From NCBI GenBank assembly GCA_024222295.1, contig JAAEPF010000002.1, positions 372,001 to 436,000 of the forward strand: a DNA stretch of 64,000 nucleotides, in the 5' to 3' direction. This document shows, in pieces, positions 1 to 64,000 of this stretch (its first letter is position 1; every line of letters begins with the position of its first letter). The notes under the pieces are model-generated. The model had not been told where the DNA came from. It saw only the letters and a program-made list of their open reading frames with translations, and ran no database searches. Source of the DNA: Actinomycetes bacterium (GTDB lineage Bacteria; Actinomycetota; Acidimicrobiia; Acidimicrobiales; Microtrichaceae). A program made the position numbers and the translations under genes.

Positions 1-398
1 GCGTACTCGTCGAGGTGGTCGAGCCGCTCGCCCGCGCTGCGAAATTGGATCCCGTTGGCGGCGAACTCCGGCTCGTCCCATCCTGCGCCGAGCCCGACCT
101 CGCACCTGCCGCCGGAGAACTGGTCGATGGCCGCCACGGCGTTGGCCAGGATCGAGGGGTGCCGGAAGGCGGCGCAGTACACGAGTGAGCCGCAGCGCAC
201 GCGCGTGGTTCGCATGGCCAGGGCCATGTGTACCGCCACCGCTTCGAAGCAGCTGGTGCTGCGACCGTCGGCCGCATGGAAGTGGTCCCAGATCGAAATC
301 CACTCGAAGGGCAGTTCCTCGATGCGGGCCCACAGGGACTCGAGTTCGGCGACCGATGTGCTGGCGGGCCCCGTGTGAACTCCGAATGCGACGGCCAT
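1..398 (-). CDS. LLM-class F420-dependent oxidoreductase, 3' part cut by window edge
   Basis: The first 132 codons of a luciferase-like (TIM-barrel) flavin or F420 oxidoreductase run off the left edge. The product starts MAVAFGVHTGP and contains the family blocks WISIWDHFHAADG, then CGSLVYCAAFRHP, then GLGAGWDEPEF, in the order usual for LLM-class enzymes. The ATG at 398 is the first start after an in-frame run with none, and CAGACT lies 6 bases upstream of it, in line with the leaderless pattern elsewhere in this window. It is divergent from the Gfo/Idh gene. Substrate and the choice between F420 and FMN cannot be told from this part. Confidence 0.85.
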   Translation of the reverse strand, partial: MAVAFGVHTGPASTSVAELESLWARIEELPFEWISIWDHFHAADGRSTSCFEAVAVHMALAMRTTRVRCGSLVYCAAFRHPSILANAVAAIDQFSGGRCEVGLGAGWDEPEFAANGIQFRSAGERLDHLDEY

Positions 399-463
399 GG
401 ATGGAGTCTGGCAGAAGGGCGCAGCCGCGATCGGCGCCAGGCACAACGAAGGCGGGTGCTCTG

Positions 464-469
464 TAGCTT
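464..469 (+). promoter_or_regulatory. -10 element TAGCTT of a leaderless promoter
   Basis: TAGCTT ends 6 bases before ATG 476, leaving no room for a ribosome binding site. The element overlaps the alternative GTG at 470, which argues for the ATG as the start. Confidence 0.6.
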
Positions 470-475
470 GTGGCC

Positions 476-1570
476 ATGACCGAGCGTCCAACCGCCCTGG
501 GATTCCTGGGTTGTGGGTTCATCGCCCGATACCACGCGATGCAGTTGGCCGTGGCAGGGCATGACTGCTCGGCGGTCGCCTGCCACGACCCCGATGGTGA
601 ACGGGCGGCCCGGTTCGCACGCGAGGTCGCCTCGCAGATGCCCGCGCTTGGTTCCCCGGAGGTCTGCGGTTCGGTCGAAGAGGTGCTCGATGCCAGCGAT
701 GCCGTGTTCGTCTGCACCTGGACCGCCGCACACCGCGAGCTGGTCGTTGCCGCGGCCGATCGCGGGCTGCCTGTGTTCTGCGAGAAGCCTCTCGGCACTT
801 CGCTGGCAGATGCTGAGGCGGTTGCCTTGGCGCTGGAATCGACTCCGGCTCATGCCGTTGGACTCGTCCTGCGAAGCAGCCCCGCGATGCTCGCAGTGCA
901 GGAGTTGGTGCGCGATCCGGCCGCAGGTGCGGTGATGAACGTGGTGTTCCGCGATGACCAGTACCTGCCGGTGGACGGGCTCTACGAGTCGAGGTGGCGC
1001 GTCGACGCGACTCTCGCAGGGTCGGGGGCACTGCTCGAGCACTCGATCCACGACGCCGACCTGCTCGAGTTCCTGGTCGGGCCGATCGACGCGGTCGGTG
1101 CGCATGTCGGTCATTTCCACGGGATCGACGGGATCGAGGACAACGTCACAGCCATGGGGCGCTACCAGAGCGGCGCCACCTTCTCGCTCGCTTCGGTCTG
1201 GCACGACATCGACGCCCGTTCGAGCCTGCGCCGCATCGAAGTGTTCTGCGCGAACCGCCTGGTGACCCTCGAAGGCGACGTGTTCGGTCCCGTGCTGATG
1301 CAGTCCGACGATGAGACGCTGCACCTCGAGGGCGACGAAATCGTCGACTGGCTGGATCACCGCGATGTCCCGACCGAGTCGACCGAAACGGCATTTCTGC
1401 ACGCGGTTGGCCAACACCTGGAGGGGCGGAAACCCGCCCGCTTGCGGCCCGACGCGGCGGATGCCCTGAGGGCGCATCAGGTGGTCGATGCCATGTACCG
1501 CTCGGCCGCGGCCGGTGGTGCGCCGGTGGATGTGCCGGCGGGTGGCACGGCGACGGGAGAGGGAGGTTGA
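476..1570 (+). CDS. Gfo/Idh/MocA-family NAD(P)-dependent oxidoreductase
   Basis: The 364-residue protein has the N-terminal dinucleotide fold (GFLGCGFIA, residues 9-17), the family EKP motif (CEKPLG, residues 102-107) and a C-terminal sugar-binding domain with a GALLEHSIHD stretch carrying the likely catalytic His. Enzymes of this family oxidise or reduce sugars, inositols and related polyols with a nicotinamide cofactor. The frame overlaps the nagA-like gene by four bases, so the two are co-transcribed and an amino-sugar substrate is likely, though this is inference from context only. The start at ATG 476 is chosen because TAGCTT lies just before it. Confidence 0.88.
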   Translation: MTERPTALGFLGCGFIARYHAMQLAVAGHDCSAVACHDPDGERAARFAREVASQMPALGSPEVCGSVEEVLDASDAVFVCTWTAAHRELVVAAADRGLPVFCEKPLGTSLADAEAVALALESTPAHAVGLVLRSSPAMLAVQELVRDPAAGAVMNVVFRDDQYLPVDGLYESRWRVDATLAGSGALLEHSIHDADLLEFLVGPIDAVGAHVGHFHGIDGIEDNVTAMGRYQSGATFSLASVWHDIDARSSLRRIEVFCANRLVTLEGDVFGPVLMQSDDETLHLEGDEIVDWLDHRDVPTESTETAFLHAVGQHLEGRKPARLRPDAADALRAHQVVDAMYRSAAAGGAPVDVPAGGTATGEGG

Positions 1571-2670
1571 GCAGATCACAGCGCCTCGGTGTGGCCGCGG
1601 CACTCGTGGACGGCGCGATGGTCCCCGGTGACGTTTCGATCGCCGACGGCGTGGTCGAGCAGGTCGGTCACCCGCCAGGAGACGGCGCGCGTGGAGTGGC
1701 GGTCCCCGGATTCGTGGACTGGCAGGTCAATGGCTTCGGCGGTGTCCATTTCACCGGTGCCGACGCAGGCGCCATGGGCGAGGCGGCATCCGCTCTGGCG
1801 CGCGCAGGGATCGTGTTCGCAGCACCCACGTTCCTGTCCACCGATCTGGCCGGGTACCGCCGGTCCCTCGCCGAGCTGGGGGGCATTCTGGCCGCGGACC
1901 CGACGTGTGGGCTCACGGCCGCCCACCTCGAGGGGCCGTTCCTGTCCAGGGCGTTTGCCGGAGCGCACGATCCCTCGACCTTCGTCGCTGCGGACCCGGG
2001 CCTCATGCGGTCGCTGCTGGATGCGGGCCCCGTCGCGATGGTGACTCTTGCGCCCGAGCTGGACGGGTCAGCCGATGTGATCGCCGCGCTGGTCGAGCGC
2101 GGCGTGACGGTCAGCATCGGTCACAGCGATGCGGACGCAGCCGCAGCCCGGTTCGCACAACGGTGCGGGGCAACGGCCATCACACACTGCTGGAACGGGC
2201 ACCGCCGGTTCGCGCCCCGCGACCCTGGTCCCGCCGGCTGGGCGCTCGACACCCCCGGTGTGACCGTGGGCCTCGTCGCCGACGGCGTACACGTGGCGCC
2301 GGAGGTGGTTGCTCTCACGTTCGCCGTCGCCCCGCGCCGCGTGGCGGTGACCACCGATGCAATCGCGCCAGCCGGTACCGACCTCGAACACTGGAACGGC
2401 GGGGGCTTCCATGTCGAGGTCGCCGAGGGCGCCGCCAGGCTGGCCGATGGCACCCTGGCCGGGTCGGTCGCGACACCGACGAGGATGCTCCGCGAGCTCG
2501 AGCGGGCCGGGGTGGACTTCGCGGATGCGGTGCACGCGATGTCGGCGCCACAGGCACAGGCGCTCGGCCTCGGACAGTGGGCCGTGAGGCCGGGAGACCC
2601 CGCACACGTGACCGTGTTGGCCGACGACCACGAGGTGTTGGCCACCTGGCGCAACGGCGTGAGGCTCTAG
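1567..2670 (+). CDS. nagA: N-acetylglucosamine-6-phosphate deacetylase
   Basis: This 367-residue amidohydrolase removes the acetyl group from GlcNAc-6-phosphate, feeding amino sugar into glycolysis or cell-wall synthesis. The NagA metal and catalytic residues are in place: E122 in HLEGPF, H186 in IGHSDA, H207 in THCWNGH, H242 in VADGVHV and the catalytic D264 in TTDAIAPAG. Length fits the family (about 380). It starts at TTG 1567 inside the stop of the upstream oxidoreductase (TTGA overlap), which implies translational coupling. No transporter or NagB is in view. Confidence 0.9.
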   Translation: MSRSQRLGVAAALVDGAMVPGDVSIADGVVEQVGHPPGDGARGVAVPGFVDWQVNGFGGVHFTGADAGAMGEAASALARAGIVFAAPTFLSTDLAGYRRSLAELGGILAADPTCGLTAAHLEGPFLSRAFAGAHDPSTFVAADPGLMRSLLDAGPVAMVTLAPELDGSADVIAALVERGVTVSIGHSDADAAAARFAQRCGATAITHCWNGHRRFAPRDPGPAGWALDTPGVTVGLVADGVHVAPEVVALTFAVAPRRVAVTTDAIAPAGTDLEHWNGGGFHVEVAEGAARLADGTLAGSVATPTRMLRELERAGVDFADAVHAMSAPQAQALGLGQWAVRPGDPAHVTVLADDHEVLATWRNGVRL

Positions 2671-2687
2671 CCACAGGGGAGGTTCGC

Positions 2688-2703
2688 TTGACCGGGCGGT
2701 CAA
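2688..2703. promoter_or_regulatory. Palindromic operator overlapping a -35 box
   Basis: TTGACCGGGCGGTCAA is a perfect inverted repeat with 7-base arms and a 2-base centre. Its left end doubles as a -35 box (TTGACC); 17 bases further is AACACT (2711-2716), and ATG 2723 follows after 6 bases. A repressor bound here would block the alpha/beta hydrolase promoter. The shape suits a TetR-family dimer, but the binding protein is not identified. Confidence 0.6.
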
Positions 2704-2722
2704 GGCCGTCAACACTGCCCGG

Positions 2723-3604
2723 ATGCCGATGATGCAGGCCAACGGAATCGACATCTGGTTCGAGCAGTTCGGGGACCCCGACGACCCGGCGATGCTGCTG
2801 GTCAGCGGACTGGGGGCACAGGCGATCGGGTACGAGCCCGAGTACTGCAAAGGCATAGCCGAGCTCGGCCTGAACGTGATCCGCTACGACAACCGTGATG
2901 TGGGGCTGTCCACTCATGTCGATCACGAAGTCGGCGACGTCATGGAGGCCTTTGCATCCGCCGTCGCAGGCGGCGAGGTCGATGCTCCCTACACGCTCAG
3001 CGACATGGCCGCCGACGGCATGGCCCTGCTCTCGGGCCTTGGCATCGAGAGCGCTCACATCGCGGGTTCGTCCATGGGCGGGATGATCGTGCAGACGATG
3101 GCGATCGAGCACCCCGAGCGGGTGAGATCGCTCACCTCGGTGATGTCCACCACCGGGGAGGTCGAGTACGGCCTGCCCGAACCCGAATGCCTTGCCGGAC
3201 TCGCGTCGATCATGGCCCCGTCGGAGACCCGTGAGGAGCGAATCGAGTCGGGTGTGAGGCTCCAGAAGCTGATCGGCACACCAACGGAGTGGGACGAGGA
3301 CCGCACGAGGCAGAAGTCGGCCGAACAGGTGGACCGTGCGTATGACCCCGATGGCACGGCTCGACAGATGCTGTCGATCCTGGCTTCGGGGCACCGCGCC
3401 GAGGGCCTGACGAAGCTGGAGGTGCCCACGATGGTGCTGCACGGCGACTGCGATCCGCTGGTCAACGTCTCCGGGGGCGAGCGCACCGCCGAGCTGGTGC
3501 CGGGCTCGGAGTTCCGTCTCATGGACGGCATGGGCCACGACCTTCCGCCGGCCTACTGGTCACACGCAATCGAGGCGATCAGGTCGGTGACCTCCCGGGC
3601 CTGA
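2723..3604 (+). CDS. Alpha/beta-fold hydrolase
   Basis: A 293-residue alpha/beta hydrolase. The nucleophile elbow is GSSMGG with Ser117; the acid is probably D244 in GDCDP and the base H272 in GMGHDLP. An oxyanion-type SGLGAQA loop lies at 28-34 and a small cap sits between residues 145 and 215. Sequence style resembles the esterase and lactonase hydrolases of actinobacteria; the substrate is unknown. It stands alone behind a perfect palindromic operator with no obvious ribosome binding site, so it is probably a leaderless, repressor-controlled gene. ATG codons at 2729 and 2732 are alternative starts. Confidence 0.85.
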   Translation: MPMMQANGIDIWFEQFGDPDDPAMLLVSGLGAQAIGYEPEYCKGIAELGLNVIRYDNRDVGLSTHVDHEVGDVMEAFASAVAGGEVDAPYTLSDMAADGMALLSGLGIESAHIAGSSMGGMIVQTMAIEHPERVRSLTSVMSTTGEVEYGLPEPECLAGLASIMAPSETREERIESGVRLQKLIGTPTEWDEDRTRQKSAEQVDRAYDPDGTARQMLSILASGHRAEGLTKLEVPTMVLHGDCDPLVNVSGGERTAELVPGSEFRLMDGMGHDLPPAYWSHAIEAIRSVTSRA

Positions 3605-3705
3605 CCGGGGACCGATCGCAGCCACGAGCCGCTCGCTTCGAGTCCATCGGGCTTGACCGCGCTGGGGGCAGGAAACGAACACCGAGCCCGACGAAGGGGA
3701 ATGAC

Positions 3706-4872
3706 ATGGGTCCGTTGCAGGGAATCAAGGTAATCGAGGTCGCCGGAATCGGTCCGGGGCCGTTCACGGCCATGATGCTGGCGGACATGGGCGCGGATGT
3801 GATCCGTGTCGACCGCGCATCGCAGGCGACGGGCGCCGATCCGGCGTCACCGCCGGCCGATGTGCTCAACCGCGGACGTCGCAGCATTGCGCTCGACCTC
3901 AAGTCGCCAGAGGGCCTCGCAGTCCTGCTCGACATGGTTGAGCGGGCCGACGCACTCATCGAAGGCTTCCGCCCCGGAGTCACCGAGCGCTTGGGCTTCG
4001 GCCCCGACGCCTGCCTGCAGCGCAACCCGAAGCTCGTCTACGGGCGCATGACCGGGTGGGGTCAGGAGGGCCCCTACGCGCACACCGCCGGCCACGACAT
4101 CAACTACATCGCGCTGGGGGGCGTGCTCGGCCACCTCGGCCGCGAGGGCGAGAAGCCCACGCCGCCTATCAACCTGGTGGGCGACTTCGGCGGCGGTGGC
4201 CTGCTGCAGGCCTTCGGCGTGGTGTGCGCCCTGCTCGAGTCCGCCCGGTCAGGTGAGGGACAGGTCGTGGACACGGCGATGGTCGACGGGTCGGCCGTGC
4301 TGATGACCATGATCTGGGCGTTCAACGCAATGGGTATCTGGGGCGAGGAGCGCGGTACCAACATGCTCGACACCGGAACCCACTTCTATGACACCTATGA
4401 GACCTCTGACGCGAGGTTCGTGTCGATTGGTTCGATCGAGCCACAGTTCTACGCCGAACTGCTGCGACTCACCGACCTCGAGGCCCACCTCGCAGCGAAG
4501 GGCAAGGAGCTTCCGGCGCAGATGGACCGCGCCAACTGGGCCGGTCTGAAAGACGAGCTCGCCGAGATCTTCGCCTCCAAGACCCGCGACGAGTGGTGCG
4601 CAATCATGGAGGGCACCGATGTGTGCTTCGCTCCCGTGCTCACCATGCACGAGGCGGCGGCACATCCCCACAACGTGGAACGCGGAACGTTCGTGGAGAA
4701 TGCCGGCATAACCCAGCCGGCTCCGGCTCCCAGGTTCAGCCGTACCCCCGGCGAGATCCAGCGTCCCCCGGCACACCCGGGCCAGCACACGGACGAAGTC
4801 CTGGGCGAATGGCTCGACCTGGGCGCCGATGACCTCGCGAAGCTGCGGGAGTCTGGCGCGGTCGCCGGCTAG
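3706..4872 (+). CDS. CoA-transferase family III, alpha-methylacyl-CoA racemase type
   Basis: The 388-residue protein belongs to the CaiB/BaiF class III family and resembles alpha-methylacyl-CoA racemase, which interconverts the (R) and (S) 2-methyl epimers of branched acyl-CoA before beta-oxidation. The residues expected for the mycobacterial enzyme (His126, Asp156, Glu241) appear four positions later as H130 (TAGHDINYI), D160 (NLVGDFGGGG) and E245 (GSIEPQFY). The family opening GIKVIEVAGIGPGPF is present. An AAGGGGA ribosome binding site precedes ATG 3706. A long GC hairpin follows the gene. Confidence 0.88.
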   Translation: MGPLQGIKVIEVAGIGPGPFTAMMLADMGADVIRVDRASQATGADPASPPADVLNRGRRSIALDLKSPEGLAVLLDMVERADALIEGFRPGVTERLGFGPDACLQRNPKLVYGRMTGWGQEGPYAHTAGHDINYIALGGVLGHLGREGEKPTPPINLVGDFGGGGLLQAFGVVCALLESARSGEGQVVDTAMVDGSAVLMTMIWAFNAMGIWGEERGTNMLDTGTHFYDTYETSDARFVSIGSIEPQFYAELLRLTDLEAHLAAKGKELPAQMDRANWAGLKDELAEIFASKTRDEWCAIMEGTDVCFAPVLTMHEAAAHPHNVERGTFVENAGITQPAPAPRFSRTPGEIQRPPAHPGQHTDEVLGEWLDLGADDLAKLRESGAVAG

Positions 4873-4900
4873 CAGCGGCTCTGTTGCTCCCCCGGACGCG

Positions 4901-4932
4901 GACGTGCCCGCCGGGGGGAAGGCGGGCACGTC
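4901..4932. terminator. 12-bp GC hairpin between convergent genes
   Basis: GACGTGCCCGCC and GGCGGGCACGTC form a perfect 12-bp stem with an 8-base loop, 28 bases after the racemase stop. No T-run follows, as is common for actinobacterial intrinsic terminators. It could also serve the convergent minus-strand gene. Confidence 0.7.
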
Positions 4933-5095
4933 TGGGTTGGGGGAACTCTCTGATTCCTCGTTTCGGCTCTTTTCGAGCTGGATTGAGGATTCCGGCGACG
5001 TTTTCGCGCAAATGTTCCGGAACCTCGGCGCCGGCCGGGCGCGGAAGGGGACAGGTGGCGCTCAGCGGACGAGCACGCCAGGAGTCACCAGGGGG

Positions 5096-5986
5096 TCACG
5101 CGGCCGAGGGGCCCTTCAGTCTGTCGCTTAGCTGGCCCTTCTCGCCGAACAGCCTCTCGGTCCAACACTCGAGCAACTCCGAGGTGTCGCGGTCGTCGGG
5201 GTGGAACCCGTGCCGCTTGTAGCTGCTGATCCGCCTGCGCATCTCCTTGCTCAGGATCGGGTTCTTGCTCACCTTCGCCAGGCTCTTGCGCAGCCGGCCC
5301 CGCCGGCGGGTTGCGGGGTCGCCAAGCAGCGAGGCCACGAGCCCGGTGAGTACTGCGAAGTTGAACATCACCTGTGTCACGCGCATCACGTTGACCCGGA
5401 TGCGCTCGTTGCCACAGGCCGACATGTATACGTCGTACGCGACCGACTTGTGCTCGGCCTCCTCCAGGGCGTGCCAGTAGAACAGTTGGCGCACCTCGGC
5501 GATGTCGCATTCCTCTTCGAGGAAGTCGGTGGTGAGCAGGATCTCGGCAAGGGTGGCCGTGTAGTGCTCGAGTGCGGCGGTGAGGGCGAGCTGGTGTGCC
5601 TTCGGTGCGATCCTCGCCAGGAGCCCGAGGCCTATGCGCACGCGGCCGTCGAGATACCAGACCGGGTACCCGAGCTCGGCGAGGGTGTCGTTGAATTGCC
5701 GATGCTCGCGGCCGTGAATGGCCTCCTGGCCTATGAAGCCCTTGACCTGCTCGCGGAGTTCGGGGTCGGTTATCTGGTCGCGGTAGTTGCGTACCGACTG
5801 CACGAAGAAGTCCTCGCCCTCCGGGAACAGGCAGCTGAGCACGGCGACTAGGTGGCTCGAGACGAGGTCGTCGTTCATGAAGTGCCGGGGCAGGTCCACG
5901 TCGCCGAAGCCGAAATCGATTCTTCTGGTGGGAACGGACCTCGGTGGTGTGGGTGCAGCTGCGGCCTTGCGGCTCTCCTTGATCAT
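5096..5986 (-). CDS. Predicted metal-dependent hydrolase (PF10118-type, ferritin-like)
   Basis: The 296-residue protein is all-helical with two Glu/His clusters, EAIHGREH and HALEEAEHKS, of the kind seen in ferritin-like diiron proteins and in the family named 'predicted metal-dependent hydrolase'. The real chemistry of this family is poorly defined. It starts at ATG 5986 (MIKESRK), in front of which the reverse strand shows TTGCAT, 17 bases, AAGAAT and 7 bases. It is divergent from a TetR gene across an operator-like palindrome and is therefore its likely target. A long upstream frame extension is not supported. Confidence 0.78.
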   Translation of the reverse strand: MIKESRKAAAAPTPPRSVPTRRIDFGFGDVDLPRHFMNDDLVSSHLVAVLSCLFPEGEDFFVQSVRNYRDQITDPELREQVKGFIGQEAIHGREHRQFNDTLAELGYPVWYLDGRVRIGLGLLARIAPKAHQLALTAALEHYTATLAEILLTTDFLEEECDIAEVRQLFYWHALEEAEHKSVAYDVYMSACGNERIRVNVMRVTQVMFNFAVLTGLVASLLGDPATRRRGRLRKSLAKVSKNPILSKEMRRRISSYKRHGFHPDDRDTSELLECWTERLFGEKGQLSDRLKGPSAA

Positions 5987-5998
5987 GTCGGGTATTCT

Positions 5999-6013
5999 TC
6001 TACGAGACGTAGA
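5999..6013. promoter_or_regulatory. Inverted repeat, likely TetR operator
   Basis: TCTACG-AGA-CGTAGA is a perfect 6-base inverted repeat with a 3-base spacer. It lies between the divergent PF10118-type and TetR genes, inside the -35/-10 spacer read on the minus strand. Position and symmetry fit repression of the hydrolase by the neighbouring TetR protein. Confidence 0.55.
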
Positions 6014-6093
6014 TAAATGCAAGCATGGTTCGTCCACCAGCGCACGCAGGCCTCGCTGGTCGCTGCACATCCTGGTCCACGGGGCGCGCAGAC

Positions 6094-6099
6094 TACGGT
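6094..6099 (+). promoter_or_regulatory. -10 element TACGGT of a leaderless promoter
   Basis: TACGGT ends 7 bases before ATG 6107 of the TetR gene, with no ribosome binding site between. Confidence 0.45.
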
Positions 6100-6106
6100 C
6101 GTTGGC

Positions 6107-6745
6107 ATGGCAAAGGGAGCCAAGAGGGGTCGGCCCCGCCTCACCGACGCTCAGCGCGCCGAGCAGCGCGCCAGGCTGCTGCAATCGGCGATGGAGGCAA
6201 TCCGGGCCCACGGCTCCGACGTGTCCATCGACGACATAGCGGCCACCGCAGGAGTCTCCAAGCCGGTCCTCTACGGCCATTTCGGGGACCGCCTCGGACT
6301 GGCCGACGCCATCGCAGTGGCCCTTGCCGACAACGTGACCAACGAGGCAGCCGACGCCGTAGGCGGCCCGGATGCAGACGAGCTCGACTTCCCGGCTGCG
6401 GTAGGAGTCATCGTGACCTCGCTGGTCGACCTGGTCGAACACGAGCCCGCCATCTACGGCTTCCTCGTGCGCACCATCCGATCGGGAGACCGCGGGTTCT
6501 TCGACAACGCCCTCGTCGACGTGATCCGCGAACGTGGCGGTGCGCTGGCAGAGATCGCCAACCCCCACATCGACCCCGGCGCAAGGGCCGTGCTGGTGGA
6601 CGGCGCGTTCGGGTTCCTGCTCTTCTCCATCGAGTCATGGGCGCAGCGCGGCATGCCCAGCCGGGCGGAGCTGATCAGCACGCTCACCCACTCGGTGGTG
6701 GCGGGCTTCGGTGCCGCTGCGGCGCGCAGCTCACTGGTCGAGTGA
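6107..6745 (+). CDS. TetR-family transcriptional regulator
   Basis: The 212-residue protein has a basic N-terminus (KGAKRGRPRL), then the TetR helix-turn-helix: an SIDDIAATAGVSK core with VLYGHFGDRLGLADAI following, residues 40-70. The C-terminal ligand domain is not specific enough to name an inducer. Its divergent neighbour is the PF10118-type gene and an inverted repeat lies between them, so self-regulation and regulation of that gene are the simplest reading. Longer upstream starts lie in the promoter region and are rejected. Confidence 0.88.
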   Translation: MAKGAKRGRPRLTDAQRAEQRARLLQSAMEAIRAHGSDVSIDDIAATAGVSKPVLYGHFGDRLGLADAIAVALADNVTNEAADAVGGPDADELDFPAAVGVIVTSLVDLVEHEPAIYGFLVRTIRSGDRGFFDNALVDVIRERGGALAEIANPHIDPGARAVLVDGAFGFLLFSIESWAQRGMPSRAELISTLTHSVVAGFGAAAARSSLVE

Positions 6746-6806
6746 GTCCGGGACAACCGGCGACTTGACGATCGGCGGTCGGGGGGACCGGCGAGCCGGA
6801 CGGCTG

Positions 6807-7889
6807 TCAGATGTCCATCCGGAGAATCACCCGGGTCGGCCGCATTGCGTCGGGATGGTTCCTGCGGGCCTCACGCACGAATCCGAGAACGGCGTCGACC
6901 GCCTCGCTGGCCGGGTCCGCCTGGCCTGCGCCGTCCAGGGCCTTGATGCGTCCCAGCGCGGGTGCCGGTGCGGTGTCACTGCAGAGCATTCGCGTGGCCC
7001 ACGCGTGGGTCAGGCGACCGGTGGATGTCACGGTCTCCACGGTGATTCCGTTGCCGCCGGAATCGCGCAGCCAGGTCATGAACGAAGCCGCGTTGCCCGA
7101 GGGCACGGTGAGCGGCACGCAGTTCGGGTCGGTGAGTCGCGCCCTTGCGACGGTCAACTCGAGTCCGGGCAGTGAGTCGGCGTCGCGGGTCACCTCCACG
7201 AGCACGTTGTCGACCCAGCCGACCACTTCGTGGCCATCTGGTGACACATCGGGCTCGGAGTCGAAACCGATGGACTTCGCCCAGTCCGGTCGCTCGCCAC
7301 AGCCGGACGAGTTGGCCTCCGCGGCGGTGGGCTGCCGTGGCGGCGACCCGGTGCGAACCGTTACCTGCAGCCTCGAGGGGTCGTCCACCCCGAAGGCGTT
7401 GCGCACTGCCTCCACGGCCATGTCGGCGACCTCTAGGTGCCCGACCGGCCCGCTGGCGATCATCGAGGGGTTGGAGACTCCGCTCGGATCCGATTCCAGG
7501 CCGAGTGTCGCCACCTCGCCGGCCACCTTCGTGGCCTCGAAACCGACGCTGCGGCAGTATCGGGTGAGCGCCCAGGGCCCGAGCTCGCCATCGAGGTCGG
7601 AGCCCAGTTGGAGGTGGTAGGCGAAAGTGCCGGGGCCATCCACTCCCGGCCAGCCGACCGAGATGCCCATGCGCCAGTCCGAGCCGACTTCGTGCAGCTC
7701 GATGACGGTGCCGTCTCCGGCCCCGTCGACCGTGGTGTCGAGGTCGTCGTGGAACCGCTCCCAGCAGGCCCTGGTCTGCGATCCCACCCGCTCGATCCCC
7801 CCGACGCCAGAGACTCCACCCAGTTCCGCCACATCCTCAGGGTGTGACGTTGCCTCGTGGCGCTCGTGGGGATCGACCGGTGGTTCCAT
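6807..7889 (-). CDS. Hypothetical protein, 360 residues
   Basis: I do not recognise this protein. It is an acidic, probably soluble 360-residue product without signal peptide or membrane segment. Two parts seem structured: residues about 50-180, beginning near SQTRACWERF and rich in aromatic residues, and a C-terminal half ending RPTRVILRMDI. It has several spaced Cys (for example in SSGCGERPDW, DPNCVP and RMLCSD). ATG 7889 (MEPPVDPHER) is preferred because the upstream in-frame extension to 8129 reads as random Arg- and Gly-rich sequence. It converges on the TetR gene. The 230 bases between it and the MFS gene hold nothing recognised. Confidence 0.65.
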   Translation of the reverse strand: MEPPVDPHERHEATSHPEDVAELGGVSGVGGIERVGSQTRACWERFHDDLDTTVDGAGDGTVIELHEVGSDWRMGISVGWPGVDGPGTFAYHLQLGSDLDGELGPWALTRYCRSVGFEATKVAGEVATLGLESDPSGVSNPSMIASGPVGHLEVADMAVEAVRNAFGVDDPSRLQVTVRTGSPPRQPTAAEANSSGCGERPDWAKSIGFDSEPDVSPDGHEVVGWVDNVLVEVTRDADSLPGLELTVARARLTDPNCVPLTVPSGNAASFMTWLRDSGGNGITVETVTSTGRLTHAWATRMLCSDTAPAPALGRIKALDGAGQADPASEAVDAVLGFVREARRNHPDAMRPTRVILRMDI

Positions 7890-8104
7890 CCATGCCTCGA
7901 CTCTCGTTGGTGGGCGGTCACAGCCGGACCGTCCGCCAGTTGCGGGGCGACGGCGGAGTTGGACCGCAGGGCCGGGCAACCCCACCCGGAGGTGCCCGAC
8001 CCGCGGCCACTTCCCGCCGCCGCTATCTACCGATTGTGCGGGTTGCGGGACCCCGTGGCGATGGGATGAATTGCCCGTACTGAGGGGGCACTCAAGGCGC
8101 CGGG

Positions 8105-8110
8105 TAGTGT
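8105..8110 (+). promoter_or_regulatory. -10 element TAGTGT of a leaderless promoter
   Basis: TAGTGT ends 9 bases before ATG 8120 of the MFS gene. Confidence 0.5.
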
Positions 8111-8119
8111 GACCCAGCC

Positions 8120-9400
8120 ATGGCAACACCCATCGAGGAGCCCTCCTCGGCGTTCGGCGTGGTCGACTTCCGGCGGTTCTGGTTCGCCGCCCTAGTGTCG
8201 AACACGGGGACCTGGATGCAGGGGGCCGCGATCCCCTACGCCGTTTACGAGATCTCGGGCACCACGGGCGCGGTGGGTGTCACCGGGCTGTTCCAGTATC
8301 TGCCGTTCATGGTCATGGGAGCGGTGGGAGGCACCCTTGCTGACCGGTTCGCCCGCCGACGTCTGCTGCTGGTGACCCAGGTGGCCATGATGGGCGCGGC
8401 GTTGGCGTTGTGGGCCCTGCAGGCATCGGGTCGGGCGGAGCTCTGGTCGATCACGGCGCTGGCGTTCGTGTTCGGGCTCCTCGGAGGCCTGGCAACTCCG
8501 GTCTGGCAGGCGTTCGTGGTGGAGTTGGTGCCGAGGGACCTGTTGTTGGGGGCGGTCACACTGAACAGCACGCAGTTCAACGCCGCGCGCGCGGTGGGAC
8601 CGTTCCTCGCCGGAGTGGTGATCGCTGTGTTCGGGGTGCAGGCGGCGTTCCTGTTCAACGCGGTGTCGTTCCTCGCGGTGATCGCGGTGCTGGTCGTGAT
8701 CCGCTCGGCCGGTGGCAAGCGCCCCGGGGGCCATGCCGGGTTACGGGGCTCCGCGCTCGGCGGCATGGCCGAAGCGGCCAGGCACATACTCGCCACACCG
8801 GCGATCCTGGCGTGCTGCATGGCGATCATCGCGGTGGCCGGCCTGGGTTCGCCGCTGTTCAATTTCCTGCCCGTGTATGGCGAGGAGGAATTCGTGGTCG
8901 AGGGCTGGCAGCTAGGCCTGCTGTTCGGCGCAGGTGGAATCGGTTCGCTGTTGTTCGCCCCGGCCCTGCTCAAGGTCGCCCCCAAGATGCCGCGGGCGCG
9001 GCTGCTGGCCGGATTCATGGGCCTCTATGGTCTGGCCGTGGCGGCGGTCGGGTTGTCGCCGGGGTACTGGGTCGCAGTGGTCGCTCTGATGGTGTTCGGT
9101 GGCGCTTACCTGGGCATCGCATCCACGATCAACACCACCATCCAGCTGGTCGTGCACGACCACCTGCGCGGCAAGGTCATCGCGATCTACCTGATGTGCC
9201 TCACGGGCGCTCTGCCTCTCGGGCTGCTCGTGTGGGGGCTCGTGGCCGACGTGGTGGGCCTGCGGGCGACGACCGTGGCGGCCGGACTGTTGCTGGTGGT
9301 CACCACGGCCGTGCTGCGCGCCACCGGACGATTCACGGTCATGGCGGCAGCCGACGACGCCCGCGACGAAGCCGCGGAGGCCCGCGGCGTTGCTTCCTGA
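8120..9400 (+). CDS. MFS transporter, EntS/MFS_3-like
   Basis: A 426-residue inner-membrane protein with about 12 hydrophobic segments. The N-terminal VVDFRRFWFAALVSNTGTWM signature and the conserved loop LADRFARRRLLLVTQ are typical of the enterobactin-exporter-like (MFS_3) group, which mostly export small molecules or drugs by proton antiport. The mid-protein GLLGGLATPVWQAFVVELVP block also fits. The substrate is unknown. It is a stand-alone gene whose start is set by TAGTGT just upstream. Confidence 0.88.
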   Translation: MATPIEEPSSAFGVVDFRRFWFAALVSNTGTWMQGAAIPYAVYEISGTTGAVGVTGLFQYLPFMVMGAVGGTLADRFARRRLLLVTQVAMMGAALALWALQASGRAELWSITALAFVFGLLGGLATPVWQAFVVELVPRDLLLGAVTLNSTQFNAARAVGPFLAGVVIAVFGVQAAFLFNAVSFLAVIAVLVVIRSAGGKRPGGHAGLRGSALGGMAEAARHILATPAILACCMAIIAVAGLGSPLFNFLPVYGEEEFVVEGWQLGLLFGAGGIGSLLFAPALLKVAPKMPRARLLAGFMGLYGLAVAAVGLSPGYWVAVVALMVFGGAYLGIASTINTTIQLVVHDHLRGKVIAIYLMCLTGALPLGLLVWGLVADVVGLRATTVAAGLLLVVTTAVLRATGRFTVMAAADDARDEAAEARGVAS

Positions 9401-9412
9401 GCAGGTTTCAGG
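9396..9412. terminator. Short hairpin enclosing two convergent stop codons
   Basis: CCTGA and TCAGG pair over a 7-base loop. The left arm contains the MFS stop (TGA) and the right arm the complement of the DUF1330 stop. It is short, but one of several of this type in the window. Confidence 0.35.
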
Positions 9413-9842
9413 CCGACCCGTCGGGTACTGCCACGGCGTCGGTCGGCACGAGCCGGCTGTCGGCGAGCGCCGCGGTGCGGTGGCCCATGATGGCCTGGTA
9501 CTCAGCGGAGGCGACCATGCCGGCGAACGTGGCCAGGTCCGGGTATCGGATCAGCGCCATGTCATCCCACTGCTCGTCGTCGGGGCCTATCACCGTCGGG
9601 TTGCAGGCGCCGAAGAACACCGGTGCCGCTCCGAGGCCTGCGAGTATCGGCAGCACGCCCGCGGAGTACAGCCCGTAGGCCTCGCGGCCGCTGACCGGCT
9701 CGGTGGGAGCAAGGCCTGCGTGCTCGGAGTAGTCGGCGACGTCGCGGTAGCGCAGCAGGTTGAGCATCGTGACCGGGCCTTCGATCCCTGATGCCATGAG
9801 GCGTTCGAGTTGGGCTTCGGTCGGTTCGATGTGTCCTGTCAT
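9408..9842 (-). CDS. DUF1330-family protein
   Basis: A 144-residue dimeric alpha+beta-barrel type protein. EGPVTMLNLLRYRD near the N-terminus and a C-terminal stretch (YPDLATFAGMVASAEYQAI) are characteristic of DUF1330, whose members are small ferredoxin-like-fold proteins of unknown role. It starts at ATG 9842 with CAGGAT 7 bases upstream, and is divergent from sbcD with only about 57 bases between the two starts. Confidence 0.8.
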   Translation of the reverse strand: MTGHIEPTEAQLERLMASGIEGPVTMLNLLRYRDVADYSEHAGLAPTEPVSGREAYGLYSAGVLPILAGLGAAPVFFGACNPTVIGPDDEQWDDMALIRYPDLATFAGMVASAEYQAIMGHRTAALADSRLVPTDAVAVPDGSA

Positions 9843-9886
9843 GGGCCGAATCCTGCCAAATCCGCAGCGTTGTCACACCCCCTTCG

Positions 9887-9892
9887 TAGCTT
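9887..9892 (+). promoter_or_regulatory. -10 element TAGCTT of a leaderless promoter
   Basis: TAGCTT ends 7 bases before ATG 9900 of sbcD. The spacer TGGGGGC is almost the same as that before the hydrolase start at 63982. Confidence 0.6.
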
Positions 9893-9899
9893 TGGGGGC

Positions 9900-11051
9900 A
9901 TGCGAGTACTGCACACTTCCGACTGGCACCTCGGGCGCTCACTGGGGGATCACCGCCTCCTTGAGGACCAGGCAGCCTTCTGTGACTGGCTCGTGGGCTT
10001 CGTGGCCGGCGAGAAGATCGACCTCGTGGCCGTGTCGGGTGACCTGTTCGACCGCTCGATCCCGCCCGGCGACGCCTGGACGCTGCTGTGCGACGTCTTC
10101 AGCCGCCTTCGTTCCGCAGGCGCCACGGTGGCCGCGATTGCGGGCAACCACGACAGCGCGGGCCGCCTCGCCGCCCTCGATGACCTGCTCAACGGCGCCG
10201 GGGTGTACCTGCGCGGCGGATACGCACGCGCCGGCTCGGTCACGGAGCTCGACTTGGGCGGCCATCCGCTCGCCCTCGTCACCACGCCCTTCCTGGATCC
10301 CCACATGGCCCCCTCCGAGGTGGCGGAGCCGCTCCGGGAGGCGTCGGCGCTCAGCCACGAGGGTGTGTTGGCACTCGCCATGCACGGTGCCCGGTCCGCC
10401 ATGCCCGATGGCATTCCCAGCATGGTCCTGTCTCATGCGTTCGTCACCGGTGCCGCCCGCAGCGACTCCGAGCGTGAGCTCGCGGTGGGCGAGGCGGCGA
10501 TGGTCTCCGCAGAGGTCTTCTCGGGGTTCGACTACGTGGCCCTCGGCCATCTGCACCAGCCCCAGAGCGTGGCCGGTGAGGAGCGCATCCGCTACAGCGG
10601 GTCGCCGCTGCCCTACTCGTTTTCGGAAACCGGCCCGAAGAGTGTGTGCATTGCCGAGCTCGATGAGGCTGGCCTTGTGGGGGTCACCTCCGTCGAGGTG
10701 CCCGTGGGGCGCAGCGTCGTCACTGTGCGCGGCACCCTGGAAGACCTGGCCGAGTCCGCCGGCGATGCACGCAACTTCGTGCGGGCAGAACTCACTGACG
10801 AGCTGCGGCCGGTCGACGCCGCAAGGCTGCTGAGGTCGAGCTTCCCGTGGCTTGCCGAGGTCGAGTGGGTCGGCGGGCGACGCGACGGCATCCAGGGCCT
10901 GAGCGTCAGCGAGGTCGCAGTGCGCACCCCCGGTGAGCTGGTCGACGACTTCTGGCGCGACGTGCGCGGCGAGCGGCCTGGCGAAGAGGTGCGCGCCATG
11001 TTGCACGGCGCCCTGCACGGCACCGATACCGGTGAGTTCGCAGCCGCATGA
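9900..11051 (+). CDS. sbcD: Exonuclease SbcCD, subunit D (Mre11-like nuclease)
   Basis: The 383-residue calcineurin-like phosphoesterase is the nuclease subunit of the SbcCD complex, which opens hairpins and trims protein-blocked DNA ends. All metal motifs are present: HTSDWHLG (residues 6-13), VSGDLFDRS, AGNHDSAGR, ALAMHG and ALGHLHQPQ. ATG 9900 (MRVLHTSDW) is the usual SbcD start; the upstream extension is out of family and covers the promoter. The stop overlaps sbcC by four bases (ATGA), so the subunits are made together. Confidence 0.95.
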   Translation: MRVLHTSDWHLGRSLGDHRLLEDQAAFCDWLVGFVAGEKIDLVAVSGDLFDRSIPPGDAWTLLCDVFSRLRSAGATVAAIAGNHDSAGRLAALDDLLNGAGVYLRGGYARAGSVTELDLGGHPLALVTTPFLDPHMAPSEVAEPLREASALSHEGVLALAMHGARSAMPDGIPSMVLSHAFVTGAARSDSERELAVGEAAMVSAEVFSGFDYVALGHLHQPQSVAGEERIRYSGSPLPYSFSETGPKSVCIAELDEAGLVGVTSVEVPVGRSVVTVRGTLEDLAESAGDARNFVRAELTDELRPVDAARLLRSSFPWLAEVEWVGGRRDGIQGLSVSEVAVRTPGELVDDFWRDVRGERPGEEVRAMLHGALHGTDTGEFAAA

Positions 11052-14000
11052 GGCCAAGCCGGCTGGAGGCAACTGCCTTCGGACCTTTTGCCGACACCGT
11101 GGTGGTCGACTTCACCGAGCTTCCGGCAGACCGCCCGTTCCTGATCCGCGGCCCCACGGGAGCGGGCAAGACGTCCATCCTCGATGCCATGACCTATGCG
11201 CTCTACGGGGTGCTGCCCGGCCATCGCTCCAAGCACCGCGGAATCCGCAGCGACCATGCTGCCGCTGCTGCCGAGTGCGAAGTCACCCTGGAATTCGTTG
11301 CCGGCGGGGAGCAGTGGCGGGTCACGCGCAAGCCTGAGCAGCACCGCGAGTCGCGTCGCGGGGCCGGCATGGCCAAGGTCAGCTCGAGTGCCCGCCTCGA
11401 ACAGATGCGCGGTGGCTCGTGGGAGCCGGTGGAGTCCAAGGTCAACGAGATCCGCGAACACATGGAGCGGGTGCTCGGTCTCACAGCAGAGCAGTTCCAG
11501 CGTGTTGTCCTGCTGCCCCAGGGCGACTTCTCCGACGTGCTCAACGCCAGCACGTCTGACCGCGAGAAGTTGCTGCGTTCGCTGTTCGGAACCGAGGTGT
11601 TCCGCAGCGTGCTCGAGCGCCTGTCTGCCGAGCGCGATTCACTGCGCGACCGCACCCGCCACTCAGCCGGCAAGGCGGATGCGCTGCGAGCCAGCGCTGC
11701 GAGCCAGCTTCGCGACCTGCGGGCCCGGCTCGGCCTCGATGAAGCGCAGGTGGCGAGCCTCACAGACTCCGCCTGCCGGCCTGGCTCGTCCGGTGCGGTT
11801 GCCGAAGGCACTGCGGCAAACGATGGCAGCGAGGTTTCGGACGCGGCGGACCAGGGCGCCGAAGTAATCGACCTGCGCGAACGCGGCGTCGACGACCACG
11901 ACGTTTCCCTCGAACCGGAGGCTCCCGGCGACAAGGAGCTTCGCGAGCAGGTCAGCCAGCTGCGCGGCGGGGTGCTCGCGAGCCAGGCCGAAGCCGCCGA
12001 GCGTGCCAGGTCCGTGTCGGTGGAGGCCGACCGCACACTCGGCGAAGCCGAAGTGGCCTCCCGCCGGCTCGCTCGCCGCGACGAGCTGCGCGGCCAACGC
12101 GCCGAGCTCGAGGCGACGGGCGACCAGCACGAGCACAGGGTTGGCTCGGTCGCTCGGCACCGCGAGGCTGCGCCGTTGGTCGAGGCGATGGACCGCCGCG
12201 ACTCCATCGCAGAGGTGCACGAAGCCTCTCGGGCCACCAGTGCGCGGGAGATGTCGCACATGGCGCAACTCCTCGATCGTCTCGATGGCCTGCTCCCGTA
12301 TCCCTGCGAGGGTGTCGACGATGCCACAGCGGCTCGCCTCACGCGCTCCGCTGCGTCCGAGCTCTTGCTCGATTGCGAGCGGGCTGTCGCGGACCGCACC
12401 CAGGCGCGGGAGCTGCGTGCGAAGGCCGAGGATCTGCGCAGCGAGCGCCAGGAGTTGGCCAACTCGGCCGCTCTGTTGGACAACAGCCTCTCCAACGCGA
12501 ACGACGAACTGGTTGACGCCCGACGCGCCCTCGAGGCCGCTCGAGGCCTCGCGACGCAGCTCCCGGCTCTGGCCGAGTCGGCCGCCACAGCAGAATCGCT
12601 CGCGCAGGCTCGCCGGAGCTTCAGCGAACTCGGTGCCCTTCGTGACATGCGAAGCGAGGCCCGCGCGCGCCTGGCCGCGGGCATCGACGCTGCGGCCGCT
12701 GACCTGGCGGAGAAGTCCACGGCTCTCGAAGCGCAGGCCCAGCTGGCAGACGGGCTCGAGGCAGCAACCCGGCAGGTCGCGGAGATCGAGGCGATGACCA
12801 AGGCCCTCGAGGACCTGTCGGGCCTGCAGGACGACCTTGCAGACCGCCGTCGTCGATTGTCCGATGCGGAATCGACTGCACAGCAGGCCTTCGACCACTA
12901 CGTCGATTCCACCGCGCCACGGCTGGCGGAGGAGCTGGAACCGGGCCAGCCGTGCAGCGTGTGTGGTTCCCGCGAACACCCCGCGCCGGCCGCCGGCGGA
13001 CGCATTGCCGACCGCGTCGACCTCGACACACTGGAGTCAGCGCGCGCAGGTGCGGTGGCCGCCCGCGACGCCACCACGGCCGCCGAGGCGGCGGTGGCCC
13101 GCCTGCTCGCCGCCAACCCGGCAGTCGCGGACGCGAACGCCGCCGTGCTCGAACAACGTCTCGGTTCCGCCCGCACGTCCCACAGACGTGCACTGGAGGC
13201 CGCCGGTGAGCGTGACCGGCTGCAGCAGTTGATCGATGACCGCACCGCCGTGCTCGATGAGCTCCGTGGCGACCTCGACAGCCTCGACGCGGAGATCGCG
13301 GAGATCAAGGCCGAGGTCGACCGGGCAACAGGAGCGCTCGGAGGTGCGGCCGAGCGCAGCATCTCTGACCTGGACCACGTCGCATCAGAGGCCGCGGCGC
13401 GGGTTGCCGAGGCCCAGCAGGCCACTGACAACATCGCGGCACTGGAACACGACGTCGTGCAGGTCGAGTCCACCATCACCGCCGCCACCCTGCGCCGCGC
13501 CAGCATGCAGACCAGCATGGAGGTGATCGATTCGAACCTCGTTCGCATCGACAGGGAGGCGACCGGCGCCGAAGCCCGCGCGGCCTCGGTGGCAGCCGGC
13601 AGGGCGCCCGAACCCCTCCTGGCGACACTGCGGGAACTCGTCGGCGCCACCCAGCGACTCGGCGAGTCGGCGATCAAGGCACGAGCGACCGGCGAGCAAG
13701 TCGACTTGGCCGCCGAGCAGGTCGAGGCAGCGGTTGCCTCATCTTCGTTCCTCGACGAGGCGGCGGTCGTCCCGGCCGTGCTCGACGACGATGCACTCGC
13801 CGAGGCCGAGAAGGCCATCACCGCCAGGCGCGAGGCCGAGGCCGTGGTCGCGGCGGGGCTGGAGGAACTCGAGGGGATCGACCTGCCCTCCGAGGCTCCG
13901 GACCTCGAGGCGTTGCGGGAGGCAGCCGAGGCCACCCGCGCTGCCGCGTCTGGTGCCACGGCCGCCTTCGCGGCCACCCGGGCCGAGCTCGATACAGCGG

Positions 14001-14614
14001 AGTCACAACTCGACACGGCAATGGAGCACCTCGGTTCGACGGCAGCGGAGCAGGACCGCCTCAACATGCTCGAAGACGTCGTGGGCGTGGTCAGCGGCCG
14101 CCGCACACTGAAGCGCGTCACCCTCGAGGCATGGGTGCTGGCGTCCTATCTCCGCGAGGTGGTCGGCGCCGCCAACACGCACCTTCGCGCAATGACCGCC
14201 GGCCGCTACGAGCTCGATGTCGACTCATCGCACGTGAGCGGAGCCGCCCGATCCGGCCTCGATATCGTCGTGATAGACGCGGACACCGGACGTTCCAGGC
14301 CCACCCGTTCGCTGTCGGGTGGTGAGACCTTCAAGGCGTCGCTCGCGATGGCCCTCGGGCTCGCCGACGTGCTGACTGCGGGACGGTCGGGCCGCAGCGT
14401 CGACGCCCTCTTCGTCGATGAGGGATTCGGCACCCTGGATGCCGATTCCGTCGACACGGTCATCGAAGTCCTGGATGGCCTGCGTGACCGCGGCACTATG
14501 GTGGGGCTGATCTCCCACGTGGAGCCGATCAAGGAAGCGCTTCCGGTCGCAATCGAGGTGGTTCCACGTGCCGACCGGCGCGGCTCCGAGCTCAAGCAGT
14601 TCGTCACCGTCTGA
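11048..14614 (+). CDS. sbcC: Exonuclease SbcCD, subunit C (Rad50-like ATPase)
   Basis: The 1188-residue SMC-like ATPase pairs with SbcD. Walker A is RGPTGAGKTS (about residues 37-46). Two long coiled coils flank a zinc hook with the CSVCG motif (C636, C639). The signature LSGGETFKASLAMAL and Walker B ALFVDEGFGTLD are at the C-terminus. It is longer than many bacterial SbcC proteins. Part of the excess is a low-complexity acidic stretch around residues 240-305 inside the first coiled-coil arm. Confidence 0.95.
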   Translation: MRPSRLEATAFGPFADTVVVDFTELPADRPFLIRGPTGAGKTSILDAMTYALYGVLPGHRSKHRGIRSDHAAAAAECEVTLEFVAGGEQWRVTRKPEQHRESRRGAGMAKVSSSARLEQMRGGSWEPVESKVNEIREHMERVLGLTAEQFQRVVLLPQGDFSDVLNASTSDREKLLRSLFGTEVFRSVLERLSAERDSLRDRTRHSAGKADALRASAASQLRDLRARLGLDEAQVASLTDSACRPGSSGAVAEGTAANDGSEVSDAADQGAEVIDLRERGVDDHDVSLEPEAPGDKELREQVSQLRGGVLASQAEAAERARSVSVEADRTLGEAEVASRRLARRDELRGQRAELEATGDQHEHRVGSVARHREAAPLVEAMDRRDSIAEVHEASRATSAREMSHMAQLLDRLDGLLPYPCEGVDDATAARLTRSAASELLLDCERAVADRTQARELRAKAEDLRSERQELANSAALLDNSLSNANDELVDARRALEAARGLATQLPALAESAATAESLAQARRSFSELGALRDMRSEARARLAAGIDAAAADLAEKSTALEAQAQLADGLEAATRQVAEIEAMTKALEDLSGLQDDLADRRRRLSDAESTAQQAFDHYVDSTAPRLAEELEPGQPCSVCGSREHPAPAAGGRIADRVDLDTLESARAGAVAARDATTAAEAAVARLLAANPAVADANAAVLEQRLGSARTSHRRALEAAGERDRLQQLIDDRTAVLDELRGDLDSLDAEIAEIKAEVDRATGALGGAAERSISDLDHVASEAAARVAEAQQATDNIAALEHDVVQVESTITAATLRRASMQTSMEVIDSNLVRIDREATGAEARAASVAAGRAPEPLLATLRELVGATQRLGESAIKARATGEQVDLAAEQVEAAVASSSFLDEAAVVPAVLDDDALAEAEKAITARREAEAVVAAGLEELEGIDLPSEAPDLEALREAAEATRAAASGATAAFAATRAELDTAESQLDTAMEHLGSTAAEQDRLNMLEDVVGVVSGRRTLKRVTLEAWVLASYLREVVGAANTHLRAMTAGRYELDVDSSHVSGAARSGLDIVVIDADTGRSRPTRSLSGGETFKASLAMALGLADVLTAGRSGRSVDALFVDEGFGTLDADSVDTVIEVLDGLRDRGTMVGLISHVEPIKEALPVAIEVVPRADRRGSELKQFVTV

Positions 14615-14649
14615 CCGCCCGGCCGCGTCGCGGAGGCTCGCCAGTTCGA

Positions 14650-14655
14650 TAGCTT
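14650..14655 (+). promoter_or_regulatory. -10 element TAGCTT of a leaderless promoter
   Basis: TAGCTT ends 7 bases before GTG 14663 and overlaps the rival TTG at 14654, so it decides the start of the LmbE-family gene. Confidence 0.6.
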
Positions 14656-14662
14656 GGCCCCC

Positions 14663-15460
14663 GTGCCAACACTGGTCTGCTTCCATGCCCATCCCGACGA
14701 CGAGGCCATAGCCACCGGTGGCCTGATGGCCCAGACCAAGGCGGCCGGTGGCCGCGTGGTGCTGGTCGTCGCCACCCGCGGTGAGCGCGGTGAGCCGCAA
14801 CCGGGAGTACTCGGCGAAGGGGAGGCCCTCTGGGAACGGCGGATCCCCGAGACGTTCGCGGCAGCCGAGGTGCTCGGCGTCGACCGGGTGGAGTTTCTCG
14901 GCTACGTCGACAGCGGAATGATGGGCGAGCCCTCCAACGACTTCCCGTACAGCTTCTGGCAGGCCGACCTGGAACAGGCCGCCAACCGGCTGGCGGCCAT
15001 CCTGGCTGAGGAAGAGGCCGACGTGCTGACCGTCTACGACGACAACGGCGGCTACGGACACCCGGACCACATCCAGGTGCACCGCGTGGGTACCCGTGCC
15101 GCAGAACTGGCGGATGTGCCTCGAGTGCTGCAGGCCACCATGAACCGCGACCAGATCCGCAGGGCCATGGCCGAGCAGGCCATCGCCCTTGCAGAGGAGG
15201 CTGCCGACGGGGCGGACGTGCCCGAGCCCGACGACAATTTCGGCAAGCCCGAGGCTGAGCTCACCCACGGTCTGGACGTGACCGCGGAGACCGGGCTCAA
15301 GCGCAAGGCGATGGCCGCGCATGCGAGCCAGATCTCACCCGAGTCCTGGTTCCTGCAACTCGACGACGAGATGTTCTCGGTGGCGTTCGGCACCGAGTGG
15401 TTCATCGAGTCGGGCAAGTCCAGGGGGCAAGGCGAGGAGATGCGGGCCTCGGTCTGGTAG
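14663..15460 (+). CDS. PIG-L/LmbE-family zinc deacetylase (MshB-like)
   Basis: The 265-residue zinc-dependent deacetylase has the family metal motif HAHPDDE (residues 8-14) and the second motif YGHPDHIQVH. The size, the RGERGEPQ block and the C-terminal MAAHASQI block resemble MshB and Mca of mycothiol metabolism, which deacetylate GlcNAc-inositol or cleave mycothiol conjugates. Which reaction it performs cannot be read from the sequence and no other mycothiol gene is in view. Start GTG 14663 (VPTLVCFHAHP) follows a TAGCTT element. Confidence 0.85.
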   Translation: MPTLVCFHAHPDDEAIATGGLMAQTKAAGGRVVLVVATRGERGEPQPGVLGEGEALWERRIPETFAAAEVLGVDRVEFLGYVDSGMMGEPSNDFPYSFWQADLEQAANRLAAILAEEEADVLTVYDDNGGYGHPDHIQVHRVGTRAAELADVPRVLQATMNRDQIRRAMAEQAIALAEEAADGADVPEPDDNFGKPEAELTHGLDVTAETGLKRKAMAAHASQISPESWFLQLDDEMFSVAFGTEWFIESGKSRGQGEEMRASVW

Positions 15461-15477
15461 CAGCGGGCACCGCCGGC

Positions 15478-15783
15478 TCAGGACAGTCGACCCCTGTCGA
15501 ACCCCGTGAGGGCGCCGTCTCCGCGCCACACGACCGTGCTCTGGACATAGCGGACCACCTGGGCCTCGCCACTCAGCTCGGCGAGCTCGACGCTGCCTGC
15601 ATCGTCCACTCCGACGATCACGGTGAGCTGCAGTTCGTTGCGACCCAGTTCCACCGCCGGGTCGTCGGCCGCATCGATCACGGCTTCCCAGTCGAGGTCG
15701 TTGTGATCGCCGCGGCTGGCCACCACGACCGTGCCGTGGCGAACCCTGAGCTCGGAGCCGTCGATGAGGCACCGGTGGACCAT
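15478..15783 (-). CDS. Small hypothetical protein, 101 residues
   Basis: Not recognised. It is a beta-rich 101-residue protein (MVHRCLIDGSELRVRHG start, then alternating Val and charged strands, ending DRGRLS). Coding character is supported by the regular alternating pattern and by the divergent arrangement with the membrane-protein gene at 15863. ATG 15783 is chosen; in-frame GTG codons slightly upstream are possible. Confidence 0.6.
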   Translation of the reverse strand: MVHRCLIDGSELRVRHGTVVVASRGDHNDLDWEAVIDAADDPAVELGRNELQLTVIVGVDDAGSVELAELSGEAQVVRYVQSTVVWRGDGALTGFDRGRLS

Positions 15784-15848
15784 GAGACGGGCACTGCGCA
15801 CCGCCACAGCATGGCACTGCGATGACTGTTGTCCCGACGGCGCGCCGG

Positions 15849-15854
15849 TAGGCT
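15849..15854 (+). promoter_or_regulatory. -10 element TAGGCT of a leaderless promoter
   Basis: TAGGCT ends 8 bases before GTG 15863 and marks the start of the 117-residue membrane protein. Confidence 0.5.
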
Positions 15855-15862
15855 CGCCTGCC

Positions 15863-16216
15863 GTGCTCGAACTGCACACAACCTGGGCGTGGGCGGTCGT
15901 GCTCGCCAATGCCCTGGCAGGCATCTGGTGCCTCGCTGCGCATTGGCTGGCGCCCTTGCGGGTGAAGGCGATCTGGTGGTTCGTTGGTGCCGCCGAGGTG
16001 GCGGTGGGCCTGCAGGTGGTCCTGGGCGTGTGGCTGCTGGCCGGCGAGGACATCCCGGCACCCGAGTTCCACGTCTTCTACGGGTTCCTCATGATCGTGG
16101 CGATTGCGATCCTCTACAGCTACCGGTTCTCGATCCGTGCCTGGCAGTACCTGCTGTACGGCTTCGGCAGCCTGTTCATGATGGGGCTCGGTATCCGCGC
16201 CATGATCCTCGGCTGA
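15863..16216 (+). CDS. Four-helix membrane protein of unknown function
   Basis: The 117-residue protein is almost all membrane. Four helices are visible (about residues 7-28, 37-60, 71-90 and 95-116), short loops between. His residues sit near membrane faces in CLAAHW and EFHVFYGF. The layout and the LQVVLGVWLL stretch recall half of a COX15/CtaA-type or cytochrome b561-type haem protein, but this resemblance is weak and no function is assigned. GTG 15863 is chosen over an upstream ATG because the upstream residues are soluble and cover the promoter. Confidence 0.75.
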   Translation: MLELHTTWAWAVVLANALAGIWCLAAHWLAPLRVKAIWWFVGAAEVAVGLQVVLGVWLLAGEDIPAPEFHVFYGFLMIVAIAILYSYRFSIRAWQYLLYGFGSLFMMGLGIRAMILG

Positions 16217-16258
16217 CCTGCCCGTTGGCCACCCGACGGCCCCTCAGGGCAGGCCGAG
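16208..16258. terminator. Large bulged hairpin at convergent gene ends
   Basis: CTCGG...CCGAG forms an outer 5-bp stem and CCTGCCC...GGGCAGG an inner 7-bp stem, separated by a 4-base bulge on one side. The bulge carries the membrane-protein stop and the loop carries the M20 stop, so it is likely a shared terminator. Confidence 0.5.
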
Positions 16259-17428
16259 TTCGGCGCAGACGGCTGCGGCCATCACACGTACGCCGATTCC
16301 GATCGCCGACTCGTCGACGTCGAAGTCACCGCGGTGCAGGTCCATGCGCTCGGAATTGCCACCCGGATGCGTGCCAAGCCGCGCATAGGTGCCCCCGGTG
16401 GCCTCGAGGTACCACGCGTAGCTGTCACCGCCGGCGCTGCGGGGCGTCTCAAGGACAGCATCCGCGCCAAGGCAACGGCGAACCGCAGACTCGAACAGCG
16501 CCGTTTCGCGGTCGTGGTTGACAACGGGCGGTACTCCACGGCGGTGGTCGACGGACCACTCGGCACCCGTGGGTTCCACGAGGGCGGCGACCGAGTCGGC
16601 CAGCAGGGACTGCGCCGAGGCCCAGACGTCACGGTCGGGTGTGCGCAGCGAGCCGGCCAGGTGCGCGCCGGCCGGAATCACATTGGCAGCGTCGCCCGAG
16701 TGGATGGCGCCGAACACCAACAGCACGTCGCCGGCGGCACGCTCGTGTACCAGCAGCGGCAGCTCCACGGCGACCCGGGATGCCAGCGAAACCATGTCGA
16801 TGGTGAGTTCGGGCCTCGCGGTGTGGCCGCCCGGTCCCGTGAGGGTGATGTCGATCTGGTCGGCAGCGGACGTGATGGCCCCGCGGCGGGTGCCGACGGT
16901 GCCCACGTCGAGCTTCGGGTCACAGTGAAGTCCGTAGACCGAGCGCACACCTTCGAGCCATCCGCTGCCGACCACTTCCACGGCTCCGCCGGGGACCTGT
17001 TCCTCTGACGGCTCGAACACGAGGCGCAAGCTCTGGCCGGAGGCGTGTAGGGCCGGTGTGAGCGCGAGGCCCGCGCCCAGGACCATCGCCGTGTGCACGT
17101 CGTGACCACAGGAGTGGGCCACTCCGTCGTTGCGTGAACGGTACGCCACGTCCTTCTCGTCGGGCATCGCCAGGCCGTCTATGTCGGCACGCAGCACCAC
17201 CGCGGGACCGCAGGTCGGGTCGCCCACATCGCATACGACACCCGTGCCGCTGTCGAGCACCGTGGGTTCCAGCCCGGCGGCTGACAGCCTGTCGACGATC
17301 ACTTCGGTGGTCTCGTACTCGGCCCCGCTGGGTTCGGGGTGGGCGTGGAGCAGCCGGCGGAACGCGACGAGGTCATCGTGGTGTTCGAGGACCCAGTCGT
17401 CTATGGCCTTCTCGGTCGCGGAACTCAC
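16244..17428 (-). CDS. M20-family metallo-amidohydrolase (hippurate hydrolase-like)
   Basis: The 394-residue zinc or manganese amidohydrolase carries the M20 metal motif SCGHDVHTAM (C107, H109), the catalytic EPSEEQ (E142/E143), LHCDP (H168), the dimerisation-domain GPGGHTAR motif and the late GTHPGGN. Relatives cleave N-acyl amino acids, hippurate or indole-acetyl conjugates. GTG 17428 overlaps the stop of the GCS2 gene by four bases (GTGA), so the two are translationally coupled. That pairing hints at metabolism of an N-acylated or gamma-glutamyl compound, which is inference only. Confidence 0.88.
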   Translation of the reverse strand: MSSATEKAIDDWVLEHHDDLVAFRRLLHAHPEPSGAEYETTEVIVDRLSAAGLEPTVLDSGTGVVCDVGDPTCGPAVVLRADIDGLAMPDEKDVAYRSRNDGVAHSCGHDVHTAMVLGAGLALTPALHASGQSLRLVFEPSEEQVPGGAVEVVGSGWLEGVRSVYGLHCDPKLDVGTVGTRRGAITSAADQIDITLTGPGGHTARPELTIDMVSLASRVAVELPLLVHERAAGDVLLVFGAIHSGDAANVIPAGAHLAGSLRTPDRDVWASAQSLLADSVAALVEPTGAEWSVDHRRGVPPVVNHDRETALFESAVRRCLGADAVLETPRSAGGDSYAWYLEATGGTYARLGTHPGGNSERMDLHRGDFDVDESAIGIGVRVMAAAVCAELGLP

Positions 17429-18585
17429 AGGAAGCCGCCGGGTCCACGGAACTCGTCCACCAGCTGTGCAACCACATCGCGCGTCGATCCGCCCGATGCC
17501 ACGACCGCCCGCTGCCGGTCGGCCGACGTGCCGCTGGCGGTGACGTCGAGCGCGCTGGCCAGTTCGGGTCCGCAGCCGAGCTCGTCTGCTAGCGGTGCCA
17601 GTTCGCCGATGACCTCCTCGATCAAGGCGACCGCAGGGCGTCGTTCGCCGTCGTCGCCGACCAGGAGTTGGGCCCCGAGCCCGTGACGGCACGCCAGCCA
17701 CTTGTTCTCGGCGCTGACCCAGTCCCGCGGCGCACGCAGCGGCTCTCCTGTGGCCAGGCGTCGTTCCATCTGTACCACGAGACACTGGGCGATGGCGGCG
17801 ACCGCCAGGGTCTCGCGCAACGTGGGGACTGCATCGCACATGCGCAGCTCCACCGTGCCGAACTCCGGGTGTGGCCGGATGTCCCACCAGACCTCTCGAA
17901 TCGATGTGATCACCCCGGCGCGCAGGAGGCCGTGCATGAACGCCTCGAAGTCGGCCCACGACTCGAGGTGTGGAGGAAGCCCGGAGTTGGGCAACGCTTC
18001 GAAGACCTTGGTGCGCGTGCTGGCCAGCGATGTGTCCGCGCCCTCCCAGTAAGGGCTGGAGGCCGACAGTGCCAGCAGCAGCGGAAGCTGTTCGCACAGT
18101 GCCTGGCTGATGGCCACCGCCGCTTCGCCCGATGACACGCCGACGTGGACGTGGATGCCCGCTATGGCGAGGCGCTGAACCGGCCAGCCAAGCCGCCCGA
18201 GGAACGCCTCGTAGCGGTCGCCGGGCGAGACGACCTGGTCCTGCCAGCGGGCGAACGGATGCGTGCCGCTCGACATGAGGTCGAGTCCGTGCGTGGATGC
18301 GATGGCGCCGAGTTCCGAGATGGTGCCGTGAAGGTCATCGCCTGCGTCGGCGACGGTTCCACAGATGCCGGTGATCACCTCGACAGTGGACCGGAACAGC
18401 TCGTGCTTGGCCTTCGGGTGCCCTTCCGGGCGGCCCTTGCCGATGGCCTCCAGGAGTCCGTCGGCGCCCTGCACGAGGTCGCGCGTGTCCGGGTCGACCA
18501 ACCACATCTCCACCTCGACGCCGACGGTGGGCGCGGGGGAGGAGTTGAAGACGATCGGCTGGTCGGCGGACGCGGCTTGTCGCAT
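17425..18585 (-). CDS. GCS2-family carboxylate-amine ligase (YbdK/EgtA-like)
   Basis: The 386-residue ATP-dependent ligase belongs to the glutamate-cysteine ligase type 2 family. Typical blocks are TVGVEVEMWLVD (about residues 20-31), LMSSGTHPFA, AGIHVHVGV and IRPHPEFGTVELRMCDAVP. Family members join glutamate to cysteine or another amine; EgtA does so for ergothioneine. The partner gene is an M20 amidohydrolase. An EgtB-EgtE set is absent from the window, so the product is undefined. The start may be ATG 18585 or GTG 18588; TAGCTT lies 9 or 6 bases upstream. Confidence 0.85.
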   Translation of the reverse strand: MRQAASADQPIVFNSSPAPTVGVEVEMWLVDPDTRDLVQGADGLLEAIGKGRPEGHPKAKHELFRSTVEVITGICGTVADAGDDLHGTISELGAIASTHGLDLMSSGTHPFARWQDQVVSPGDRYEAFLGRLGWPVQRLAIAGIHVHVGVSSGEAAVAISQALCEQLPLLLALSASSPYWEGADTSLASTRTKVFEALPNSGLPPHLESWADFEAFMHGLLRAGVITSIREVWWDIRPHPEFGTVELRMCDAVPTLRETLAVAAIAQCLVVQMERRLATGEPLRAPRDWVSAENKWLACRHGLGAQLLVGDDGERRPAVALIEEVIGELAPLADELGCGPELASALDVTASGTSADRQRAVVASGGSTRDVVAQLVDEFRGPGGFL

Positions 18586-18594
18586 CACCAACCA

Positions 18595-18600
18595 AAGCTA
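18595..18600 (-). promoter_or_regulatory. -10 element TAGCTT of a leaderless promoter
   Basis: On the minus strand TAGCTT precedes GTG 18588 by 6 and ATG 18585 by 9 bases, and probably drives the GCS2-M20 pair. Confidence 0.55.
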
Positions 18601-18631
18601 ACGGGATGGCCGCCCACTGGTTGTGAGCCAC

Positions 18632-18657
18632 AGCCCGGTCGCTGCGCCGGGCGGGCT
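18632..18657 (-). terminator. Hairpin after pckG
   Basis: AGCCCG and CGGGCT form a 6-bp outer stem and the 14-base interior is itself GC-rich and partly self-complementary. It starts 4 bases past the pckG stop on the minus strand. Confidence 0.4.
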
Positions 18658-18661
18658 GCTG

Positions 18662-20464
18662 CTACTCGGACAGGCGGGTGCGCAGGTCTTCCAGCTGTGC
18701 CTTCATGGCCGCGGGCAGGCGCTCGCCGATGAAGTCGTAGTGGTCCTCGATGAGCTCCAACTCTTCCTTCCACGCGTTGTTGTCGACGGTGAGCAGGGTC
18801 TCGAGGTCGGCGTCGGAGAGGTCGAGCCCGTCGAGGTCGAGTGAGTCGGGCGTGGGGACGAGTCCGATCGGGGTCTCCTGCGCGTCGGCGGTGCCGTTGA
18901 CGCGCTCGATGATCCACTTGAGCACACGGCTGTTCTCGCCGAAGCCGGGCCAGATGAACTTGCCGCCCTCGTCCTTGCGGAACCAGTTGACCCAGTAGAC
19001 CTTGGGCAGCTTGTCCTCATCGGTCTTGGCGCCGATCTCCAGGTAGTTGCCGATGTAGTCGCCGACGTTGTAGCCCATGAACGGCAACATGGCGAAGGGG
19101 TCGAAGCGGACCTGGCCGATCGCGCCGGCGGCGGCTGCGGTCTTCTCGGAGCTCATGATCGAGCCCAGGAAGGTGCCGTGGGTCCAGTCGCGGGCCTCGG
19201 TGACCAGCGGCACGTTGGAGGCGCGGCGGCCGCCGAACAGGATCGCCGAGATCGGCACGCCTGCCGGGTCCTCCCACTTGTCCGAGATCGACGGGCACTG
19301 CGAAGCCGGTGCGGTGAAGCGGGCATTCGGGTGCGAGGCCGGGGTCTCGGAGTCGGGAGTCCAGTCGTTGCCCTTCCAATCCGTGAGGTGGGCGGGAGCC
19401 TCGTCGGTCATCTCCTCCCACCAGATGTCGCCGTCGTCGGTCTTGGCGACGTTGGTGAAGATCGAGTTGGCGTTGAGGGACGCCATGGCGTTGTAGTTGG
19501 AGAAGTCGGAGGTACCCGGGGCGACTCCGAAGAAGCCTGCCTCTGGGTTGATGGCGCGCAGGCGGCCGTCGTCACCGAACTTCATCCAGGCGATGTCGTC
19601 GCCCACGGTCTCGACCTTCCAGCCCGGCAGCGTGGGGATGAGCATCGCCATGTTGGTCTTGCCACAGGCGGAGGGGAACGCGGCCGCCACGTACTTCGTC
19701 TCGCCCTCGGGGGGCGTGAGGCCGAGGATCAGCATGTGCTCGGCCATCCAGCCCTCGTCGCGGGCCATGGTGGAGGCGATGCGAAGGGCGAAGCACTTCT
19801 TGCCGAGCAGGGCGTTGCCGCCGTAGCCGGAGCCGTAGGACCAGATCTCGCGGGTCTCGGGGAAGTGCGAGATGAACTTGTTGTCGTTGCAGGGCCACGG
19901 CACGTCGTCTCGCTCGTTGCCCTCGGAATCCACCAGGTGGTAGCCGACGGAGTGCAGGCAGGGCACCCAGTCGCCGTCGCCGAGAGCATCGAGGGCACCC
20001 TGGCCCATGCGGGTCATGATGCGCATGGACACGGCCACGTAGGGGGAGTCGGTGAGCTGCACGCCGATGTGGGCGATGGGGGAGCCGAGCGGACCCATCG
20101 AGAAGGGAACGACGTACATGGTGCGGCCACGCATCGAGCCCCGGTACAGGTCGAGCATCTCGGCCTTGAGCTCGGCCGGCGGGCGCCAATTGTTGGTGGG
20201 GCCTGCATCGATCGCGTTCTCACAGGCGATGAAGGTACGGTCCTCCACGCGGGCGACGTCTGTGGGATCCGAGAGGGCGAGGTAGCTGTTGGGCCGCTTG
20301 GCTTCACTGAGGCGCTCGAAGGTGCCGCTGTCGACGAGCCCCTGGCAGAGACGGTCGTATTCCTCGGCGCTGCCGTCGCACCAGTAGACGTCGTCCGGTT
20401 CGAACACGCCTTCCCAGTGCTCGACCCAGTCCTTCAGCTTCTGGTTGCTGGTAGTTGCTGCCAT
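18662..20464 (-). CDS. pckG: Phosphoenolpyruvate carboxykinase (GTP)
   Basis: The 600-residue cytosolic enzyme converts oxaloacetate and GTP to phosphoenolpyruvate, the first step of gluconeogenesis, and is the GTP-using form normal in actinobacteria. The phosphate-binding loop [15 protein letters not shown] (about residues 261-275) contains the hyper-reactive Cys267; IGDDIAWM-type metal residues appear as [10 protein letters not shown], and [12 protein letters not shown] and [14 protein letters not shown] are also in place. Length matches the family. ATG 20464 is preceded by GAGGGAAC. A frame extension to 20521 is not needed. Confidence 0.95.
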
Positions 20465-20578
20465 GGTTCCCTCATTCCCTGGGTGCCGTATTCCTGGATG
20501 CCTCTGGTTGCCTGCTGGCATGGCCCGGAACTGTTGTCATTTGACGAAATCTGGTCTCGACGTCTTGCCCGCGGTGGG

Positions 20579-20833
20579 TCATCCGCCCTCTGTGAGTGGG
20601 TCCGCATGACCCGCGAAGTCGGGGGTGCCCATGTCGACCTCGGAGCCCAGGCTCAGCTGCGTTGCATGACCTGAGCCGTCGAGCTCGAAGCGGACACGCT
20701 GGCCCTGACGGAGCATTCGGAACACCGATCCCTCCAAGGCGTCCTCGGCGAGCAGGTACTCGCTCAGGTCTTTGTCCGACAGCAGGCTTCCGTCGCCGGT
20801 GGCCGGGTCGTAGGACTTGATGACGCCTTGCAC
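20579..20833 (-). CDS. Cold-shock-domain-like small protein with altered RNP motifs
   Basis: The 84-residue protein begins MQGVIKSYDPATGDGSLL and ends its fold at RVRFELDGSGHATQLSL, the outline of a cold-shock domain (five-stranded OB fold). The nucleic-acid contact motifs differ from the norm: KGFGFI is replaced by TGDGSLL and VFVHFS by EYLLAED, so the aromatic residues that stack on RNA are missing. A typical ribosome binding site (AGGAGAG) precedes GTG 20833. It might bind protein rather than RNA, or bind RNA weakly. The leader contains an 8-bp hairpin. Confidence 0.7.
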   Translation of the reverse strand: MQGVIKSYDPATGDGSLLSDKDLSEYLLAEDALEGSVFRMLRQGQRVRFELDGSGHATQLSLGSEVDMGTPDFAGHADPLTEGG

Positions 20834-20893
20834 CTGATCTCTCCTGGGAGTCGGTCATCTCCGTACCCGGCTGCTGGATCATGCCCCCGGTCG

Positions 20894-20913
20894 GCGATTC
20901 CGGTCGGAATCGC
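20894..20913. other. 8-bp inverted repeat in leader of the cold-shock-like gene
   Basis: GCGATTCC-GGTC-GGAATCGC forms a perfect 8-bp stem with a 4-base loop, about 60 bases upstream of GTG 20833. It could be a leader hairpin controlling expression of the cold-shock-like gene, or a protein-binding site. Confidence 0.45.
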
Positions 20914-21078
20914 GGAGGGCAGAATGCCGCTTGTGAACGGAGTAACAATCTGGTCGTGAGGCTAGCGAGCCTACCGTTTCGCCACAAAGCGGCGAGCGAC
21001 GGATGTCACGGGTTGGGCGGTCGAGCGTCGCCGCATCGCCTCTACTGGAGGGTAACGACGGGTTGGCCCGGACGCGGA

Positions 21079-21103
21079 ACGACGGGCCGCGTCGGCCCGT
21101 CGT
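21079..21103 (-). terminator. Second tandem hairpin after rpmB
   Basis: ACGACGGGCC and GGCCCGTCGT pair as a perfect 10-bp stem over a 5-base loop, 30 bases past the rpmB stop on the minus strand. Confidence 0.6.
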
Positions 21104-21110
21104 GGAAGGT

Positions 21111-21128
21111 GCGGCCACTTGTGGCCGC
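21111..21128 (-). terminator. First tandem hairpin after rpmB
   Basis: GCGGCCAC-TT-GTGGCCGC is a perfect inverted repeat starting 4 bases past the rpmB stop. With the next hairpin it forms a tandem terminator. Confidence 0.6.
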
Positions 21129-21132
21129 AAGG

Positions 21133-21342
21133 TCATGCCTGCGCAGCACGGCGGGCCGGCTTGGTGACCTTGCCCGCCTTGATGCACCTCGTGCACACGT
21201 TCATGCGCCTGGTGGTGGAACCGACCTGCACACGGATGCGCTGGATGTTGGGGTTCCAGCGACGCTTGGTGCGCCTGTGGGAGTGGCTGACGTTCATGCC
21301 GAACGATGGTTTCTTGTCGCAGATCTCGCACACCGAAGCCAT
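21133..21342 (-). CDS. rpmB: Large ribosomal subunit protein bL28
   Basis: The 69-residue bL28 is of the zinc-binding (C+) form: MASVCEICDKKP with C5 and C8, and NVCTRCIKAG with C50 and C53. The family block NVSHSHRRTKRRWNPN is exact. It faces away from the DAK2-like gene and recG. Tandem hairpins follow. The start at ATG 21342 is the family start. Confidence 0.95.
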   Translation of the reverse strand: MASVCEICDKKPSFGMNVSHSHRRTKRRWNPNIQRIRVQVGSTTRRMNVCTRCIKAGKVTKPARRAAQA

Positions 21343-21530
21343 GGCTGCTTTCCTCGGTCAGGTCCCGTGCCTCTGGCAGCGGGGTGGGTTTCGAAACGGG
21401 CCCTGTGCGGAACACCTCAGAGCGCTCCGGGCCGACTGTCCATGTTAGCCCCGGCCGCGGCGGCCGCCCAAGTGGCCAGCGGACGCTCGTCGACGACCCG
21501 GCTTCGAACCCCTCATGTCCGGGGCCTCGG

Positions 21531-21536
21531 TACGAT
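21531..21536 (+). promoter_or_regulatory. -10 element TACGAT of a leaderless promoter
   Basis: TACGAT ends 6 bases before ATG 21543 of the DAK2-like gene. Confidence 0.6.
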
Positions 21537-21542
21537 GGTGAC

Positions 21543-22487
21543 ATGACGGTTCCGGTCGACACGCTCGGTCCGAGCGAATGGTTGGAGGCAGTCACCACGG
21601 CCGCCCGCGTGCTCGAAGACCATGCTGCTGCGCTCGATGCGCTCGGCACTCCTGCGCGTACGGCGTCGGGAGTCGGCTCCGACATGGCCGCGACGCTGTC
21701 GGCAGCGGTTGCCGAGGCGGAAAGCGGCCGCGACTTCGCCTCGGTGTCCGCTGCGATGGTCAATGGCGCCCGCTCTGCAGCCACTGGCCCGTCGGGGCGA
21801 CGCTTGGCAACGCTGCTGGAGGGCATGCGCGACGTGCTGTGCAACGCCGACCAGCTCGACTCGCAGCGGTTTGCCCTGGGCCTCGAGGCGGGAGCGGAGC
21901 TCCTCACCCCTTCGGACGACGGTCGCCATCCGGGCGGCTTCACTGCCGTGGTGGCCGTGGCTGCGGATGCAGCTCTGTCAGACCTCGACCGAGGCTCCGA
22001 GCTCGGTGAGGTCATCCTCTCCGCCGCCGGTGCCGGCATAGAGGAGCTTGAGCGGGGCCCACAGAACGACCCCCGCCTGGCGGCGCGCGGCAGCGTCGAC
22101 CCGGCGGCTGCGGGCATGTTGCTGGTGCTCGACACGCTGGCCAGCATCGTCACGGGCGAGCCCCTGCCGAGTCGCCCCGGGCCGTCCGGGGAGCAGACCG
22201 CCCGGGACTCGTTGCTGCTCTACGACGTGAGCTGCCGGCTCATCCCCGACGGCGCCGACGTCGAGGTAGCGGCCAGTCTCGAGGAGTTGATGGTGGGCAT
22301 GGCCGAGATCCGCACCTGGGACGTCGGTGGCGACTCGTGGACGGTCGCTGTGCGAAGCGCTGTTCCGGGTGCCGTGGTCGAGGCACTCGTCGAGGTCGGC
22401 CGCCCCCGCGAGCTGCGCATCGCGCTTGTCGAAGCCGCAGGCGGCGGCGACGGCCTGGCCGACTCACTCGTCGGCTCCGCCGGGTGA
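21543..22487 (+). CDS. DAK2/FakA-like protein lacking metal-binding Asp residues
   Basis: The 314-residue protein sits in the conserved slot rpmB-DAK2-recG. Weak but ordered matches to the DhaL domain of FakA are visible: SGVGSDMAATL (residues 42-52) where the kinase has DGDTGTNM-x-LT, GARSAATGPSGRRLATLLEG (75-94) where it has GARGNSG-type sequence, and PSDDGRHPGGFTAVV (123-137) where it has the PVEGT-LTV block. The Asp residues that hold magnesium and ATP are gone, and it is shorter than FakA (about 550). I infer a non-catalytic homologue. It is coupled to recG by a GTGA overlap and starts behind TACGAT. Confidence 0.65.
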   Translation: MTVPVDTLGPSEWLEAVTTAARVLEDHAAALDALGTPARTASGVGSDMAATLSAAVAEAESGRDFASVSAAMVNGARSAATGPSGRRLATLLEGMRDVLCNADQLDSQRFALGLEAGAELLTPSDDGRHPGGFTAVVAVAADAALSDLDRGSELGEVILSAAGAGIEELERGPQNDPRLAARGSVDPAAAGMLLVLDTLASIVTGEPLPSRPGPSGEQTARDSLLLYDVSCRLIPDGADVEVAASLEELMVGMAEIRTWDVGGDSWTVAVRSAVPGAVVEALVEVGRPRELRIALVEAAGGGDGLADSLVGSAG

Positions 22488-24652
22488 GCGCACCGGGGGA
22501 CAACGCGGGTCCCATCACGTTGGCCGAACTGTCGGCCATGGGAGTCGACCGTCTCGCGCGTGTAGGGCCGAAGAAGCTCGATGGCCTCGCACAGATGGAG
22601 ATCCGCAGCCTGGCCGACCTGCTCTTCCACTATCCGCGCCGCTACGTGGACCGCACGCGAGAGGCCCGGGTGGCCGACCTTGTGGAGGGCGAGGAGGCAC
22701 TCGTCATCGGCGAGGTGCGCCGCACCGACTCGCGCCGCACCCGCCGGGGCAAGACGATGGTCACGGTTGACGTGCACGACGGTTCGGCCTCCTTGCGCTG
22801 CACGTTCTTCAACCAGCCGTGGCGGGCCCGCCAGCTCGCCCCCGAGGCGGTCACGGGTGAGGTGGCGCTGTTCGGCAAGGTCGAGGTGTTCCGCGGCAAG
22901 CGCCAGATGACCAACCCGGTGGTCGACCTGGTGGGTGACCGCACCGGGCGGCTCGTGCCGATCTACCCACAGTCCGGCAAGGCCGGCCTCAACAGCTGGG
23001 AACTCGGTGCGTGGGTCACCCAGGTGCTCGACCGGTGCCATGCACGCGGTCTGGCCGACCCGGTGCCCGGGGAGCTGCTCGACCGACTCGACCTGATCGA
23101 CCGCGCCGCAGCACTGCGGGCCATCCACGATCCCGAGTCGATGGCCGAGCAGGCTGCAGCGCGCCACCGCCTCGCATTCGATGAGCTGCTTCGCATCCAG
23201 CTGTCGCTCGTGCGCACCAAGCGTCAGATGGAGGCCACTTCCACCGGCATTCGCCATGACGTCGGAGTCGGCGCGGAACCGCTGGTCGGCCGGTTCGTCG
23301 AGGGGCTGCCCTATCCCCTCACGAAGGCCCAGCAGAAGGCGATCGACGAGATCGGCGCCGACATGGCGCGCCCGGTGCCGATGCACCGGCTGCTTCAGGG
23401 CGATGTGGGTGCGGGCAAGACGGTGGTGGCGCTCGCTGCAATGCTCACCGCGGTACAGGGCGGCCACCAGGGTGCGCTCATGGCCCCTACCGAGGTGCTG
23501 GCCGAGCAGCACGCCGAGGGTGTGCGCAAGATGCTCGAAGGCGTGGACCTCGACTCCGACGACAACCTCTTCGGCAGCCGGCCTCTCGTGGTGGCGCTGC
23601 TCACCAACCGCACACCTGCAGCCGAGAGGCGCCGTACCGAAGCGGGGCTGGCGGATGGGTCAGTGGACATCGTGATCGGTACCCACGCCCTCATCCAGGG
23701 CACCATCGAGTTCTCCTCGCTCGGCGTGGCGGTGATCGATGAGCAGCACCGCTTCGGAGTCGAGCAGCGAGCCGCGCTCCGCACCCCGAATCCCGACGGC
23801 ACCGTCGCCGACGTGTTGGTGATGACGGCCACCCCGATCCCGCGCACGGCGGCCATGACTGTCTACGGCGACCTGGACGTGACCGTGCTCGACGAACTGC
23901 CACCCGGCCGCCAGCCCATCCTCACCCGTGTCGCGCACAGCACCGAGGAGGTCGACTCGGCTTGGGATCTGGTCCGCAAGCAAGCGGCCGCCGGACACCG
24001 CACGTTCGTGGTCTGTCCGCTGATAGACGAATCGGAGAAGGTGCAGGCCGCCTCCGCCGAGACGGTCTATGAGGAACTGTCGACCGGCGAGCTGGCTGAC
24101 CTCTCCGTCGGCCTGTTGCACGGGCGCATGAAGTCCGACGAGAAGCACCCGGTAATGGAGGCCTTCCGCAACGGCGGACTTGACGTGCTGGTTGCCACGA
24201 CTGTGGTGGAGGTGGGGGTGGACATCCCCGAGGCCACTGTGATGGTGGTGCTGGATGCCGACCACTTCGGCATCGCACAGCTGCACCAGTTGCGGGGCCG
24301 GGTCGGGCGGGGCAGCCATCCGAGCCACTGCGTGCTGATCGCCCACCACGAGCTGACTCCCGACGGCGAGCAACGCCTCGCGGCCATGGTGCGCACGACC
24401 GACGGGTTCGAACTCGCGGAGGTCGACCTCGAACTACGGGGCGAAGGCACCGTGATGGACACCTCACAGAAAGGCCGCAGCGACCTGAAGCTGGCCTCGT
24501 TGCGCCGCGACCGGCCGCTGGTCGAACAGGCGCGCGCAGTGGCGTTCGACCTGGTGGGCGACGGCACCGGCCTCGATGCCCACCCGCTGCTGGCCGAGGA
24601 GATCGACGTTCTGCTCGCGGACGAGGACGAGGAGTTCCTCACCAAGGGCTGA
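22484..24652 (+). CDS. recG: ATP-dependent DNA helicase RecG
   Basis: The 722-residue helicase remodels stalled replication forks and branch-migrates Holliday junctions. The N-terminal wedge (OB) domain covers about residues 60-160. Walker A is GDVGAGKTVVA (about 306-316), followed by the DEQH box (IDEQHRFG), TATPIPRT and, in the second helicase domain, TVVEVGVDIPEA and LRGRVGRG. Start GTG 22484 overlaps the stop of the DAK2-like gene. A longer frame to 22337 only reads through that gene. Confidence 0.94.
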   Translation: MSAPGDNAGPITLAELSAMGVDRLARVGPKKLDGLAQMEIRSLADLLFHYPRRYVDRTREARVADLVEGEEALVIGEVRRTDSRRTRRGKTMVTVDVHDGSASLRCTFFNQPWRARQLAPEAVTGEVALFGKVEVFRGKRQMTNPVVDLVGDRTGRLVPIYPQSGKAGLNSWELGAWVTQVLDRCHARGLADPVPGELLDRLDLIDRAAALRAIHDPESMAEQAAARHRLAFDELLRIQLSLVRTKRQMEATSTGIRHDVGVGAEPLVGRFVEGLPYPLTKAQQKAIDEIGADMARPVPMHRLLQGDVGAGKTVVALAAMLTAVQGGHQGALMAPTEVLAEQHAEGVRKMLEGVDLDSDDNLFGSRPLVVALLTNRTPAAERRRTEAGLADGSVDIVIGTHALIQGTIEFSSLGVAVIDEQHRFGVEQRAALRTPNPDGTVADVLVMTATPIPRTAAMTVYGDLDVTVLDELPPGRQPILTRVAHSTEEVDSAWDLVRKQAAAGHRTFVVCPLIDESEKVQAASAETVYEELSTGELADLSVGLLHGRMKSDEKHPVMEAFRNGGLDVLVATTVVEVGVDIPEATVMVVLDADHFGIAQLHQLRGRVGRGSHPSHCVLIAHHELTPDGEQRLAAMVRTTDGFELAEVDLELRGEGTVMDTSQKGRSDLKLASLRRDRPLVEQARAVAFDLVGDGTGLDAHPLLAEEIDVLLADEDEEFLTKG

Positions 24653-24670
24653 GGGGCCGGCTCCGCTCAG
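24649..24670. terminator. Hairpin enclosing the recG and OYE stop codons
   Basis: CTGAG and CTCAG pair around a GC-rich 12-base interior. Each arm contains one of the two convergent stop codons. Confidence 0.35.
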
Positions 24671-25866
24671 ACGAGCACACAGCGGGTGCCGGTGTAGATA
24701 CTGGGCATGCACTTGTTGCAGTGCACGCACAGGCCTTCTTCGGCCTCGCCCGCCTCGAACTTCCTCAGCAGCTGTGGGTCGCGCAGCAGAGCGCGGCCGA
24801 TGGCGACCATCTCGAAGCCGTCCTCAACCGCCCGGTCGATGGTGTCGGCGCGGTTGATGCCACCGAGGAGGATCAACGGCATGGACAGAGCCTCGCGGAA
24901 CTGCCTCGCCATCGGCAGCATGTAGGCCTCCTCGAAGGGGTACTCCTTGAGGAAGAGGCCGCCGGCGATCCTGAAGCCCGGGCGCACCATCTTGGGCACC
25001 GCGATCGACATCTCGTCCAGCGGCACCTCGCCACGGAAGAGGTACATGGGGTTCTGAAGCGAACTGCCGCAGGTGAGCTCCAGCGCGTCGAGGTGTCCGT
25101 CGTCCTCGAGGAGGCGGCCGACCTTCACCGATTCGTCCAGCCAGAGGCCGCCGCGCACGCCGTCGTCCATGTTGAGCTTCGCGGTGACCGCCACCTCGTC
25201 GCCCACAGCAGACCGAACAGCCCCTGCTATCTCGCGGCAGAACCTGGCGCGGTTCTCGATCGAGCCACCCCAGCCGTCGTTGCGCTTGTTGAGCTTCGGG
25301 CTCAGGAACTCCGATGGCAGGTATCCGTGGCCGAAGTGCAGCTCGATGGCATCGAAACCGGCTTCGGCCAGCAACCGGGACCCGGCGGCGAAGTCACCGA
25401 TGATCGACCGGATCTCTGTCTCTTCCAGCCCGCGGGTGCGTTGCATCGCAAGAGGTGAGAACACCGGCGACGGGGAAGCGGCCTTCACGCCGATTCCTGC
25501 AGCGACCGCGCCGGCGTGGCCCACCTGTGCGGCCACGAGCGCACCCTCGGCGTGCACGGCGTCGGCCAGGCGGGAGAGGCCGGGCGCGCTCTGTGAGGAC
25601 AGCACCAGCTCGCCGGGTGCACCGCGGGCATCGCGTGACACGGCACAGAACGCGAGAGTGGTCATGGCCACTCCACCGGCGGAGACCTCGCGGTGGAACT
25701 CGATCAGCTCGTCGGAGACCTGGTTCTTCTCGCAGCGGCCCTCGAAGGTCGCGGCCTTGATGACCCGGTTTCGCAGGGTCAGCGGGCCGAGCTCGACCGG
25801 GGTGTTCCAGGTGCCCGGGGCGGGCCGGTTCGTTGTGGGCGGCTCGTTGCTCTTGGCGCTGCTCAT
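24667..25866 (-). CDS. NADH:flavin oxidoreductase, old yellow enzyme family
   Basis: The 399-residue FMN-dependent TIM barrel resembles the N-terminal half of 2,4-dienoyl-CoA reductase. Active-site blocks are HAGAVA (about residues 116-121), HFGHGYLPSEFLSP (catalytic His pair and Tyr) and IENRARF. The C-terminus has CVHCNKCMPSIYTGTRC, a C-x2-C-x2-C-x9-C set that may carry an iron-sulfur cluster. No C-terminal Rossmann domain follows, so it is the stand-alone form. Substrate unknown. ATG 25866 is the start; the gene converges on recG. Confidence 0.88.
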   Translation of the reverse strand: MSSAKSNEPPTTNRPAPGTWNTPVELGPLTLRNRVIKAATFEGRCEKNQVSDELIEFHREVSAGGVAMTTLAFCAVSRDARGAPGELVLSSQSAPGLSRLADAVHAEGALVAAQVGHAGAVAAGIGVKAASPSPVFSPLAMQRTRGLEETEIRSIIGDFAAGSRLLAEAGFDAIELHFGHGYLPSEFLSPKLNKRNDGWGGSIENRARFCREIAGAVRSAVGDEVAVTAKLNMDDGVRGGLWLDESVKVGRLLEDDGHLDALELTCGSSLQNPMYLFRGEVPLDEMSIAVPKMVRPGFRIAGGLFLKEYPFEEAYMLPMARQFREALSMPLILLGGINRADTIDRAVEDGFEMVAIGRALLRDPQLLRKFEAGEAEEGLCVHCNKCMPSIYTGTRCVLV

Positions 25867-25916
25867 CGCAGTTGGAGCCTGTCACACGCGACGCTGGGGA
25901 GCCACGGCGCACCCGG

Positions 25917-25922
25917 TACTGT
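25917..25922 (+). promoter_or_regulatory. -10 element TACTGT of a leaderless promoter
   Basis: TACTGT ends 6 bases before GTG 25929 and singles that codon out over ATG 25927 in another frame. Confidence 0.55.
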
Positions 25923-25928
25923 CCGGAT

Positions 25929-26648
25929 GTGCCTGCGAAACTCCGCCTCTGCATTCGGGCAGCCCTTGTGGTCGTGGCGCTTCTCTGCGCGGCGTGTTCG
26001 GGCGGTGACGACGAGAGCGGCTTCGAATCGAACCGCCCACGGCCCACCGACGACGTCACCCACGACCACTCCGGTGAGGTCAGCGCCCTCGCCCCGGAGA
26101 CCGTGCTGGCCGAGGACATCGCGGCGCTCGGCGATGGCGTTGCGGTCGGTGACACCTGGCCGGTGTGGATCGGCGTCAACATCTGCGGCCGGTTCCTGGA
26201 GATCCCCGCGGTCGCTGCGACAGGTGGGCTGGCCGTCGACTCGTCGGGCCTGCTGACCGTGGCCCCCGGCGACGGTGACGAGGTCGGCCACGCCGTGACC
26301 ATCGGCGACGTCATGTCGCTGGTCGGGGTCGAGCTCGGAACCGGTTCGGTTTCGATGGACGAGCGCTGGGCTCCCCAGGCGGTGGATGTCGACGGTGAAT
26401 CCGTGGCTGTCGCAGGTAGCACGTTCTCCACCGGCGATCCTTGCGTACTCGGCCGCGACGGAGCCGAGCCGGGCGAGGTGCAGCTCTGGTACTACACGCC
26501 CGCCGCGGTCGACAGCGGTACTGACGTGCGCCTCGTGGTGACCGACCCCGAGGATGTGCCGATCATCGGGGCCGACTCCGCGATCACCATCGCCTTCGCG
26601 CCTGTTTCATCGCTTCCGACGCTGCCGCCCGCCGCGTTGGTCGGCTGA
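25929..26648 (+). CDS. Predicted secreted lipoprotein
   Basis: The 239-residue protein begins with a lipoprotein signal: basic VPAKLRLCIR, a hydrophobic core, and the lipobox LLCAAC with Cys23 as the lipidated residue. The mature part is acidic and beta-rich with one well-conserved-looking core near WIGVNICGRFLE and DPCVLG, where two Cys could form a disulfide. No family is recognised. It overlaps rsmD by one base (TGATG), so it is probably transcribed with rsmD and coaD. Start GTG 25929 is set by TACTGT and by the signal peptide. Confidence 0.8.
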   Translation: MPAKLRLCIRAALVVVALLCAACSGGDDESGFESNRPRPTDDVTHDHSGEVSALAPETVLAEDIAALGDGVAVGDTWPVWIGVNICGRFLEIPAVAATGGLAVDSSGLLTVAPGDGDEVGHAVTIGDVMSLVGVELGTGSVSMDERWAPQAVDVDGESVAVAGSTFSTGDPCVLGRDGAEPGEVQLWYYTPAAVDSGTDVRLVVTDPEDVPIIGADSAITIAFAPVSSLPTLPPAALVG

Positions 26649-27214
26649 TGCGTGTGGTCGCCGGCACAGCGCGGGGCCTTCGTCTTGTCGCACCGCCGGG
26701 CAGGGAGGTGCGACCCACCACCGACAGGGTCCGCGAAGCCACGTTCAATGCGCTCGGGTCGCTCGGGGCGATCGAGGGCGCCCGCGTACTCGATGCCTTC
26801 GCGGGTAGCGGGGCGCTCGGCATCGAGGCGCTGTCGCGCGGTGCCGAGCGCTGCACGTTCACAGACGCGTCCCGCGCTGCTGTCGAAGCGGTCAACGAGA
26901 ACCTGGCGACCACCCGGTTCGGGGGCCGGGCAACCGTGCTGCGACGCGATGTGTTCGACCACCTGCGCTCGCCTGCGGCGCGCAGCGCGGCCTATGACAT
27001 CGTGCTTGCGGACCCGCCGTACGACTTCGATGGTTGGGCCGAGCTGCTCGATGCACTACCGGCCCCGATGGCGGTGCTCGAGTCAGGCCGGGAGCTGCAG
27101 ATCGACGGTGATTGGTCGGTGGTGAGGCGACGCACCTATGGCACTACGGTGGTGACCATCGTGGAGCGCCCGGGTCGATCCGGGGGCTCGGACCACAGTT
27201 CAGAAGGGGAATGA
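26648..27214 (+). CDS. rsmD: 16S rRNA (guanine966-N2)-methyltransferase
   Basis: The 188-residue SAM-dependent enzyme methylates G966 of 16S rRNA. It begins with the family opening MRVVAGTARGLRL, has the SAM site VLDAFAGSGALGIEALSRGA and the catalytic LADPPYDF motif. The pair rsmD-coaD is conserved widely and is kept here with a 6-base gap. Confidence 0.94.
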   Translation: MRVVAGTARGLRLVAPPGREVRPTTDRVREATFNALGSLGAIEGARVLDAFAGSGALGIEALSRGAERCTFTDASRAAVEAVNENLATTRFGGRATVLRRDVFDHLRSPAARSAAYDIVLADPPYDFDGWAELLDALPAPMAVLESGRELQIDGDWSVVRRRTYGTTVVTIVERPGRSGGSDHSSEGE

Positions 27215-27220
27215 CATCCC

Positions 27221-27706
27221 GTGACCGTTGCGCTGTACCCAGGCTCGTTCGACCCGATACACAACGGGCACGTCGAGATTGTCGAGACCGCCTCCCGCCT
27301 GTTCGACCGGGTCGTGGTGGCCGCGATGCGCAACCCGCAGAAGGGTGAGCCGCTGTTCTCACTCGATGAGCGCGAGGACCTGATCGAGGAGTCGCTCGGG
27401 CACCTCGACAACGTCACGGTCACGATGTTCTCCTCGCTCGTGGTCGACCTCGCTCGCGACGAGGGCGCCGACTTCATCGTCAAGGGCTTGAGGGCCGTGT
27501 CCGACTTCGAGTCCGAGCTGCAGATGGCCCAGATGAACCGCAACATCTCCGGTGTCGACACTCTGTTCATTCCCTCTGCCTCGGGCAACTCGTTTCTCGC
27601 CTCGAAGCTCATCCGCGAGGTGGCGCGATTCGGTGGTGCGGTCGACGGCATGGTGCCCGACTGCGTGGCCAGCAGGCTCAAGGAGCGGTATGCCTCAGGC
27701 GGCTGA
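27221..27706 (+). CDS. coaD: Phosphopantetheine adenylyltransferase
   Basis: The 161-residue enzyme makes dephospho-CoA from phosphopantetheine and ATP, the penultimate step of CoA synthesis. The nucleotidyltransferase motif YPGSFDPIHNGH opens the protein, VKGLRAVSDFE is the substrate loop, and the C-terminal motif is present as NSFLASKLIREVA. GTG 27221 is the start, following AGAAGGGGA at a rather long spacing. Confidence 0.95.
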   Translation: MTVALYPGSFDPIHNGHVEIVETASRLFDRVVVAAMRNPQKGEPLFSLDEREDLIEESLGHLDNVTVTMFSSLVVDLARDEGADFIVKGLRAVSDFESELQMAQMNRNISGVDTLFIPSASGNSFLASKLIREVARFGGAVDGMVPDCVASRLKERYASGG

Positions 27707-27755
27707 GGACCAAAAACCACACGTTTGAGCGCGCGAGGGCGCACACTGGTAGGCG

Positions 27756-28376
27756 ATGAACGCATCCCACGACGACGAACCCCGCGAGCGCGAGGCGCGG
27801 CAGGCTCCGCGCCAGCAGCGCCAGGGCTACACGGCGCCCGAGGTCGAGGACTACCTGCGCAAGGCAATCGAGTTGATCGAGGCCGCGCCCGGCATCCCGA
27901 TGTCCGCGTCGGTGCGGGTCAACCGCGACGAGCTGCTGGACCTGCTCGACGACTCGCTCGAGCGGCTGCCCGAAGAACTGCGCTCAGCGCGCTGGCTGCT
28001 CAAGGAGCGCGAGGAGTACATGGCGCGCACCAAGCGCGAGGCCGAGGATCTGATAGGCGAGGCCAAGGCGCAGGTGGCCCAGATGGTGCAGCGCACCGAG
28101 GTGGTCAAGGCCGCCGAAGCGCGTGCTCGCCACATCAACGAGGAAGCGGAGGCCAACGCCCGGCGGATGCGCCGCGAAGCCGAGGACTTCTGTGACCAGC
28201 GCCTCGCCAGCTTCGAGAACGTGCTGGCCAAGGTGCAGCAGTCGGTCGTGGTCGGCCGTGAGCGCCTCGCCGCTCCCACGATCGAGGAGTCGGAACTGCG
28301 CGGGTTCGAGCAGGGTGAACAAGACGAGCTTCCGCTTCCCGGCGAGGATTCTGAGCTCTACGACCAGGAGCGCTAG
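27756..28376 (+). CDS. SepIVA/DivIVA-like coiled-coil protein
   Basis: The 206-residue charged protein is mostly coiled coil (residues about 70-170, rich in Ala, Glu and Arg heptads such as AEARARHINEEAEANARR), after an N-terminal GYTAPEVEDYLRKAIELI helix. In mycobacteria the gene between coaD and the DUF177/rnc block is sepIVA, a septation factor of the DivIVA type. Position, length and composition fit that. Role in division or polar growth is by analogy. It overlaps the DUF177 gene by one base. Confidence 0.75.
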   Translation: MNASHDDEPREREARQAPRQQRQGYTAPEVEDYLRKAIELIEAAPGIPMSASVRVNRDELLDLLDDSLERLPEELRSARWLLKEREEYMARTKREAEDLIGEAKAQVAQMVQRTEVVKAAEARARHINEEAEANARRMRREAEDFCDQRLASFENVLAKVQQSVVVGRERLAAPTIEESELRGFEQGEQDELPLPGEDSELYDQER

Positions 28377-29008
28377 TGGTTGCCCCAGGCGGGGGAGGCG
28401 CTGGCGGCAGCGGCCCCGACGATCTGCGTTTCCGGGTACTGGAGCTGCGCCGGGACCCGGCGGGCCAGAGCTCCGAGGTGCGTTCCGTGCCTGTGCAGGT
28501 GCAGCGCATAGGCGACGCCCAGCCCACCGGTGACCCAGCGGTGGTGTCGGTGGAACTCGAGACGGTCGCGGGTGGTGTGCGGGTCGTCGGCTCGGTCGAC
28601 TTCTCGTGGACGGGCTCGTGCCGGCGCTGCCTGGGGGAGGCGGGCGGTGAAGGCCGCACCGAGTTCAGCGAGCTGTTCGTCGATGACCCACAGCGCTGGG
28701 TGGCCGGCGACGACGACGAGCACGACGACGTGCACCCGATAGACCAGGGCTGGGTCGACCTGACCGACGTGGTGCGCGATGCGGTGCTCCTGGGGCTTCC
28801 GCTGGCGCCGCTGTGCAAGGCGGACTGCGACGGCCCTGCTCCCGGGGCGTTTCCGGTGGCCGTGGGCGATGAGGACCCGGCCCGGGCGGACTCCGGTGAT
28901 GCCGGTCGGGGCGGCGGCGAGAGTGGCGGGGAAGGCTCCGCGGAGTCGGGCGGTGACCCTCGGTGGTCGAAGCTGTCCGAGCTCCGCTTCGACCCTTCGG
29001 CCGACTGA
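28376..29008 (+). CDS. DUF177 (YceD-family) protein
   Basis: The 210-residue protein belongs to DUF177, usually located directly upstream of rpmF as here; YceD proteins are linked to 23S rRNA maturation and to rpmF expression. Two Cys pairs, SCRRCLGE and LCKADCDG, could bind metal. After about residue 165 it becomes a low-complexity Gly/Ser/Asp tail. It starts at GTG 28376, sharing a base with the stop of the SepIVA-like gene. Confidence 0.85.
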   Translation: MVAPGGGGAGGSGPDDLRFRVLELRRDPAGQSSEVRSVPVQVQRIGDAQPTGDPAVVSVELETVAGGVRVVGSVDFSWTGSCRRCLGEAGGEGRTEFSELFVDDPQRWVAGDDDEHDDVHPIDQGWVDLTDVVRDAVLLGLPLAPLCKADCDGPAPGAFPVAVGDEDPARADSGDAGRGGGESGGEGSAESGGDPRWSKLSELRFDPSAD

Positions 29009-29011
29009 CGC

Positions 29012-29017
29012 TACAAT
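29012..29017 (+). promoter_or_regulatory. -10 box TACAAT for rpmF
   Basis: TACAAT lies 67 bases before rpmF, with a weak TTCGAC 18 bases further upstream. Unlike most genes in the window, rpmF therefore has a real 5' leader. Confidence 0.6.
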
Positions 29018-29084
29018 CGCTGGTTCCCGCAATACGCCCCGTTGTGCTGTCGCGCCGGGGCCAGCAGTTCGATCGAGGACGATC

Positions 29085-29264
29085 ATGGCCGTACCCAAGA
29101 AGAAGACATCGAAGTCGAAGACCCGGAGCCGTCGGGCGTCCAACTGGCGCCTCGAGTCGTCCGCCCGAAGCACGTGCCCGCGGTGCAACGTCGTGAAGCG
29201 CCCTCACGTAGTGTGCGACAACTGCGGGTGGTACGGCGGCCGGCAGGCCATCGAAGTCGACTGA
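29085..29264 (+). CDS. rpmF: Large ribosomal subunit protein bL32
   Basis: The 59-residue bL32 has the usual basic opening MAVPKKKTSKSKTR and a complete zinc ribbon: C31, C34 (CPRC) and C44, C47 (CDNC). Both bL28 and bL32 here are the zinc-binding forms. ATG 29085 is the standard start. Confidence 0.95.
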   Translation: MAVPKKKTSKSKTRSRRASNWRLESSARSTCPRCNVVKRPHVVCDNCGWYGGRQAIEVD

Positions 29265-29457
29265 CCTTCCGACCGTCACTACTCTCCGGGGAGTTTCGGC
29301 ACATCACGTGTCGTTCTGCCGTCCGAGTTGGTCACTCCGTCGGGGGTGCGTAGCCAACTAGGGTGGTCGCCCAAGAGACCAGGGCCGATTGCCGGCCGCG
29401 TCCAACCACAGAGCCGTGCCGCTCGGGCCCGGCCACCGAACAGGAGCACATCCCGAA

Positions 29458-29745
29458 GTGCCTGCCGAAACGCATGTGCAACAGGGTCCGGTGGACCGCC
29501 AGGAGATCCTGGCCCTGGTCCAGGACCGACTGGCCGACATCCTCGAGATCGACCCCGCGTCGGTCAAGGAGGGTGACTCCTTCGCAGAAGACCTGCACGC
29601 CGACTCACTGGCGCTGATCGAGCTCGTGGAAGCGCTCGAAGAGGAACTGGGGGAACGAAGCGCTGGGTTTCGGATCGAGGATGATGACCTCGAGGACCTG
29701 AAAACAGTCCGAGATGCCGTCGACTACGTCCTCGCACGGCTCTGA
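29458..29745 (+). CDS. acpP: Acyl carrier protein
   Basis: The 95-residue protein carries the 4'-phosphopantetheine attachment site as HADSLALIEL with Ser50, in the acidic four-helix ACP fold (ILALVQDRLADILEI opening). It serves fatty-acid or related acyl synthesis. GTG 29458 follows AGGAG by 11 bases. plsX and fabD, often nearby, are absent. The 3' end overlaps rnc by 32 bases. Confidence 0.9.
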   Translation: MPAETHVQQGPVDRQEILALVQDRLADILEIDPASVKEGDSFAEDLHADSLALIELVEALEEELGERSAGFRIEDDDLEDLKTVRDAVDYVLARL

Positions 29746-30502
29746 GACAACACCCCCCACAGCTGCCACTCCGCCCGACTCGCTCGGGTACGACTTCGAC
29801 GACCCCTCGCTGCTCGAACTGGCGCTGCGCCACCGGTCGTGGTGTGCCGAGAACGGCGGGGTTCCATCCAATGAGCGGCTCGAGTTCCTCGGCGACTCGG
29901 TCCTCGGTGTCGCCATCACCGACAACCTCTACGGCGCCTACGACGACGAGCCCGAAGGCGTGCTCGCTCGTCGCCGCGCCGAATTGGTCAACACGGTGAT
30001 GCTCGCCGAGATCGCACGCGAGGTCGGCCTCGGAGAGGCCATCAAGCTCGGCAAGGGCGAAGAGAGCACCGGCGGCCGCGACAAGCCGTCCATCCTCGCT
30101 GACGCCCTGGAAGCGGTGTTCGGCGCGGTGTTCCTCGACGGTGGTTTCGGCGCGTCGCGGCAACTCATCGTCGACCTCTACGAGGACCGCCTGCTGGAAG
30201 TCGCTGAAGGTGCGTTCATGACCGACCACAAGTCACGCCTTCAGGAGCTCTCGGCACAGCGCTTCGGCGAGCTGCCCAACTACGAGTTGAGCGGGTCAGG
30301 CCCGGAGCATGCCAAGGTCTTCACCGCTTCGGTCACCGTCCACGGTGACGAACTGGGAACCGGTGAGGGTCGAACGAAGAAGGAAGCCGAACAGGCCGCC
30401 GCTGCGGAGGCGTACGACCGCCTCGAGACCGATGGAGCTGCCGGCGCGACCGAGTCCGGCAGCACAACTGCCACGAACACTGGAGACCCCCAAGATGGCT
30501 GA
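29714..30502 (+). CDS. rnc: Ribonuclease III
   Basis: The 262-residue endonuclease cuts double-stranded RNA, including rRNA precursors. The catalytic block NERLEFLGDSVLG (about residues 53-65) and the second acidic site ADALEAVFGAVFLDGG (about 126-141) are intact. A double-stranded RNA-binding domain follows (about 170-240) and then a Thr/Gly tail. The start at ATG 29714 lies inside acpP, a 32-base overlap; no later start fits the family. Confidence 0.93.
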   Translation: MPSTTSSHGSETTPPTAATPPDSLGYDFDDPSLLELALRHRSWCAENGGVPSNERLEFLGDSVLGVAITDNLYGAYDDEPEGVLARRRAELVNTVMLAEIAREVGLGEAIKLGKGEESTGGRDKPSILADALEAVFGAVFLDGGFGASRQLIVDLYEDRLLEVAEGAFMTDHKSRLQELSAQRFGELPNYELSGSGPEHAKVFTASVTVHGDELGTGEGRTKKEAEQAAAAEAYDRLETDGAAGATESGSTTATNTGDPQDG

Positions 30503-31328
30503 GCTACCCGAGATCGAACTTCTGAGGCGCGAGCTCGATCGTGAGGTCGGCGACCGCAAGGTCAAGAAGATCGAGGTACCCGTCGCCGGGGTGCTCTCAG
30601 GTATCACCCGAAAGACGCTCCCGGGCGAGATCGAAGGCCTCAAGGGCAGCGGGGTGGTGCGCCACGGGATGATGATCGGGCTGGGCTATGCCAAGACCCA
30701 CGAGCTGCTCATCACGCTCGGCCCCGACTCCAGCCTGCGCCGCAACAAGGAGAAGGACGATGTCGAGAAGGGCACTGCGCTGATCGTCAGCTTCACCCAG
30801 GGCGGGCAGCTCCGCCTGCTCGATCCGAAGAAGAAGGCCCAGGTCGAGTGGCTCGCGGTCGAGGAGATCGCCGAGGCACACCCCGAACTGGCGGACCTCG
30901 GCCTCGATCCCGTCGATGAGCCCATCTCGTGGACGGTGTTCGGCGAATCGCTGCTTCGCCGCAGCGGCAAACTCAAGGGCATCCTGATGGACGACAGCTT
31001 CCTGGTCGGGATCGGCCCCGTCTACTCCGACGAGATCCTGTTCCACGCCGGGCTTCGCTACGACCGAACACCCGACAGCCTGGCCACCTCGGAGATCCGC
31101 CGTCTGTACCGAGCGGTGGTCGAGACGATGCACGACGCCGTGAAGTACGGCGGCACCACCATCGGCGAGGACGGCTGGACCGACGTCAAGGGCGAGCCCG
31201 GGGGCTACCAGGACCACCTCGCCGTGTACCGCAGGGCTGGGGAGATGAGCCCGCGTGCGCGGGGCCCGATCGTCAAGGCGCGTTACGGAAACATCACCAC
31301 TTACTTCTGCGAGCAGACCCAGGTCTGA
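30495..31328 (+). CDS. Fpg/Nei-like protein without catalytic residues or zinc finger
   Basis: The 277-residue protein occupies the mutM position between rnc and smc and is plainly homologous to formamidopyrimidine-DNA glycosylase (MAELPEIELLRREL opening, GIGPVYSDEILFHAG, DVKGEPGGYQDHLAVY). The residues that do the chemistry are changed: the N-terminal Pro after Met is Ala2; the Lys of the RRGKYLL loop is Met59; the DNA-contacting Asn of GIGN is Pro175; and only one of four zinc-finger Cys is left (C272). Glu3 remains. It is probably a DNA-binding or structural homologue rather than a glycosylase. It overlaps rnc by 8 bases. Confidence 0.8.
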   Translation: MAELPEIELLRRELDREVGDRKVKKIEVPVAGVLSGITRKTLPGEIEGLKGSGVVRHGMMIGLGYAKTHELLITLGPDSSLRRNKEKDDVEKGTALIVSFTQGGQLRLLDPKKKAQVEWLAVEEIAEAHPELADLGLDPVDEPISWTVFGESLLRRSGKLKGILMDDSFLVGIGPVYSDEILFHAGLRYDRTPDSLATSEIRRLYRAVVETMHDAVKYGGTTIGEDGWTDVKGEPGGYQDHLAVYRRAGEMSPRARGPIVKARYGNITTYFCEQTQV

Positions 31329-31355
31329 TCATCTGCTGGCTGGGGGGAGAACAAG

Positions 31356-34300
31356 TTGTTCCTGAAAAACCTGAGCATCAAGGGCTTCAAGTCCTTCGCT
31401 GACGCAGCAAGTCTCGAACTCGAGCCGGGGGTCACCGTCGTGGTGGGTCCCAACGGGTCCGGCAAGTCCAACGTCGTGGATGCGATCGGCTGGGTGCTCG
31501 GGGCACAGGCACCCTCGGCCGTTCGTAGCCAGAAGATGGACGACGTGATCTTCGCCGGAACCGAGAAGCGCCCCGCTCTCGGTCGTGCCGAGGTATCCCT
31601 GACGATCGACAACTCAGCGGGGCTCCTGCCGATCGAGTTCACCGAGGTCACGATCACCCGCCTGTTGTTCCGCAGCGGCGACAGCGAGTACTCGATCAAC
31701 GGCACGCCATGCCGGCTGCTCGACATCCAGGAACTCCTGAGCGACTCCGGCGTGGGCCGCCAGCAGCATGTGATCGTGTCCCAGGGCAACATCGATGGAG
31801 TGCTCAACGCACGTCCCGAGGATCGGCGTCTCATCATCGAAGAGGCCGCCGGCGTGCTCAAGTTCCGACGCCGCAAGGAGCGCGCCGAGCGCAGACTCGC
31901 CTCCACCGAGGCCAACCTCACCCGGATCCAGGACCTGTTGCGGGAGGTCAGGCGCCAGCTGCGCCCGCTCGAACGCCAGGCCGACGCGGCACGTCGCCAC
32001 GGCGACCTCGTGGCGGAACTCTCGGCACTGCGGCTCCATCTGGCCGGGCGCGAACTGGCCCGTCTCAAGGCGCAACTCGCCAACTCGGCTGCCTCCCAGA
32101 AAGAGCTCGCGTCAATGGGCGAGAGCCTCAAGGCGCGGCTGGCAGACCTGGATGCCCGCGTCGCCACCGCGGAAGCAGAGCTGTCAGCGCTCGGCGCAAC
32201 GGACCTCGGCGACACGCTTGTGCGCCTCGAGACGGTGCGCGAGCGCGGTCGCGGCCAGGTCGCACTGCTGGCCGAACGGCGCCGCAGCATCCAGCGCGAA
32301 CTCGACGCGGCCGTCGACGAAGCCGTCGTGGCTTCGCTGGAAGCCGAGCGTGCCCAACTGCGCAGCGAATCGGAGCAGATCAACTCCGAGGCTGCGGAGC
32401 TCACTGCGGGCGAGACCGACCTGACGGCAGCCGAGTCGGGCCTCGCACAGCAGTGGGAGTTGTTCGAGGAGCAGTGGGGCGATGGTGTGGATGCGCCCAC
32501 CGGCGAGGCGGCAGCCATGCGGAGCGAGCTCGCTGCGCTGCGTACCGCCAGGGAGCGCAGCGGCACCGACCGTGATCAGCTCACGCGCCGCCGTGCGGCC
32601 CTGGCTGAGCGTCTGGACCGCCTCACCGACGAGCGAGATGCAGCGCTGGGGGCGACCAAGCAGGCACGCGAGGCCGCGCCCCGCCTGATCGAGTCAGCGC
32701 GCCGGGCCTCCGATGGTCTGCTGTCTGCGGAAGCAGCCGAGGAACAGGCCACCACCGCCGCCCGCGACACCGAGGCAGCCCACTCCGCGTGGACCGCCCG
32801 GGTGGAGGCACTCGCCCTCGCCCTCGACGATGCCCGCCAGGGTGCCGGCGCCCAGCGTCTGAGTGGACTCGACGGCGTGCTCGGAACACTGCGGGACCTC
32901 GTCGAGGTCGACGCCGGCTGGGAAGAGGCATTCGAGGCAGCTGCGGGTGAGGCGCTCGCAGCGGTGGTGGTCGCCGATCTGGAATCCGCCCGCCGGGCCC
33001 TGTCGTCGCTGGCATCCGGCGACCACAGCGGCGCAGTGCTGGCCCTCGGCATGGCTGCCGGCTCGAAGCACACACCTCCGGGTGGCGAACCGGTGCGCGA
33101 CCACGTGCGTTGCGCACCCGGGGTCGAGCGCTCCGCGGATGTGTCCAACCTGCTCGACCGGCTGCTCAACGGCGCCGCAGCAGTACACGGCGGATGGCAG
33201 GACGCCGCCCAACTGGCGGCCCAGTGGCCTGACGCCGTGGTGGTCACCACCGACGGGCACCGCTTCGGCTCGGGTGGATGGCGCCTCGGCGCGGCGGGCT
33301 CCGGGGCCACCGGCGCTGCCCTCGAAGAGGCCCAACAGGCAGCGGAGCAGTCCCACGGCGACATGGCGATGGCTGCCGAGGCCGCTGGCCTGGCCACAGA
33401 GTCCCTCGCGTCGGCAAGAGCGGTGCTGGCGGAGGCCGAGCGCGCCCGCGACACCAACGAGTCCGCCATGTCGCGCAGCTCCGAGGCAGCTGACCGCCTG
33501 GCGCTGGACGCCTCCGAGGTGGCCCAGGAGGTCTCTGATCTCGACGACCTCGTGGAGCAGATCGCAGCGCGGCTCGCCGGTGAGGTGGAGCGCATCACAA
33601 CACTCGAGGCGGAATTGCCCAGGCTCGAAGCCGAGGAGGCGGAGCTGTCGCGTGCCGCCGCCGAGATGGCTGAGACGCGCGAGAAGCTCGAGCAGCGCAC
33701 CGCGCAAGTGCGCTCGCAGCGCACCGACAGCGACGTACGCTCAGCGGCCCTCTCCGAGCGCAGCCGCTATGTGGCGGACCGCCTCGAACACCTCGATGAG
33801 CGCCTCGAGGGTCTCGCCTCCGACGCCGAGGAGGCAGCCGCGAAGCGGGTCCTGCTCGAAGCCCGCGCCGCTGCCACCGAACGGCTGGGCGAGTTCGTCA
33901 CGGTGCGGATGCGGGCAATCGAGTCTGACCTCGAGGCCCGCAGGGAGGAACGCCGCCGCCAGTCCGAAGCAGCGCGGGCCGCTACCGAGCGTCTCGAATC
34001 GCTGCGCTCGGAGCGCACCGATGCGGAAGCCCAACTGGCCGAGACCACTGCGAAGCTACAGAAGGCGGAGATCGGCGATGCCGAGGTGCGCACCCGCCTC
34101 GAGGCGGCCACCGAGATGATCCGCAATGAGCTCGACGCCGAGCCCGACGCCGCGCTGGCAGCGGAGTGCCCGCTGCTCGAAGAGGGCGTGACCCCGGCGG
34201 GTCGGGCCCGCGATCTGCAGCGCGAACTGAAGGCGATGGGGCCGATCAACCCGCTGGCACTCCAGGAGTTCGAGGAGCTCTCCGAGCGCCACACGTTCCT

Positions 34301-34847
34301 CGATGGACAGCTGCACGACGTGCGCCAGACGCGCCGGGAGCTCGGCAAGGTCATCAAGGCGGTTGACGAGGAGATCGTCAACGTGTTCGCCGCCGCCTTC
34401 GCCGACGTGAGCGAGAACTTCACCCACTTGTTCGAGACGCTCTTTCCCGGCGGTGCCGGCAAGTTGCGCCTCACCGATCCCAACAACCTGCTCGACACGG
34501 GCATCGAGATCGAGGCCCGTCCGTCGGGCAAGAACGTCAAGAAGCTGTCGCTGCTCTCGGGTGGCGAGCGTTCCCTGACTGCGCTCGCGTACCTCTTCGC
34601 GGTGTTCCGCTCGCGGCCGTCTCCGTTCTACGTCATGGACGAGGTCGAGGCCGCGCTCGACGACGTCAACCTGCACCGGTTCCTCGACCTGGTCACCGAG
34701 TTCCGTTCCTCGGCACAGCTCGTGATCGTGAGCCACCAGAAGCGCACGATGGAAGCCGCCGATGTGCTGTACGGCGTGTCGATGGAGCAGGGCGGCTCGT
34801 CAAAGGTCGTGGCCGAACGGGCGTCCGAAGTGGTGGACGTCAGGTGA
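31356..34847 (+). CDS. smc: Chromosome segregation protein SMC
   Basis: The 1163-residue condensin ATPase organises and segregates the chromosome with ScpA and ScpB. Walker A is GPNGSGKS (residues 31-38). Two coiled-coil arms surround a hinge (about residues 500-655). The signature is LSGGERS near residue 1068 and Walker B ends at FYVMDEVEAALDD (Asp1095). It starts at TTG 31356 behind GGGGGGAGAAC. The following gene overlaps by four bases. Confidence 0.95.
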   Translation: MFLKNLSIKGFKSFADAASLELEPGVTVVVGPNGSGKSNVVDAIGWVLGAQAPSAVRSQKMDDVIFAGTEKRPALGRAEVSLTIDNSAGLLPIEFTEVTITRLLFRSGDSEYSINGTPCRLLDIQELLSDSGVGRQQHVIVSQGNIDGVLNARPEDRRLIIEEAAGVLKFRRRKERAERRLASTEANLTRIQDLLREVRRQLRPLERQADAARRHGDLVAELSALRLHLAGRELARLKAQLANSAASQKELASMGESLKARLADLDARVATAEAELSALGATDLGDTLVRLETVRERGRGQVALLAERRRSIQRELDAAVDEAVVASLEAERAQLRSESEQINSEAAELTAGETDLTAAESGLAQQWELFEEQWGDGVDAPTGEAAAMRSELAALRTARERSGTDRDQLTRRRAALAERLDRLTDERDAALGATKQAREAAPRLIESARRASDGLLSAEAAEEQATTAARDTEAAHSAWTARVEALALALDDARQGAGAQRLSGLDGVLGTLRDLVEVDAGWEEAFEAAAGEALAAVVVADLESARRALSSLASGDHSGAVLALGMAAGSKHTPPGGEPVRDHVRCAPGVERSADVSNLLDRLLNGAAAVHGGWQDAAQLAAQWPDAVVVTTDGHRFGSGGWRLGAAGSGATGAALEEAQQAAEQSHGDMAMAAEAAGLATESLASARAVLAEAERARDTNESAMSRSSEAADRLALDASEVAQEVSDLDDLVEQIAARLAGEVERITTLEAELPRLEAEEAELSRAAAEMAETREKLEQRTAQVRSQRTDSDVRSAALSERSRYVADRLEHLDERLEGLASDAEEAAAKRVLLEARAAATERLGEFVTVRMRAIESDLEARREERRRQSEAARAATERLESLRSERTDAEAQLAETTAKLQKAEIGDAEVRTRLEAATEMIRNELDAEPDAALAAECPLLEEGVTPAGRARDLQRELKAMGPINPLALQEFEELSERHTFLDGQLHDVRQTRRELGKVIKAVDEEIVNVFAAAFADVSENFTHLFETLFPGGAGKLRLTDPNNLLDTGIEIEARPSGKNVKKLSLLSGGERSLTALAYLFAVFRSRPSPFYVMDEVEAALDDVNLHRFLDLVTEFRSSAQLVIVSHQKRTMEAADVLYGVSMEQGGSSKVVAERASEVVDVR

Positions 34848-35341
34848 GCGACAAGCAACGCCCGAGCGCCAGGTGGTCAGAGGTTGTCGATTCGGCCCCC
34901 GAACTGGCCCAGGCGGTGCAGGACCGATTCGAGGCCCACCCGCACCACGTGGTGGCCACTCTGCACGCGGACGGGCGACCGAGGGTCACCGGCACCAACG
35001 TGATGTTCAACGACGGCATGTTCTGGATGGGGTCCATGGACTCATCGCGCCGCGGTGCCGACCTCCTGCGCGACCCCCGCTGTGCAGTGCATTCGGCGCC
35101 GCTCGACGAGGAAATGGGCGAGGGCGCAGGTGATGCAAGGGTCGAGGCGATCGCACAGGCCCTCGAACCCGAGGTGTCGCAGCGGTTGATTCGGCAGATC
35201 TTCGGCGAGGACGCCTCGATGGACGGCGACATGTCAGAACTGAGGGTGTGCTCCCTGTCGCTGGTCACCATCGAAGGCGAGGAGATGCGAATCCGTTGGT
35301 GGACGCCCGAAGGTGGCGAACGCGACCTCCGCCGCTCCTGA
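34844..35341 (+). CDS. Pyridoxamine 5'-phosphate oxidase-fold flavoprotein
   Basis: The 165-residue split-barrel protein resembles the PNPOx-like FMN or F420 binders: HHVVATLHADGRPRVTGTNV and MFNDGMFWMGSM are the family's first strands, and RRGADLLRDPRCAVHS its helix. Members are small reductases or cofactor-binding proteins and the substrate is unknown. GTG 34844 overlaps the smc stop (GTGA), so it is the last gene of the smc transcript. Confidence 0.8.
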   Translation: MSDKQRPSARWSEVVDSAPELAQAVQDRFEAHPHHVVATLHADGRPRVTGTNVMFNDGMFWMGSMDSSRRGADLLRDPRCAVHSAPLDEEMGEGAGDARVEAIAQALEPEVSQRLIRQIFGEDASMDGDMSELRVCSLSLVTIEGEEMRIRWWTPEGGERDLRRS

Positions 35342-35359
35342 GAGGAAGCTCCCTCTCAG
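35338..35359. terminator. Bidirectional hairpin containing both stop codons
   Basis: CTGAGAGG and CCTCTCAG form a perfect 8-bp stem over a 6-base loop. The left arm contains the stop of the PNPOx-fold gene and the right arm the stop of the minus-strand lipoprotein gene. Confidence 0.65.
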
Positions 35360-35661
35360 CTGCCAGGCGTATCGGGCGGGTCCCCCAGGCAGGCCACCGC
35401 CAGGTCGAGCAGTTCTGGTGGCACCGAGTCACCCTCGTTCCAGTCGCCGACTGCGTCGGCGGCTTCGGGGTCGTCGTCGAGGCCGTCGTACATGCACGAG
35501 GCGATCGCCTCGTTGATCAGGCCTTCGCCCTGCGATTCCAGGTTGTCGACGAAGTCCTGGCGGCTCATCTGGCTCCCACCGCCGCATGCGGCCAGCAGTG
35601 CGGATGCCGCCACCGTGGCAATCGCCAGGATCTTGTTCGGGGAGCAGGGGAGCGAGGTCAT
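35356..35661 (-). CDS. Small predicted lipoprotein
   Basis: The 101-residue product begins with a lipoprotein signal ending in the lipobox LLAAC (MTSLPCSPNKILAIATVAA...). The short mature part is acidic and has two further Cys (SCMYDG and VACLGD), which probably form a disulfide. It lies 39 bases downstream of the VWA gene and may be the last gene of the MoxR cluster. Function unknown. Confidence 0.75.
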   Translation of the reverse strand: MTSLPCSPNKILAIATVAASALLAACGGGSQMSRQDFVDNLESQGEGLINEAIASCMYDGLDDDPEAADAVGDWNEGDSVPPELLDLAVACLGDPPDTPGS

Positions 35662-35700
35662 CTGGAATCGGTTACCCGGTGCCGGAAGGCGTGTGTCTTG

Positions 35701-36672
35701 TCAGGGGAGTCTCTGGAGCCACCAGAGTGACAGAACCGCACCCACCGTGAGGATCGCGAGCGAGAATCCGGCGAACCGGTACGCGATGTCGGTCGGCTCC
35801 TCATCGAAGCCGATGCTTGAGCTGAAGTCGGAGTAGACCTGCTCGAGGTCGCCGGCGCTGCCGGCGGTACGTGCGACGCCCCCGGTCTGCTCGGCGAGCA
35901 TCTGGAGCTCCTCGGTGTTGACCGGCACGTTTGCAGTCTGTCCGATCCCGTCGCCGTCCTCGTCGACGGTGATCACGCCGTCGGGGGTGCCGTAGGCGAT
36001 GGTGTTGATCGCCACGCCCGACTCCTGTGCGAGGGGGATGGCGTCGGCGGTCGGAAGCCCCACGGTCGTCTCGCCGTCGGAGATCATCACGACCGTTGCA
36101 TCCGGGGTGCCCTCTTCGGTCCGCTGGGCCTGGTCGTCGATGACGTCCACCGAAAGGCGCACCGCATCACCGATCGCCGTTGCCTCCTCGAGCTCGAGGC
36201 CGTCGATAGCCGTCGTGACCATCACGCGGTCCTGGGTCGGCGGCACCAGCAGCTGCGCCGTGCCGGCGAAGCCGATGAGGGCAACGTTGAGCTCGCTGGG
36301 CAGGCCCTCGACGAATTCCTTGGCGGCCTCCTGGGCTGCTTCGAGGCGACTTGGTGCGACGTCGGTAGCCATCATCGACAGCGAAGTGTCTATCGCCACC
36401 ACGATCGTGGATCGCTCCCTGGGCACCTTCGCGACCGCAACCGGCTGGGCGAACGACACCACGAGCCCTGCGATCCCCGCAAGGAAAACCCCGGCCACGA
36501 CGTGGCGCCGCCAACCGGGCCGTGCCGGCGCAACCTTGTCGAGCAGTTCCATCGAGGAGATACGCACCGCGTAGCGGGACTTGCGGAACTGCAGGAACAC
36601 GTACACGGCCGCCAGGGCCACGACTCCGAGGAGTAGCCACAGCCGGCCCGGGGCGAGGAAGTTGTCGCTCAT
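35701..36672 (-). CDS. VWA-domain membrane protein (BatA-like)
   Basis: The 323-residue protein has an N-terminal membrane helix (about residues 9-28), a second (about 58-79), a von Willebrand A domain with the MIDAS start IVVAIDTSLSMMATD and the later VVMISDGETTVG, and a C-terminal membrane helix (about 300-320). This is the architecture of BatA-type proteins encoded with MoxR ATPases and DUF58 proteins, which are thought to help assemble or activate cell-envelope metalloproteins. It overlaps the DUF58 gene by four bases. Confidence 0.9.
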   Translation of the reverse strand: MSDNFLAPGRLWLLLGVVALAAVYVFLQFRKSRYAVRISSMELLDKVAPARPGWRRHVVAGVFLAGIAGLVVSFAQPVAVAKVPRERSTIVVAIDTSLSMMATDVAPSRLEAAQEAAKEFVEGLPSELNVALIGFAGTAQLLVPPTQDRVMVTTAIDGLELEEATAIGDAVRLSVDVIDDQAQRTEEGTPDATVVMISDGETTVGLPTADAIPLAQESGVAINTIAYGTPDGVITVDEDGDGIGQTANVPVNTEELQMLAEQTGGVARTAGSAGDLEQVYSDFSSSIGFDEEPTDIAYRFAGFSLAILTVGAVLSLWWLQRLP

Positions 36673-37613
36673 CGCGGAGCCCTCTGTGCCATCACCTCGG
36701 CGCGGTGGCGCCGGCGCGACACATGGCGGGCCAGATCCATCACCCAGTCGGAGTCCGTGCGCAGCAACAGGTGGTCAGACCCACTCGAGCGGATGGCCTG
36801 CCGGAGCTCGCCGCGCTGCTGGGCGGCGGCCGCTGCGTAGTCGTTGCGCACACGCTCGCTGTCGGTGTTGACCTCGCGTACCTCGCCGGTCGCGGGATCG
36901 ATGAACTCGATCAGCCCCACCTTCGGCAGTTCCAGGTCTCGGGGGTCGAGTACTTCGATGCAGAGCACCGAGTGGCGCAGCGACACCGTGCCGAGCGCCG
37001 TGGACCAGCGCTGCGGGTCGGTAGCGAAGTCCGAGATCACCACCACCAGGCCGCGGCGTGGGGACATCGCCCCCACACGTCGAAGCCCGACCTCGAGGTC
37101 CGCCGGGCCGGTGCCGTCGGAGCGGGGTGTCTGCATCGTTCGCTCGAGCAGGCCGAGGAGGTGCTTCCGTCCGCCACGCGGGGGGACCGTCTCGGTGGAC
37201 CCTCCGCGCAGCAGCACGCCACCTACGCGGTTGCCGCCGCCCGTCACCAGCAGGCCCATGCCCGCGGCTGCTGCCAGGGCCAGGTCCCGCTTCTCGCATG
37301 AAGCCGTGCCGAAGTCCATCCGCGACGACCGGTCGACCAGCATCCACGCCTCGAGCTCGCGATCCGCGATCGTCTCACGCACATGCGGGTGCTGTGTGCG
37401 GGCGGTGACGTTCCAGTCGATACGCCGCACATCGTCGCCCGGGGCGTATTCGCGGGTTTCGCCCGGCTCGCTGCCGCGGCCCGGGACCAGACCCATGAAG
37501 TCGCCGTGCAGCATGCCGTCGAGGCGCCGCGACACATCGAGTGTGAGGCGCCGGATGATCTCCTCTGCTGGACGCTCCCCGACGAGGCCGAGGGTGCCGG
37601 TGAGGCCGCTCAC
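36669..37613 (-). CDS. DUF58 protein
   Basis: The 314-residue protein belongs to DUF58, the usual partner of MoxR ATPases. The characteristic block is PGRGSEPGETREYAPGDDVR followed by RIDWNVTARTQ (about residues 45-76), then a VWA-like fold starting MLVDRSSRMDFG. GTG 37613 shares one base with the MoxR stop (TAGTG). The three genes form a tightly coupled operon. Confidence 0.9.
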   Translation of the reverse strand: MSGLTGTLGLVGERPAEEIIRRLTLDVSRRLDGMLHGDFMGLVPGRGSEPGETREYAPGDDVRRIDWNVTARTQHPHVRETIADRELEAWMLVDRSSRMDFGTASCEKRDLALAAAAGMGLLVTGGGNRVGGVLLRGGSTETVPPRGGRKHLLGLLERTMQTPRSDGTGPADLEVGLRRVGAMSPRRGLVVVISDFATDPQRWSTALGTVSLRHSVLCIEVLDPRDLELPKVGLIEFIDPATGEVREVNTDSERVRNDYAAAAAQQRGELRQAIRSSGSDHLLLRTDSDWVMDLARHVSRRRHRAEVMAQRAPR

Positions 37614-38740
37614 TACGGTCGCACCACCCAGGGCTGGGAATCGGTTCCCGAGCCGTGCCAGGCATCTCCGCTTCCCGCCGGGGCCGCGGGATCAGTGCCC
37701 GGGGACGTGTTGAGCGCCGGCGCGGGCACGGTGCCGAGGACCCGCGCCAGCACGTTCTCCACATCGATGTCTACCGCGAGTGCCTCATAGGAGAGCAACA
37801 GGCGGTGGCGGAGGATCTCCGGGGCCACGTCGAACACGTCCTGGGGTGTGAGGTATGTGCGACCCCGCATCATGGCGAGAGCCCGGCCCGCTCGGATGAG
37901 GCCGATGGATGCACGCGGGCTGGCGCCCAGTTCGATATAGGTGCGCAGCTCCGGCAGCCCGAAGTTCTCCGGCGTGCGGGTGCACAGAACGAGGTTGACG
38001 GCGTACTCCATCACGCTGCGCTCGACGAACACTGCGTCAGCCGCGCGCTGCAGCTCGCGGACCTCGGCGATCGACACGACCTCGCCGGCCTCGGGCGGGT
38101 TGGTGCCCATGCGCTGCACGATCTCGATCTCCTCACCCGGAGCCGGGTAGTCGATCACCACCTTCATCAAGAAGCGGTCGCGCTGGGCTTCAGGCAGTGG
38201 GTAGACGCCCTCGGACTCGATCGGGTTCTGCGTGGCGAGCACGAGGAAGGGGTCGGGGACCATGTGGCGCTGCCCGCCGATCGTGACCTGCTTCTCGGCC
38301 ATGACCTCGAGCAGGGCCGATTGCACCTTCGCTGGTGCGCGGTTGATCTCATCGGCGAGCAGGAAGTTGGCGAACACGGGCCCGAGCTCGACGTCGAACT
38401 GCTCACTGCTTGCGCGGTAGATGCGCGTGCCGACAACATCCGCGGGCAGCAGGTCGGGGGTGAACTGGATGCGGGAGAACGACCCGCCGACCGCGTCGGC
38501 GAGCGTCTCGACCACCAGCGTCTTGGCGAGCCCGGGGACGCTCTCGAGCAGCACGTGCCCGGAGGACACAAGCGCCACCAGGATGCGCTCGAGTGCTCGG
38601 TCCTGGCCGACGATCACCTTGCGCATCTCGAACAGCAGCGCCTCGATGCGGGCCGCTGCAGCTGCTGCATCGGGTGCGGAGGCCTCTGGAATGCCTTCGG
38701 GCGCTGCGCCGCTGTCTGGGGGTGTGGAGCCGGGTTGCAC
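37613..38740 (-). CDS. MoxR-family AAA+ ATPase
   Basis: The 375-residue AAA+ chaperone-like ATPase has Walker A as ESVPGLAKT (about residues 66-74), Walker B as LLADEINRAPAK, sensor 1 as LATQNPIESEG and an arginine-rich C-terminal lid. MoxR proteins with DUF58 and VWA partners remodel or load metals into other proteins; the target here is not encoded nearby. GTG 38740 follows an ACGGAGG ribosome binding site and a leader with a strong hairpin. The frame is open far upstream but without family sequence. Confidence 0.92.
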   Translation of the reverse strand: MQPGSTPPDSGAAPEGIPEASAPDAAAAAARIEALLFEMRKVIVGQDRALERILVALVSSGHVLLESVPGLAKTLVVETLADAVGGSFSRIQFTPDLLPADVVGTRIYRASSEQFDVELGPVFANFLLADEINRAPAKVQSALLEVMAEKQVTIGGQRHMVPDPFLVLATQNPIESEGVYPLPEAQRDRFLMKVVIDYPAPGEEIEIVQRMGTNPPEAGEVVSIAEVRELQRAADAVFVERSVMEYAVNLVLCTRTPENFGLPELRTYIELGASPRASIGLIRAGRALAMMRGRTYLTPQDVFDVAPEILRHRLLLSYEALAVDIDVENVLARVLGTVPAPALNTSPGTDPAAPAGSGDAWHGSGTDSQPWVVRP

Positions 38741-38794
38741 GCTGCAGTGCCTCCGTGGGTTGGCGGTCTGGACGGCCCTGGGGGCCTGGGGTGA

Positions 38795-38813
38795 GGGGGA
38801 CGTTTCGTCCCCC
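38795..38813. promoter_or_regulatory. 8-bp hairpin in the moxR leader
   Basis: GGGGGACG-TTT-CGTCCCCC forms a perfect 8-bp stem in the 211 bases between moxR and ftsY. On the minus strand it follows TACCGT and precedes the moxR ribosome binding site, so it may be a leader attenuator or an operator. Confidence 0.45.
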
Positions 38814-38937
38814 ACTTGACGGTAGGGGCCAACGGGGCGTCGCCGCGCCCCGGTGTGGGTGGTGACTGATGCGGTACTCAGTGTGCCCGGGACGGCGGCC
38901 GCCGCGGCGCCATGGGAGCACAGTCGTTGGGCGGGCC

Positions 38938-38943
38938 TAGGAT
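38938..38943 (+). promoter_or_regulatory. -10 element TAGGAT of a leaderless promoter
   Basis: TAGGAT ends 8 bases before ATG 38952 of ftsY and rules out the longer frame from 38853. Confidence 0.55.
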
Positions 38944-38951
38944 TCGCCGCA

Positions 38952-40130
38952 ATGGAACTCGTGATCATCGTCCTCATCGTGCTCGTGATCGTGGGCGGCC
39001 TTGCATTCGTCGAGGTCAGCCGCCGCCGCTCGCTGCCGCCGGAGGTGCCGTCAGGCCGCCCGAAGCTCGGCGGTGACACCGACATGCTCGAGGCACCGCC
39101 CGACGAACAGGCCACGGACGTCGTCGAGGCGGAGCCTGAGCTCGCAGAGCCGGAGGTCGCTGAGCCCGAGGTCGCCGAGGCGGAACTCGAGGAGCTCGTT
39201 CGCCCCTCGTTCCGCGATCGTCTCGGCCGGGCGCGCTCCGCGTTCACCGGCTACGTGGGATCGGTGCTTTCGCGCACCGAGATCAACGACGCGGCCTACG
39301 AGGAACTGGAGGAGGCACTGATCCTCGCGGATGTGGGTATCGGGCCGACCCAGGAGCTGCTCGACGAGGTCCGCGAGACCGTCCGCGAGCAGAAGCTCAC
39401 CACCACCGCTGAGCTGGTCGACACGCTCAAGGCCACGATGAAGACCACACTCGCGGGGCCTGTGGACCTCGCCCGGTCCGACTCGGCCCCGACGATCTGG
39501 CTCTTCGTGGGAGTCAACGGGGTCGGCAAGACGACCACGATCGGCAAGGTCGGTCGCCGCCTCACCGACGGCGGCGACACCGTGGTGATGGCGGCGGGCG
39601 ACACGTTCCGTGCAGCCGCCGCCGAACAGCTCCAGACGTGGGCCACGCGCTGCGGCGCTGAGTTGGTGCGCGGCGCCGAGGGCGGTGACCCGTCGTCTGT
39701 GATCTTCGACGCCGTCGAGTCCGCTGCCTCCAGGGACGCCGACGTGGTGTTGGCCGACACCGCCGGGCGACTGCACACCAAGACGAACCTCATGGATGAG
39801 CTCTCCAAGGTGCGCCGGGTCGCCGACAAGGGTGCCGGCAATGTGACCGAGGTGCTCCTGGTGCTCGACGCCACAACCGGTCAGAACGGGCTCAACCAGG
39901 CGAGGCAGTTCGCCGAGGCCACCGACGTGACCGGTGTGGTGCTCACGAAGCTGGACGGCTCGGCCAAGGGCGGGATCGTGTTCGCCATCCGCTCCGAGCT
40001 CGGCCTGCCGGTGAAGCTGGTGGGCCTTGGCGAGACGGCGGGCGACCTGGTCGACTTCGACGCGGACGAGTTCGTCGACGCGTTGATCACATCCGACGAC
40101 GAGCCGGCAGAAGCGCCGGAGGGGGACTGA
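38952..40130 (+). CDS. ftsY: Signal recognition particle receptor FtsY
   Basis: The 392-residue SRP receptor GTPase docks ribosome-SRP complexes at the membrane. An N-terminal membrane anchor (MELVIIVLIVLVIVGG) is followed by an acidic Glu/Pro/Ala linker with AEPEV-type repeats, then the NG domain: GVNGVGKTTTIGK, DTAGRLHT and TKLDGSAKGG. An N-terminal anchor is common in actinobacterial FtsY. Here ffh is separated from it by three unrelated genes. Confidence 0.95.
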   Translation: MELVIIVLIVLVIVGGLAFVEVSRRRSLPPEVPSGRPKLGGDTDMLEAPPDEQATDVVEAEPELAEPEVAEPEVAEAELEELVRPSFRDRLGRARSAFTGYVGSVLSRTEINDAAYEELEEALILADVGIGPTQELLDEVRETVREQKLTTTAELVDTLKATMKTTLAGPVDLARSDSAPTIWLFVGVNGVGKTTTIGKVGRRLTDGGDTVVMAAGDTFRAAAAEQLQTWATRCGAELVRGAEGGDPSSVIFDAVESAASRDADVVLADTAGRLHTKTNLMDELSKVRRVADKGAGNVTEVLLVLDATTGQNGLNQARQFAEATDVTGVVLTKLDGSAKGGIVFAIRSELGLPVKLVGLGETAGDLVDFDADEFVDALITSDDEPAEAPEGD

Positions 40131-40133
40131 ACG

Positions 40134-41033
40134 GTGGGATTGTGCGACGACAGGGTGTGCCTGGTCACGGGTGCGGGTCGCGGCATCGGCCGCGAATACG
40201 CACTGATGCTGGCTGCCGAGGGGGCGAAGGTGCTCGTCAACGACCTCGGGGGGAGCCGTGATGGCTCGGGCACCGATTCCGGACCCGCGGCCGAGGTGGT
40301 GGCGGAGATCCTCGAGGCGGGCGGCGAAGCGGTGGCCAACACCGACAACGTGGCCGACTTCGAGGGAGCGAAGAGGATGGTGCAGCAGGCCGTCGACTCC
40401 TTCGGCCGCCTCGACGTGGTCATCAACAACGCGGGCATCCTGCGCGACCGGATGCTGGCCAACATGACCGAAGAGGAGTTCGACTCGGTCATCAACGTGC
40501 ACCTGAAGGGCACCTTCGCTCCGGCACACCACGCCGCGGCCTACTGGCGCGATCGGTCCAAGGCGGGCGAGGAGCTCAATGCACGGCTGATCAACACATC
40601 GTCGGTCTCGGGCATCTACGGCAACGCGGGTCAGACCAACTACGGGGCGGCGAAGGCGGGGATCGCTGCGTTCAGCTTCATTGCCAGCCTCGAACTGGAG
40701 CGCTACGGGGTGACGGTGAACGCGGTTGCACCCGCAGCGCTGACCCGCATGACAGAAGACCTCGGCATGGGTCAGATCCCCGACGAGCAGCGTGACGCGG
40801 TCAGCCCCCGTTGGATCGCCCCTGTTGTCACCTGGCTCGCGTCGGTGCACTCCTCCGCGGTCAACGGGCGGGTCATCGAGGCCTCGGGTCAGGTGCTCGG
40901 CATCGCCGAGGGCTGGCACCGAGGGCCCAGCGCCCGGCCGGTCGACGACCCGGTCGCAGCGGGGGAGATCATCCAGGCGTTACTCGTCGACGCCCGGCCG
41001 CCCGCGGACATGAACGGCCAGGACCGGAGCTGA
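40134..41033 (+). CDS. Short-chain dehydrogenase/reductase
   Basis: The 299-residue SDR has TGAGRGIG (residues 12-19), NDLGGSRDGSG, INNAG and the YGAAKAG active site. The NDLGG loop and the size match the hydroxyacyl-CoA dehydrogenase part of multifunctional enzyme type 2, so a 3-hydroxyacyl-CoA substrate is plausible. It starts at GTG 40134, 3 bases after ftsY, and the MOSC gene follows after 1 base, so the three are one transcript. Confidence 0.88.
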   Translation: MGLCDDRVCLVTGAGRGIGREYALMLAAEGAKVLVNDLGGSRDGSGTDSGPAAEVVAEILEAGGEAVANTDNVADFEGAKRMVQQAVDSFGRLDVVINNAGILRDRMLANMTEEEFDSVINVHLKGTFAPAHHAAAYWRDRSKAGEELNARLINTSSVSGIYGNAGQTNYGAAKAGIAAFSFIASLELERYGVTVNAVAPAALTRMTEDLGMGQIPDEQRDAVSPRWIAPVVTWLASVHSSAVNGRVIEASGQVLGIAEGWHRGPSARPVDDPVAAGEIIQALLVDARPPADMNGQDRS

Positions 41034-41034
41034 G

Positions 41035-41925
41035 GTGGCGCAGTCGGCAGCCGACCTGGCCCGCCTCAAGCTCCCCATCGACGTCGCGCAGTACGACTTC
41101 CAGGACGCAGCCGGCACCGTGCGCGGTCTGCCGCATCGCTGGCGGTGGATCACCGAAGGCCTCGATGAGCTGCCCGGCGGCTCGCTGGTGGCGCTCGATG
41201 CGATCGCCGACGTGCTGCGGTCCGCTGGTGGCGAAGGTGACCACCTTGCCCCGCTGAGCGATGGAGTGCAGGCCCAGCTCGGCCTGCTCGCGCTCGAGCA
41301 TGGCGACCGTGCCCGGCTGGTCGACGTGCTCGGCGAACACCACCCGCTCACGATCGCCACCGAGGAATGCGACCGCCTCCTCTCGGTCGTTGGCCGGGCG
41401 GTCGCCGCTGAGGGCGCCCCGGGAGTGGAGCACGGAGCGGTCGGACGACTCGAACAGATCCATACATCGGGCGGTGGGGCGCCGAAGGCAACGGTCAGCT
41501 CGGCCGAGGTGGGAGTGCGGGGGCTGGCCGGTGACACGCAGACAGAGCGTGCACACCACGGGCGCCCGTTCCAGGCGGTCAGCCTCTACTCGCACGAGGT
41601 GATCGAGTCGCTGCAGCGAGAGGGCCACCCGATCGAGCCCGGCTCGACAGGGGAGAACCTGACCATCTCGGGCCTCGAGTGGGCAACGCTGCGCCCGGGG
41701 TTGCGGCTGGCGTTCGGAGATGTCGGCGACGATGCGAACACCGCTCCCGTGGTGCTCGAGATCACGTCGTGGGCACCGCCGTGCAAGAACATCGCGCCCT
41801 CGTTCGCAGACAGGCGATTCGACCGTATCGACCACGACAAGCACCCCGGCTGGTCCCGTGCCTACGCCGGGGTCGTCCAAACCGGCTCCCTCTCCCCGGG
41901 TGCCCCGGTCACACTCCTGCCCTAG
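41035..41925 (+). CDS. MOSC-domain protein with extra N-terminal domain
   Basis: The 296-residue protein ends with a MOSC domain (about residues 150-296), seen as VRGLAGDTQTERAHHGRPFQ, STGENLTISGLEW and the conserved Cys in APPCKNI that would take sulfur from a persulfide or the molybdenum cofactor. The first 140 residues (DVAQYDFQDAAGTVRGLP...) are not recognised and may form a separate domain. The role in sulfur or molybdenum transfer is by family. Confidence 0.8.
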   Translation: MAQSAADLARLKLPIDVAQYDFQDAAGTVRGLPHRWRWITEGLDELPGGSLVALDAIADVLRSAGGEGDHLAPLSDGVQAQLGLLALEHGDRARLVDVLGEHHPLTIATEECDRLLSVVGRAVAAEGAPGVEHGAVGRLEQIHTSGGGAPKATVSSAEVGVRGLAGDTQTERAHHGRPFQAVSLYSHEVIESLQREGHPIEPGSTGENLTISGLEWATLRPGLRLAFGDVGDDANTAPVVLEITSWAPPCKNIAPSFADRRFDRIDHDKHPGWSRAYAGVVQTGSLSPGAPVTLLP

Positions 41926-41966
41926 TCCGGCCCGTTCCATTCAGCGTCGAACACAGGTGGACGGAA

Positions 41967-42611
41967 TCATCCAGCGACCTTGGAGTGCAGGCGGCGGATG
42001 ATCAACTCCATCGTGTCCACGTCCTGCGCACCGGGGATGATCGTGGCGCCGTTGTAGGCGACTGCCGGAACGCCGGTGATGCCGGCCTCGATGGCCTCGA
42101 CGCGGTCGTTCATCACTTCGTCCGCGAACCGCCGTGATGCCAGCAGTTCCGAGGCGCCTTCACGGGCCAGCCCTGCCGCCTCCGCCAGGTCGACGAGTGT
42201 GGCGTGGTCGGCCACATTGGCGCCGTGGGCGAAGTAGGCCTCGAAGAGGGCATCCGCGAGGGCGTCGGTCCGGGGTCTGTGCGTGGCCTGCGCCCACTGG
42301 ATGAGTCGGTGCGCATCGAAGGTGCCAACGCGTAGCGCCTTGTCGAAGCGGTAGTCGATGCCACACTCGGCGCCGAGGTGATCGAGGCGGCGGCCCATGG
42401 CCTCGAACGCACCTGGGCCGTACTTGCGCTCGATTGCCTTCTCGAGGTCACCGGGCTCGGCGGTCGCGTTGGGGTCGAGCTGAAACGCGCGCCACCGCAG
42501 CTCGATGGCGCCGGCATCGTCGCCGAGTCGGCCGATGGCCTCGTCGAGGCGCCGGTGGCCGAGGTAACACCACGGGCAGATCACATCCGAGAACACGTCC
42601 AGTACCAGCAC
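41967..42611 (-). CDS. DsbA-family thioredoxin-fold protein (FrnE-like)
   Basis: The 214-residue cytoplasmic protein has the DsbA fold with the active site VICPWCYLGHRRL near the N-terminus, the helical insertion (GPGAFEAMGRRLDHLG) and the cis-Pro loop ITGVPAVAYNG. FrnE-type proteins act as disulfide isomerases or oxidoreductases. GTG 42611 is chosen because TAGCGT lies 7 bases upstream and the family starts just before the first strand; GTG 42620 and 42629 are alternatives. Confidence 0.85.
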   Translation of the reverse strand: MLVLDVFSDVICPWCYLGHRRLDEAIGRLGDDAGAIELRWRAFQLDPNATAEPGDLEKAIERKYGPGAFEAMGRRLDHLGAECGIDYRFDKALRVGTFDAHRLIQWAQATHRPRTDALADALFEAYFAHGANVADHATLVDLAEAAGLAREGASELLASRRFADEVMNDRVEAIEAGITGVPAVAYNGATIIPGAQDVDTMELIIRRLHSKVAG

Positions 42612-42618
42612 GACCCCC

Positions 42619-42624
42619 ACGCTA
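42619..42624 (-). promoter_or_regulatory. -10 element TAGCGT of a leaderless promoter
   Basis: TAGCGT precedes GTG 42611 by 7 bases on the minus strand and overlaps the GTG at 42620. Confidence 0.4.
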
Positions 42625-42710
42625 CGCACCCCGGAGCCGCCCCGCCGCCGTCGCGCGGTGGGAATCCGCGAGCGTCGGGGGCCGGCTACCGGGGGACTGG
42701 GCCTGGCCGG

Positions 42711-42716
42711 TAACTT
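42711..42716 (+). promoter_or_regulatory. -10 element TAACTT of a leaderless promoter
   Basis: TAACTT ends 9 bases before ATG 42726 of ffh. Confidence 0.5.
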
Positions 42717-42725
42717 GGTCAGACC

Positions 42726-44213
42726 ATGTTCGAGTCACTCAGCGACCGTTTCGACGGAATCTTCACCCGCCTGCGCGGCAAGGGCCACCTCACCGAAGCC
42801 GACGTCGACGAAGTCCTGCGCGAGATCCGTCTCGCCCTGCTCGAGGCCGACGTCAACCTCGCTGTGGTCAAGTCGATGCAGGGCCGCATCCGCGAGCGCG
42901 CGGTCGGCGAGGGTCTGTCCCAGGCGCTCAACCCCGCCCTGCAGGTCAAGAAGATCGTGCTCGAGGAGCTCACCGAGACCCTCGGCGGCGAGACGCTTCG
43001 GATCACCTACGCATCGAAGCCGCCCACGGTCGTGCTCATGGCCGGCCTGCAGGGCTCGGGCAAGACCACCAACTCGGCCAAGCTCGCGAAGTGGTTCCGC
43101 GCCCAGGGCCGCAACCCGATCCTCGTCGGCACCGACCTCCAGCGACCGGCCGCGGTGCAGCAGCTACGCACCCTCGCCGAGCAGATCGACGTGCCCGTGT
43201 ACTCCGCAGAGGACGAAGTTGTCGCCTCCGGCCAGGGTGACCCGGTTGCAGTGGCGCGGGGCGCCAAGCAAGAGGCGCGCCGCCTCGGGCGCGACGTGCT
43301 GATCTGTGACACCGCCGGCCGGCTCGCCATTGACTCCGAGATGATGGAGCAGGTTCGCCAGATCTCCACCGAGCTGGAGCCGGACTACACGTTCCTCGTG
43401 GTCGACGCCATGACGGGCCAGGACGCGGTGGGGGTCGCCGAGTCGTTCAACGAGACGCTTGCCCTCGATGGCGTGGTCCTCACCAAGCTGGACGGCGATG
43501 CCCGCGGCGGCGCCGCCCTCTCGGTCAAGGAGGTGGTGGGCCGCCCGATCGCGTTCGCCTCCACGGGCGAGAAGATCGATGATTTTGACCTGTTCCACCC
43601 GGACCGCCTGGCGGGGCGAATCCTGGGTGAGGGCGACCTGGCCACGCTCATCGAGAAGGCCGAGACCGCATTTGAGGCCGAGGAGGCCGAGGAGGCGGCG
43701 GCGCGGATGCTCGAGGGCACCTTCACCCTCGACGACTTCCTCGACCAGATGCAGTCGCTCAAGAAGATGGGACCGCTGCAGGGCCTGATGGGCATGATGC
43801 CCGGGGTGCCAAAGGAGGTCCGGGATGTCGAGATCGAGGACTCCCATGTCGCGCGCATCGAGGGGATCATCCATTCGATGACCAAGGCCGAGCGCGTCGA
43901 GCCCGACATCATCGATGGCAGCAGGCGCGCCCGTATCGCCAAGGGCTCGGGCTCGTCGCAGTCCGACGTCTCCCAGCTCGTCGCCCAGTTCCGCCAGATG
44001 CGCCAGATGATGCAGCAGATGGGCAAGACCCCGAAGCGCAAGAAGCCCAAGAAGGGCAAGAAGGGGCGAAAGGGCGGGCGCGTGACTCCCAAGGGCGGCA
44101 AGAAGGTCAACAAGTCGTCGTTCCAGCTGCCCAGCCGCGAGGAGATGGAGGCCCAGCTCCCCGACGCCCTGAAGGGTGGACCCGGGCTCGGTCCGGGCGG
44201 CCTCGGCCAGTAG
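42726..44213 (+). CDS. ffh: Signal recognition particle protein Ffh
   Basis: The 495-residue SRP54 GTPase binds signal sequences and 4.5S RNA. G1 is AGLQGSGKTTNS (about residues 105-116), followed by DTAGRLAID and TKLDGDARGGAAL, and a methionine-rich M domain (LDQMQSLKKMGPLQGLMGMMPG, then RQMRQMMQQMG). A lysine/glycine-rich stretch and a Pro/Gly tail follow. The 4.5S RNA gene was not found in the window. Confidence 0.95.
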   Translation: MFESLSDRFDGIFTRLRGKGHLTEADVDEVLREIRLALLEADVNLAVVKSMQGRIRERAVGEGLSQALNPALQVKKIVLEELTETLGGETLRITYASKPPTVVLMAGLQGSGKTTNSAKLAKWFRAQGRNPILVGTDLQRPAAVQQLRTLAEQIDVPVYSAEDEVVASGQGDPVAVARGAKQEARRLGRDVLICDTAGRLAIDSEMMEQVRQISTELEPDYTFLVVDAMTGQDAVGVAESFNETLALDGVVLTKLDGDARGGAALSVKEVVGRPIAFASTGEKIDDFDLFHPDRLAGRILGEGDLATLIEKAETAFEAEEAEEAAARMLEGTFTLDDFLDQMQSLKKMGPLQGLMGMMPGVPKEVRDVEIEDSHVARIEGIIHSMTKAERVEPDIIDGSRRARIAKGSGSSQSDVSQLVAQFRQMRQMMQQMGKTPKRKKPKKGKKGRKGGRVTPKGGKKVNKSSFQLPSREEMEAQLPDALKGGPGLGPGGLGQ

Positions 44214-44241
44214 CCGGGAATTGCCGCGCCTGCCGCGCGCA

Positions 44242-44247
44242 TACCAT
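44242..44247 (+). promoter_or_regulatory. -10 box TACCAT for rpsP
   Basis: TACCAT lies 85 bases before the rpsP start with TTGCCG 15 bases upstream. The resulting leader contains a 7-bp hairpin. Confidence 0.5.
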
Positions 44248-44253
44248 CATGGG

Positions 44254-44274
44254 TGGTCGCCCTCCGAGCGACCA
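44254..44274 (+). promoter_or_regulatory. Hairpin in rpsP leader
   Basis: TGGTCGC and GCGACCA form a 7-bp stem over a 7-base loop, a few bases after the -10 box. A smaller CCGCC-AAGT-GGCGG stem follows at 44286-44299. They may be part of a ribosomal-protein leader; no binding protein is identified. Confidence 0.4.
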
Positions 44275-44332
44275 TGACCTCTGGTCCGCCAAGTGGCGGT
44301 TCCCCAAGCCGAAGAAGCCGAAAGAGCACACA

Positions 44333-44605
44333 GTGGCAGTCCGTCTCCGCCTCACACGAGTGGGCAAGAAGAAGCAGCCGACCTACCGCATCGTGGCGGC
44401 CGACTCGCGTTCGCCGCGCGACGGTCGTTACCTCGAGATCGTCGGCACCTACGATCCGCGCCGGGAGCCCTCGGCGATCACGGTCGACAACGAGAAGGCA
44501 GTTGCCTGGCTCCAGAAGGGCGCCCTGCCGAGCGAGCGGGTGGCGAAGCTGCTCAAGATCTCCGGCGCCTGGGAAGAGTTCGAGGCCTCGAAGGCCTCCA
44601 AGTGA
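44333..44605 (+). CDS. rpsP: Small ribosomal subunit protein bS16
   Basis: The 90-residue bS16 begins VAVRLRLTRVGKKKQPTYRIV, the family opening, and has the SPRDGRYLEIVGTYDP block. The start GTG 44333 is set by this opening; a longer frame from 44249 is only leader. The stop overlaps khpA by four bases. Confidence 0.95.
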   Translation: MAVRLRLTRVGKKKQPTYRIVAADSRSPRDGRYLEIVGTYDPRREPSAITVDNEKAVAWLQKGALPSERVAKLLKISGAWEEFEASKASK

Positions 44606-44880
44606 GCGAAGACGCAGTGAGCGAAGATGCCAACGGTGGTGCCGAGCACGCCGTCGCCGTGCTCGAGCACATCACGCGGTCCCTGGTCGAGAACCCCGAC
44701 GGAGTGAGCGTCGACATCGACGACGCCGGATCGCGGCTGCAACTCAACGTCACCGTCGCCGACGGCGACATGGGTCGCGTGATCGGCAAGCGCGGCCGCA
44801 TGGCCCACGCGATCCGCACAGTCACCCGAGCCGCCGCTGTCCGCGACGGTGTCGAGGTCGACATCGAATTCGTCGACTGA
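44602..44880 (+). CDS. khpA: KH-domain RNA-binding protein KhpA
   Basis: The 92-residue single KH domain has the RNA-gripping loop RVIGKRGRMAHAIR (the GxxG is GKRG). KhpA, often with KhpB, influences cell elongation and division and binds many small RNAs. The gene order rpsP-khpA-rimM is the usual one. The first codons repeat: VSEDA occurs twice in a row, each with a GTG, so GTG 44617 is an alternative start. Confidence 0.9.
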   Translation: MSEDAVSEDANGGAEHAVAVLEHITRSLVENPDGVSVDIDDAGSRLQLNVTVADGDMGRVIGKRGRMAHAIRTVTRAAAVRDGVEVDIEFVD

Positions 44881-44916
44881 CCACCCGGTCACGCACAAAC
44901 ACCCACGGAGGCGCCG

Positions 44917-45753
44917 ATGGCGTCGGATCCGAAGCCCCCACGAGAGGGTCTGCTGCAGATCGGTCGTGTTGCGCGGGCCCACGGGCTGCGCGGTGAGGTG
45001 ATCGTCGAGATCACCTCCGACCGTCCCGAACGCACCGAGCCGGGTGTGAGCTTCATCACCGATGTGTCCGAGCTGACCGTGGTCGAATCGCGTCGCCACC
45101 AGCAGAAGTGGCTGTTCCGTTTCGAGGGGTGCGAGCGGCGCGAGGACGCTGATGCCCTGCGCGGTGTGGCGCTGTGGGCCGAGCCGATCGACGACGACTC
45201 GGCCTTGTGGGTGCATGAACTGATCGGTTCGACGGTGGTGGACGCGCAGGGCGAGGAGCGCGGTGAGGTCGTCTCGATCGTCGCCAACCCAGCCGCTGAC
45301 CTGCTCGAGCTGGCCGACGGAACCCTCATACCCGTGACCTTCGTGGTGCAGGGCCCGACCGACGGACTGGTGCGGGTCGACACGCCCGACGGCCTCTTCG
45401 ATCTCTGCGGCCGCCAGCATGCGCGTCGACGTACTCACGATCTTCCCGGAAATGGTGAAGCAGTTCGTGTCCCACAGCCTGCTCGGCAAGGCGCGCGAGC
45501 GCGGCCTGCTGGATGTGCGTGCCCACGACCTGCGCGATGCCGCCACCGACGCACACCGCACGGTCGACGACTCACCTTTCGGCGGGGGTGCAGGCATGGT
45601 CATGAAGCCGGACCCGGTCTTCGACACCGTCGAGGCCGTGGACCCACCACGACCCTTGTTGTTGCTGGGTCCGGGCGGCCGGCGATTCGACCAGGCCATG
45701 GCCCGCGAGCTCGCCGGCCTGGACGGCTTCAGCCTGCTCTGTGGCCGCTATGA
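44917..45753 (+). CDS. rimM: Ribosome maturation factor RimM, with frame open into trmD
   Basis: RimM aids maturation of the 30S head around uS19. Residues 1-163 look normal: [17 protein letters not shown] opening, then the PRC-barrel part with [15 protein letters not shown] and a typical end TPDGLFDL. No stop follows. The frame runs a further 115 residues, overlapping trmD by 335 bases in another frame, and this extension is Arg/Pro/Gly-rich with no family likeness. Either the stop has been lost, a base is missing or extra near 45408, or the protein really has this tail. The functional part probably ends near 45405. Confidence 0.8.
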
Positions 45754-46162
45754 AGGAATCGACGAACGGGTCCACGAACACCTGGTGGACGGCGAGGTCT
45801 CGGTGGGGGACTACGTCCTCAATGGTGGGGAGGTGGCAGCGATGGTGATTCTGGAGGCCGTGGGCCGCCTGTTGCCAGAGGTGATGGGCAACGACGACTC
45901 CGCCGCAGACGAGTCCTTCTCCCACGGGCTGCTCGAGTATCCGCAGTACACGCGACCGGCTGACTTCCGCGGTTGGGAGGTGCCCGAAGTCCTTCGCAGC
46001 GGCGACCATGGCCGAGTTGAGCGCTGGCGGCGAGCCAAGGCGCTGGAACGCACGGTTTCGAGGCGCCCCGACCTGCTCGAGGACCGCGGTGGCCTGAGCA
46101 GCGAGGAGCGGGAGCTGATGGCGGAGTTCGGAATCGACGCGTCCGGCTTTCCTCCCGCGTAG
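45419..46162 (+). CDS. trmD: tRNA (guanine37-N1)-methyltransferase
   Basis: The 247-residue SPOUT methyltransferase modifies G37 next to the anticodon and prevents frameshifting. The start [13 protein letters not shown], the substrate loop [13 protein letters not shown] and the trefoil-knot SAM site [13 protein letters not shown] and [11 protein letters not shown] are all present. ATG 45419 lies inside the open frame of rimM. Confidence 0.95.
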
Positions 46163-46172
46163 GCCGCGTGGC

Positions 46173-46178
46173 TACCAT
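46173..46178 (+). promoter_or_regulatory. -10 box TACCAT for rplS
   Basis: TACCAT lies 45 bases before the rplS start, and a clear TAGGAG ribosome binding site (46213-46218) follows, so rplS has its own leadered promoter. Confidence 0.55.
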
Positions 46179-46223
46179 TGTCTGTCCCGGCGCCGCACTG
46201 ATGCGGGCCCTCTAGGAGCGAAG

Positions 46224-46568
46224 ATGAAGTCCACAGATGTGATCGACCAGGCGAGCATGCGCGACGACGTGCCCGACTTCAGCCCAGGCGACACCCTGAA
46301 GGTCCACGTGAAGGTTGTCGAGGGCAACAAGGAGCGCACCCAGATGTTCCAGGGTGTCGTGATCGGTCGCCGCGGCAGCGGCCTGCACGAGAGCTTCACC
46401 GTTCGCAAGCTCTCCAACGGCGTCGGTGTGGAGCGCACGTTCCCCCTGCATTCGCCGATCATCGAGCGCATCGAGGTGCACAGCCGCGGCGATGTGAGGC
46501 GGGCGAAGCTCTACTACCTGCGCGACCGCGTCGGTAAGTCGGCTCGCATCCGCGAGAAGCGCGACTGA
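46224..46568 (+). CDS. rplS: Large ribosomal subunit protein bL19
   Basis: The 114-residue bL19 shows [38 protein letters not shown] and [14 protein letters not shown], all family blocks. ATG 46224 follows TAGGAGCG. lepB and rnhB, which often follow rplS in this phylum, are not present. Confidence 0.95.
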
Positions 46569-46665
46569 CCTTCCTCCTGGCCCCGGACTCCGGGCGCCAC
46601 TTGGCCTGATTGGCTTCCCCCGTCCATGGATGAGACGCGCCTGCGGGCGCATTGTCGGGAGAGGC

Positions 46666-47052
46666 ATGCCACGTGGAGACGGCAATGCAGCGTCGCGTCG
46701 TCACGACCACCTCAGGTTGGGGCGCCACGGCGAGGACCTGGTCGCGCGGTGGTACGTGAGCAGGGGTGCGCAGGTGCTGGCGCGCAACTGGCGCTGCAAA
46801 CAGGGCGAGATCGACCTGGTGCTGCTCGAGGGGCGCGAGGTCGTGTTCTGCGAGGTGAAGACCAGATCGTCGGGCCGCTACGGATCGCCGTTCGAGGCCG
46901 TCGACGCCAGGCGCCGCTCGAGACTGCGTGCTGCTGGCATGGAGTTCCTGCGTTCGGGGGAACCACGGCCAGCCGCTGGTCGCGTCGGGGTCCGGTTCGA
47001 CATAGCGGCAGTGATCGGCTCGAAGGTGGAGGTGATCACTGCTGCGTTCTGA
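46666..47052 (+). CDS. UPF0102 (YraN-family) nuclease-like protein
   Basis: The 128-residue protein has the YraN core: LGRHGEDLVARWY, then ARNWRCKQGEIDLVLLEGRE and VFCEVKTRSSGRYG, i.e. the D...E-V-K pattern of PD-(D/E)XK nucleases. Function is unproven. In actinobacteria yraN usually precedes comM and dprA, and here a comM remnant follows after two small minus-strand genes. ATG 46666 follows GGGAGAGG. Confidence 0.88.
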   Translation: MPRGDGNAASRRHDHLRLGRHGEDLVARWYVSRGAQVLARNWRCKQGEIDLVLLEGREVVFCEVKTRSSGRYGSPFEAVDARRRSRLRAAGMEFLRSGEPRPAAGRVGVRFDIAAVIGSKVEVITAAF

Positions 47053-47074
47053 CCGGCAGGCTCGCGTGGGTCAG
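47049..47074. terminator. Hairpin containing both stop codons of convergent genes
   Basis: CTGACC and GGTCAG pair over 14 bases. One arm carries the yraN stop and the other the stop of the 72-residue minus-strand gene. Confidence 0.4.
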
Positions 47075-47289
47075 TCGCGCGGGGCGCGTGTGGAGCGGCG
47101 GTCCCAGCAGCCGCGATGCCAGTGCCGACGCAGGTCGGGCGCGTCGAGCGGTACTGCCACGAAATGGCCCATGCCTGCGGGGATGTCACGGTTGCATCCG
47201 GGGCACACGTACTGCTTGGTGGCCTCGTAGGGCTGGATGCGTCGCACATCACACTCGGTGGTGGCGGTGTAGTCGAGGTTTCGCGGCAT
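47071..47289 (-). CDS. Small zinc-ribbon-like conserved protein, 72 residues
   Basis: A short protein with likely metal ligands: VCPGCNRDIPAGMGHF and RRHWHRGCWDRR. It is basic at both ends. I have seen similar small actinobacterial proteins of unknown role, but no function is assigned. It is followed downstream on the same strand by no gene, and it sits 5 bases after the stop of the small membrane protein gene, so the two are probably one transcript. Confidence 0.7.
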   Translation of the reverse strand: MPRNLDYTATTECDVRRIQPYEATKQYVCPGCNRDIPAGMGHFVAVPLDAPDLRRHWHRGCWDRRSTRAPRD

Positions 47290-47294
47290 GGCGC

Positions 47295-47423
47295 TCAGCC
47301 CAGCACGGCCCAGATCAGCAGGCCGACGGCCACCGCCAGTGCGGCCACGACGAACACGACATCGGCAGGGGAGCGGCGCTGCTTGCGGTGCGGATTGAAT
47401 CCCACCGGTCCATTATCGGCCAT
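47295..47423 (-). CDS. Small single-pass membrane protein, 42 residues
   Basis: The product is MADNGPVGFNPHRKQRR followed by one hydrophobic helix (VVFVVAALAVAVGLLIWAVL). A basic stretch before the helix suggests the N-terminus stays in the cytoplasm. ATG 47423 is preferred; ATG 47441 or an even longer start is possible. Function unknown. Confidence 0.6.
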   Translation of the reverse strand: MADNGPVGFNPHRKQRRSPADVVFVVAALAVAVGLLIWAVLG

Positions 47424-47469
47424 CGACCCCGGCTCGCCCATGTTGGAGCCCGGCGGGTGTTGCCTGTCA

Positions 47470-47720
47470 GCCGTGCGGCCAACACCACCTGCTGAGCTCC
47501 GAGCAGGTCTGGCCATCTCGCCGGATGACCGTCAATCTCGCACCGACCACTTTGCGCAAGGTCGGCGCAGGTTCCGCGCAGGCACAACCTGCTCGGCCAC
47601 CAGTAGCGCCACCGCGATGGCGAGGTCGAGAAGTGTGGAGGGCCTCGCATTCATCGGCGAACTCGGGCTCGACGGGTCGCTTCGTCCGCTCGTCGACACT
47701 GACCGAACTCGGTTGCTCCA
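47470..47720 (+). pseudogene. comM: comM (yifB) remnant with frame change and inverted piece
   Basis: Three pieces of the ComM N-terminal domain can be read. Plus strand, 47489-47572: LLSSEQVWPSRRMTVNLAP and TLRKVGAG. Minus strand, 47571-47630: LDLAIAVALLVAEQVVPARN, the part that should come next. Plus strand, different frame, 47635-47700: VEGLAFIGELGLDGSLRPL. The middle piece therefore lies inverted. The first 70 or so codons, the ATPase domain and the C-terminus are missing. ComM is a hexameric helicase for branch migration in natural transformation, so the gene is dead. Confidence 0.8.
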
Positions 47721-47756
47721 CGTTGCTGAAGGCTGAAGGGCAGCGACTTCGTTGTG

Positions 47757-48638
47757 TCAGCTCAGGTGGTCGAGCAGGGCTCGGGCCGCCATTTGGCCGA
47801 AGTCGTTGGCTGCCTTCGGGCTTGCGCCGGATACGAGTTTCCGGTCGGTGTGGCAGGTGTCGTCAGCTTTGTTGTTGACGATCTCGACACCGATGTTCTT
47901 CAGCTTCTCGCCGAAGTGCCAGGGCATGTGCCCGGGCATGTAGCCGATTCGTGGGGTTTGCCTGTCGACCTTGTCAGGGAACGCCGCGATCTTGTACCCG
48001 CTGTAGACGAATGCTCCTCCGGTGGTCGTCGACACCGACGGGTCGGCTGAGTCTGGGAGGTTCGCTGCGAGCAGCGCTGCTGGTCCGTGGCAGATGGCCA
48101 GCATGCGCAGATCTCGGTCGTGACACCACCGGATGATCTTGCCGACATCTTCGTTCTCGGGTAGGCCCAGCATTGCTCCGTGGCCACCGGGCAGGAACAC
48201 GGCGACGTAGGGAGAGGTGTCGTTGAGGTGCTCCGAGGCGAAGTCAGCGACCGACCCCGGGTTGTCGAACTTCTCCTTGAAGGACGCGTAGAACGCCTTC
48301 ACGGCATCGTCCTTTTCTGGCATTGCCCACATCTCGATCTTCACCGGCGCTCCCGTCGGTGTGACGATGTCGATATCGAAGCCTGCGTCGGTGAGGTGCA
48401 TCATTGGGACCAGCATCTCGACAGGGTGATTGCCGGTGGAGAACTTCTTTCCGTTCGCCATGGTCATGTTGCGCTCTTCGGTGCAGATCATGAGGATCTT
48501 CAGGTCGCCGGTGTAGCCATTTGCGTAGTCGACCTTCGCGTAGTCCGTGACGTCAGTGGTTGCCATCCGGAGCGCAAACTTCGACGGGGCGAAAGCTCCG
48601 TCATCTGTGGGCTGGGGTGAAAGGGGATTCTTGAACAT
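47757..48638 (-). CDS. hchA: Hsp31/HchA-type DJ-1 family protein (glyoxalase III, deglycase)
   Basis: The 293-residue protein matches E. coli HchA along its length: LFSTGNHP-like FSTGNHPVEMLVP, WAMPEKDDAV, FLPGGHGAMLGLPE, the nucleophile AICHGPAALL (Cys183, His184) with Glu74, and RIGYMPGHMPWHFGE. HchA converts methylglyoxal to lactate without cofactor and acts as a stress chaperone. An AGGA sequence precedes ATG 48638. It lies 41 bases after the quinone reductase gene on the same strand, so both belong to the HxlR-controlled cassette. Confidence 0.92.
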   Translation of the reverse strand: MFKNPLSPQPTDDGAFAPSKFALRMATTDVTDYAKVDYANGYTGDLKILMICTEERNMTMANGKKFSTGNHPVEMLVPMMHLTDAGFDIDIVTPTGAPVKIEMWAMPEKDDAVKAFYASFKEKFDNPGSVADFASEHLNDTSPYVAVFLPGGHGAMLGLPENEDVGKIIRWCHDRDLRMLAICHGPAALLAANLPDSADPSVSTTTGGAFVYSGYKIAAFPDKVDRQTPRIGYMPGHMPWHFGEKLKNIGVEIVNNKADDTCHTDRKLVSGASPKAANDFGQMAARALLDHLS

Positions 48639-48679
48639 TCTGGGTCCTCGTTCGGAAGGGTTGGAGTGGAGCGCGACGG

Positions 48680-49603
48680 TCAGCGAACGGCGACGGCGAC
48701 TTTGCCGTTCGGGCCGCCGGTGCGGGCGTAGTCGTAGGCGGCGGCGACGTCGTCGAGGGGGAAGGTGCGGTCGAGCACGGGACGGATCTTGCCGTCGGTG
48801 ATCAGTGCGGCCATCTCGGCGAGCTGTTCGCCGTTGGGTTGCATGAAGAACGAGTGAAATGTGATGTCGCGTTCGGCTGCGAGTCCGTCGGGTGCGTCGC
48901 CCTTGATGGAGACGATGGTGCCGCCCGGCTTCACGGCGTCGAATGACCGCTTCAGGGTGTCGTCGCCGAGCATGTCGAACACGAGGTCGTACTTCTCGGC
49001 GACGTCTTCGAACCGCTCGTTCGAGTAGTCGACGAACTGATCTGCGCCGAGGTTCACGACGAGCTCCTTGTTCTTCGCGCTGGCGGTCGTCTCGACCCAC
49101 GCTCCTGCGTACTTCGCGATTTGGATTGCCAAGGTGCCGACGCCGCCGGAGCCGGCGTGGATCAACACGCGTTGACCGGACGTGAGCCCGCCCTTGTCGA
49201 ACAGCGCTTGCCACGCGGTGAGGCCTGCGAGCGGGATGCCCGCCGCTTCCGCGTGGGAGATGTTGTTGGGTTTGATCGCGAGAGCGCTCGCCTTCAACGC
49301 CGCATACTCAGCCATCGTCCCAGCCTGCATGCTGTCGGCGCGGGCAAACACCTCGTCGCCGACGGAGAAGCCACGGGCGTCGGCCCCGACCTCGACGACT
49401 ACGCCGGACACGTCGTAGCCGACGATCCAGGGAAGCTCGTAGGGCAGCATCTCTTGCACGTATCCAGCCATCACGATCCAGTCGATCGGGTTGATCGCAG
49501 CGGCATAAACTTCGACCATCACGCTGTCGTCGGGAAGATCGGGCCGATCGACCTCGGCGACCTCGGGGTCGTTGCCGTACTCGCTTAGAACTGCTGCCTT
49601 CAT
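48680..49603 (-). CDS. Zinc-independent NADPH quinone oxidoreductase (MDR family)
   Basis: The 307-residue medium-chain reductase has the N-terminal MKAAVLSEYGNDPEVAEVD strand set, NPIDWIVMAG, and the NADPH fold AGSGGVGTLAIQIAKYAG, with none of the zinc ligands of alcohol dehydrogenases. Relatives reduce quinones or enones. Two ATG codons lie in tandem; ATG 49603 has better spacing from AGGAG (5 bases) than ATG 49606. The neighbouring HxlR protein and palindromic operator imply induction by quinones or similar electrophiles. Confidence 0.88.
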   Translation of the reverse strand: MKAAVLSEYGNDPEVAEVDRPDLPDDSVMVEVYAAAINPIDWIVMAGYVQEMLPYELPWIVGYDVSGVVVEVGADARGFSVGDEVFARADSMQAGTMAEYAALKASALAIKPNNISHAEAAGIPLAGLTAWQALFDKGGLTSGQRVLIHAGSGGVGTLAIQIAKYAGAWVETTASAKNKELVVNLGADQFVDYSNERFEDVAEKYDLVFDMLGDDTLKRSFDAVKPGGTIVSIKGDAPDGLAAERDITFHSFFMQPNGEQLAEMAALITDGKIRPVLDRTFPLDDVAAAYDYARTGGPNGKVAVAVR

Positions 49604-49639
49604 CATGTCTCCTCGTGAAATTCGTTGGCGGGGAGGAAA

Positions 49640-49663
49640 CAGTATCGATACGATACTGGTATC
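49640..49663. promoter_or_regulatory. Compound palindromic operator between qor and hxlR
   Basis: CAGTATCG-ATA-CGATACTG (49640-49658) is a perfect 8-base inverted repeat. GATAC-TG-GTATC (49652-49663) is a second palindrome sharing half of it, and GTATCGATAC sits within the first. Such overlapping GTATC/GATAC half-sites in the divergent gap are what an HxlR dimer would be expected to bind. Confidence 0.7.
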
Positions 49664-49696
49664 TACAACGGTACTAAGGGAAGGAAGTGGTGAACC

Positions 49697-50071
49697 GTGA
49701 CCGATGACACAACAGACCCGACCGTCTGCCACATGGCCGGCTTCACCGGCGTGATCGGCGGGCGATGGAAACTCGGAATACTCTGCACCCTGTCCACTGA
49801 CGGCAAGGCCCGCTTCAACGAACTCGTGGAACGGCTCCATCCCATCACGCCGACCACGCTGACCCGCCAGCTCCGAGAACTCGAGCGGGACGGGCTGGTC
49901 AAGCGAACCCAATACAACGAGATACCCCCAAGAGTGGAGTACGAGGCAACAGAGCTGTCGGCCACGCTCAGACCCGTACTCGACACAATCGCAGAGTGGG
50001 TTCACACCCACGCCATTCGAAGTGGCAAAGCGACCGAACCCGCTGGTATCGAGGTCAGCCAACCTGAGTGA
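49697..50071 (+). CDS. HxlR-family redox/electrophile-sensing regulator
   Basis: The 124-residue winged-helix regulator has the family opening around VCHMAGFTGVIGGRWKLGIL, the recognition block ARFNELVERLHPITPTTLTRQL and the wing RTQYNEIPPRVEYEAT. Cys11 is in the place of the sensing Cys of YodB/QorR-type members, and Cys30 follows. It is divergent from the quinone reductase across a perfect palindrome, so it probably represses both and releases when modified by quinones, aldehydes or diamide-like agents. GTG 49697 follows GGGAAGGAAG. Confidence 0.88.
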   Translation: MTDDTTDPTVCHMAGFTGVIGGRWKLGILCTLSTDGKARFNELVERLHPITPTTLTRQLRELERDGLVKRTQYNEIPPRVEYEATELSATLRPVLDTIAEWVHTHAIRSGKATEPAGIEVSQPE

Positions 50072-50373
50072 TCGCGTAGCTCAACGTTCGCGCGCCAAAG
50101 GCGCCGAACCGCTGAAGCGTTCGCTCTGAGATGATCGGGTTGGGGTCGGAGCCGGTGTTCAAAGCGCGCATATCGACGAACAGAACTCGCTCCCGCTACC
50201 GAGCGAGATCGGCACTTCTGATCGGTGACTGCGCGCCTCCGCACCCGCCCATAACCGCGACTGAGAGCGCGCTGTCGACCACCCGGTAACCGGCGGAGTC
50301 GTGCACATCAACGCTCGATAATCCCACAGGCGGGTGACAGCGGCGCGAGGGTTTGAAAGAGTTCGATTAGGCA
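50072..50373. other. Non-coding junction between hxlR and the truncated dprA
   Basis: About 300 bases with no convincing gene. A 38-codon minus-strand frame (50055-50171) reads MRALNTGSDPNPIISER..., which looks protein-like but is unmatched. A small GCGCC-AAA-GGCGC hairpin is near 50092-50104. I see no trace of the dprA N-terminus. Confidence 0.5.
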
Positions 50374-51123
50374 GTGGCGATCGTGGGCACCCGTCGAGCA
50401 TCGTCCTACGGGCTGCGTGTGGCCGGCGCCCTGGGCCGGGAGCTCTCCGCAGCCGGAGTGATTGTGGTCTCGGGGCTTGCGCTCGGCATCGATGGCGCCG
50501 CGCACCGCGGTGCGCTCGAGGGGCCGGGTGCGGCGTTGGCCGTGATCGGAGCAGGCCACGACCGGCCGTGCCCCACGCGCAACAGGTCGCTCGCCGCGGA
50601 AGTGGCCGCCCGCGGCCTGATCCTGAGCGAGGTGCCACCGGGAGTCGGCTCAGCGCCCTGGCGTTATCCGGTACGAAACCGCCTGATCGCGGCGTTCGCC
50701 CGAGTGGTCATCGTGGTGGAATCCGCCAGGCGTGGCGGTTCGATGTCCACCGTTGCCGAGGCGTTGGCTCGTGATCGCGCCGTGATGGCCGTCCCGGGTG
50801 CTGTCGGACGTCGCTCCAGCGAGGGCTGTCACGACCTGCTGCGCGACGGCGCCGAAGTGTGCACGGGCGCCGACGATGTGCTGGGCCTGCTGGCCATGAA
50901 CCAGGCCGGCTGCGGGAGCCCGGATTCCGACGGGGGCGTTGCACGGCCTGGGTTGTCCGGCCTCGAGCGGCAGGTGCTCGAGGAGTTGGCCGGGGATCCG
51001 CTCACCGTCGACTCGCTGGTACTCCGAACGGGGACGTCGATGGGCCGGATTGCAGGCGTATTGGCGGGACTCGAGGCACGCGGCCGCATCCGGTCGCGAT
51101 CGGGATGGCTCGAACGAACATGA
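50374..51123 (+). CDS. dprA: DprA/Smf homologue lacking its N-terminal region
   Basis: The 249-residue frame has the complete Rossmann-like domain of DprA (VAIVGTRRASSYG, VSGLALGIDGAAHRGAL, PCPTRNRSLAAEVA, RNRLIAAFARVVIVVE, RGGSMSTVAEAL) and the C-terminal winged helix (LSGLERQVLEELAGDPLTVDSL). The N-terminal SAM-like domain and linker, about 100 residues, are absent, and an in-frame TAG lies 6 bases before the first GTG. DprA loads RecA on incoming DNA. This version may be inactive, or the remaining DNA-binding domain may be made from GTG 50374, for which no ribosome binding site is visible. Confidence 0.82.
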   Translation: MAIVGTRRASSYGLRVAGALGRELSAAGVIVVSGLALGIDGAAHRGALEGPGAALAVIGAGHDRPCPTRNRSLAAEVAARGLILSEVPPGVGSAPWRYPVRNRLIAAFARVVIVVESARRGGSMSTVAEALARDRAVMAVPGAVGRRSSEGCHDLLRDGAEVCTGADDVLGLLAMNQAGCGSPDSDGGVARPGLSGLERQVLEELAGDPLTVDSLVLRTGTSMGRIAGVLAGLEARGRIRSRSGWLERT

Positions 51124-51285
51124 AATTCTTCACGCTCTCTTGGGGACCACCACAGGATCGCAGCCTCTGCGCGGAAATCTCGCACTACGTGGTAGGGAAA
51201 GCACGTGAAGTAGTTGGTAGAGTGATGGCTCGCAAATTGCGGCCGGACTGGTGGGACTGGTGCCGCCCGAGAACAGCGAGCAGTT

Positions 51286-52194
51286 GTGGACGAAGACGTG
51301 TGGCAGACAGAGGGGTTCGTGTCCTCGCTGTCTCTTGCCGACTCCACGGTCGCGGTCTACCGCCGCGAGGTGGAGCACTTCGCCGACTGGGCGGCCCGTG
51401 GTGGCCTCGATTCGCCCGTACAGGTCGACCTGGCGGTACTGCGCCGCTATCTGGCATGGCTCACCACGATGAAGCGGGCACCCCGCACGATCAGCCGCAT
51501 CGCTGCGTGCCTCCGGCGCTACTTCGGCTGGGCCCACCGCCGGGGGATGATCGAGTCCGACCCGTCGGCCGCGCTGCGCTCACCGAGCGGCGGCTCCCGG
51601 CTGCCACGGGTGCTGAAGGCCGACGAGCTCAACCAGATCCTCGACGAGACGCCGCCTGCGGACGAGTCTGCAGATTCCGAGCCCGCCGAGCGAACCCTTC
51701 GCGACGACCTGGTTCTGGAGATCCTCTATGGCTCGGGCCTGCGGGTGTCGGAGCTATGCGGTCTCGACGTCTCGGACGTCGACCTCGTGCAGAATCGCCT
51801 CTCGGTGTGGGGCAAGGGCTCCAAGCAGCGAATGGTCCCACTGTCGGACCCGGCGGCCGACCTCTCCGCGGCCTGGCTGCGTGCCGGACGCGCACGCCAC
51901 CTCGAGCACACGGGGGCGGAGCCGGCGGAAGCCGCCATGTTCACCAACACCCGCGGCAAGCGGCTTGCGCCACGCGACGTCCGCCGCATCCTCGATCGCC
52001 GGTCGCCGGTGCCGACGCACCCGCATGCCCTCCGTCACACCTTCGCCACTCATTTACTGGACGGTGGTGCCGACCTGAGAGAAGTACAGGAACTCCTTGG
52101 CCACACCGACGTGGCCACCACCCAGATATATACGCACGTGAGCCTCCAGCGGCTTCAGAGCGTGTATGAAGACGCACACCCGAGGGCGAATTGA
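51286..52194 (+). CDS. xerC: Tyrosine recombinase XerC/XerD type
   Basis: The 302-residue recombinase resolves chromosome dimers. The core-binding domain covers residues 1-95. The catalytic set is complete: R153 (SGLRVSEL), K177 (GKGSKQR), H247 and R250 (HALRHTF), H273 (LGHTDVATT) and the nucleophile Y282 (IYTHVS). The conserved chromosomal position next to dprA and whiG marks it as the housekeeping Xer protein rather than a mobile-element integrase. GTG 51286 is the start; TAGAGT at 51218-51223 is a possible -10 box in the 162-base gap upstream. Confidence 0.93.
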   Translation: MDEDVWQTEGFVSSLSLADSTVAVYRREVEHFADWAARGGLDSPVQVDLAVLRRYLAWLTTMKRAPRTISRIAACLRRYFGWAHRRGMIESDPSAALRSPSGGSRLPRVLKADELNQILDETPPADESADSEPAERTLRDDLVLEILYGSGLRVSELCGLDVSDVDLVQNRLSVWGKGSKQRMVPLSDPAADLSAAWLRAGRARHLEHTGAEPAEAAMFTNTRGKRLAPRDVRRILDRRSPVPTHPHALRHTFATHLLDGGADLREVQELLGHTDVATTQIYTHVSLQRLQSVYEDAHPRAN

Positions 52195-52199
52195 TTCAG

Positions 52200-53063
52200 A
52201 TGACGAAACGCGCAGACCACGACTCAGATAGGGGCGCAGGCAATCCGTTGGATGCCGGTGCCGCTTCGCCGTCGGTGATCCGTGACCGCAACCCCGAACT
52301 CCAGGACCTGTGGGATCGCTACAAGGAAGAGCCCACCGAACGCATCCGCGAAACGCTGATCGTGCACTACTCGCCGCTGGTCAAGTACGTGGGCGGCCGA
52401 GTCGCCGTGGGCCTCCCGCCCAACGTCGAGCAGTCCGACCTCGTGAGCTACGGCATGTTCGGACTGATCGACGCGATCGACAAGTTCGAGCCCGAACGCG
52501 GCTACAAGTTCGAGACGTATGCGATCTCGCGCATCAAGGGAGCGATTCTCGACGAGCTGCGCTCCATCGACTGGGTGCCCAGGTCGGTTCGCTCCAAACT
52601 GCGCCAGATCGAAAAGGCGATCGCCAAGCTCGAGTCCCTGCACCACCGTCCGGCCACCGACGCCGAACTCGCCGAGGAACTCGAATGGACCGACGAGCAG
52701 CTGCACACGGCGCTCAACCAGATCAGCCAGGTCGGCCTGGCGGCACTCGACGAGGTGCTCACTGTGTCGGGCGACAAGGGTGAGGCAATCACCCTCGGTG
52801 ACACGATCGCCGACAAGTCCGCCCACGGCCCGATGGGTGCGTTCGAAGTGGCCGAGACCCGCCAGCTCCTTGGCCAGGCGATCAATGCGTTGCCCGAACG
52901 CGAGAAGCTCGTGCTCACGCTCTACTACTACGAGTCGATGACGCTGCAGGAAGTTGGCATGGTGCTCGGGGTGACTGAGTCCCGGGTCTGCCAGATCCAT
53001 ACCAAGGCAGTGCTGCACCTGCGCTCCCGACTGCAGGCCGCCGAGCGGATTCCCTCGGAGTGA
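52200..53063 (+). CDS. whiG: RNA polymerase sigma factor, WhiG/FliA type
   Basis: The 287-residue sigma-28-like factor has region 2 (LVKYVGGRVAVGLPPNVEQSD and SYGMFGLIDAIDKFEPERGYKFETYA), region 3 (DWVPRSVRSKLRQIEKAI) and region 4 (ALPEREKLVLTLYYYESMTLQEVG). WhiG controls sporulation in Streptomyces and FliA flagella elsewhere; neither gene set is in view, so the regulon is unknown. The start is ATG 52200, or TTG 52191 inside the xerC stop. A 9-bp hairpin follows. Confidence 0.9.
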   Translation: MTKRADHDSDRGAGNPLDAGAASPSVIRDRNPELQDLWDRYKEEPTERIRETLIVHYSPLVKYVGGRVAVGLPPNVEQSDLVSYGMFGLIDAIDKFEPERGYKFETYAISRIKGAILDELRSIDWVPRSVRSKLRQIEKAIAKLESLHHRPATDAELAEELEWTDEQLHTALNQISQVGLAALDEVLTVSGDKGEAITLGDTIADKSAHGPMGAFEVAETRQLLGQAINALPEREKLVLTLYYYESMTLQEVGMVLGVTESRVCQIHTKAVLHLRSRLQAAERIPSE

Positions 53064-53068
53064 GCGCC

Positions 53069-53091
53069 GCCGGAACCTGAGCGGTTCCGGC
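53069..53091 (+). terminator. 9-bp hairpin after whiG
   Basis: GCCGGAACC and GGTTCCGGC form a perfect 9-bp stem over a 5-base loop, 5 bases after the whiG stop. No T-run follows. Confidence 0.65.
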
Positions 53092-53178
53092 CAATGAACT
53101 GCTTCCCCCGGCATTCGTCCCAACTGGCGTTCGAGGGGAGAGGCAGTGCGCAGATCGAGCTAGAGTGCCGTCCTGGCT

Positions 53179-53673
53179 GTGGCCGTGCTGTTGGCGGTAT
53201 CCAGCGGTGCGGCCGGGAGCCCTGGGCTGTCGCCGCTGGTGGGAGTGTCGTCGAGCACGGAGTTCGGCGGTGCACAACCCGGCGACGGCGAGCCATACGT
53301 GCTGCCGCTGCAGGCAGTCGTGGTGGATCCGTTCCGGCCGCCCGCGTCGCCATGGGGACCGGGAAACCGGGGATGGGAGTTCGGGAACCCGGGCGGCCAG
53401 GAGGTGGTGGCCGTGGGTGCAGGCACGGTTGCCTGGGCCGGCTGGGTGGGAGGTCGGGGAGTGGTCACGATCCGCCACGCCGACGGCATTCTCAGCAGTG
53501 TCACGGGGCTGTCGGCGGTCGCCGTGCGCCGGGGTGTGGCGGTGCGGAGGGGCTCACCGATCGGCACCGCAATGGCACACCTTCACCTCGGATTCCGGTT
53601 CGACGGTGACTACATCGACCCGGCGATCGTCTACGGCCTGGCGCATCACGCCGTGCTCGTCGGTATGCCCTGA
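53179..53673 (+). CDS. M23-like protein with altered metal site
   Basis: The 164-residue protein has a short hydrophobic N-terminus that may be a signal peptide and an M23 (LytM) fold. The second metal motif is kept as AHLHLGF (H134, H136), but the first, HxxxD, reads GNRGWEF, giving Asn63 and Glu67 in place of His and Asp. Such sites no longer bind zinc normally, so it is probably a non-catalytic peptidoglycan-binding or regulatory homologue. A genuine M23 gene is common next to rpsB in actinobacteria. GTG 53179 is the start, with TAGAGT 12 bases upstream. Confidence 0.75.
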   Translation: MAVLLAVSSGAAGSPGLSPLVGVSSSTEFGGAQPGDGEPYVLPLQAVVVDPFRPPASPWGPGNRGWEFGNPGGQEVVAVGAGTVAWAGWVGGRGVVTIRHADGILSSVTGLSAVAVRRGVAVRRGSPIGTAMAHLHLGFRFDGDYIDPAIVYGLAHHAVLVGMP

Positions 53674-53736
53674 ACGGCCCGGCATCTCCTCGGCCACGCA
53701 CGCGGCCCGCCTTGGGGACCGGGTGCTGGCCGCGGC

Positions 53737-53742
53737 TACACT
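53737..53742 (+). promoter_or_regulatory. -10 box TACACT for rpsB-tsf
   Basis: TACACT lies 117 bases before rpsB, giving a long leader that contains a 7-bp hairpin and ends in a strong ribosome binding site. Confidence 0.5.
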
Positions 53743-53802
53743 CATCCGTCGGCTCGGTACCGGGTCGCACACACAATCATCCGCCCGTTCGCACCTTTCG
53801 GT

Positions 53803-53818
53803 CGCCGGCTTGCCGGCG
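53803..53818 (+). promoter_or_regulatory. Hairpin in rpsB leader
   Basis: CGCCGGC-TT-GCCGGCG is a perfect inverted repeat between the TACACT box and the AAGGGAAGGAGA ribosome binding site. It may take part in feedback control by uS2, which is known in other bacteria, though this leader is not compared with them. Confidence 0.4.
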
Positions 53819-53859
53819 TAGCAGGACGGGTTTCGAAGAACCGAAGGGAAGGAGACATC

Positions 53860-54789
53860 GTGACCGCAGTAGTCACCATGAAGCAGCTGCTGGAGGCGGG
53901 AGTCCATTTCGGGCACCAGACCCGCCGCTGGAACCCCAAGATGAAGCGATTCATCCATGGGGACCGGGGCGGCATCTACCTGATCGACCTCAACAAGACC
54001 CTCGCGGGGATCGAGCAGTCCTACACCTACGTCCGTGATCTGGTCGCCGACGGCGGCACGATCCTCTTCATCGGCACCAAGAAGCAGGCCCAGGATCCGA
54101 TCCAGGGCTACGCCGAGAAGTGCGGCATGCCCTACATCAACCAGCGCTGGCTGGGCGGCATGCTCACGAACTTCGAGACGATCTCCACGCGCGTCGCCAA
54201 GATGAAGAACCTGCAGCGCATGCGCGACTCGGGCGAGTTCGACGTGATGCCCAAGAAGGAAGCGCTGCTTCTCAACCGCGAGCTCATCAAGCTCGAGCGC
54301 AACCTCAACGGCATCCGCAACCTCGAGCGCCTTCCTGACGCCGTGTTCATCCTCGACACCAAGAAGGAAGACATCGCGGTCACCGAGGCCAACAAGCTCG
54401 GCATCTCGGTGGTGGCGGTTGTGGACACCAACTGTGACCCCGACGTGATCGACTACGTCATCCCGGGCAACGACGATGCCATCCGGTCGGGTGACCTCAT
54501 GTGCCGTGTGGTCGCCGACGCCGTCATCGAGGGCAAGATCATGCGCTCGAAGAAGCACCCCGAAGCGGCCGCTCCGAAGGAGCGCAGCGCGGACGAGGAA
54601 GCCGAGCACGCCAAGGCCCAGGCAAAGGCCCGTACCGAAGCCGCTGCCGCTGCTGCGCAGCGCGAAGCCCGCGTTGCAGCAAACAAGGCGGAGCCCGCGC
54701 CCGAGGCGTCGCCAGCCGAGGAGGCGAAGCCCTCCGAGACGCCCTCCGAAGCCCCTGCTGAGGCCGAGGGCACCGGAGGAGACGCCTGA
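53860..54789 (+). CDS. rpsB: Small ribosomal subunit protein uS2
   Basis: The 309-residue uS2 has [45 protein letters not shown] and [11 protein letters not shown]. The last 60 or so residues are an Ala/Glu/Lys/Pro-rich tail ([20 protein letters not shown]...) beyond the usual length of about 250. The start is GTG 53860 after AAGGGAAGGAGA. It overlaps tsf by one base. Confidence 0.95.
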
Positions 54790-55586
54790 TGCCCGAGTTC
54801 ACAGCCAAGGACGTCAAGGCGCTCCGCGATGCCACGGGCGCCGGCATGATGGATGCCAAGAAGGCCCTCACCGAGGCCGACGGCGACATGGACAAGGCTG
54901 CGCAGATCCTGCGTGAAAAGGGCCTTTCGAAGGTCGCAACCCTCGAGGACCGCGAGAACAGCCAGGGTGCGGTCGCAGTCGCCCGCGACGGAAACAAGGT
55001 CGCTCTCGTGGAGCTGAAGTCCGAAACCGACTTCTCGGCCAAGGCCGAGGACTTCTCGAGCCTCGTCCAGCAGCTTGCCGACGCGGTGCTGGCCGAAGGC
55101 CCCGATGCGGCCACTTCGGAGGCCAACGTCAAGGCGGTCGATGACCTCAAGATCGCCAAGAAGGAGAACATCGCGCTGGGCGAGGTGGCCTACTTCGAAG
55201 CGGCCGATGGCAACGGAGTGGACGCCTACGTTCACGTACAGGACGGTCGTGGGGCCAACGGCGTAGTCATCGAGATCGAGGGTGCCGACGACGAGGCCGC
55301 CCATGAGATCGCCCTGCACTGCGCCTTTGCGAAGCCCGATGCCCTCACCCGCGACGAGATCGACGCTGCGCTGGTCGAGAAGGCTCGCGAAGGCTTCGAG
55401 GCGCTCACCATCAAGGAGGGCAAGCCCGAGCAGGCGATCCCCAAGATCGTCGAGGGACGCCTCAACTCCTGGTACGGCGAGCGCGTGCTGCCCGAACAAG
55501 GCCTGTTCGGCGACAAGGAGACCGTGCAGGACAAGCTCGGCGACGCGAAGATCGTCAGGTTCGCACAGGCGTACATCGGAGCCTGA
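54789..55586 (+). CDS. tsf: Elongation factor Ts
   Basis: The 265-residue nucleotide exchange factor recycles EF-Tu. Family blocks are [35 protein letters not shown] and [15 protein letters not shown]. It is translationally coupled to rpsB (TGATG). A large hairpin follows before pyrH. Confidence 0.95.
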
Positions 55587-55592
55587 CCCGTT

Positions 55593-55626
55593 CGTGGTTG
55601 TCGACCGGCTCCGGCCGGCAACCACG
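55593..55626 (+). terminator. Two-part hairpin between tsf and pyrH
   Basis: CGTGGTTG and CAACCACG make an 8-bp outer stem. Inside it, after a 4-base bulge, CCGGC-TCCG-GCCGG makes a 5-bp stem with a tetraloop. It starts 6 bases after the tsf stop and may end or attenuate transcription before pyrH. Confidence 0.6.
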
Positions 55627-55669
55627 GGCAACCGATCACACCCAACCCGAACCCTGCAGGAGGGCACCC

Positions 55670-56419
55670 GTGGGCAACGTTTCCGGTTCCAGCACACCAG
55701 AGCGGTTGGAGCCACGTTGGTCGAGGGTCCTCATCAAGCTGTCGGGCGAAGCCTTCGCCGGTGATACCGGCTTCGGTATCGACGGCGACGTCATCAACGA
55801 CCTCGCGGCCGAGCTCGTGGACGCCAAGGCCATCTTCGACGTCGACATCGCCGTGGTCGTCGGCGGCGGCAACATCTGGCGTGGGATGAGTGGCCAGGGA
55901 GCGGGCATGGACCGCGCCCAGGCCGACTACATGGGAATGCTCGGCACCGTGATCAACGCGCTGGCGCTGCAGGAGACCCTCGAACGCCTGGGCCAGCCCA
56001 CCCGGGTTCAGACCGCCATCCACATGTCCCAGGTGGCCGAGCCCTACATCCGTCGTCGCGCCATCCGCCACCTCGAAAAGGGCCGTGTGGTCATCTTCGC
56101 CGCCGGCACGGGCAACCCGTTCTTCACCACGGACACCACCGCCGCTCTGCGTGCCGTCGAGATCGATGCCGAGGCCATCCTGATGGGCAAGAACGGCACC
56201 GATGGGGTGTACACGGCCGACCCCCGCACCGACCCGGACGCAGAGATGCTCGCCGAGGTGTCGTTCATGGAGGTGCTCAAGCGAGAGCTCAAGGTCATGG
56301 ACTCCACGGCCACCTCGCTCTGCATGGACAACGACCTTCCGATCTGTGTGTTCGACCTGCTGGGCCGCAACGTCGCACGCCTGCTCGGCGGGGAGCACGT
56401 CGGTACCGTGGTTTCCTGA
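55670..56419 (+). CDS. pyrH: Uridylate kinase
   Basis: The 249-residue amino-acid-kinase-fold enzyme phosphorylates UMP to UDP. The blocks are [56 protein letters not shown] and [11 protein letters not shown]. Start GTG 55670 has a good AGGAGGG site, and frame extension upstream passes through the tsf-pyrH hairpin. Confidence 0.95.
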
Positions 56420-56467
56420 TCGGACGCTTCACACTGTTCGGTGTGCTTGTGTGCGAAGCTGGTCCGA

Positions 56468-57037
56468 ATGAGTGACGAGCTGGCTGAGGCCATCATCGAA
56501 GACGCGGGCGAGCGGATGTCCAGCGCGGTCGATCACGCGCGTGAGGAGTTCGCCGGGATTCGCACGGGCCGCGCCAACCCGGGGCTGGTCGAGAAGCTGC
56601 CCGTCGAGTACTACGGCAGCACCGTGCCCATGCAGCAACTGGCCTCGTTCTCGGTGCCCGATGCGCGCATGTTGATGATAAGCCCATTCGACAAGGGGTC
56701 GATCAACGGAATCGAGCGGGCGATCATCGACGCCAACCTCGGGCTCAATCCTTCCAACGACGGTGCGGCCATCCGCCTCACGTTCCCCCAGCTCACCGAG
56801 GAGCGCCGCCGGGACTTCGTTCGCCTGGCCAAGGGGCGTGCCGAAGAGAGCCGCAACGCCCTTCGGGGCAGCCGGCGCGATGCGCGCAAGGACCTCGAAT
56901 CGATGGAGAAGGACGGCGACCTCTCCGAGGACGACCTCCGCCGGTACGAGGAATCCTTGGACAAGATGACCAAGAAGTACGAGCAAGCGATCGATGAAGC
57001 CCTCGACCACAAGACAGCGGAGCTGATGGAGGCGTGA
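56468..57037 (+). CDS. frr: Ribosome recycling factor
   Basis: The 189-residue factor splits post-termination ribosomes with EF-G. The conserved features are SAVDHAREEFAGIRTGRANP, PVEYYGSTVPMQQLASFSVP and RRDFVRLAKGRAEESRNALR. ATG 56468 is the family start (MSDELAEAIIEDA). Confidence 0.95.
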   Translation: MSDELAEAIIEDAGERMSSAVDHAREEFAGIRTGRANPGLVEKLPVEYYGSTVPMQQLASFSVPDARMLMISPFDKGSINGIERAIIDANLGLNPSNDGAAIRLTFPQLTEERRRDFVRLAKGRAEESRNALRGSRRDARKDLESMEKDGDLSEDDLRRYEESLDKMTKKYEQAIDEALDHKTAELMEA

Positions 57038-57065
57038 GCGAGAGCTCGCCACCGCGGAGGATCCG

Positions 57066-58682
57066 ATGACCGACGACGAGACACGAGACGACGACCAGTC
57101 CGGCGAGGAGGAGCCGGCGGCGACTCCACGCGAGCCAACCGAGGGCGTGCGAATCCTCGGCGCGCAGGAGGCAGCCGAGGCGACCGGGCGCCACGACGTG
57201 GTTCGTCGCGGCGACCGCTCCAAGCGCTATGGCGACCGTCCCGACTCCCCGGAGGACCACGGCGATCTACCGAAGATCACCATCTCGTCCACCGAGAACC
57301 CGCCAACCGGGCCCGGTGACCGTTTCGGCGAGGTGCCGATCGTGCCGGCCGACGGCTCCACGGAGCCACCCGCCGAGGGCGCAGGTCATGCCCGCGTTGC
57401 ACCCGGTGAGCCGCTGTTCGAGGACGACTCGGCGTATGAACCCGATGAGAGCGATGACTCGTTCGTGCTTCCGCACTGGACCGAGCCCGCCACGGGGCAG
57501 GTCCCGAAGGTGGTAACCGAGGAGAACGTCGACGAAGCCGACTCCGCCGGCCAACCGCGCTGGATGGACGAGTCCGACCACGGCGGTGGCGGATTCGACG
57601 ATCTCGTCGAGGACTCGCCACGGCTGGGTGCCCTCGGTGGCCAGGGTGGCGGCCTCGAACCGGCCGCTGCGGACGAGTTCTTCGACAGCGAGGCCGATCG
57701 CGATCCGCTCGCGGCATTCGGCCCGCGTGACGAGCCGGTCGACACCGAGTCCCGCAGGCGCGAGCGGCCCCGGCGCCAGTCGGGCCCGGGCGCCGGTGGG
57801 CCACCGCCCGGACGTGGCTCCGGTGGCGGCTCGGGTGACCGCAACCTGCCCGTCGCCATCGCTGTCGGCGTAGGCCTGGTCGCCCTGGGTCTCATCTGCT
57901 TCACGCTCGGCACGGTCCCCACCATGTTGCTGGCGACAGCGGTCGTCGGGCTGGCCGGCTTCGAGTACTTCAGCGCCGTGCGCGAGGTGGGTTACAACCC
58001 CGCGACCCTCGTCGGCCTGGTGGCCCTGGGTGGGCTCATGATCGGCCCGGCACTGTTCGGGCTGTCCGCGTATCCGGTGGTGCTCGCGATCACGGTCCTG
58101 TCGGGCCTCATCTGGTACCTGCTGGTGTCCCCCGGAGAGGGGTCCGTACCCAACCTGGCGATCACGTTGCTCGGCGTGATGTGGATAGGCATGCTCGGCT
58201 CCTTCGCGGGGCTGTTCCTCGGCCTGGGTGACGTGGTGGCCGACCGCAACGGCCTCGACACCAACCCGGGCATCGGTGTGCTGATCGCGGCGGTGATCGC
58301 CGCGGTGTCATACGACATCGGCGGCTACTTCATCGGTCGCCAGTTCGGCCGTACGCCGCTGTCGGAGGCCAGTCCCAACAAGACCCAGGAGGGCTTCGGG
58401 GGCGGGCTCGTCGTGTCCGTGGTCGCCACCACGATCATCGTGAGCTTCATTTCGCCGATAGGTGACAGCTTCTTCGAGACCGTGGTGTTCGCCCTGCTCT
58501 GTGCCATCGCCGCGCCGGTCGGAGACCTCAGCGAGTCGTTCGTGAAGCGCGACCTCGGCATCAAGGACATGGGATCCGTGCTGCCGGGCCACGGTGGGGT
58601 GCTCGACCGGTTCGACTCGATGCTGTTCGTGTTGCCGGTGGCATACCTCGTCACGATTCCGCTCGGCATCTGGACCGCCTGA
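57066..58682 (+). CDS. cdsA: Phosphatidate cytidylyltransferase with long acidic N-terminal extension
   Basis: The 538-residue membrane enzyme makes CDP-diacylglycerol for phospholipid synthesis. The membrane part starts near residue 258 and has eight or so helices; the signature SFVKRDLGIKDMGSVLPGHG with GVLDRFDSM is intact. The first 255 residues are unusual: acidic, rich in Asp, Glu, Pro and Gly, with no membrane segment and probably disordered. Normal CdsA is about 270-300 residues. ATG 57066 has a GGAGG site, so the extension seems to be translated. Confidence 0.92.
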   Translation: MTDDETRDDDQSGEEEPAATPREPTEGVRILGAQEAAEATGRHDVVRRGDRSKRYGDRPDSPEDHGDLPKITISSTENPPTGPGDRFGEVPIVPADGSTEPPAEGAGHARVAPGEPLFEDDSAYEPDESDDSFVLPHWTEPATGQVPKVVTEENVDEADSAGQPRWMDESDHGGGGFDDLVEDSPRLGALGGQGGGLEPAAADEFFDSEADRDPLAAFGPRDEPVDTESRRRERPRRQSGPGAGGPPPGRGSGGGSGDRNLPVAIAVGVGLVALGLICFTLGTVPTMLLATAVVGLAGFEYFSAVREVGYNPATLVGLVALGGLMIGPALFGLSAYPVVLAITVLSGLIWYLLVSPGEGSVPNLAITLLGVMWIGMLGSFAGLFLGLGDVVADRNGLDTNPGIGVLIAAVIAAVSYDIGGYFIGRQFGRTPLSEASPNKTQEGFGGGLVVSVVATTIIVSFISPIGDSFFETVVFALLCAIAAPVGDLSESFVKRDLGIKDMGSVLPGHGGVLDRFDSMLFVLPVAYLVTIPLGIWTA

Positions 58683-58775
58683 GCGCCACGATCCAACGAC
58701 GAGCCGGCTCCACCGACGGTTCGGGCGTGGCTGGGTCGATCCACAGCCCGCAGGGGGCCACGACGGGGCCACCGG

Positions 58776-58781
58776 TACAGT
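58776..58781 (+). promoter_or_regulatory. -10 element TACAGT of a leaderless promoter
   Basis: TACAGT ends 9 bases before ATG 58791 of dxr. Confidence 0.55.
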
Positions 58782-58790
58782 TGTAGCCCG

Positions 58791-59948
58791 ATGACCACTG
58801 TCGCCCTGCTGGGATCAACCGGGTCGATCGGCACCCAGGCGGTTGATGTCGTGGCGGCCGAAGAGGACCGCTTCGAGATCGTCGCCATCGGTGCCGGATC
58901 CTCCGTCGGCCCACTTGCGGCGCAGGCGCGCAAGCTGCGCCCGAAGGTCGTGGCGATCGCGGATGAGTCAGGCGCTTCGGAGTTGCGCTCCGAGCTCCCT
59001 GCCGGCACGGAGCTGCTGGTCGGGCCAGACGCCATGGCCGAGGCCGCAGTCGTGGCCGACGTGGCCGTGAACGGCGTCGTCGGCTTCGCGGGTCTTTCGG
59101 TGACCCTCGAAGTGCTGCGTGCTGGCAAGCGTCTGGCGCTTGCCAACAAGGAGTCGCTGATCGCCGCGGGTCCGATCGTGCAGCCTCTGCGCGAGACCCC
59201 GGGAGCGGAATTGATCCCGGTGGACAGCGAACACGCAGCGGTGCACATGTGTCTGCGTGCAGGTGAAGGGACGCGCCGGCTCCACAAGGTCGTGCTCACG
59301 GCCTCGGGAGGGCCGTTCCTCGGTCGCAGCCGTTCCGATCTCGAGCAGGTCACCGTGCAGGAGGCGTTGGCTCACCCCACATGGTCGATGGGCCCGAAGA
59401 TCACGGTCGACTCCTCGACCCTGATGAACAAGGGCCTGGAGGTGATCGAAGCCCACGAGCTGTTCGGGGTCGGCTACGACGACATCGATGTGGTCGTGCA
59501 CCCGCAGTCGATAGTGCACTCGATGGCCACCTTTTCCGACGGCGCCACGATCGCCCAGTTGTCCCTGCCCGACATGCGGCTGCCCATTGCCTACGCGCTG
59601 GCGTACCCCGATCGCACTGGCACGCCATTCGGTGAGATCGACTTCGGCGAGGCGTTCTCGCTCGACTTCGAGCCACCCGACCGCAACTCGTTCGGGTGCC
59701 TCTCCCTCGCCTACCGCGCCGGTCGCGAAGGAGGGACCGCCCCGGCGTGGCTCTCCGCCGCCAACGAAGAGGTGGTGGAGGGGTTCCTCGAGGGTCGGAT
59801 CGCCTGGATCGACATCGCATCGGTGCTTGCCTCGGTGATGGACCACTGGCCGGGCGTAGCCGCGGCCACTCTGCAGGACGTGATGGAGGCCGATGCCGGC
59901 GGCCGTAGGGTGGCCAGGGAGCTGCTCGAGGCAGGAGTGAAGGCATGA
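58791..59948 (+). CDS. dxr: 1-deoxy-D-xylulose 5-phosphate reductoisomerase
   Basis: The 385-residue enzyme carries out the first committed step of the MEP isoprenoid pathway. The NADPH site is LLGSTGSIGTQAVDV, and LANKESLIAAG, IPVDSEHAAVHMCL, LTASGGPF and VDSSTLMNKGLEVIEAHEL form the active site. It overlaps rip by four bases (ATGA). Together with ispG it gives two MEP pathway genes flanking rip. Confidence 0.95.
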   Translation: MTTVALLGSTGSIGTQAVDVVAAEEDRFEIVAIGAGSSVGPLAAQARKLRPKVVAIADESGASELRSELPAGTELLVGPDAMAEAAVVADVAVNGVVGFAGLSVTLEVLRAGKRLALANKESLIAAGPIVQPLRETPGAELIPVDSEHAAVHMCLRAGEGTRRLHKVVLTASGGPFLGRSRSDLEQVTVQEALAHPTWSMGPKITVDSSTLMNKGLEVIEAHELFGVGYDDIDVVVHPQSIVHSMATFSDGATIAQLSLPDMRLPIAYALAYPDRTGTPFGEIDFGEAFSLDFEPPDRNSFGCLSLAYRAGREGGTAPAWLSAANEEVVEGFLEGRIAWIDIASVLASVMDHWPGVAAATLQDVMEADAGGRRVARELLEAGVKA

Positions 59949-61711
59949 CCGACCAGGACACGAGGTCAGCCGGCGGAGGTCCCGATCGCCGGCCCGACGA
60001 CGCGTCGACTCCCGTTGCCGACGGTGGCGGCGCTCCCGGCGCTGAGGACACCGGCCGCGGCCTGTTCGAGAACCGACTCGCGCGGGTGGGCGGGATCGCC
60101 CTGTTCGCAGCACTCGTGTTGGCCGGCGTCGTGACAGGAGCAATCGGTTGGCAGTTCACGGTGCTCGTGCTGGTGCCGGTGCTCGCTGCCATGGGGTTCG
60201 CCGAGGCCGGTCTGCCCCAGCAGTCTTCGTGGGCCCGCGTCGGCGCCGTGCTCGGACTGGTGCTCTGGTTGGCCTTCACCGGCGGGCTGCCGATGCTCCT
60301 GGTGGTCGGTGCCGTCGTGCTGATGATCTTCCTGCACGAACTCGGTCACTACCTGGCTGCTCGCTGGTCGGGCATGAAGGTCACAGAGTTCTTCCTCGGC
60401 TTCGGCACGCGGCTGTGGTCGTTTCGTCGAGGCGAAACCGAGTTCGGCCTGAAGGCCATCCCGGCAGGGGCCTACGTCAAGATCATCGGAATGAACAACC
60501 TGGAGGACGTCGATCCCGCCGACGAGGCGAAGACCTACCGCCAGGCACCGTTTCGCAACCGCATGGCGGTTGCAGTGGCCGGCTCCGCCATGCACTTCGC
60601 CCTCGCGCTGGTGTTGCTTGTGGTCCAGTTCGCGTTCATCGGCCGTGCCGACGACAGCCGCTGGCTGGTCGGTGAGCTCACCGACGGCGGCGCCGCACAG
60701 GCAGCAGGGCTCGTCGAGGGGGATCGGATCATCAGCTTCGCAGGTGAGCCGGTCGCGTCCTTCGGCGACTTCCGGGACCAGATCACCGGCGCATCGGGCT
60801 CGGTCCCGGTGGTCGTCGAGCGCGATGGCGTCGAGCAGACGATCAACGTCGAGCTGATCCAGCGCGCCAAGGTGATCGGCACCGTCGGCAGCGACATCGA
60901 CGTGCTGGAGGGGCCTGATGGGCTCACCGTGGGTCCGCTGATGCCCAACGGGCGGGCGGAGCGGGCGGGACTCGAAACCGGACAGGTGATCGTGGCTGTC
61001 AACGGCGAGTCAGTCGGTGGAGTCGACGATCTCCTTGCGGCCGTCAGCAGCATCGAGGGCGGCGAGATCGAGTTCACGGTGACTGACGGCGGGGGCGCCG
61101 GCACTTCCACCGCCACGGTCGACCTGGGCAGCCAACTCGGCCACACGGAGCCCGCCACGTTCCTCGGGGTCAGCGGCGATCCACTCCTGGTCACCGACTC
61201 GGTGACGGGTGCGGTCGGGAGTTCGTTCGTGGAGTTCGGCCGCGGAGTGGGCGCGAGTGTCGTGGGGATCGCCACCGTGTTCAATCCGCCCGAGTTGCTG
61301 GGCTTCTTCTCCAACACGGTCACGGGTACCGACAAGGACGTCACCGCGGAACCCACTCCGTCCGAGGAGGTTGCGATCTCGACCGACGCCGGGCGGCCCA
61401 CGTCGATCATCGGGGCGGTCGCCTATGGAGCCGATCTCACGGGAGAGAACGTGTCGAACCTGATCGGGTTCCTGATCGGGCTCAACATATTCATCGGCGT
61501 GTTCAACCTCGTGCCCCTGTTGCCATTCGACGGCGGCCACGTGGCGATCGCGGTGTACGAGAAGGCCCAGGAGCTCCGCAAGCGCACCAGGAAGCGCTAC
61601 ATAGCGGACGTGACCCGAATGATCCCGGTCGCCTACACGGTGGTCATGCTCCTGGCAGTCGTGGGTCTGCTCGCGGTGTACCTCGACGTCACCCGCGGCG
61701 TGTCGCTCTGA
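59945..61711 (+). CDS. rip: Site-2 intramembrane metalloprotease (RseP/Rip1 family)
   Basis: The 588-residue M50 protease cuts regulatory membrane proteins such as anti-sigma factors. The zinc site is HELGHYLAARW (H131, E132, H135) in the second or third helix, and the second motif is LLPFDGGH (Asp529). Two PDZ domains lie between (about residues 230-310 and 325-400). A disordered 45-residue N-terminus precedes the first helix. The order dxr-rip-ispG is standard in actinobacteria. Confidence 0.93.
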   Translation: MTDQDTRSAGGGPDRRPDDASTPVADGGGAPGAEDTGRGLFENRLARVGGIALFAALVLAGVVTGAIGWQFTVLVLVPVLAAMGFAEAGLPQQSSWARVGAVLGLVLWLAFTGGLPMLLVVGAVVLMIFLHELGHYLAARWSGMKVTEFFLGFGTRLWSFRRGETEFGLKAIPAGAYVKIIGMNNLEDVDPADEAKTYRQAPFRNRMAVAVAGSAMHFALALVLLVVQFAFIGRADDSRWLVGELTDGGAAQAAGLVEGDRIISFAGEPVASFGDFRDQITGASGSVPVVVERDGVEQTINVELIQRAKVIGTVGSDIDVLEGPDGLTVGPLMPNGRAERAGLETGQVIVAVNGESVGGVDDLLAAVSSIEGGEIEFTVTDGGGAGTSTATVDLGSQLGHTEPATFLGVSGDPLLVTDSVTGAVGSSFVEFGRGVGASVVGIATVFNPPELLGFFSNTVTGTDKDVTAEPTPSEEVAISTDAGRPTSIIGAVAYGADLTGENVSNLIGFLIGLNIFIGVFNLVPLLPFDGGHVAIAVYEKAQELRKRTRKRYIADVTRMIPVAYTVVMLLAVVGLLAVYLDVTRGVSL

Positions 61712-61758
61712 GCTACGCGACCGGCGGCCGCCGTCGGGGTGCCGGCACGCGGTGGCGG

Positions 61759-61764
61759 TAGTCT
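61759..61764 (+). promoter_or_regulatory. -10 element TAGTCT of a leaderless promoter
   Basis: TAGTCT ends 6 bases before ATG 61771 of ispG. Confidence 0.6.
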
Positions 61765-61770
61765 GCGGTC

Positions 61771-63003
61771 ATGGAAGCCGGAGCGATCACCTTCGAGCGC
61801 CGCAAGACGCGCCAGATAACCGTTGGTGACGTACCCGTCGGTGGGGGAGCACCGGTCACGGTGCAGTCGATGACCACGACCCGCACGGCGGATGTCGACG
61901 GCACGCTCCAGCAGATCTATGCGCTCGCCGCCGCGGGTTGCGACATCGTGCGGTGCACCTGCAACGAGATCGAGGCAGCCGAAGGCCTGGCCCACATCGT
62001 GCCGCGCAGCCCGATTCCGGTGATCGCGGACATTCACCACCAGTACCGGATGGCGCTGGCCGCGATGGATGCCGGCGTACACGGCCTTCGCCTCAACCCG
62101 GGCAACATCCGTAAGCCGGAGCACATCAAGGCTGTGGCGAGCGAGGCGCGCGACCGCAACGTGCCGATCCGCATCGGCGTCAACGGCGGGTCGCTCGACC
62201 CGGCGCTGTACGAGCGCCACGGCAACAAGGTCACCCCGGAGGCGATGGTCGAGTCGGCCCTCGGCGAACTGGCCATGTTCGAAGAGGTCGACTTCGACCT
62301 CGTGAAGATCTCGGTGAAGGCGTCCAATGTGCCGCTGATGATCGAGGCCTACCGCCAGCTGGCGGACGCCACCGACGTGCCCCTGCACCTCGGCGTGACC
62401 GAGGCCGGGCCGCTGCCCGAGGGCTACATCAAGGCCACCGCCGGAATCGCCTCACTGCTTGCCGAGGGAATCGGCGACACGATCCGCTACTCGCTGACCG
62501 CCGATCCCGTCGAGGAGGCCCGAGCCGGAAGGGTGCTGCTCGAGTCCTACGGCTTGCGCGAGCGAAGCAACGTCGACCTCATCGCATGTCCGTCGTGTGG
62601 TCGGGCGGAAGTCGACGTGATCGAAGTGGCCGAATCGGCTCGCGCGGCGCTGGCTGACCGTGAGCTGCCCTTGCAGGTGGCAGTGATGGGCTGTGTGGTC
62701 AACGGGCCGGGTGAGGCGCGCGATGCCGACATCGGTATCGCTGCCGGACGCGCCCGCGGCCACTTGTTCGTGAAGGGGCAGAACGTCGCCGTGGTGCCCG
62801 AGGCCGAAATGGTCGACACTCTCGTGGAGTGGGCCGAGTTCATAGCCGAGCATGGCACCGACGCTGCGCTGGCCCGCGTTGACACCGAGAAGGCCGCCCG
62901 GGAAGCGGAACGCGACCGGGCGGCGTTGCTCGACGAGCAGGGCGATGACGCCAACGCCGCGAGTCAGCGTGTGGAGTTGATCAACCGACGCCGCTCGGAG
63001 TGA
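61771..63003 (+). CDS. ispG: 4-hydroxy-3-methylbut-2-en-1-yl diphosphate synthase
   Basis: The 410-residue iron-sulfur enzyme makes HMBPP in the MEP pathway. The barrel part shows VTVQSMTTTRTADVDGTLQQ and IADIHHQYRMAL; the cluster ligands are in ACPSCGR and MGCVVNGPGEA. The last 25 residues are a charged tail. It overlaps the convergent hydrolase gene by 23 bases, and its terminator lies in that gene. Confidence 0.95.
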   Translation: MEAGAITFERRKTRQITVGDVPVGGGAPVTVQSMTTTRTADVDGTLQQIYALAAAGCDIVRCTCNEIEAAEGLAHIVPRSPIPVIADIHHQYRMALAAMDAGVHGLRLNPGNIRKPEHIKAVASEARDRNVPIRIGVNGGSLDPALYERHGNKVTPEAMVESALGELAMFEEVDFDLVKISVKASNVPLMIEAYRQLADATDVPLHLGVTEAGPLPEGYIKATAGIASLLAEGIGDTIRYSLTADPVEEARAGRVLLESYGLRERSNVDLIACPSCGRAEVDVIEVAESARAALADRELPLQVAVMGCVVNGPGEARDADIGIAAGRARGHLFVKGQNVAVVPEAEMVDTLVEWAEFIAEHGTDAALARVDTEKAAREAERDRAALLDEQGDDANAASQRVELINRRRSE

Positions 63004-63982
63004 CCGCGCGCTCGCGGATCAGGTCCGCGAGCGTCCACGGGTCTTCCTGCATGACCTGATGGCCGATCCCCTCGAGGATGTGCAGCTCGGTTTGCGCTCC
63101 GAGGCTGTCGGCCAGCATCCGGCCGTGGCGGGGTGGGGTGAGGCGGTCAAGTGTGCCGGTGACCACCGAGGACTCGATGCCGCTAGCACCGACGGTGTCG
63201 CGGATGTCGTGCTTGACGATGGCATGCGATGCATCGGTCAGTGAGTCGGGCGCCATGTCGGCCATCATCTGGCGGAGCTGTTCCACGGCGGCTGCAGTCG
63301 CGTCAACGCCGAAGGCCCTGCGCAGGATCACCCGGCTCAGGTTGCCCTCCGGCCACCCGTAGCGGAACCGGTTGCCCATTCCGCCGGTGGCCACGAGCAC
63401 GGCTGCTTCGTGGCGGATCGTGTCCGGGTCGTGTGCGACCGGATGCATCGGTGCTGCACTGGTGGCCAGGAACATGCCGTGCGCGATCCGCCGCTGGGCT
63501 GCGGCACGGTGGTCCACGTAGGTGCGGCCGAGGGCCATGCCGCCCATCGAATGGCCCACGACGACGGCGCTGTCGACATCGAGGTGGGAGAGCGCGGTCA
63601 CGAGGTCTGTGCCGACCGCCTGCAGGGACACGCCCTCATCCCCGGCCTGGGACTCACCGTGGCCGCGCATGTCCCAGGCGAGCACGCGGTGGTCATCGCC
63701 GAGCAACGCCAGCAGCGGCGACCAGACGTCCCACTGCAGCGTGACGCCGTGCAGCAGCACGACCGCTGGTCCGCTGCCTCGTTCGGCGACATGCACCGTG
63801 CCGCCGTCGAAGGTGGGGATCCGGTGGTGCTCGATGCCCTCGGGCGGGCTCAGCAACGGATCGAGGCGGTCGTCGGTCGTGGCCGCGATGCTGTTGCCCC
63901 GGGCCTTCACGGCGAGGGCTCCGGCGGTTGCCATCGCTGCGGCCATCGCGCCTGCGGTCATCAGCTTCCTGGGTGCACCCAT
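62981..63982 (-). CDS. Alpha/beta-fold hydrolase with N-terminal hydrophobic segment
   Basis: The 333-residue hydrolase has the oxyanion loop LLHGVTLQWDVW, the nucleophile elbow GHSMGG (about Ser143), LDRLTPP as the acid region and the base in IGHQVMQEDP. The first 27 residues (basic, then Ala-rich hydrophobic) may be a signal peptide or membrane anchor. The sequence resembles epoxide hydrolase or haloperoxidase-like members; substrate unknown. TAGGTT lies 6 bases before ATG 63982. The 3' end overlaps ispG. Confidence 0.85.
   Translation of the reverse strand: MGAPRKLMTAGAMAAAMATAGALAVKARGNSIAATTDDRLDPLLSPPEGIEHHRIPTFDGGTVHVAERGSGPAVVLLHGVTLQWDVWSPLLALLGDDHRVLAWDMRGHGESQAGDEGVSLQAVGTDLVTALSHLDVDSAVVVGHSMGGMALGRTYVDHRAAAQRRIAHGMFLATSAAPMHPVAHDPDTIRHEAAVLVATGGMGNRFRYGWPEGNLSRVILRRAFGVDATAAAVEQLRQMMADMAPDSLTDASHAIVKHDIRDTVGASGIESSVVTGTLDRLTPPRHGRMLADSLGAQTELHILEGIGHQVMQEDPWTLADLIRERAVTPSGVG
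63009..63033 (+). terminator. 10-bp hairpin after ispG, inside the convergent coding sequence
   Basis: CGCTCGCGGA and TCCGCGAGCG form a perfect 10-bp stem over a 5-base loop, 5 bases after the ispG stop. The same bases encode LADLIRERA near the C-terminus of the minus-strand hydrolase. Confidence 0.65.
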
Positions 63983-63988
63983 GCCCCC

Positions 63989-63994
63989 AACCTA
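63989..63994 (-). promoter_or_regulatory. -10 element TAGGTT of a leaderless promoter
   Basis: On the minus strand TAGGTT-GGGGGC-ATG precedes the hydrolase start at 63982, almost the same as the sbcD start region. Confidence 0.55.
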
Positions 63995-64000
63995 CGCGGC

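Follow-up and report, generated by a model that had tools for sequence, protein, structure and literature searches.

Closest described systems

AdhR of Bacillus subtilis is a MerR-family regulator with the MDR-type alcohol dehydrogenase AdhA in its regulon, QorR-qor2 in Corynebacterium is an HxlR/DUF24 quinone regulon, and the physiological role of Hsp31/HchA is disputed, with chaperone, deglycase and glyoxalase III all being proposed. In Escherichia coli, nemR-nemA-gloA brings together an electrophile-responsive regulator, a reductase, and a methylglyoxal-removing enzyme (PMC3739934, PMC5297802), and Hsp31 acts as a glyoxalase III without needing glutathione (PMC5297802). The aldehyde-responsive regulator of the B. 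subtilis AdhR regulon controls the DJ-1/PfpI superfamily protein YraA (PMC6943732). Among HxlR/DUF24 regulators, YodB/CatR of B. subtilis and QsrR of Staphylococcus aureus control quinone- and nitroreductases, the YodB operator being a short palindrome, TACT-N7-AGTA (PMC6798810, PMC8063818). Finally, comM of Acinetobacter is disrupted by AbaR and other insertions (PMC11472951).

The locus described here lies in a stretch of 64,000 nucleotides (the window; G000 contig C2, 372001-436000) from a 3.76-Mb genome (115 contigs; completeness 97%, contamination 2%); here hchA, qor, and hxlR stand between the remnants of comM and dprA. We consider it likely that a horizontally acquired electrophile-detoxification module under HxlR took the place of about 1.6 kb of native DNA spanning comM and dprA. 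The trio is like nemRA-gloA, one transcription unit in E. coli, in that a regulator, an NAD(P)H-dependent reductase, and a putative methylglyoxal remover are grouped, but no part is homologous: E. coli has the TetR-family NemR, the flavin-type (OYE) NemA, and the glutathione-dependent GloA, whereas the window has HxlR, an MDR-type QOR, and a cofactor-free HchA in a divergent layout, and domain searches found none of the NemR (TetR), NemA (OYE), and GloA families in the trio. The trio would work like nemRA-gloA, as an analogue and not a member of it. The AdhR regulon is similar in placing a DJ-1/PfpI protein under an aldehyde-responsive regulator, but YraA is of the short PfpI type, not HchA, and no HxlR takes part. 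The YodB/CatR/QsrR regulons share the regulator family, and their quinone- or nitroreductase targets and short palindromic operators would have counterparts in the qor and the palindromic candidate operator of the window; they differ in lacking hchA as described (PMC6798810, PMC8063818), in the operator itself, and in the N-terminal sensor Cys that YodB and QsrR conserve and the HxlR clade of the window does not. As with AbaR in Acinetobacter, a transformation gene is broken by imported DNA, but here there is no transposase, no integrase, and no convincing border repeat, native DNA was replaced rather than interrupted, and dprA was hit as well.

A search of the open-access literature found no paper that mentions both HxlR and hchA, and none that treats hchA and a nitroreductase as one system. 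An earlier reading of the sequence alone knew of no described system combining HxlR, QOR, and HchA; the novelty of the combination is softened by nemRA-gloA and AdhR-YraA as functional analogues.

The native site in relatives

ORF and domain searches confirmed the gene order given in the sequence-only reading. On the native left flank, yraN (46630..47052, plus strand; PF02021/NF009154) is syntenic in relatives and is followed by two small native minus-strand ORFs, kept at the same place in relatives, and by the comM remnant (~47486..47695, plus). Then come hchA (47757..48641) and qor (48680..49606), both on the minus strand and 38 bp apart, and, across a gap of 90 bp, the divergent hxlR (49697..50071, plus). 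A non-coding stretch of about 300 bp (50072..50370), without homology to the native site in blastn against the loci of six relatives, leads to the 3' part of dprA (50374..51123, plus), and the syntenic xerC (51286..52194, plus; TIGR02224) forms the native right flank. Both small ORFs are unannotated. The first (47071-47289) has a counterpart of 63 to 86% identity at this position in almost every relative and carries a CxxC motif, with no match in Pfam or NCBIfam; the second (47295-47516) is found at the same place in many relatives and is probably a membrane protein.

We pulled the locus from 20 relatives of the same family, searched with the window's proteins; the nearest genomes in the comparison set belong to other genera of that family, with same-genus relatives absent from the set. 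In 18 of them (L038-L044, L046-L050, L052-L057), dprA, xerC, and whiG follow one order, with yraN and rpsB also syntenic wherever the contig reaches and comM directly upstream of dprA, which bears out the comM-dprA-xerC order assumed for this site. The contig of L045 ends upstream of dprA, and L051 has additional DNA between dprA and xerC. The comM of L040, a low-completeness genome, is frameshifted, which is probably a sequence error since whiG and rpsB of the same genome are frameshifted too. The trio is missing from the site in all 20 same-family relatives. Relatives with intact comM and dprA around the trio were sought and not found, and neither was any sign of the trio as an old vertical resident; the comM-dprA break is peculiar to this genome among the genomes examined.

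A search for ComM gave a match in 57 of 61 genomes, the sole match in the host genome lying on contig C70 and not at this site. This gene (C70:21458-22759; L032 1285-2589 minus; L187) encodes a ComM/Mg-chelatase-like ATPase (PF13541 and PF01078), mostly 35 to 42% identical to the ComM of relatives, without a PHROG family match; the genome bin has no other ComM-like gene. C70 is a phage-like contig of 78.9 kb with genes for QueC, a DnaQ-type exonuclease, a PAPS-reductase-like protein, a primase-helicase, and a helicase. A second chromosomal comM that restores function was rejected, since the only other ComM-like gene sits on this phage-like contig.

Anatomy of the comM-dprA break

By blastn and tblastn against the comM of relatives, the comM remnant comprises 210 bp, covering approximately residues 50 to 120 of ComM, with about the first 50 residues and everything past residue ~120, including the ATPase domain, missing. 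Within it, ~64 bp (47572-47635) are inverted in place: relative to L039, window positions 47488-47571 align forward with 9707-9790, 47592-47630 align reversed with 9830-9792, and 47636-47695 align forward again with 9853-9912. Homology to dprA resumes at 50371-50374, exactly at the VAIVGTR of the Rossmann core and just downstream of an in-frame TAG, leaving the rest of the Rossmann domain and the winged helix (PF02481 positions 47-210, PF17782) without the N-terminal part. Between these edges, ~1.6 kb of native DNA (L039 9912 to 11513) has been swapped for ~2.67 kb. ORF and domain searches found no transposase or integrase genes between 47.7 and 50.4 kb, and no convincing repeats border the replaced segment; an insertion mechanism via border repeats was dropped on the latter ground, and an integron attC-like site, judged by eye alone, was also dropped. 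The host genome keeps an intact comEC.

Loss of competence genes independently of mobile genetic elements is common as a matter of general knowledge, and comM carries separate lesions, the 5' deletion and the in-place inversion, besides the replacement. Decay of comM and dprA for unrelated reasons, with the cassette landing later in a dispensable region, is a possibility that we rate somewhat below even and that is compatible with the replacement we favor. Against it, the replacement itself covers the 3' part of comM and the 5' part of dprA, and the remainder of dprA has changed at only one of 52 otherwise invariant columns (0 to 2 in relatives), which argues against long prior decay. Since the remainder shows no excess change, the truncation of dprA would be fairly recent, or else the fragment is still constrained. 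The comM inversion and 5' deletion may be earlier or later than the arrival of the cassette, and the earlier suggestion that the cassette came at the cost of comM and dprA is one possible course of events.

Distribution and composition of the three genes

In 60 family- and order-level relatives, hchA, qor, and hxlR have no orthologues: the top match of QOR shows 41% identity, that of HxlR shows 45%, and HchA finds only distant PfpI-domain matches. Across the class, a relative at E<=1e-60 occurs in 5 of 395 genomes for HchA and likewise in 5 of 395 for QOR, the host's own genome included in both counts. Much closer QORs exist in an Acidimicrobiales bin, L128 (77% identical), and in G143 of the same class (76%).

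GC content over most of the segment is 0.56 to 0.68, versus 0.68 for the window, while the three genes have GC3 and codon use within the native range. The GC dip is real, and a recent import argued from codon use and GC3 was rejected, both being native-like. Given this codon use, the genes probably came from a high-GC bacterium resembling the host, or else they have had time to adapt; the import would be not recent or would come from a similar genome.

The HchA, QOR, and HxlR proteins

HchA matches NF003168 over its full length (369.5 bits, cut-off 365, residues 8-292) and keeps the catalytic E77, C185, H186, and D214 (E. coli numbering), as do 45 of 45 relatives. The zinc ligands H86, E91, and H123 of E. 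coli Hsp31 are T, D, and F in the window HchA, and H86 and H123 are missing in all 45 relatives, which marks the protein as a putative Hsp31-type glyoxalase III from a subfamily without zinc ligands; in Hsp31 these ligands are not known to be required for glyoxalase activity.

QOR has the GroES-like and Rossmann domains of the zinc-free MDR reductases (PF08240, PF00107, and PF13602 above cut-offs). Because it stays under the curated quinone reductase cut-offs (TIGR02824, 176 bits versus 296.8; PRK10754, 90.7 versus 348), the quinone reductase label would follow from fold and nearest relatives only. Its best solved relative is 4ida, a plant "ripening-induced protein" that we take to be an enone reductase, and we refer to QOR as an MDR-superfamily enzyme with putative NAD(P)H-dependent quinone/enone reductase activity.

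HxlR is an HxlR/DUF24 winged-helix regulator by domain and relatives (PF01638, 92.2 bits versus a gathering score of 20.8). It had been cast as a Cys-containing sensor, a role that is not supported: C11 is present in the window and replaced in L124, L128, L136, L145, and L183, C11 and C30 are both missing from the nearest relatives, and thiol sensing through a conserved Cys was rejected since the HxlR cysteines are not conserved in the clade.

Recurrence of the module in other genomes

Scanning the genome collection for HchA gave 52 loci, many from marine bins and isolates, among which four arrangements recur. In arrangement (i), an HxlR like that of the window is divergent from hchA, alone in L124 and L145, with QOR in L128, and with a nitroreductase in L136; the search of the class added two more such loci, G143/L183 (qor, hxlR, hchA) and G355/L184 (hxlR, hchA, nitroreductase). 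The full set of hxlR, hchA, and qor is found together in two further genomes, L128 and G143/L183 (QOR 76 to 77% identical). Arrangement (ii), in 14 alphaproteobacterial loci, pairs nitroreductase-hchA with a divergent HxlR of a second type that bears a CPDC motif; arrangement (iii), in five loci, has LysR divergent from QOR-hchA; and arrangement (iv), in Bacteroidota, has a Crp-type regulator beside hchA, mostly with a nitroreductase. The HxlR trio was not found near plasmid hits, where other arrangements (Crp-hchA and hchA-LuxR-SDR-QOR) occur. Some of the relatives are metagenome bins, and the cross-phylum cases L138/L141 and L136 could be mis-binned. The nearly identical LysR-QOR-HchA modules of L138 and L141 come from two bins of one project, one Rhizobiaceae and the other Acidimicrobiales, and reflect either a very recent transfer or mis-binning.

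Among the 40 loci with enough flank, a reductase lies within 1.3 kb of hchA in 24, and 27 have a regulator no more than 2.3 kb away; both are present in 21. By contrast, 279 kb of farther flank hold no reductase and a regulator at two loci. The linkage queries were partly taken from the same loci, which makes these counts descriptive, although near and far flanks contrast strongly. Arrangements (ii), (iii), and (iv) each occupy one side of a branch in the HchA tree. The window HchA is not joined with support to the HchAs of the other type-(i) loci, and the module may therefore have been reassembled from parts.

An operator-like element

The qor-hxlR gap contains a 38-bp element (49640..49677) with a perfect 8-3-8 palindrome, CAGTATCG-ATA-CGATACTG, at 49640-49658; arms of at least 8 arise in 1.6% of base shuffles of this region. 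The element is common to the type-(i) loci, though a different gene lies downstream there. Its core, TTAGTACCNTNGNAGATAC, occurs with 0 or 1 mismatch at eight sites in seven loci (window, L124, L128, L136, L145, L183 with two, and L184), always before qor or hchA. The pattern was drawn from the first five sites. The L183 site on the qor side was known prior to the scan, while the other L183 site and that of L184 are new matches, outside the sites behind the pattern. Every other core match in 1.13 Mb of retrieved sequence is a duplicate of one of these loci, and the 3.76-Mb host genome has exactly one site (reversed control, 0). One L183 site lies before qor and the other between hxlR and hchA, and since qor there has its own copy away from hxlR, the element accompanies the gene presumed to be regulated. 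Judged by eye, the element lies over plausible qor -35/-10 boxes (TTGTAG-N16-GATACT), and from this overlap we infer a candidate repressor-type operator.

The type-(ii) HxlR modules have a different conserved dyad, approximately CGGTAACAAA.GTATACCG, in the hxlR-nitroreductase intergenic regions (L121, L125, L126, L130, L137, L140, L144, L146, L147, and L163).

The trio had been taken for one logical unit, and the linkage that recurs in other genomes, together with the conserved operator-like element they share, upholds this. The B. subtilis HxlR controls aldehyde fixation genes (PMC6943732), MDR enzymes have many substrates, and the NCBIfam matches of QOR are all under cut-offs. A metabolic unit, with the MDR enzyme acting on a specific catabolic enone or aldehyde, HchA on a product, and HxlR as an activator like the B. 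subtilis HxlR in formaldehyde fixation, nevertheless seems unlikely to us: catabolic genes do not accompany the set, and in many loci the partner is swapped for a nitroreductase with HchA constant, which fits broad detoxification better. It is less likely still, indeed quite improbable, that independently acquired stress genes came together by chance without forming a functional unit. The identities to the partners in L128 do differ (QOR 77%, HxlR 63%, HchA 61%), and the HchA tree gives no supported join of the window to the type-(i) group, but the linkage is repeated across loci, one conserved element stands before both qor and hchA, and qor and hchA share a strand with just 38 bp between them. 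An assembly or binning artefact, for which the 115 contigs and 2% contamination could be cited, we regard as scarcely credible, an assembly join being unlikely because the comM and dprA remnants are on the correct sides and in the expected order within a 499-kb contig, and codon use being native-like.

Proposed mechanism and significance

Under the preferred explanation, an HxlR-controlled electrophile-detoxification module that replaced part of comM-dprA, illegitimate recombination is the probable route of entry. Most likely, HxlR uses one operator overlapping the qor promoter to repress both qor-hchA and its own gene, and it would be inactivated by reactive quinones, enones, or dicarbonyls, leading to derepression. 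QOR would then reduce quinones or enones with NAD(P)H, and HchA, in parallel, would turn methylglyoxal or glyoxal into hydroxy acids without a cofactor.

In a wider reading, to which we give even chances, an electrophile-defense module has been shuffled horizontally around a constant core, the HchA that lacks the zinc site, while its reductase (QOR or nitroreductase) and its regulator (HxlR of either type, LysR, or Crp-type) are interchangeable, each HxlR type having its own conserved operator and the window representing the HxlR+QOR form. If true, this would be a family of small defense islands so far undescribed as a system. The HchA subfamily, with catalytic residues kept and metal ligands gone, is found repeatedly beside quinone- or nitroreductases and electrophile-type regulators, which points to carbonyl/quinone detoxification. 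The site itself is one more case of comM/dprA loss where foreign DNA settles, and its small putative regulon, for which a candidate operator is defined, offers a means of probing the disputed role of Hsp31/HchA.
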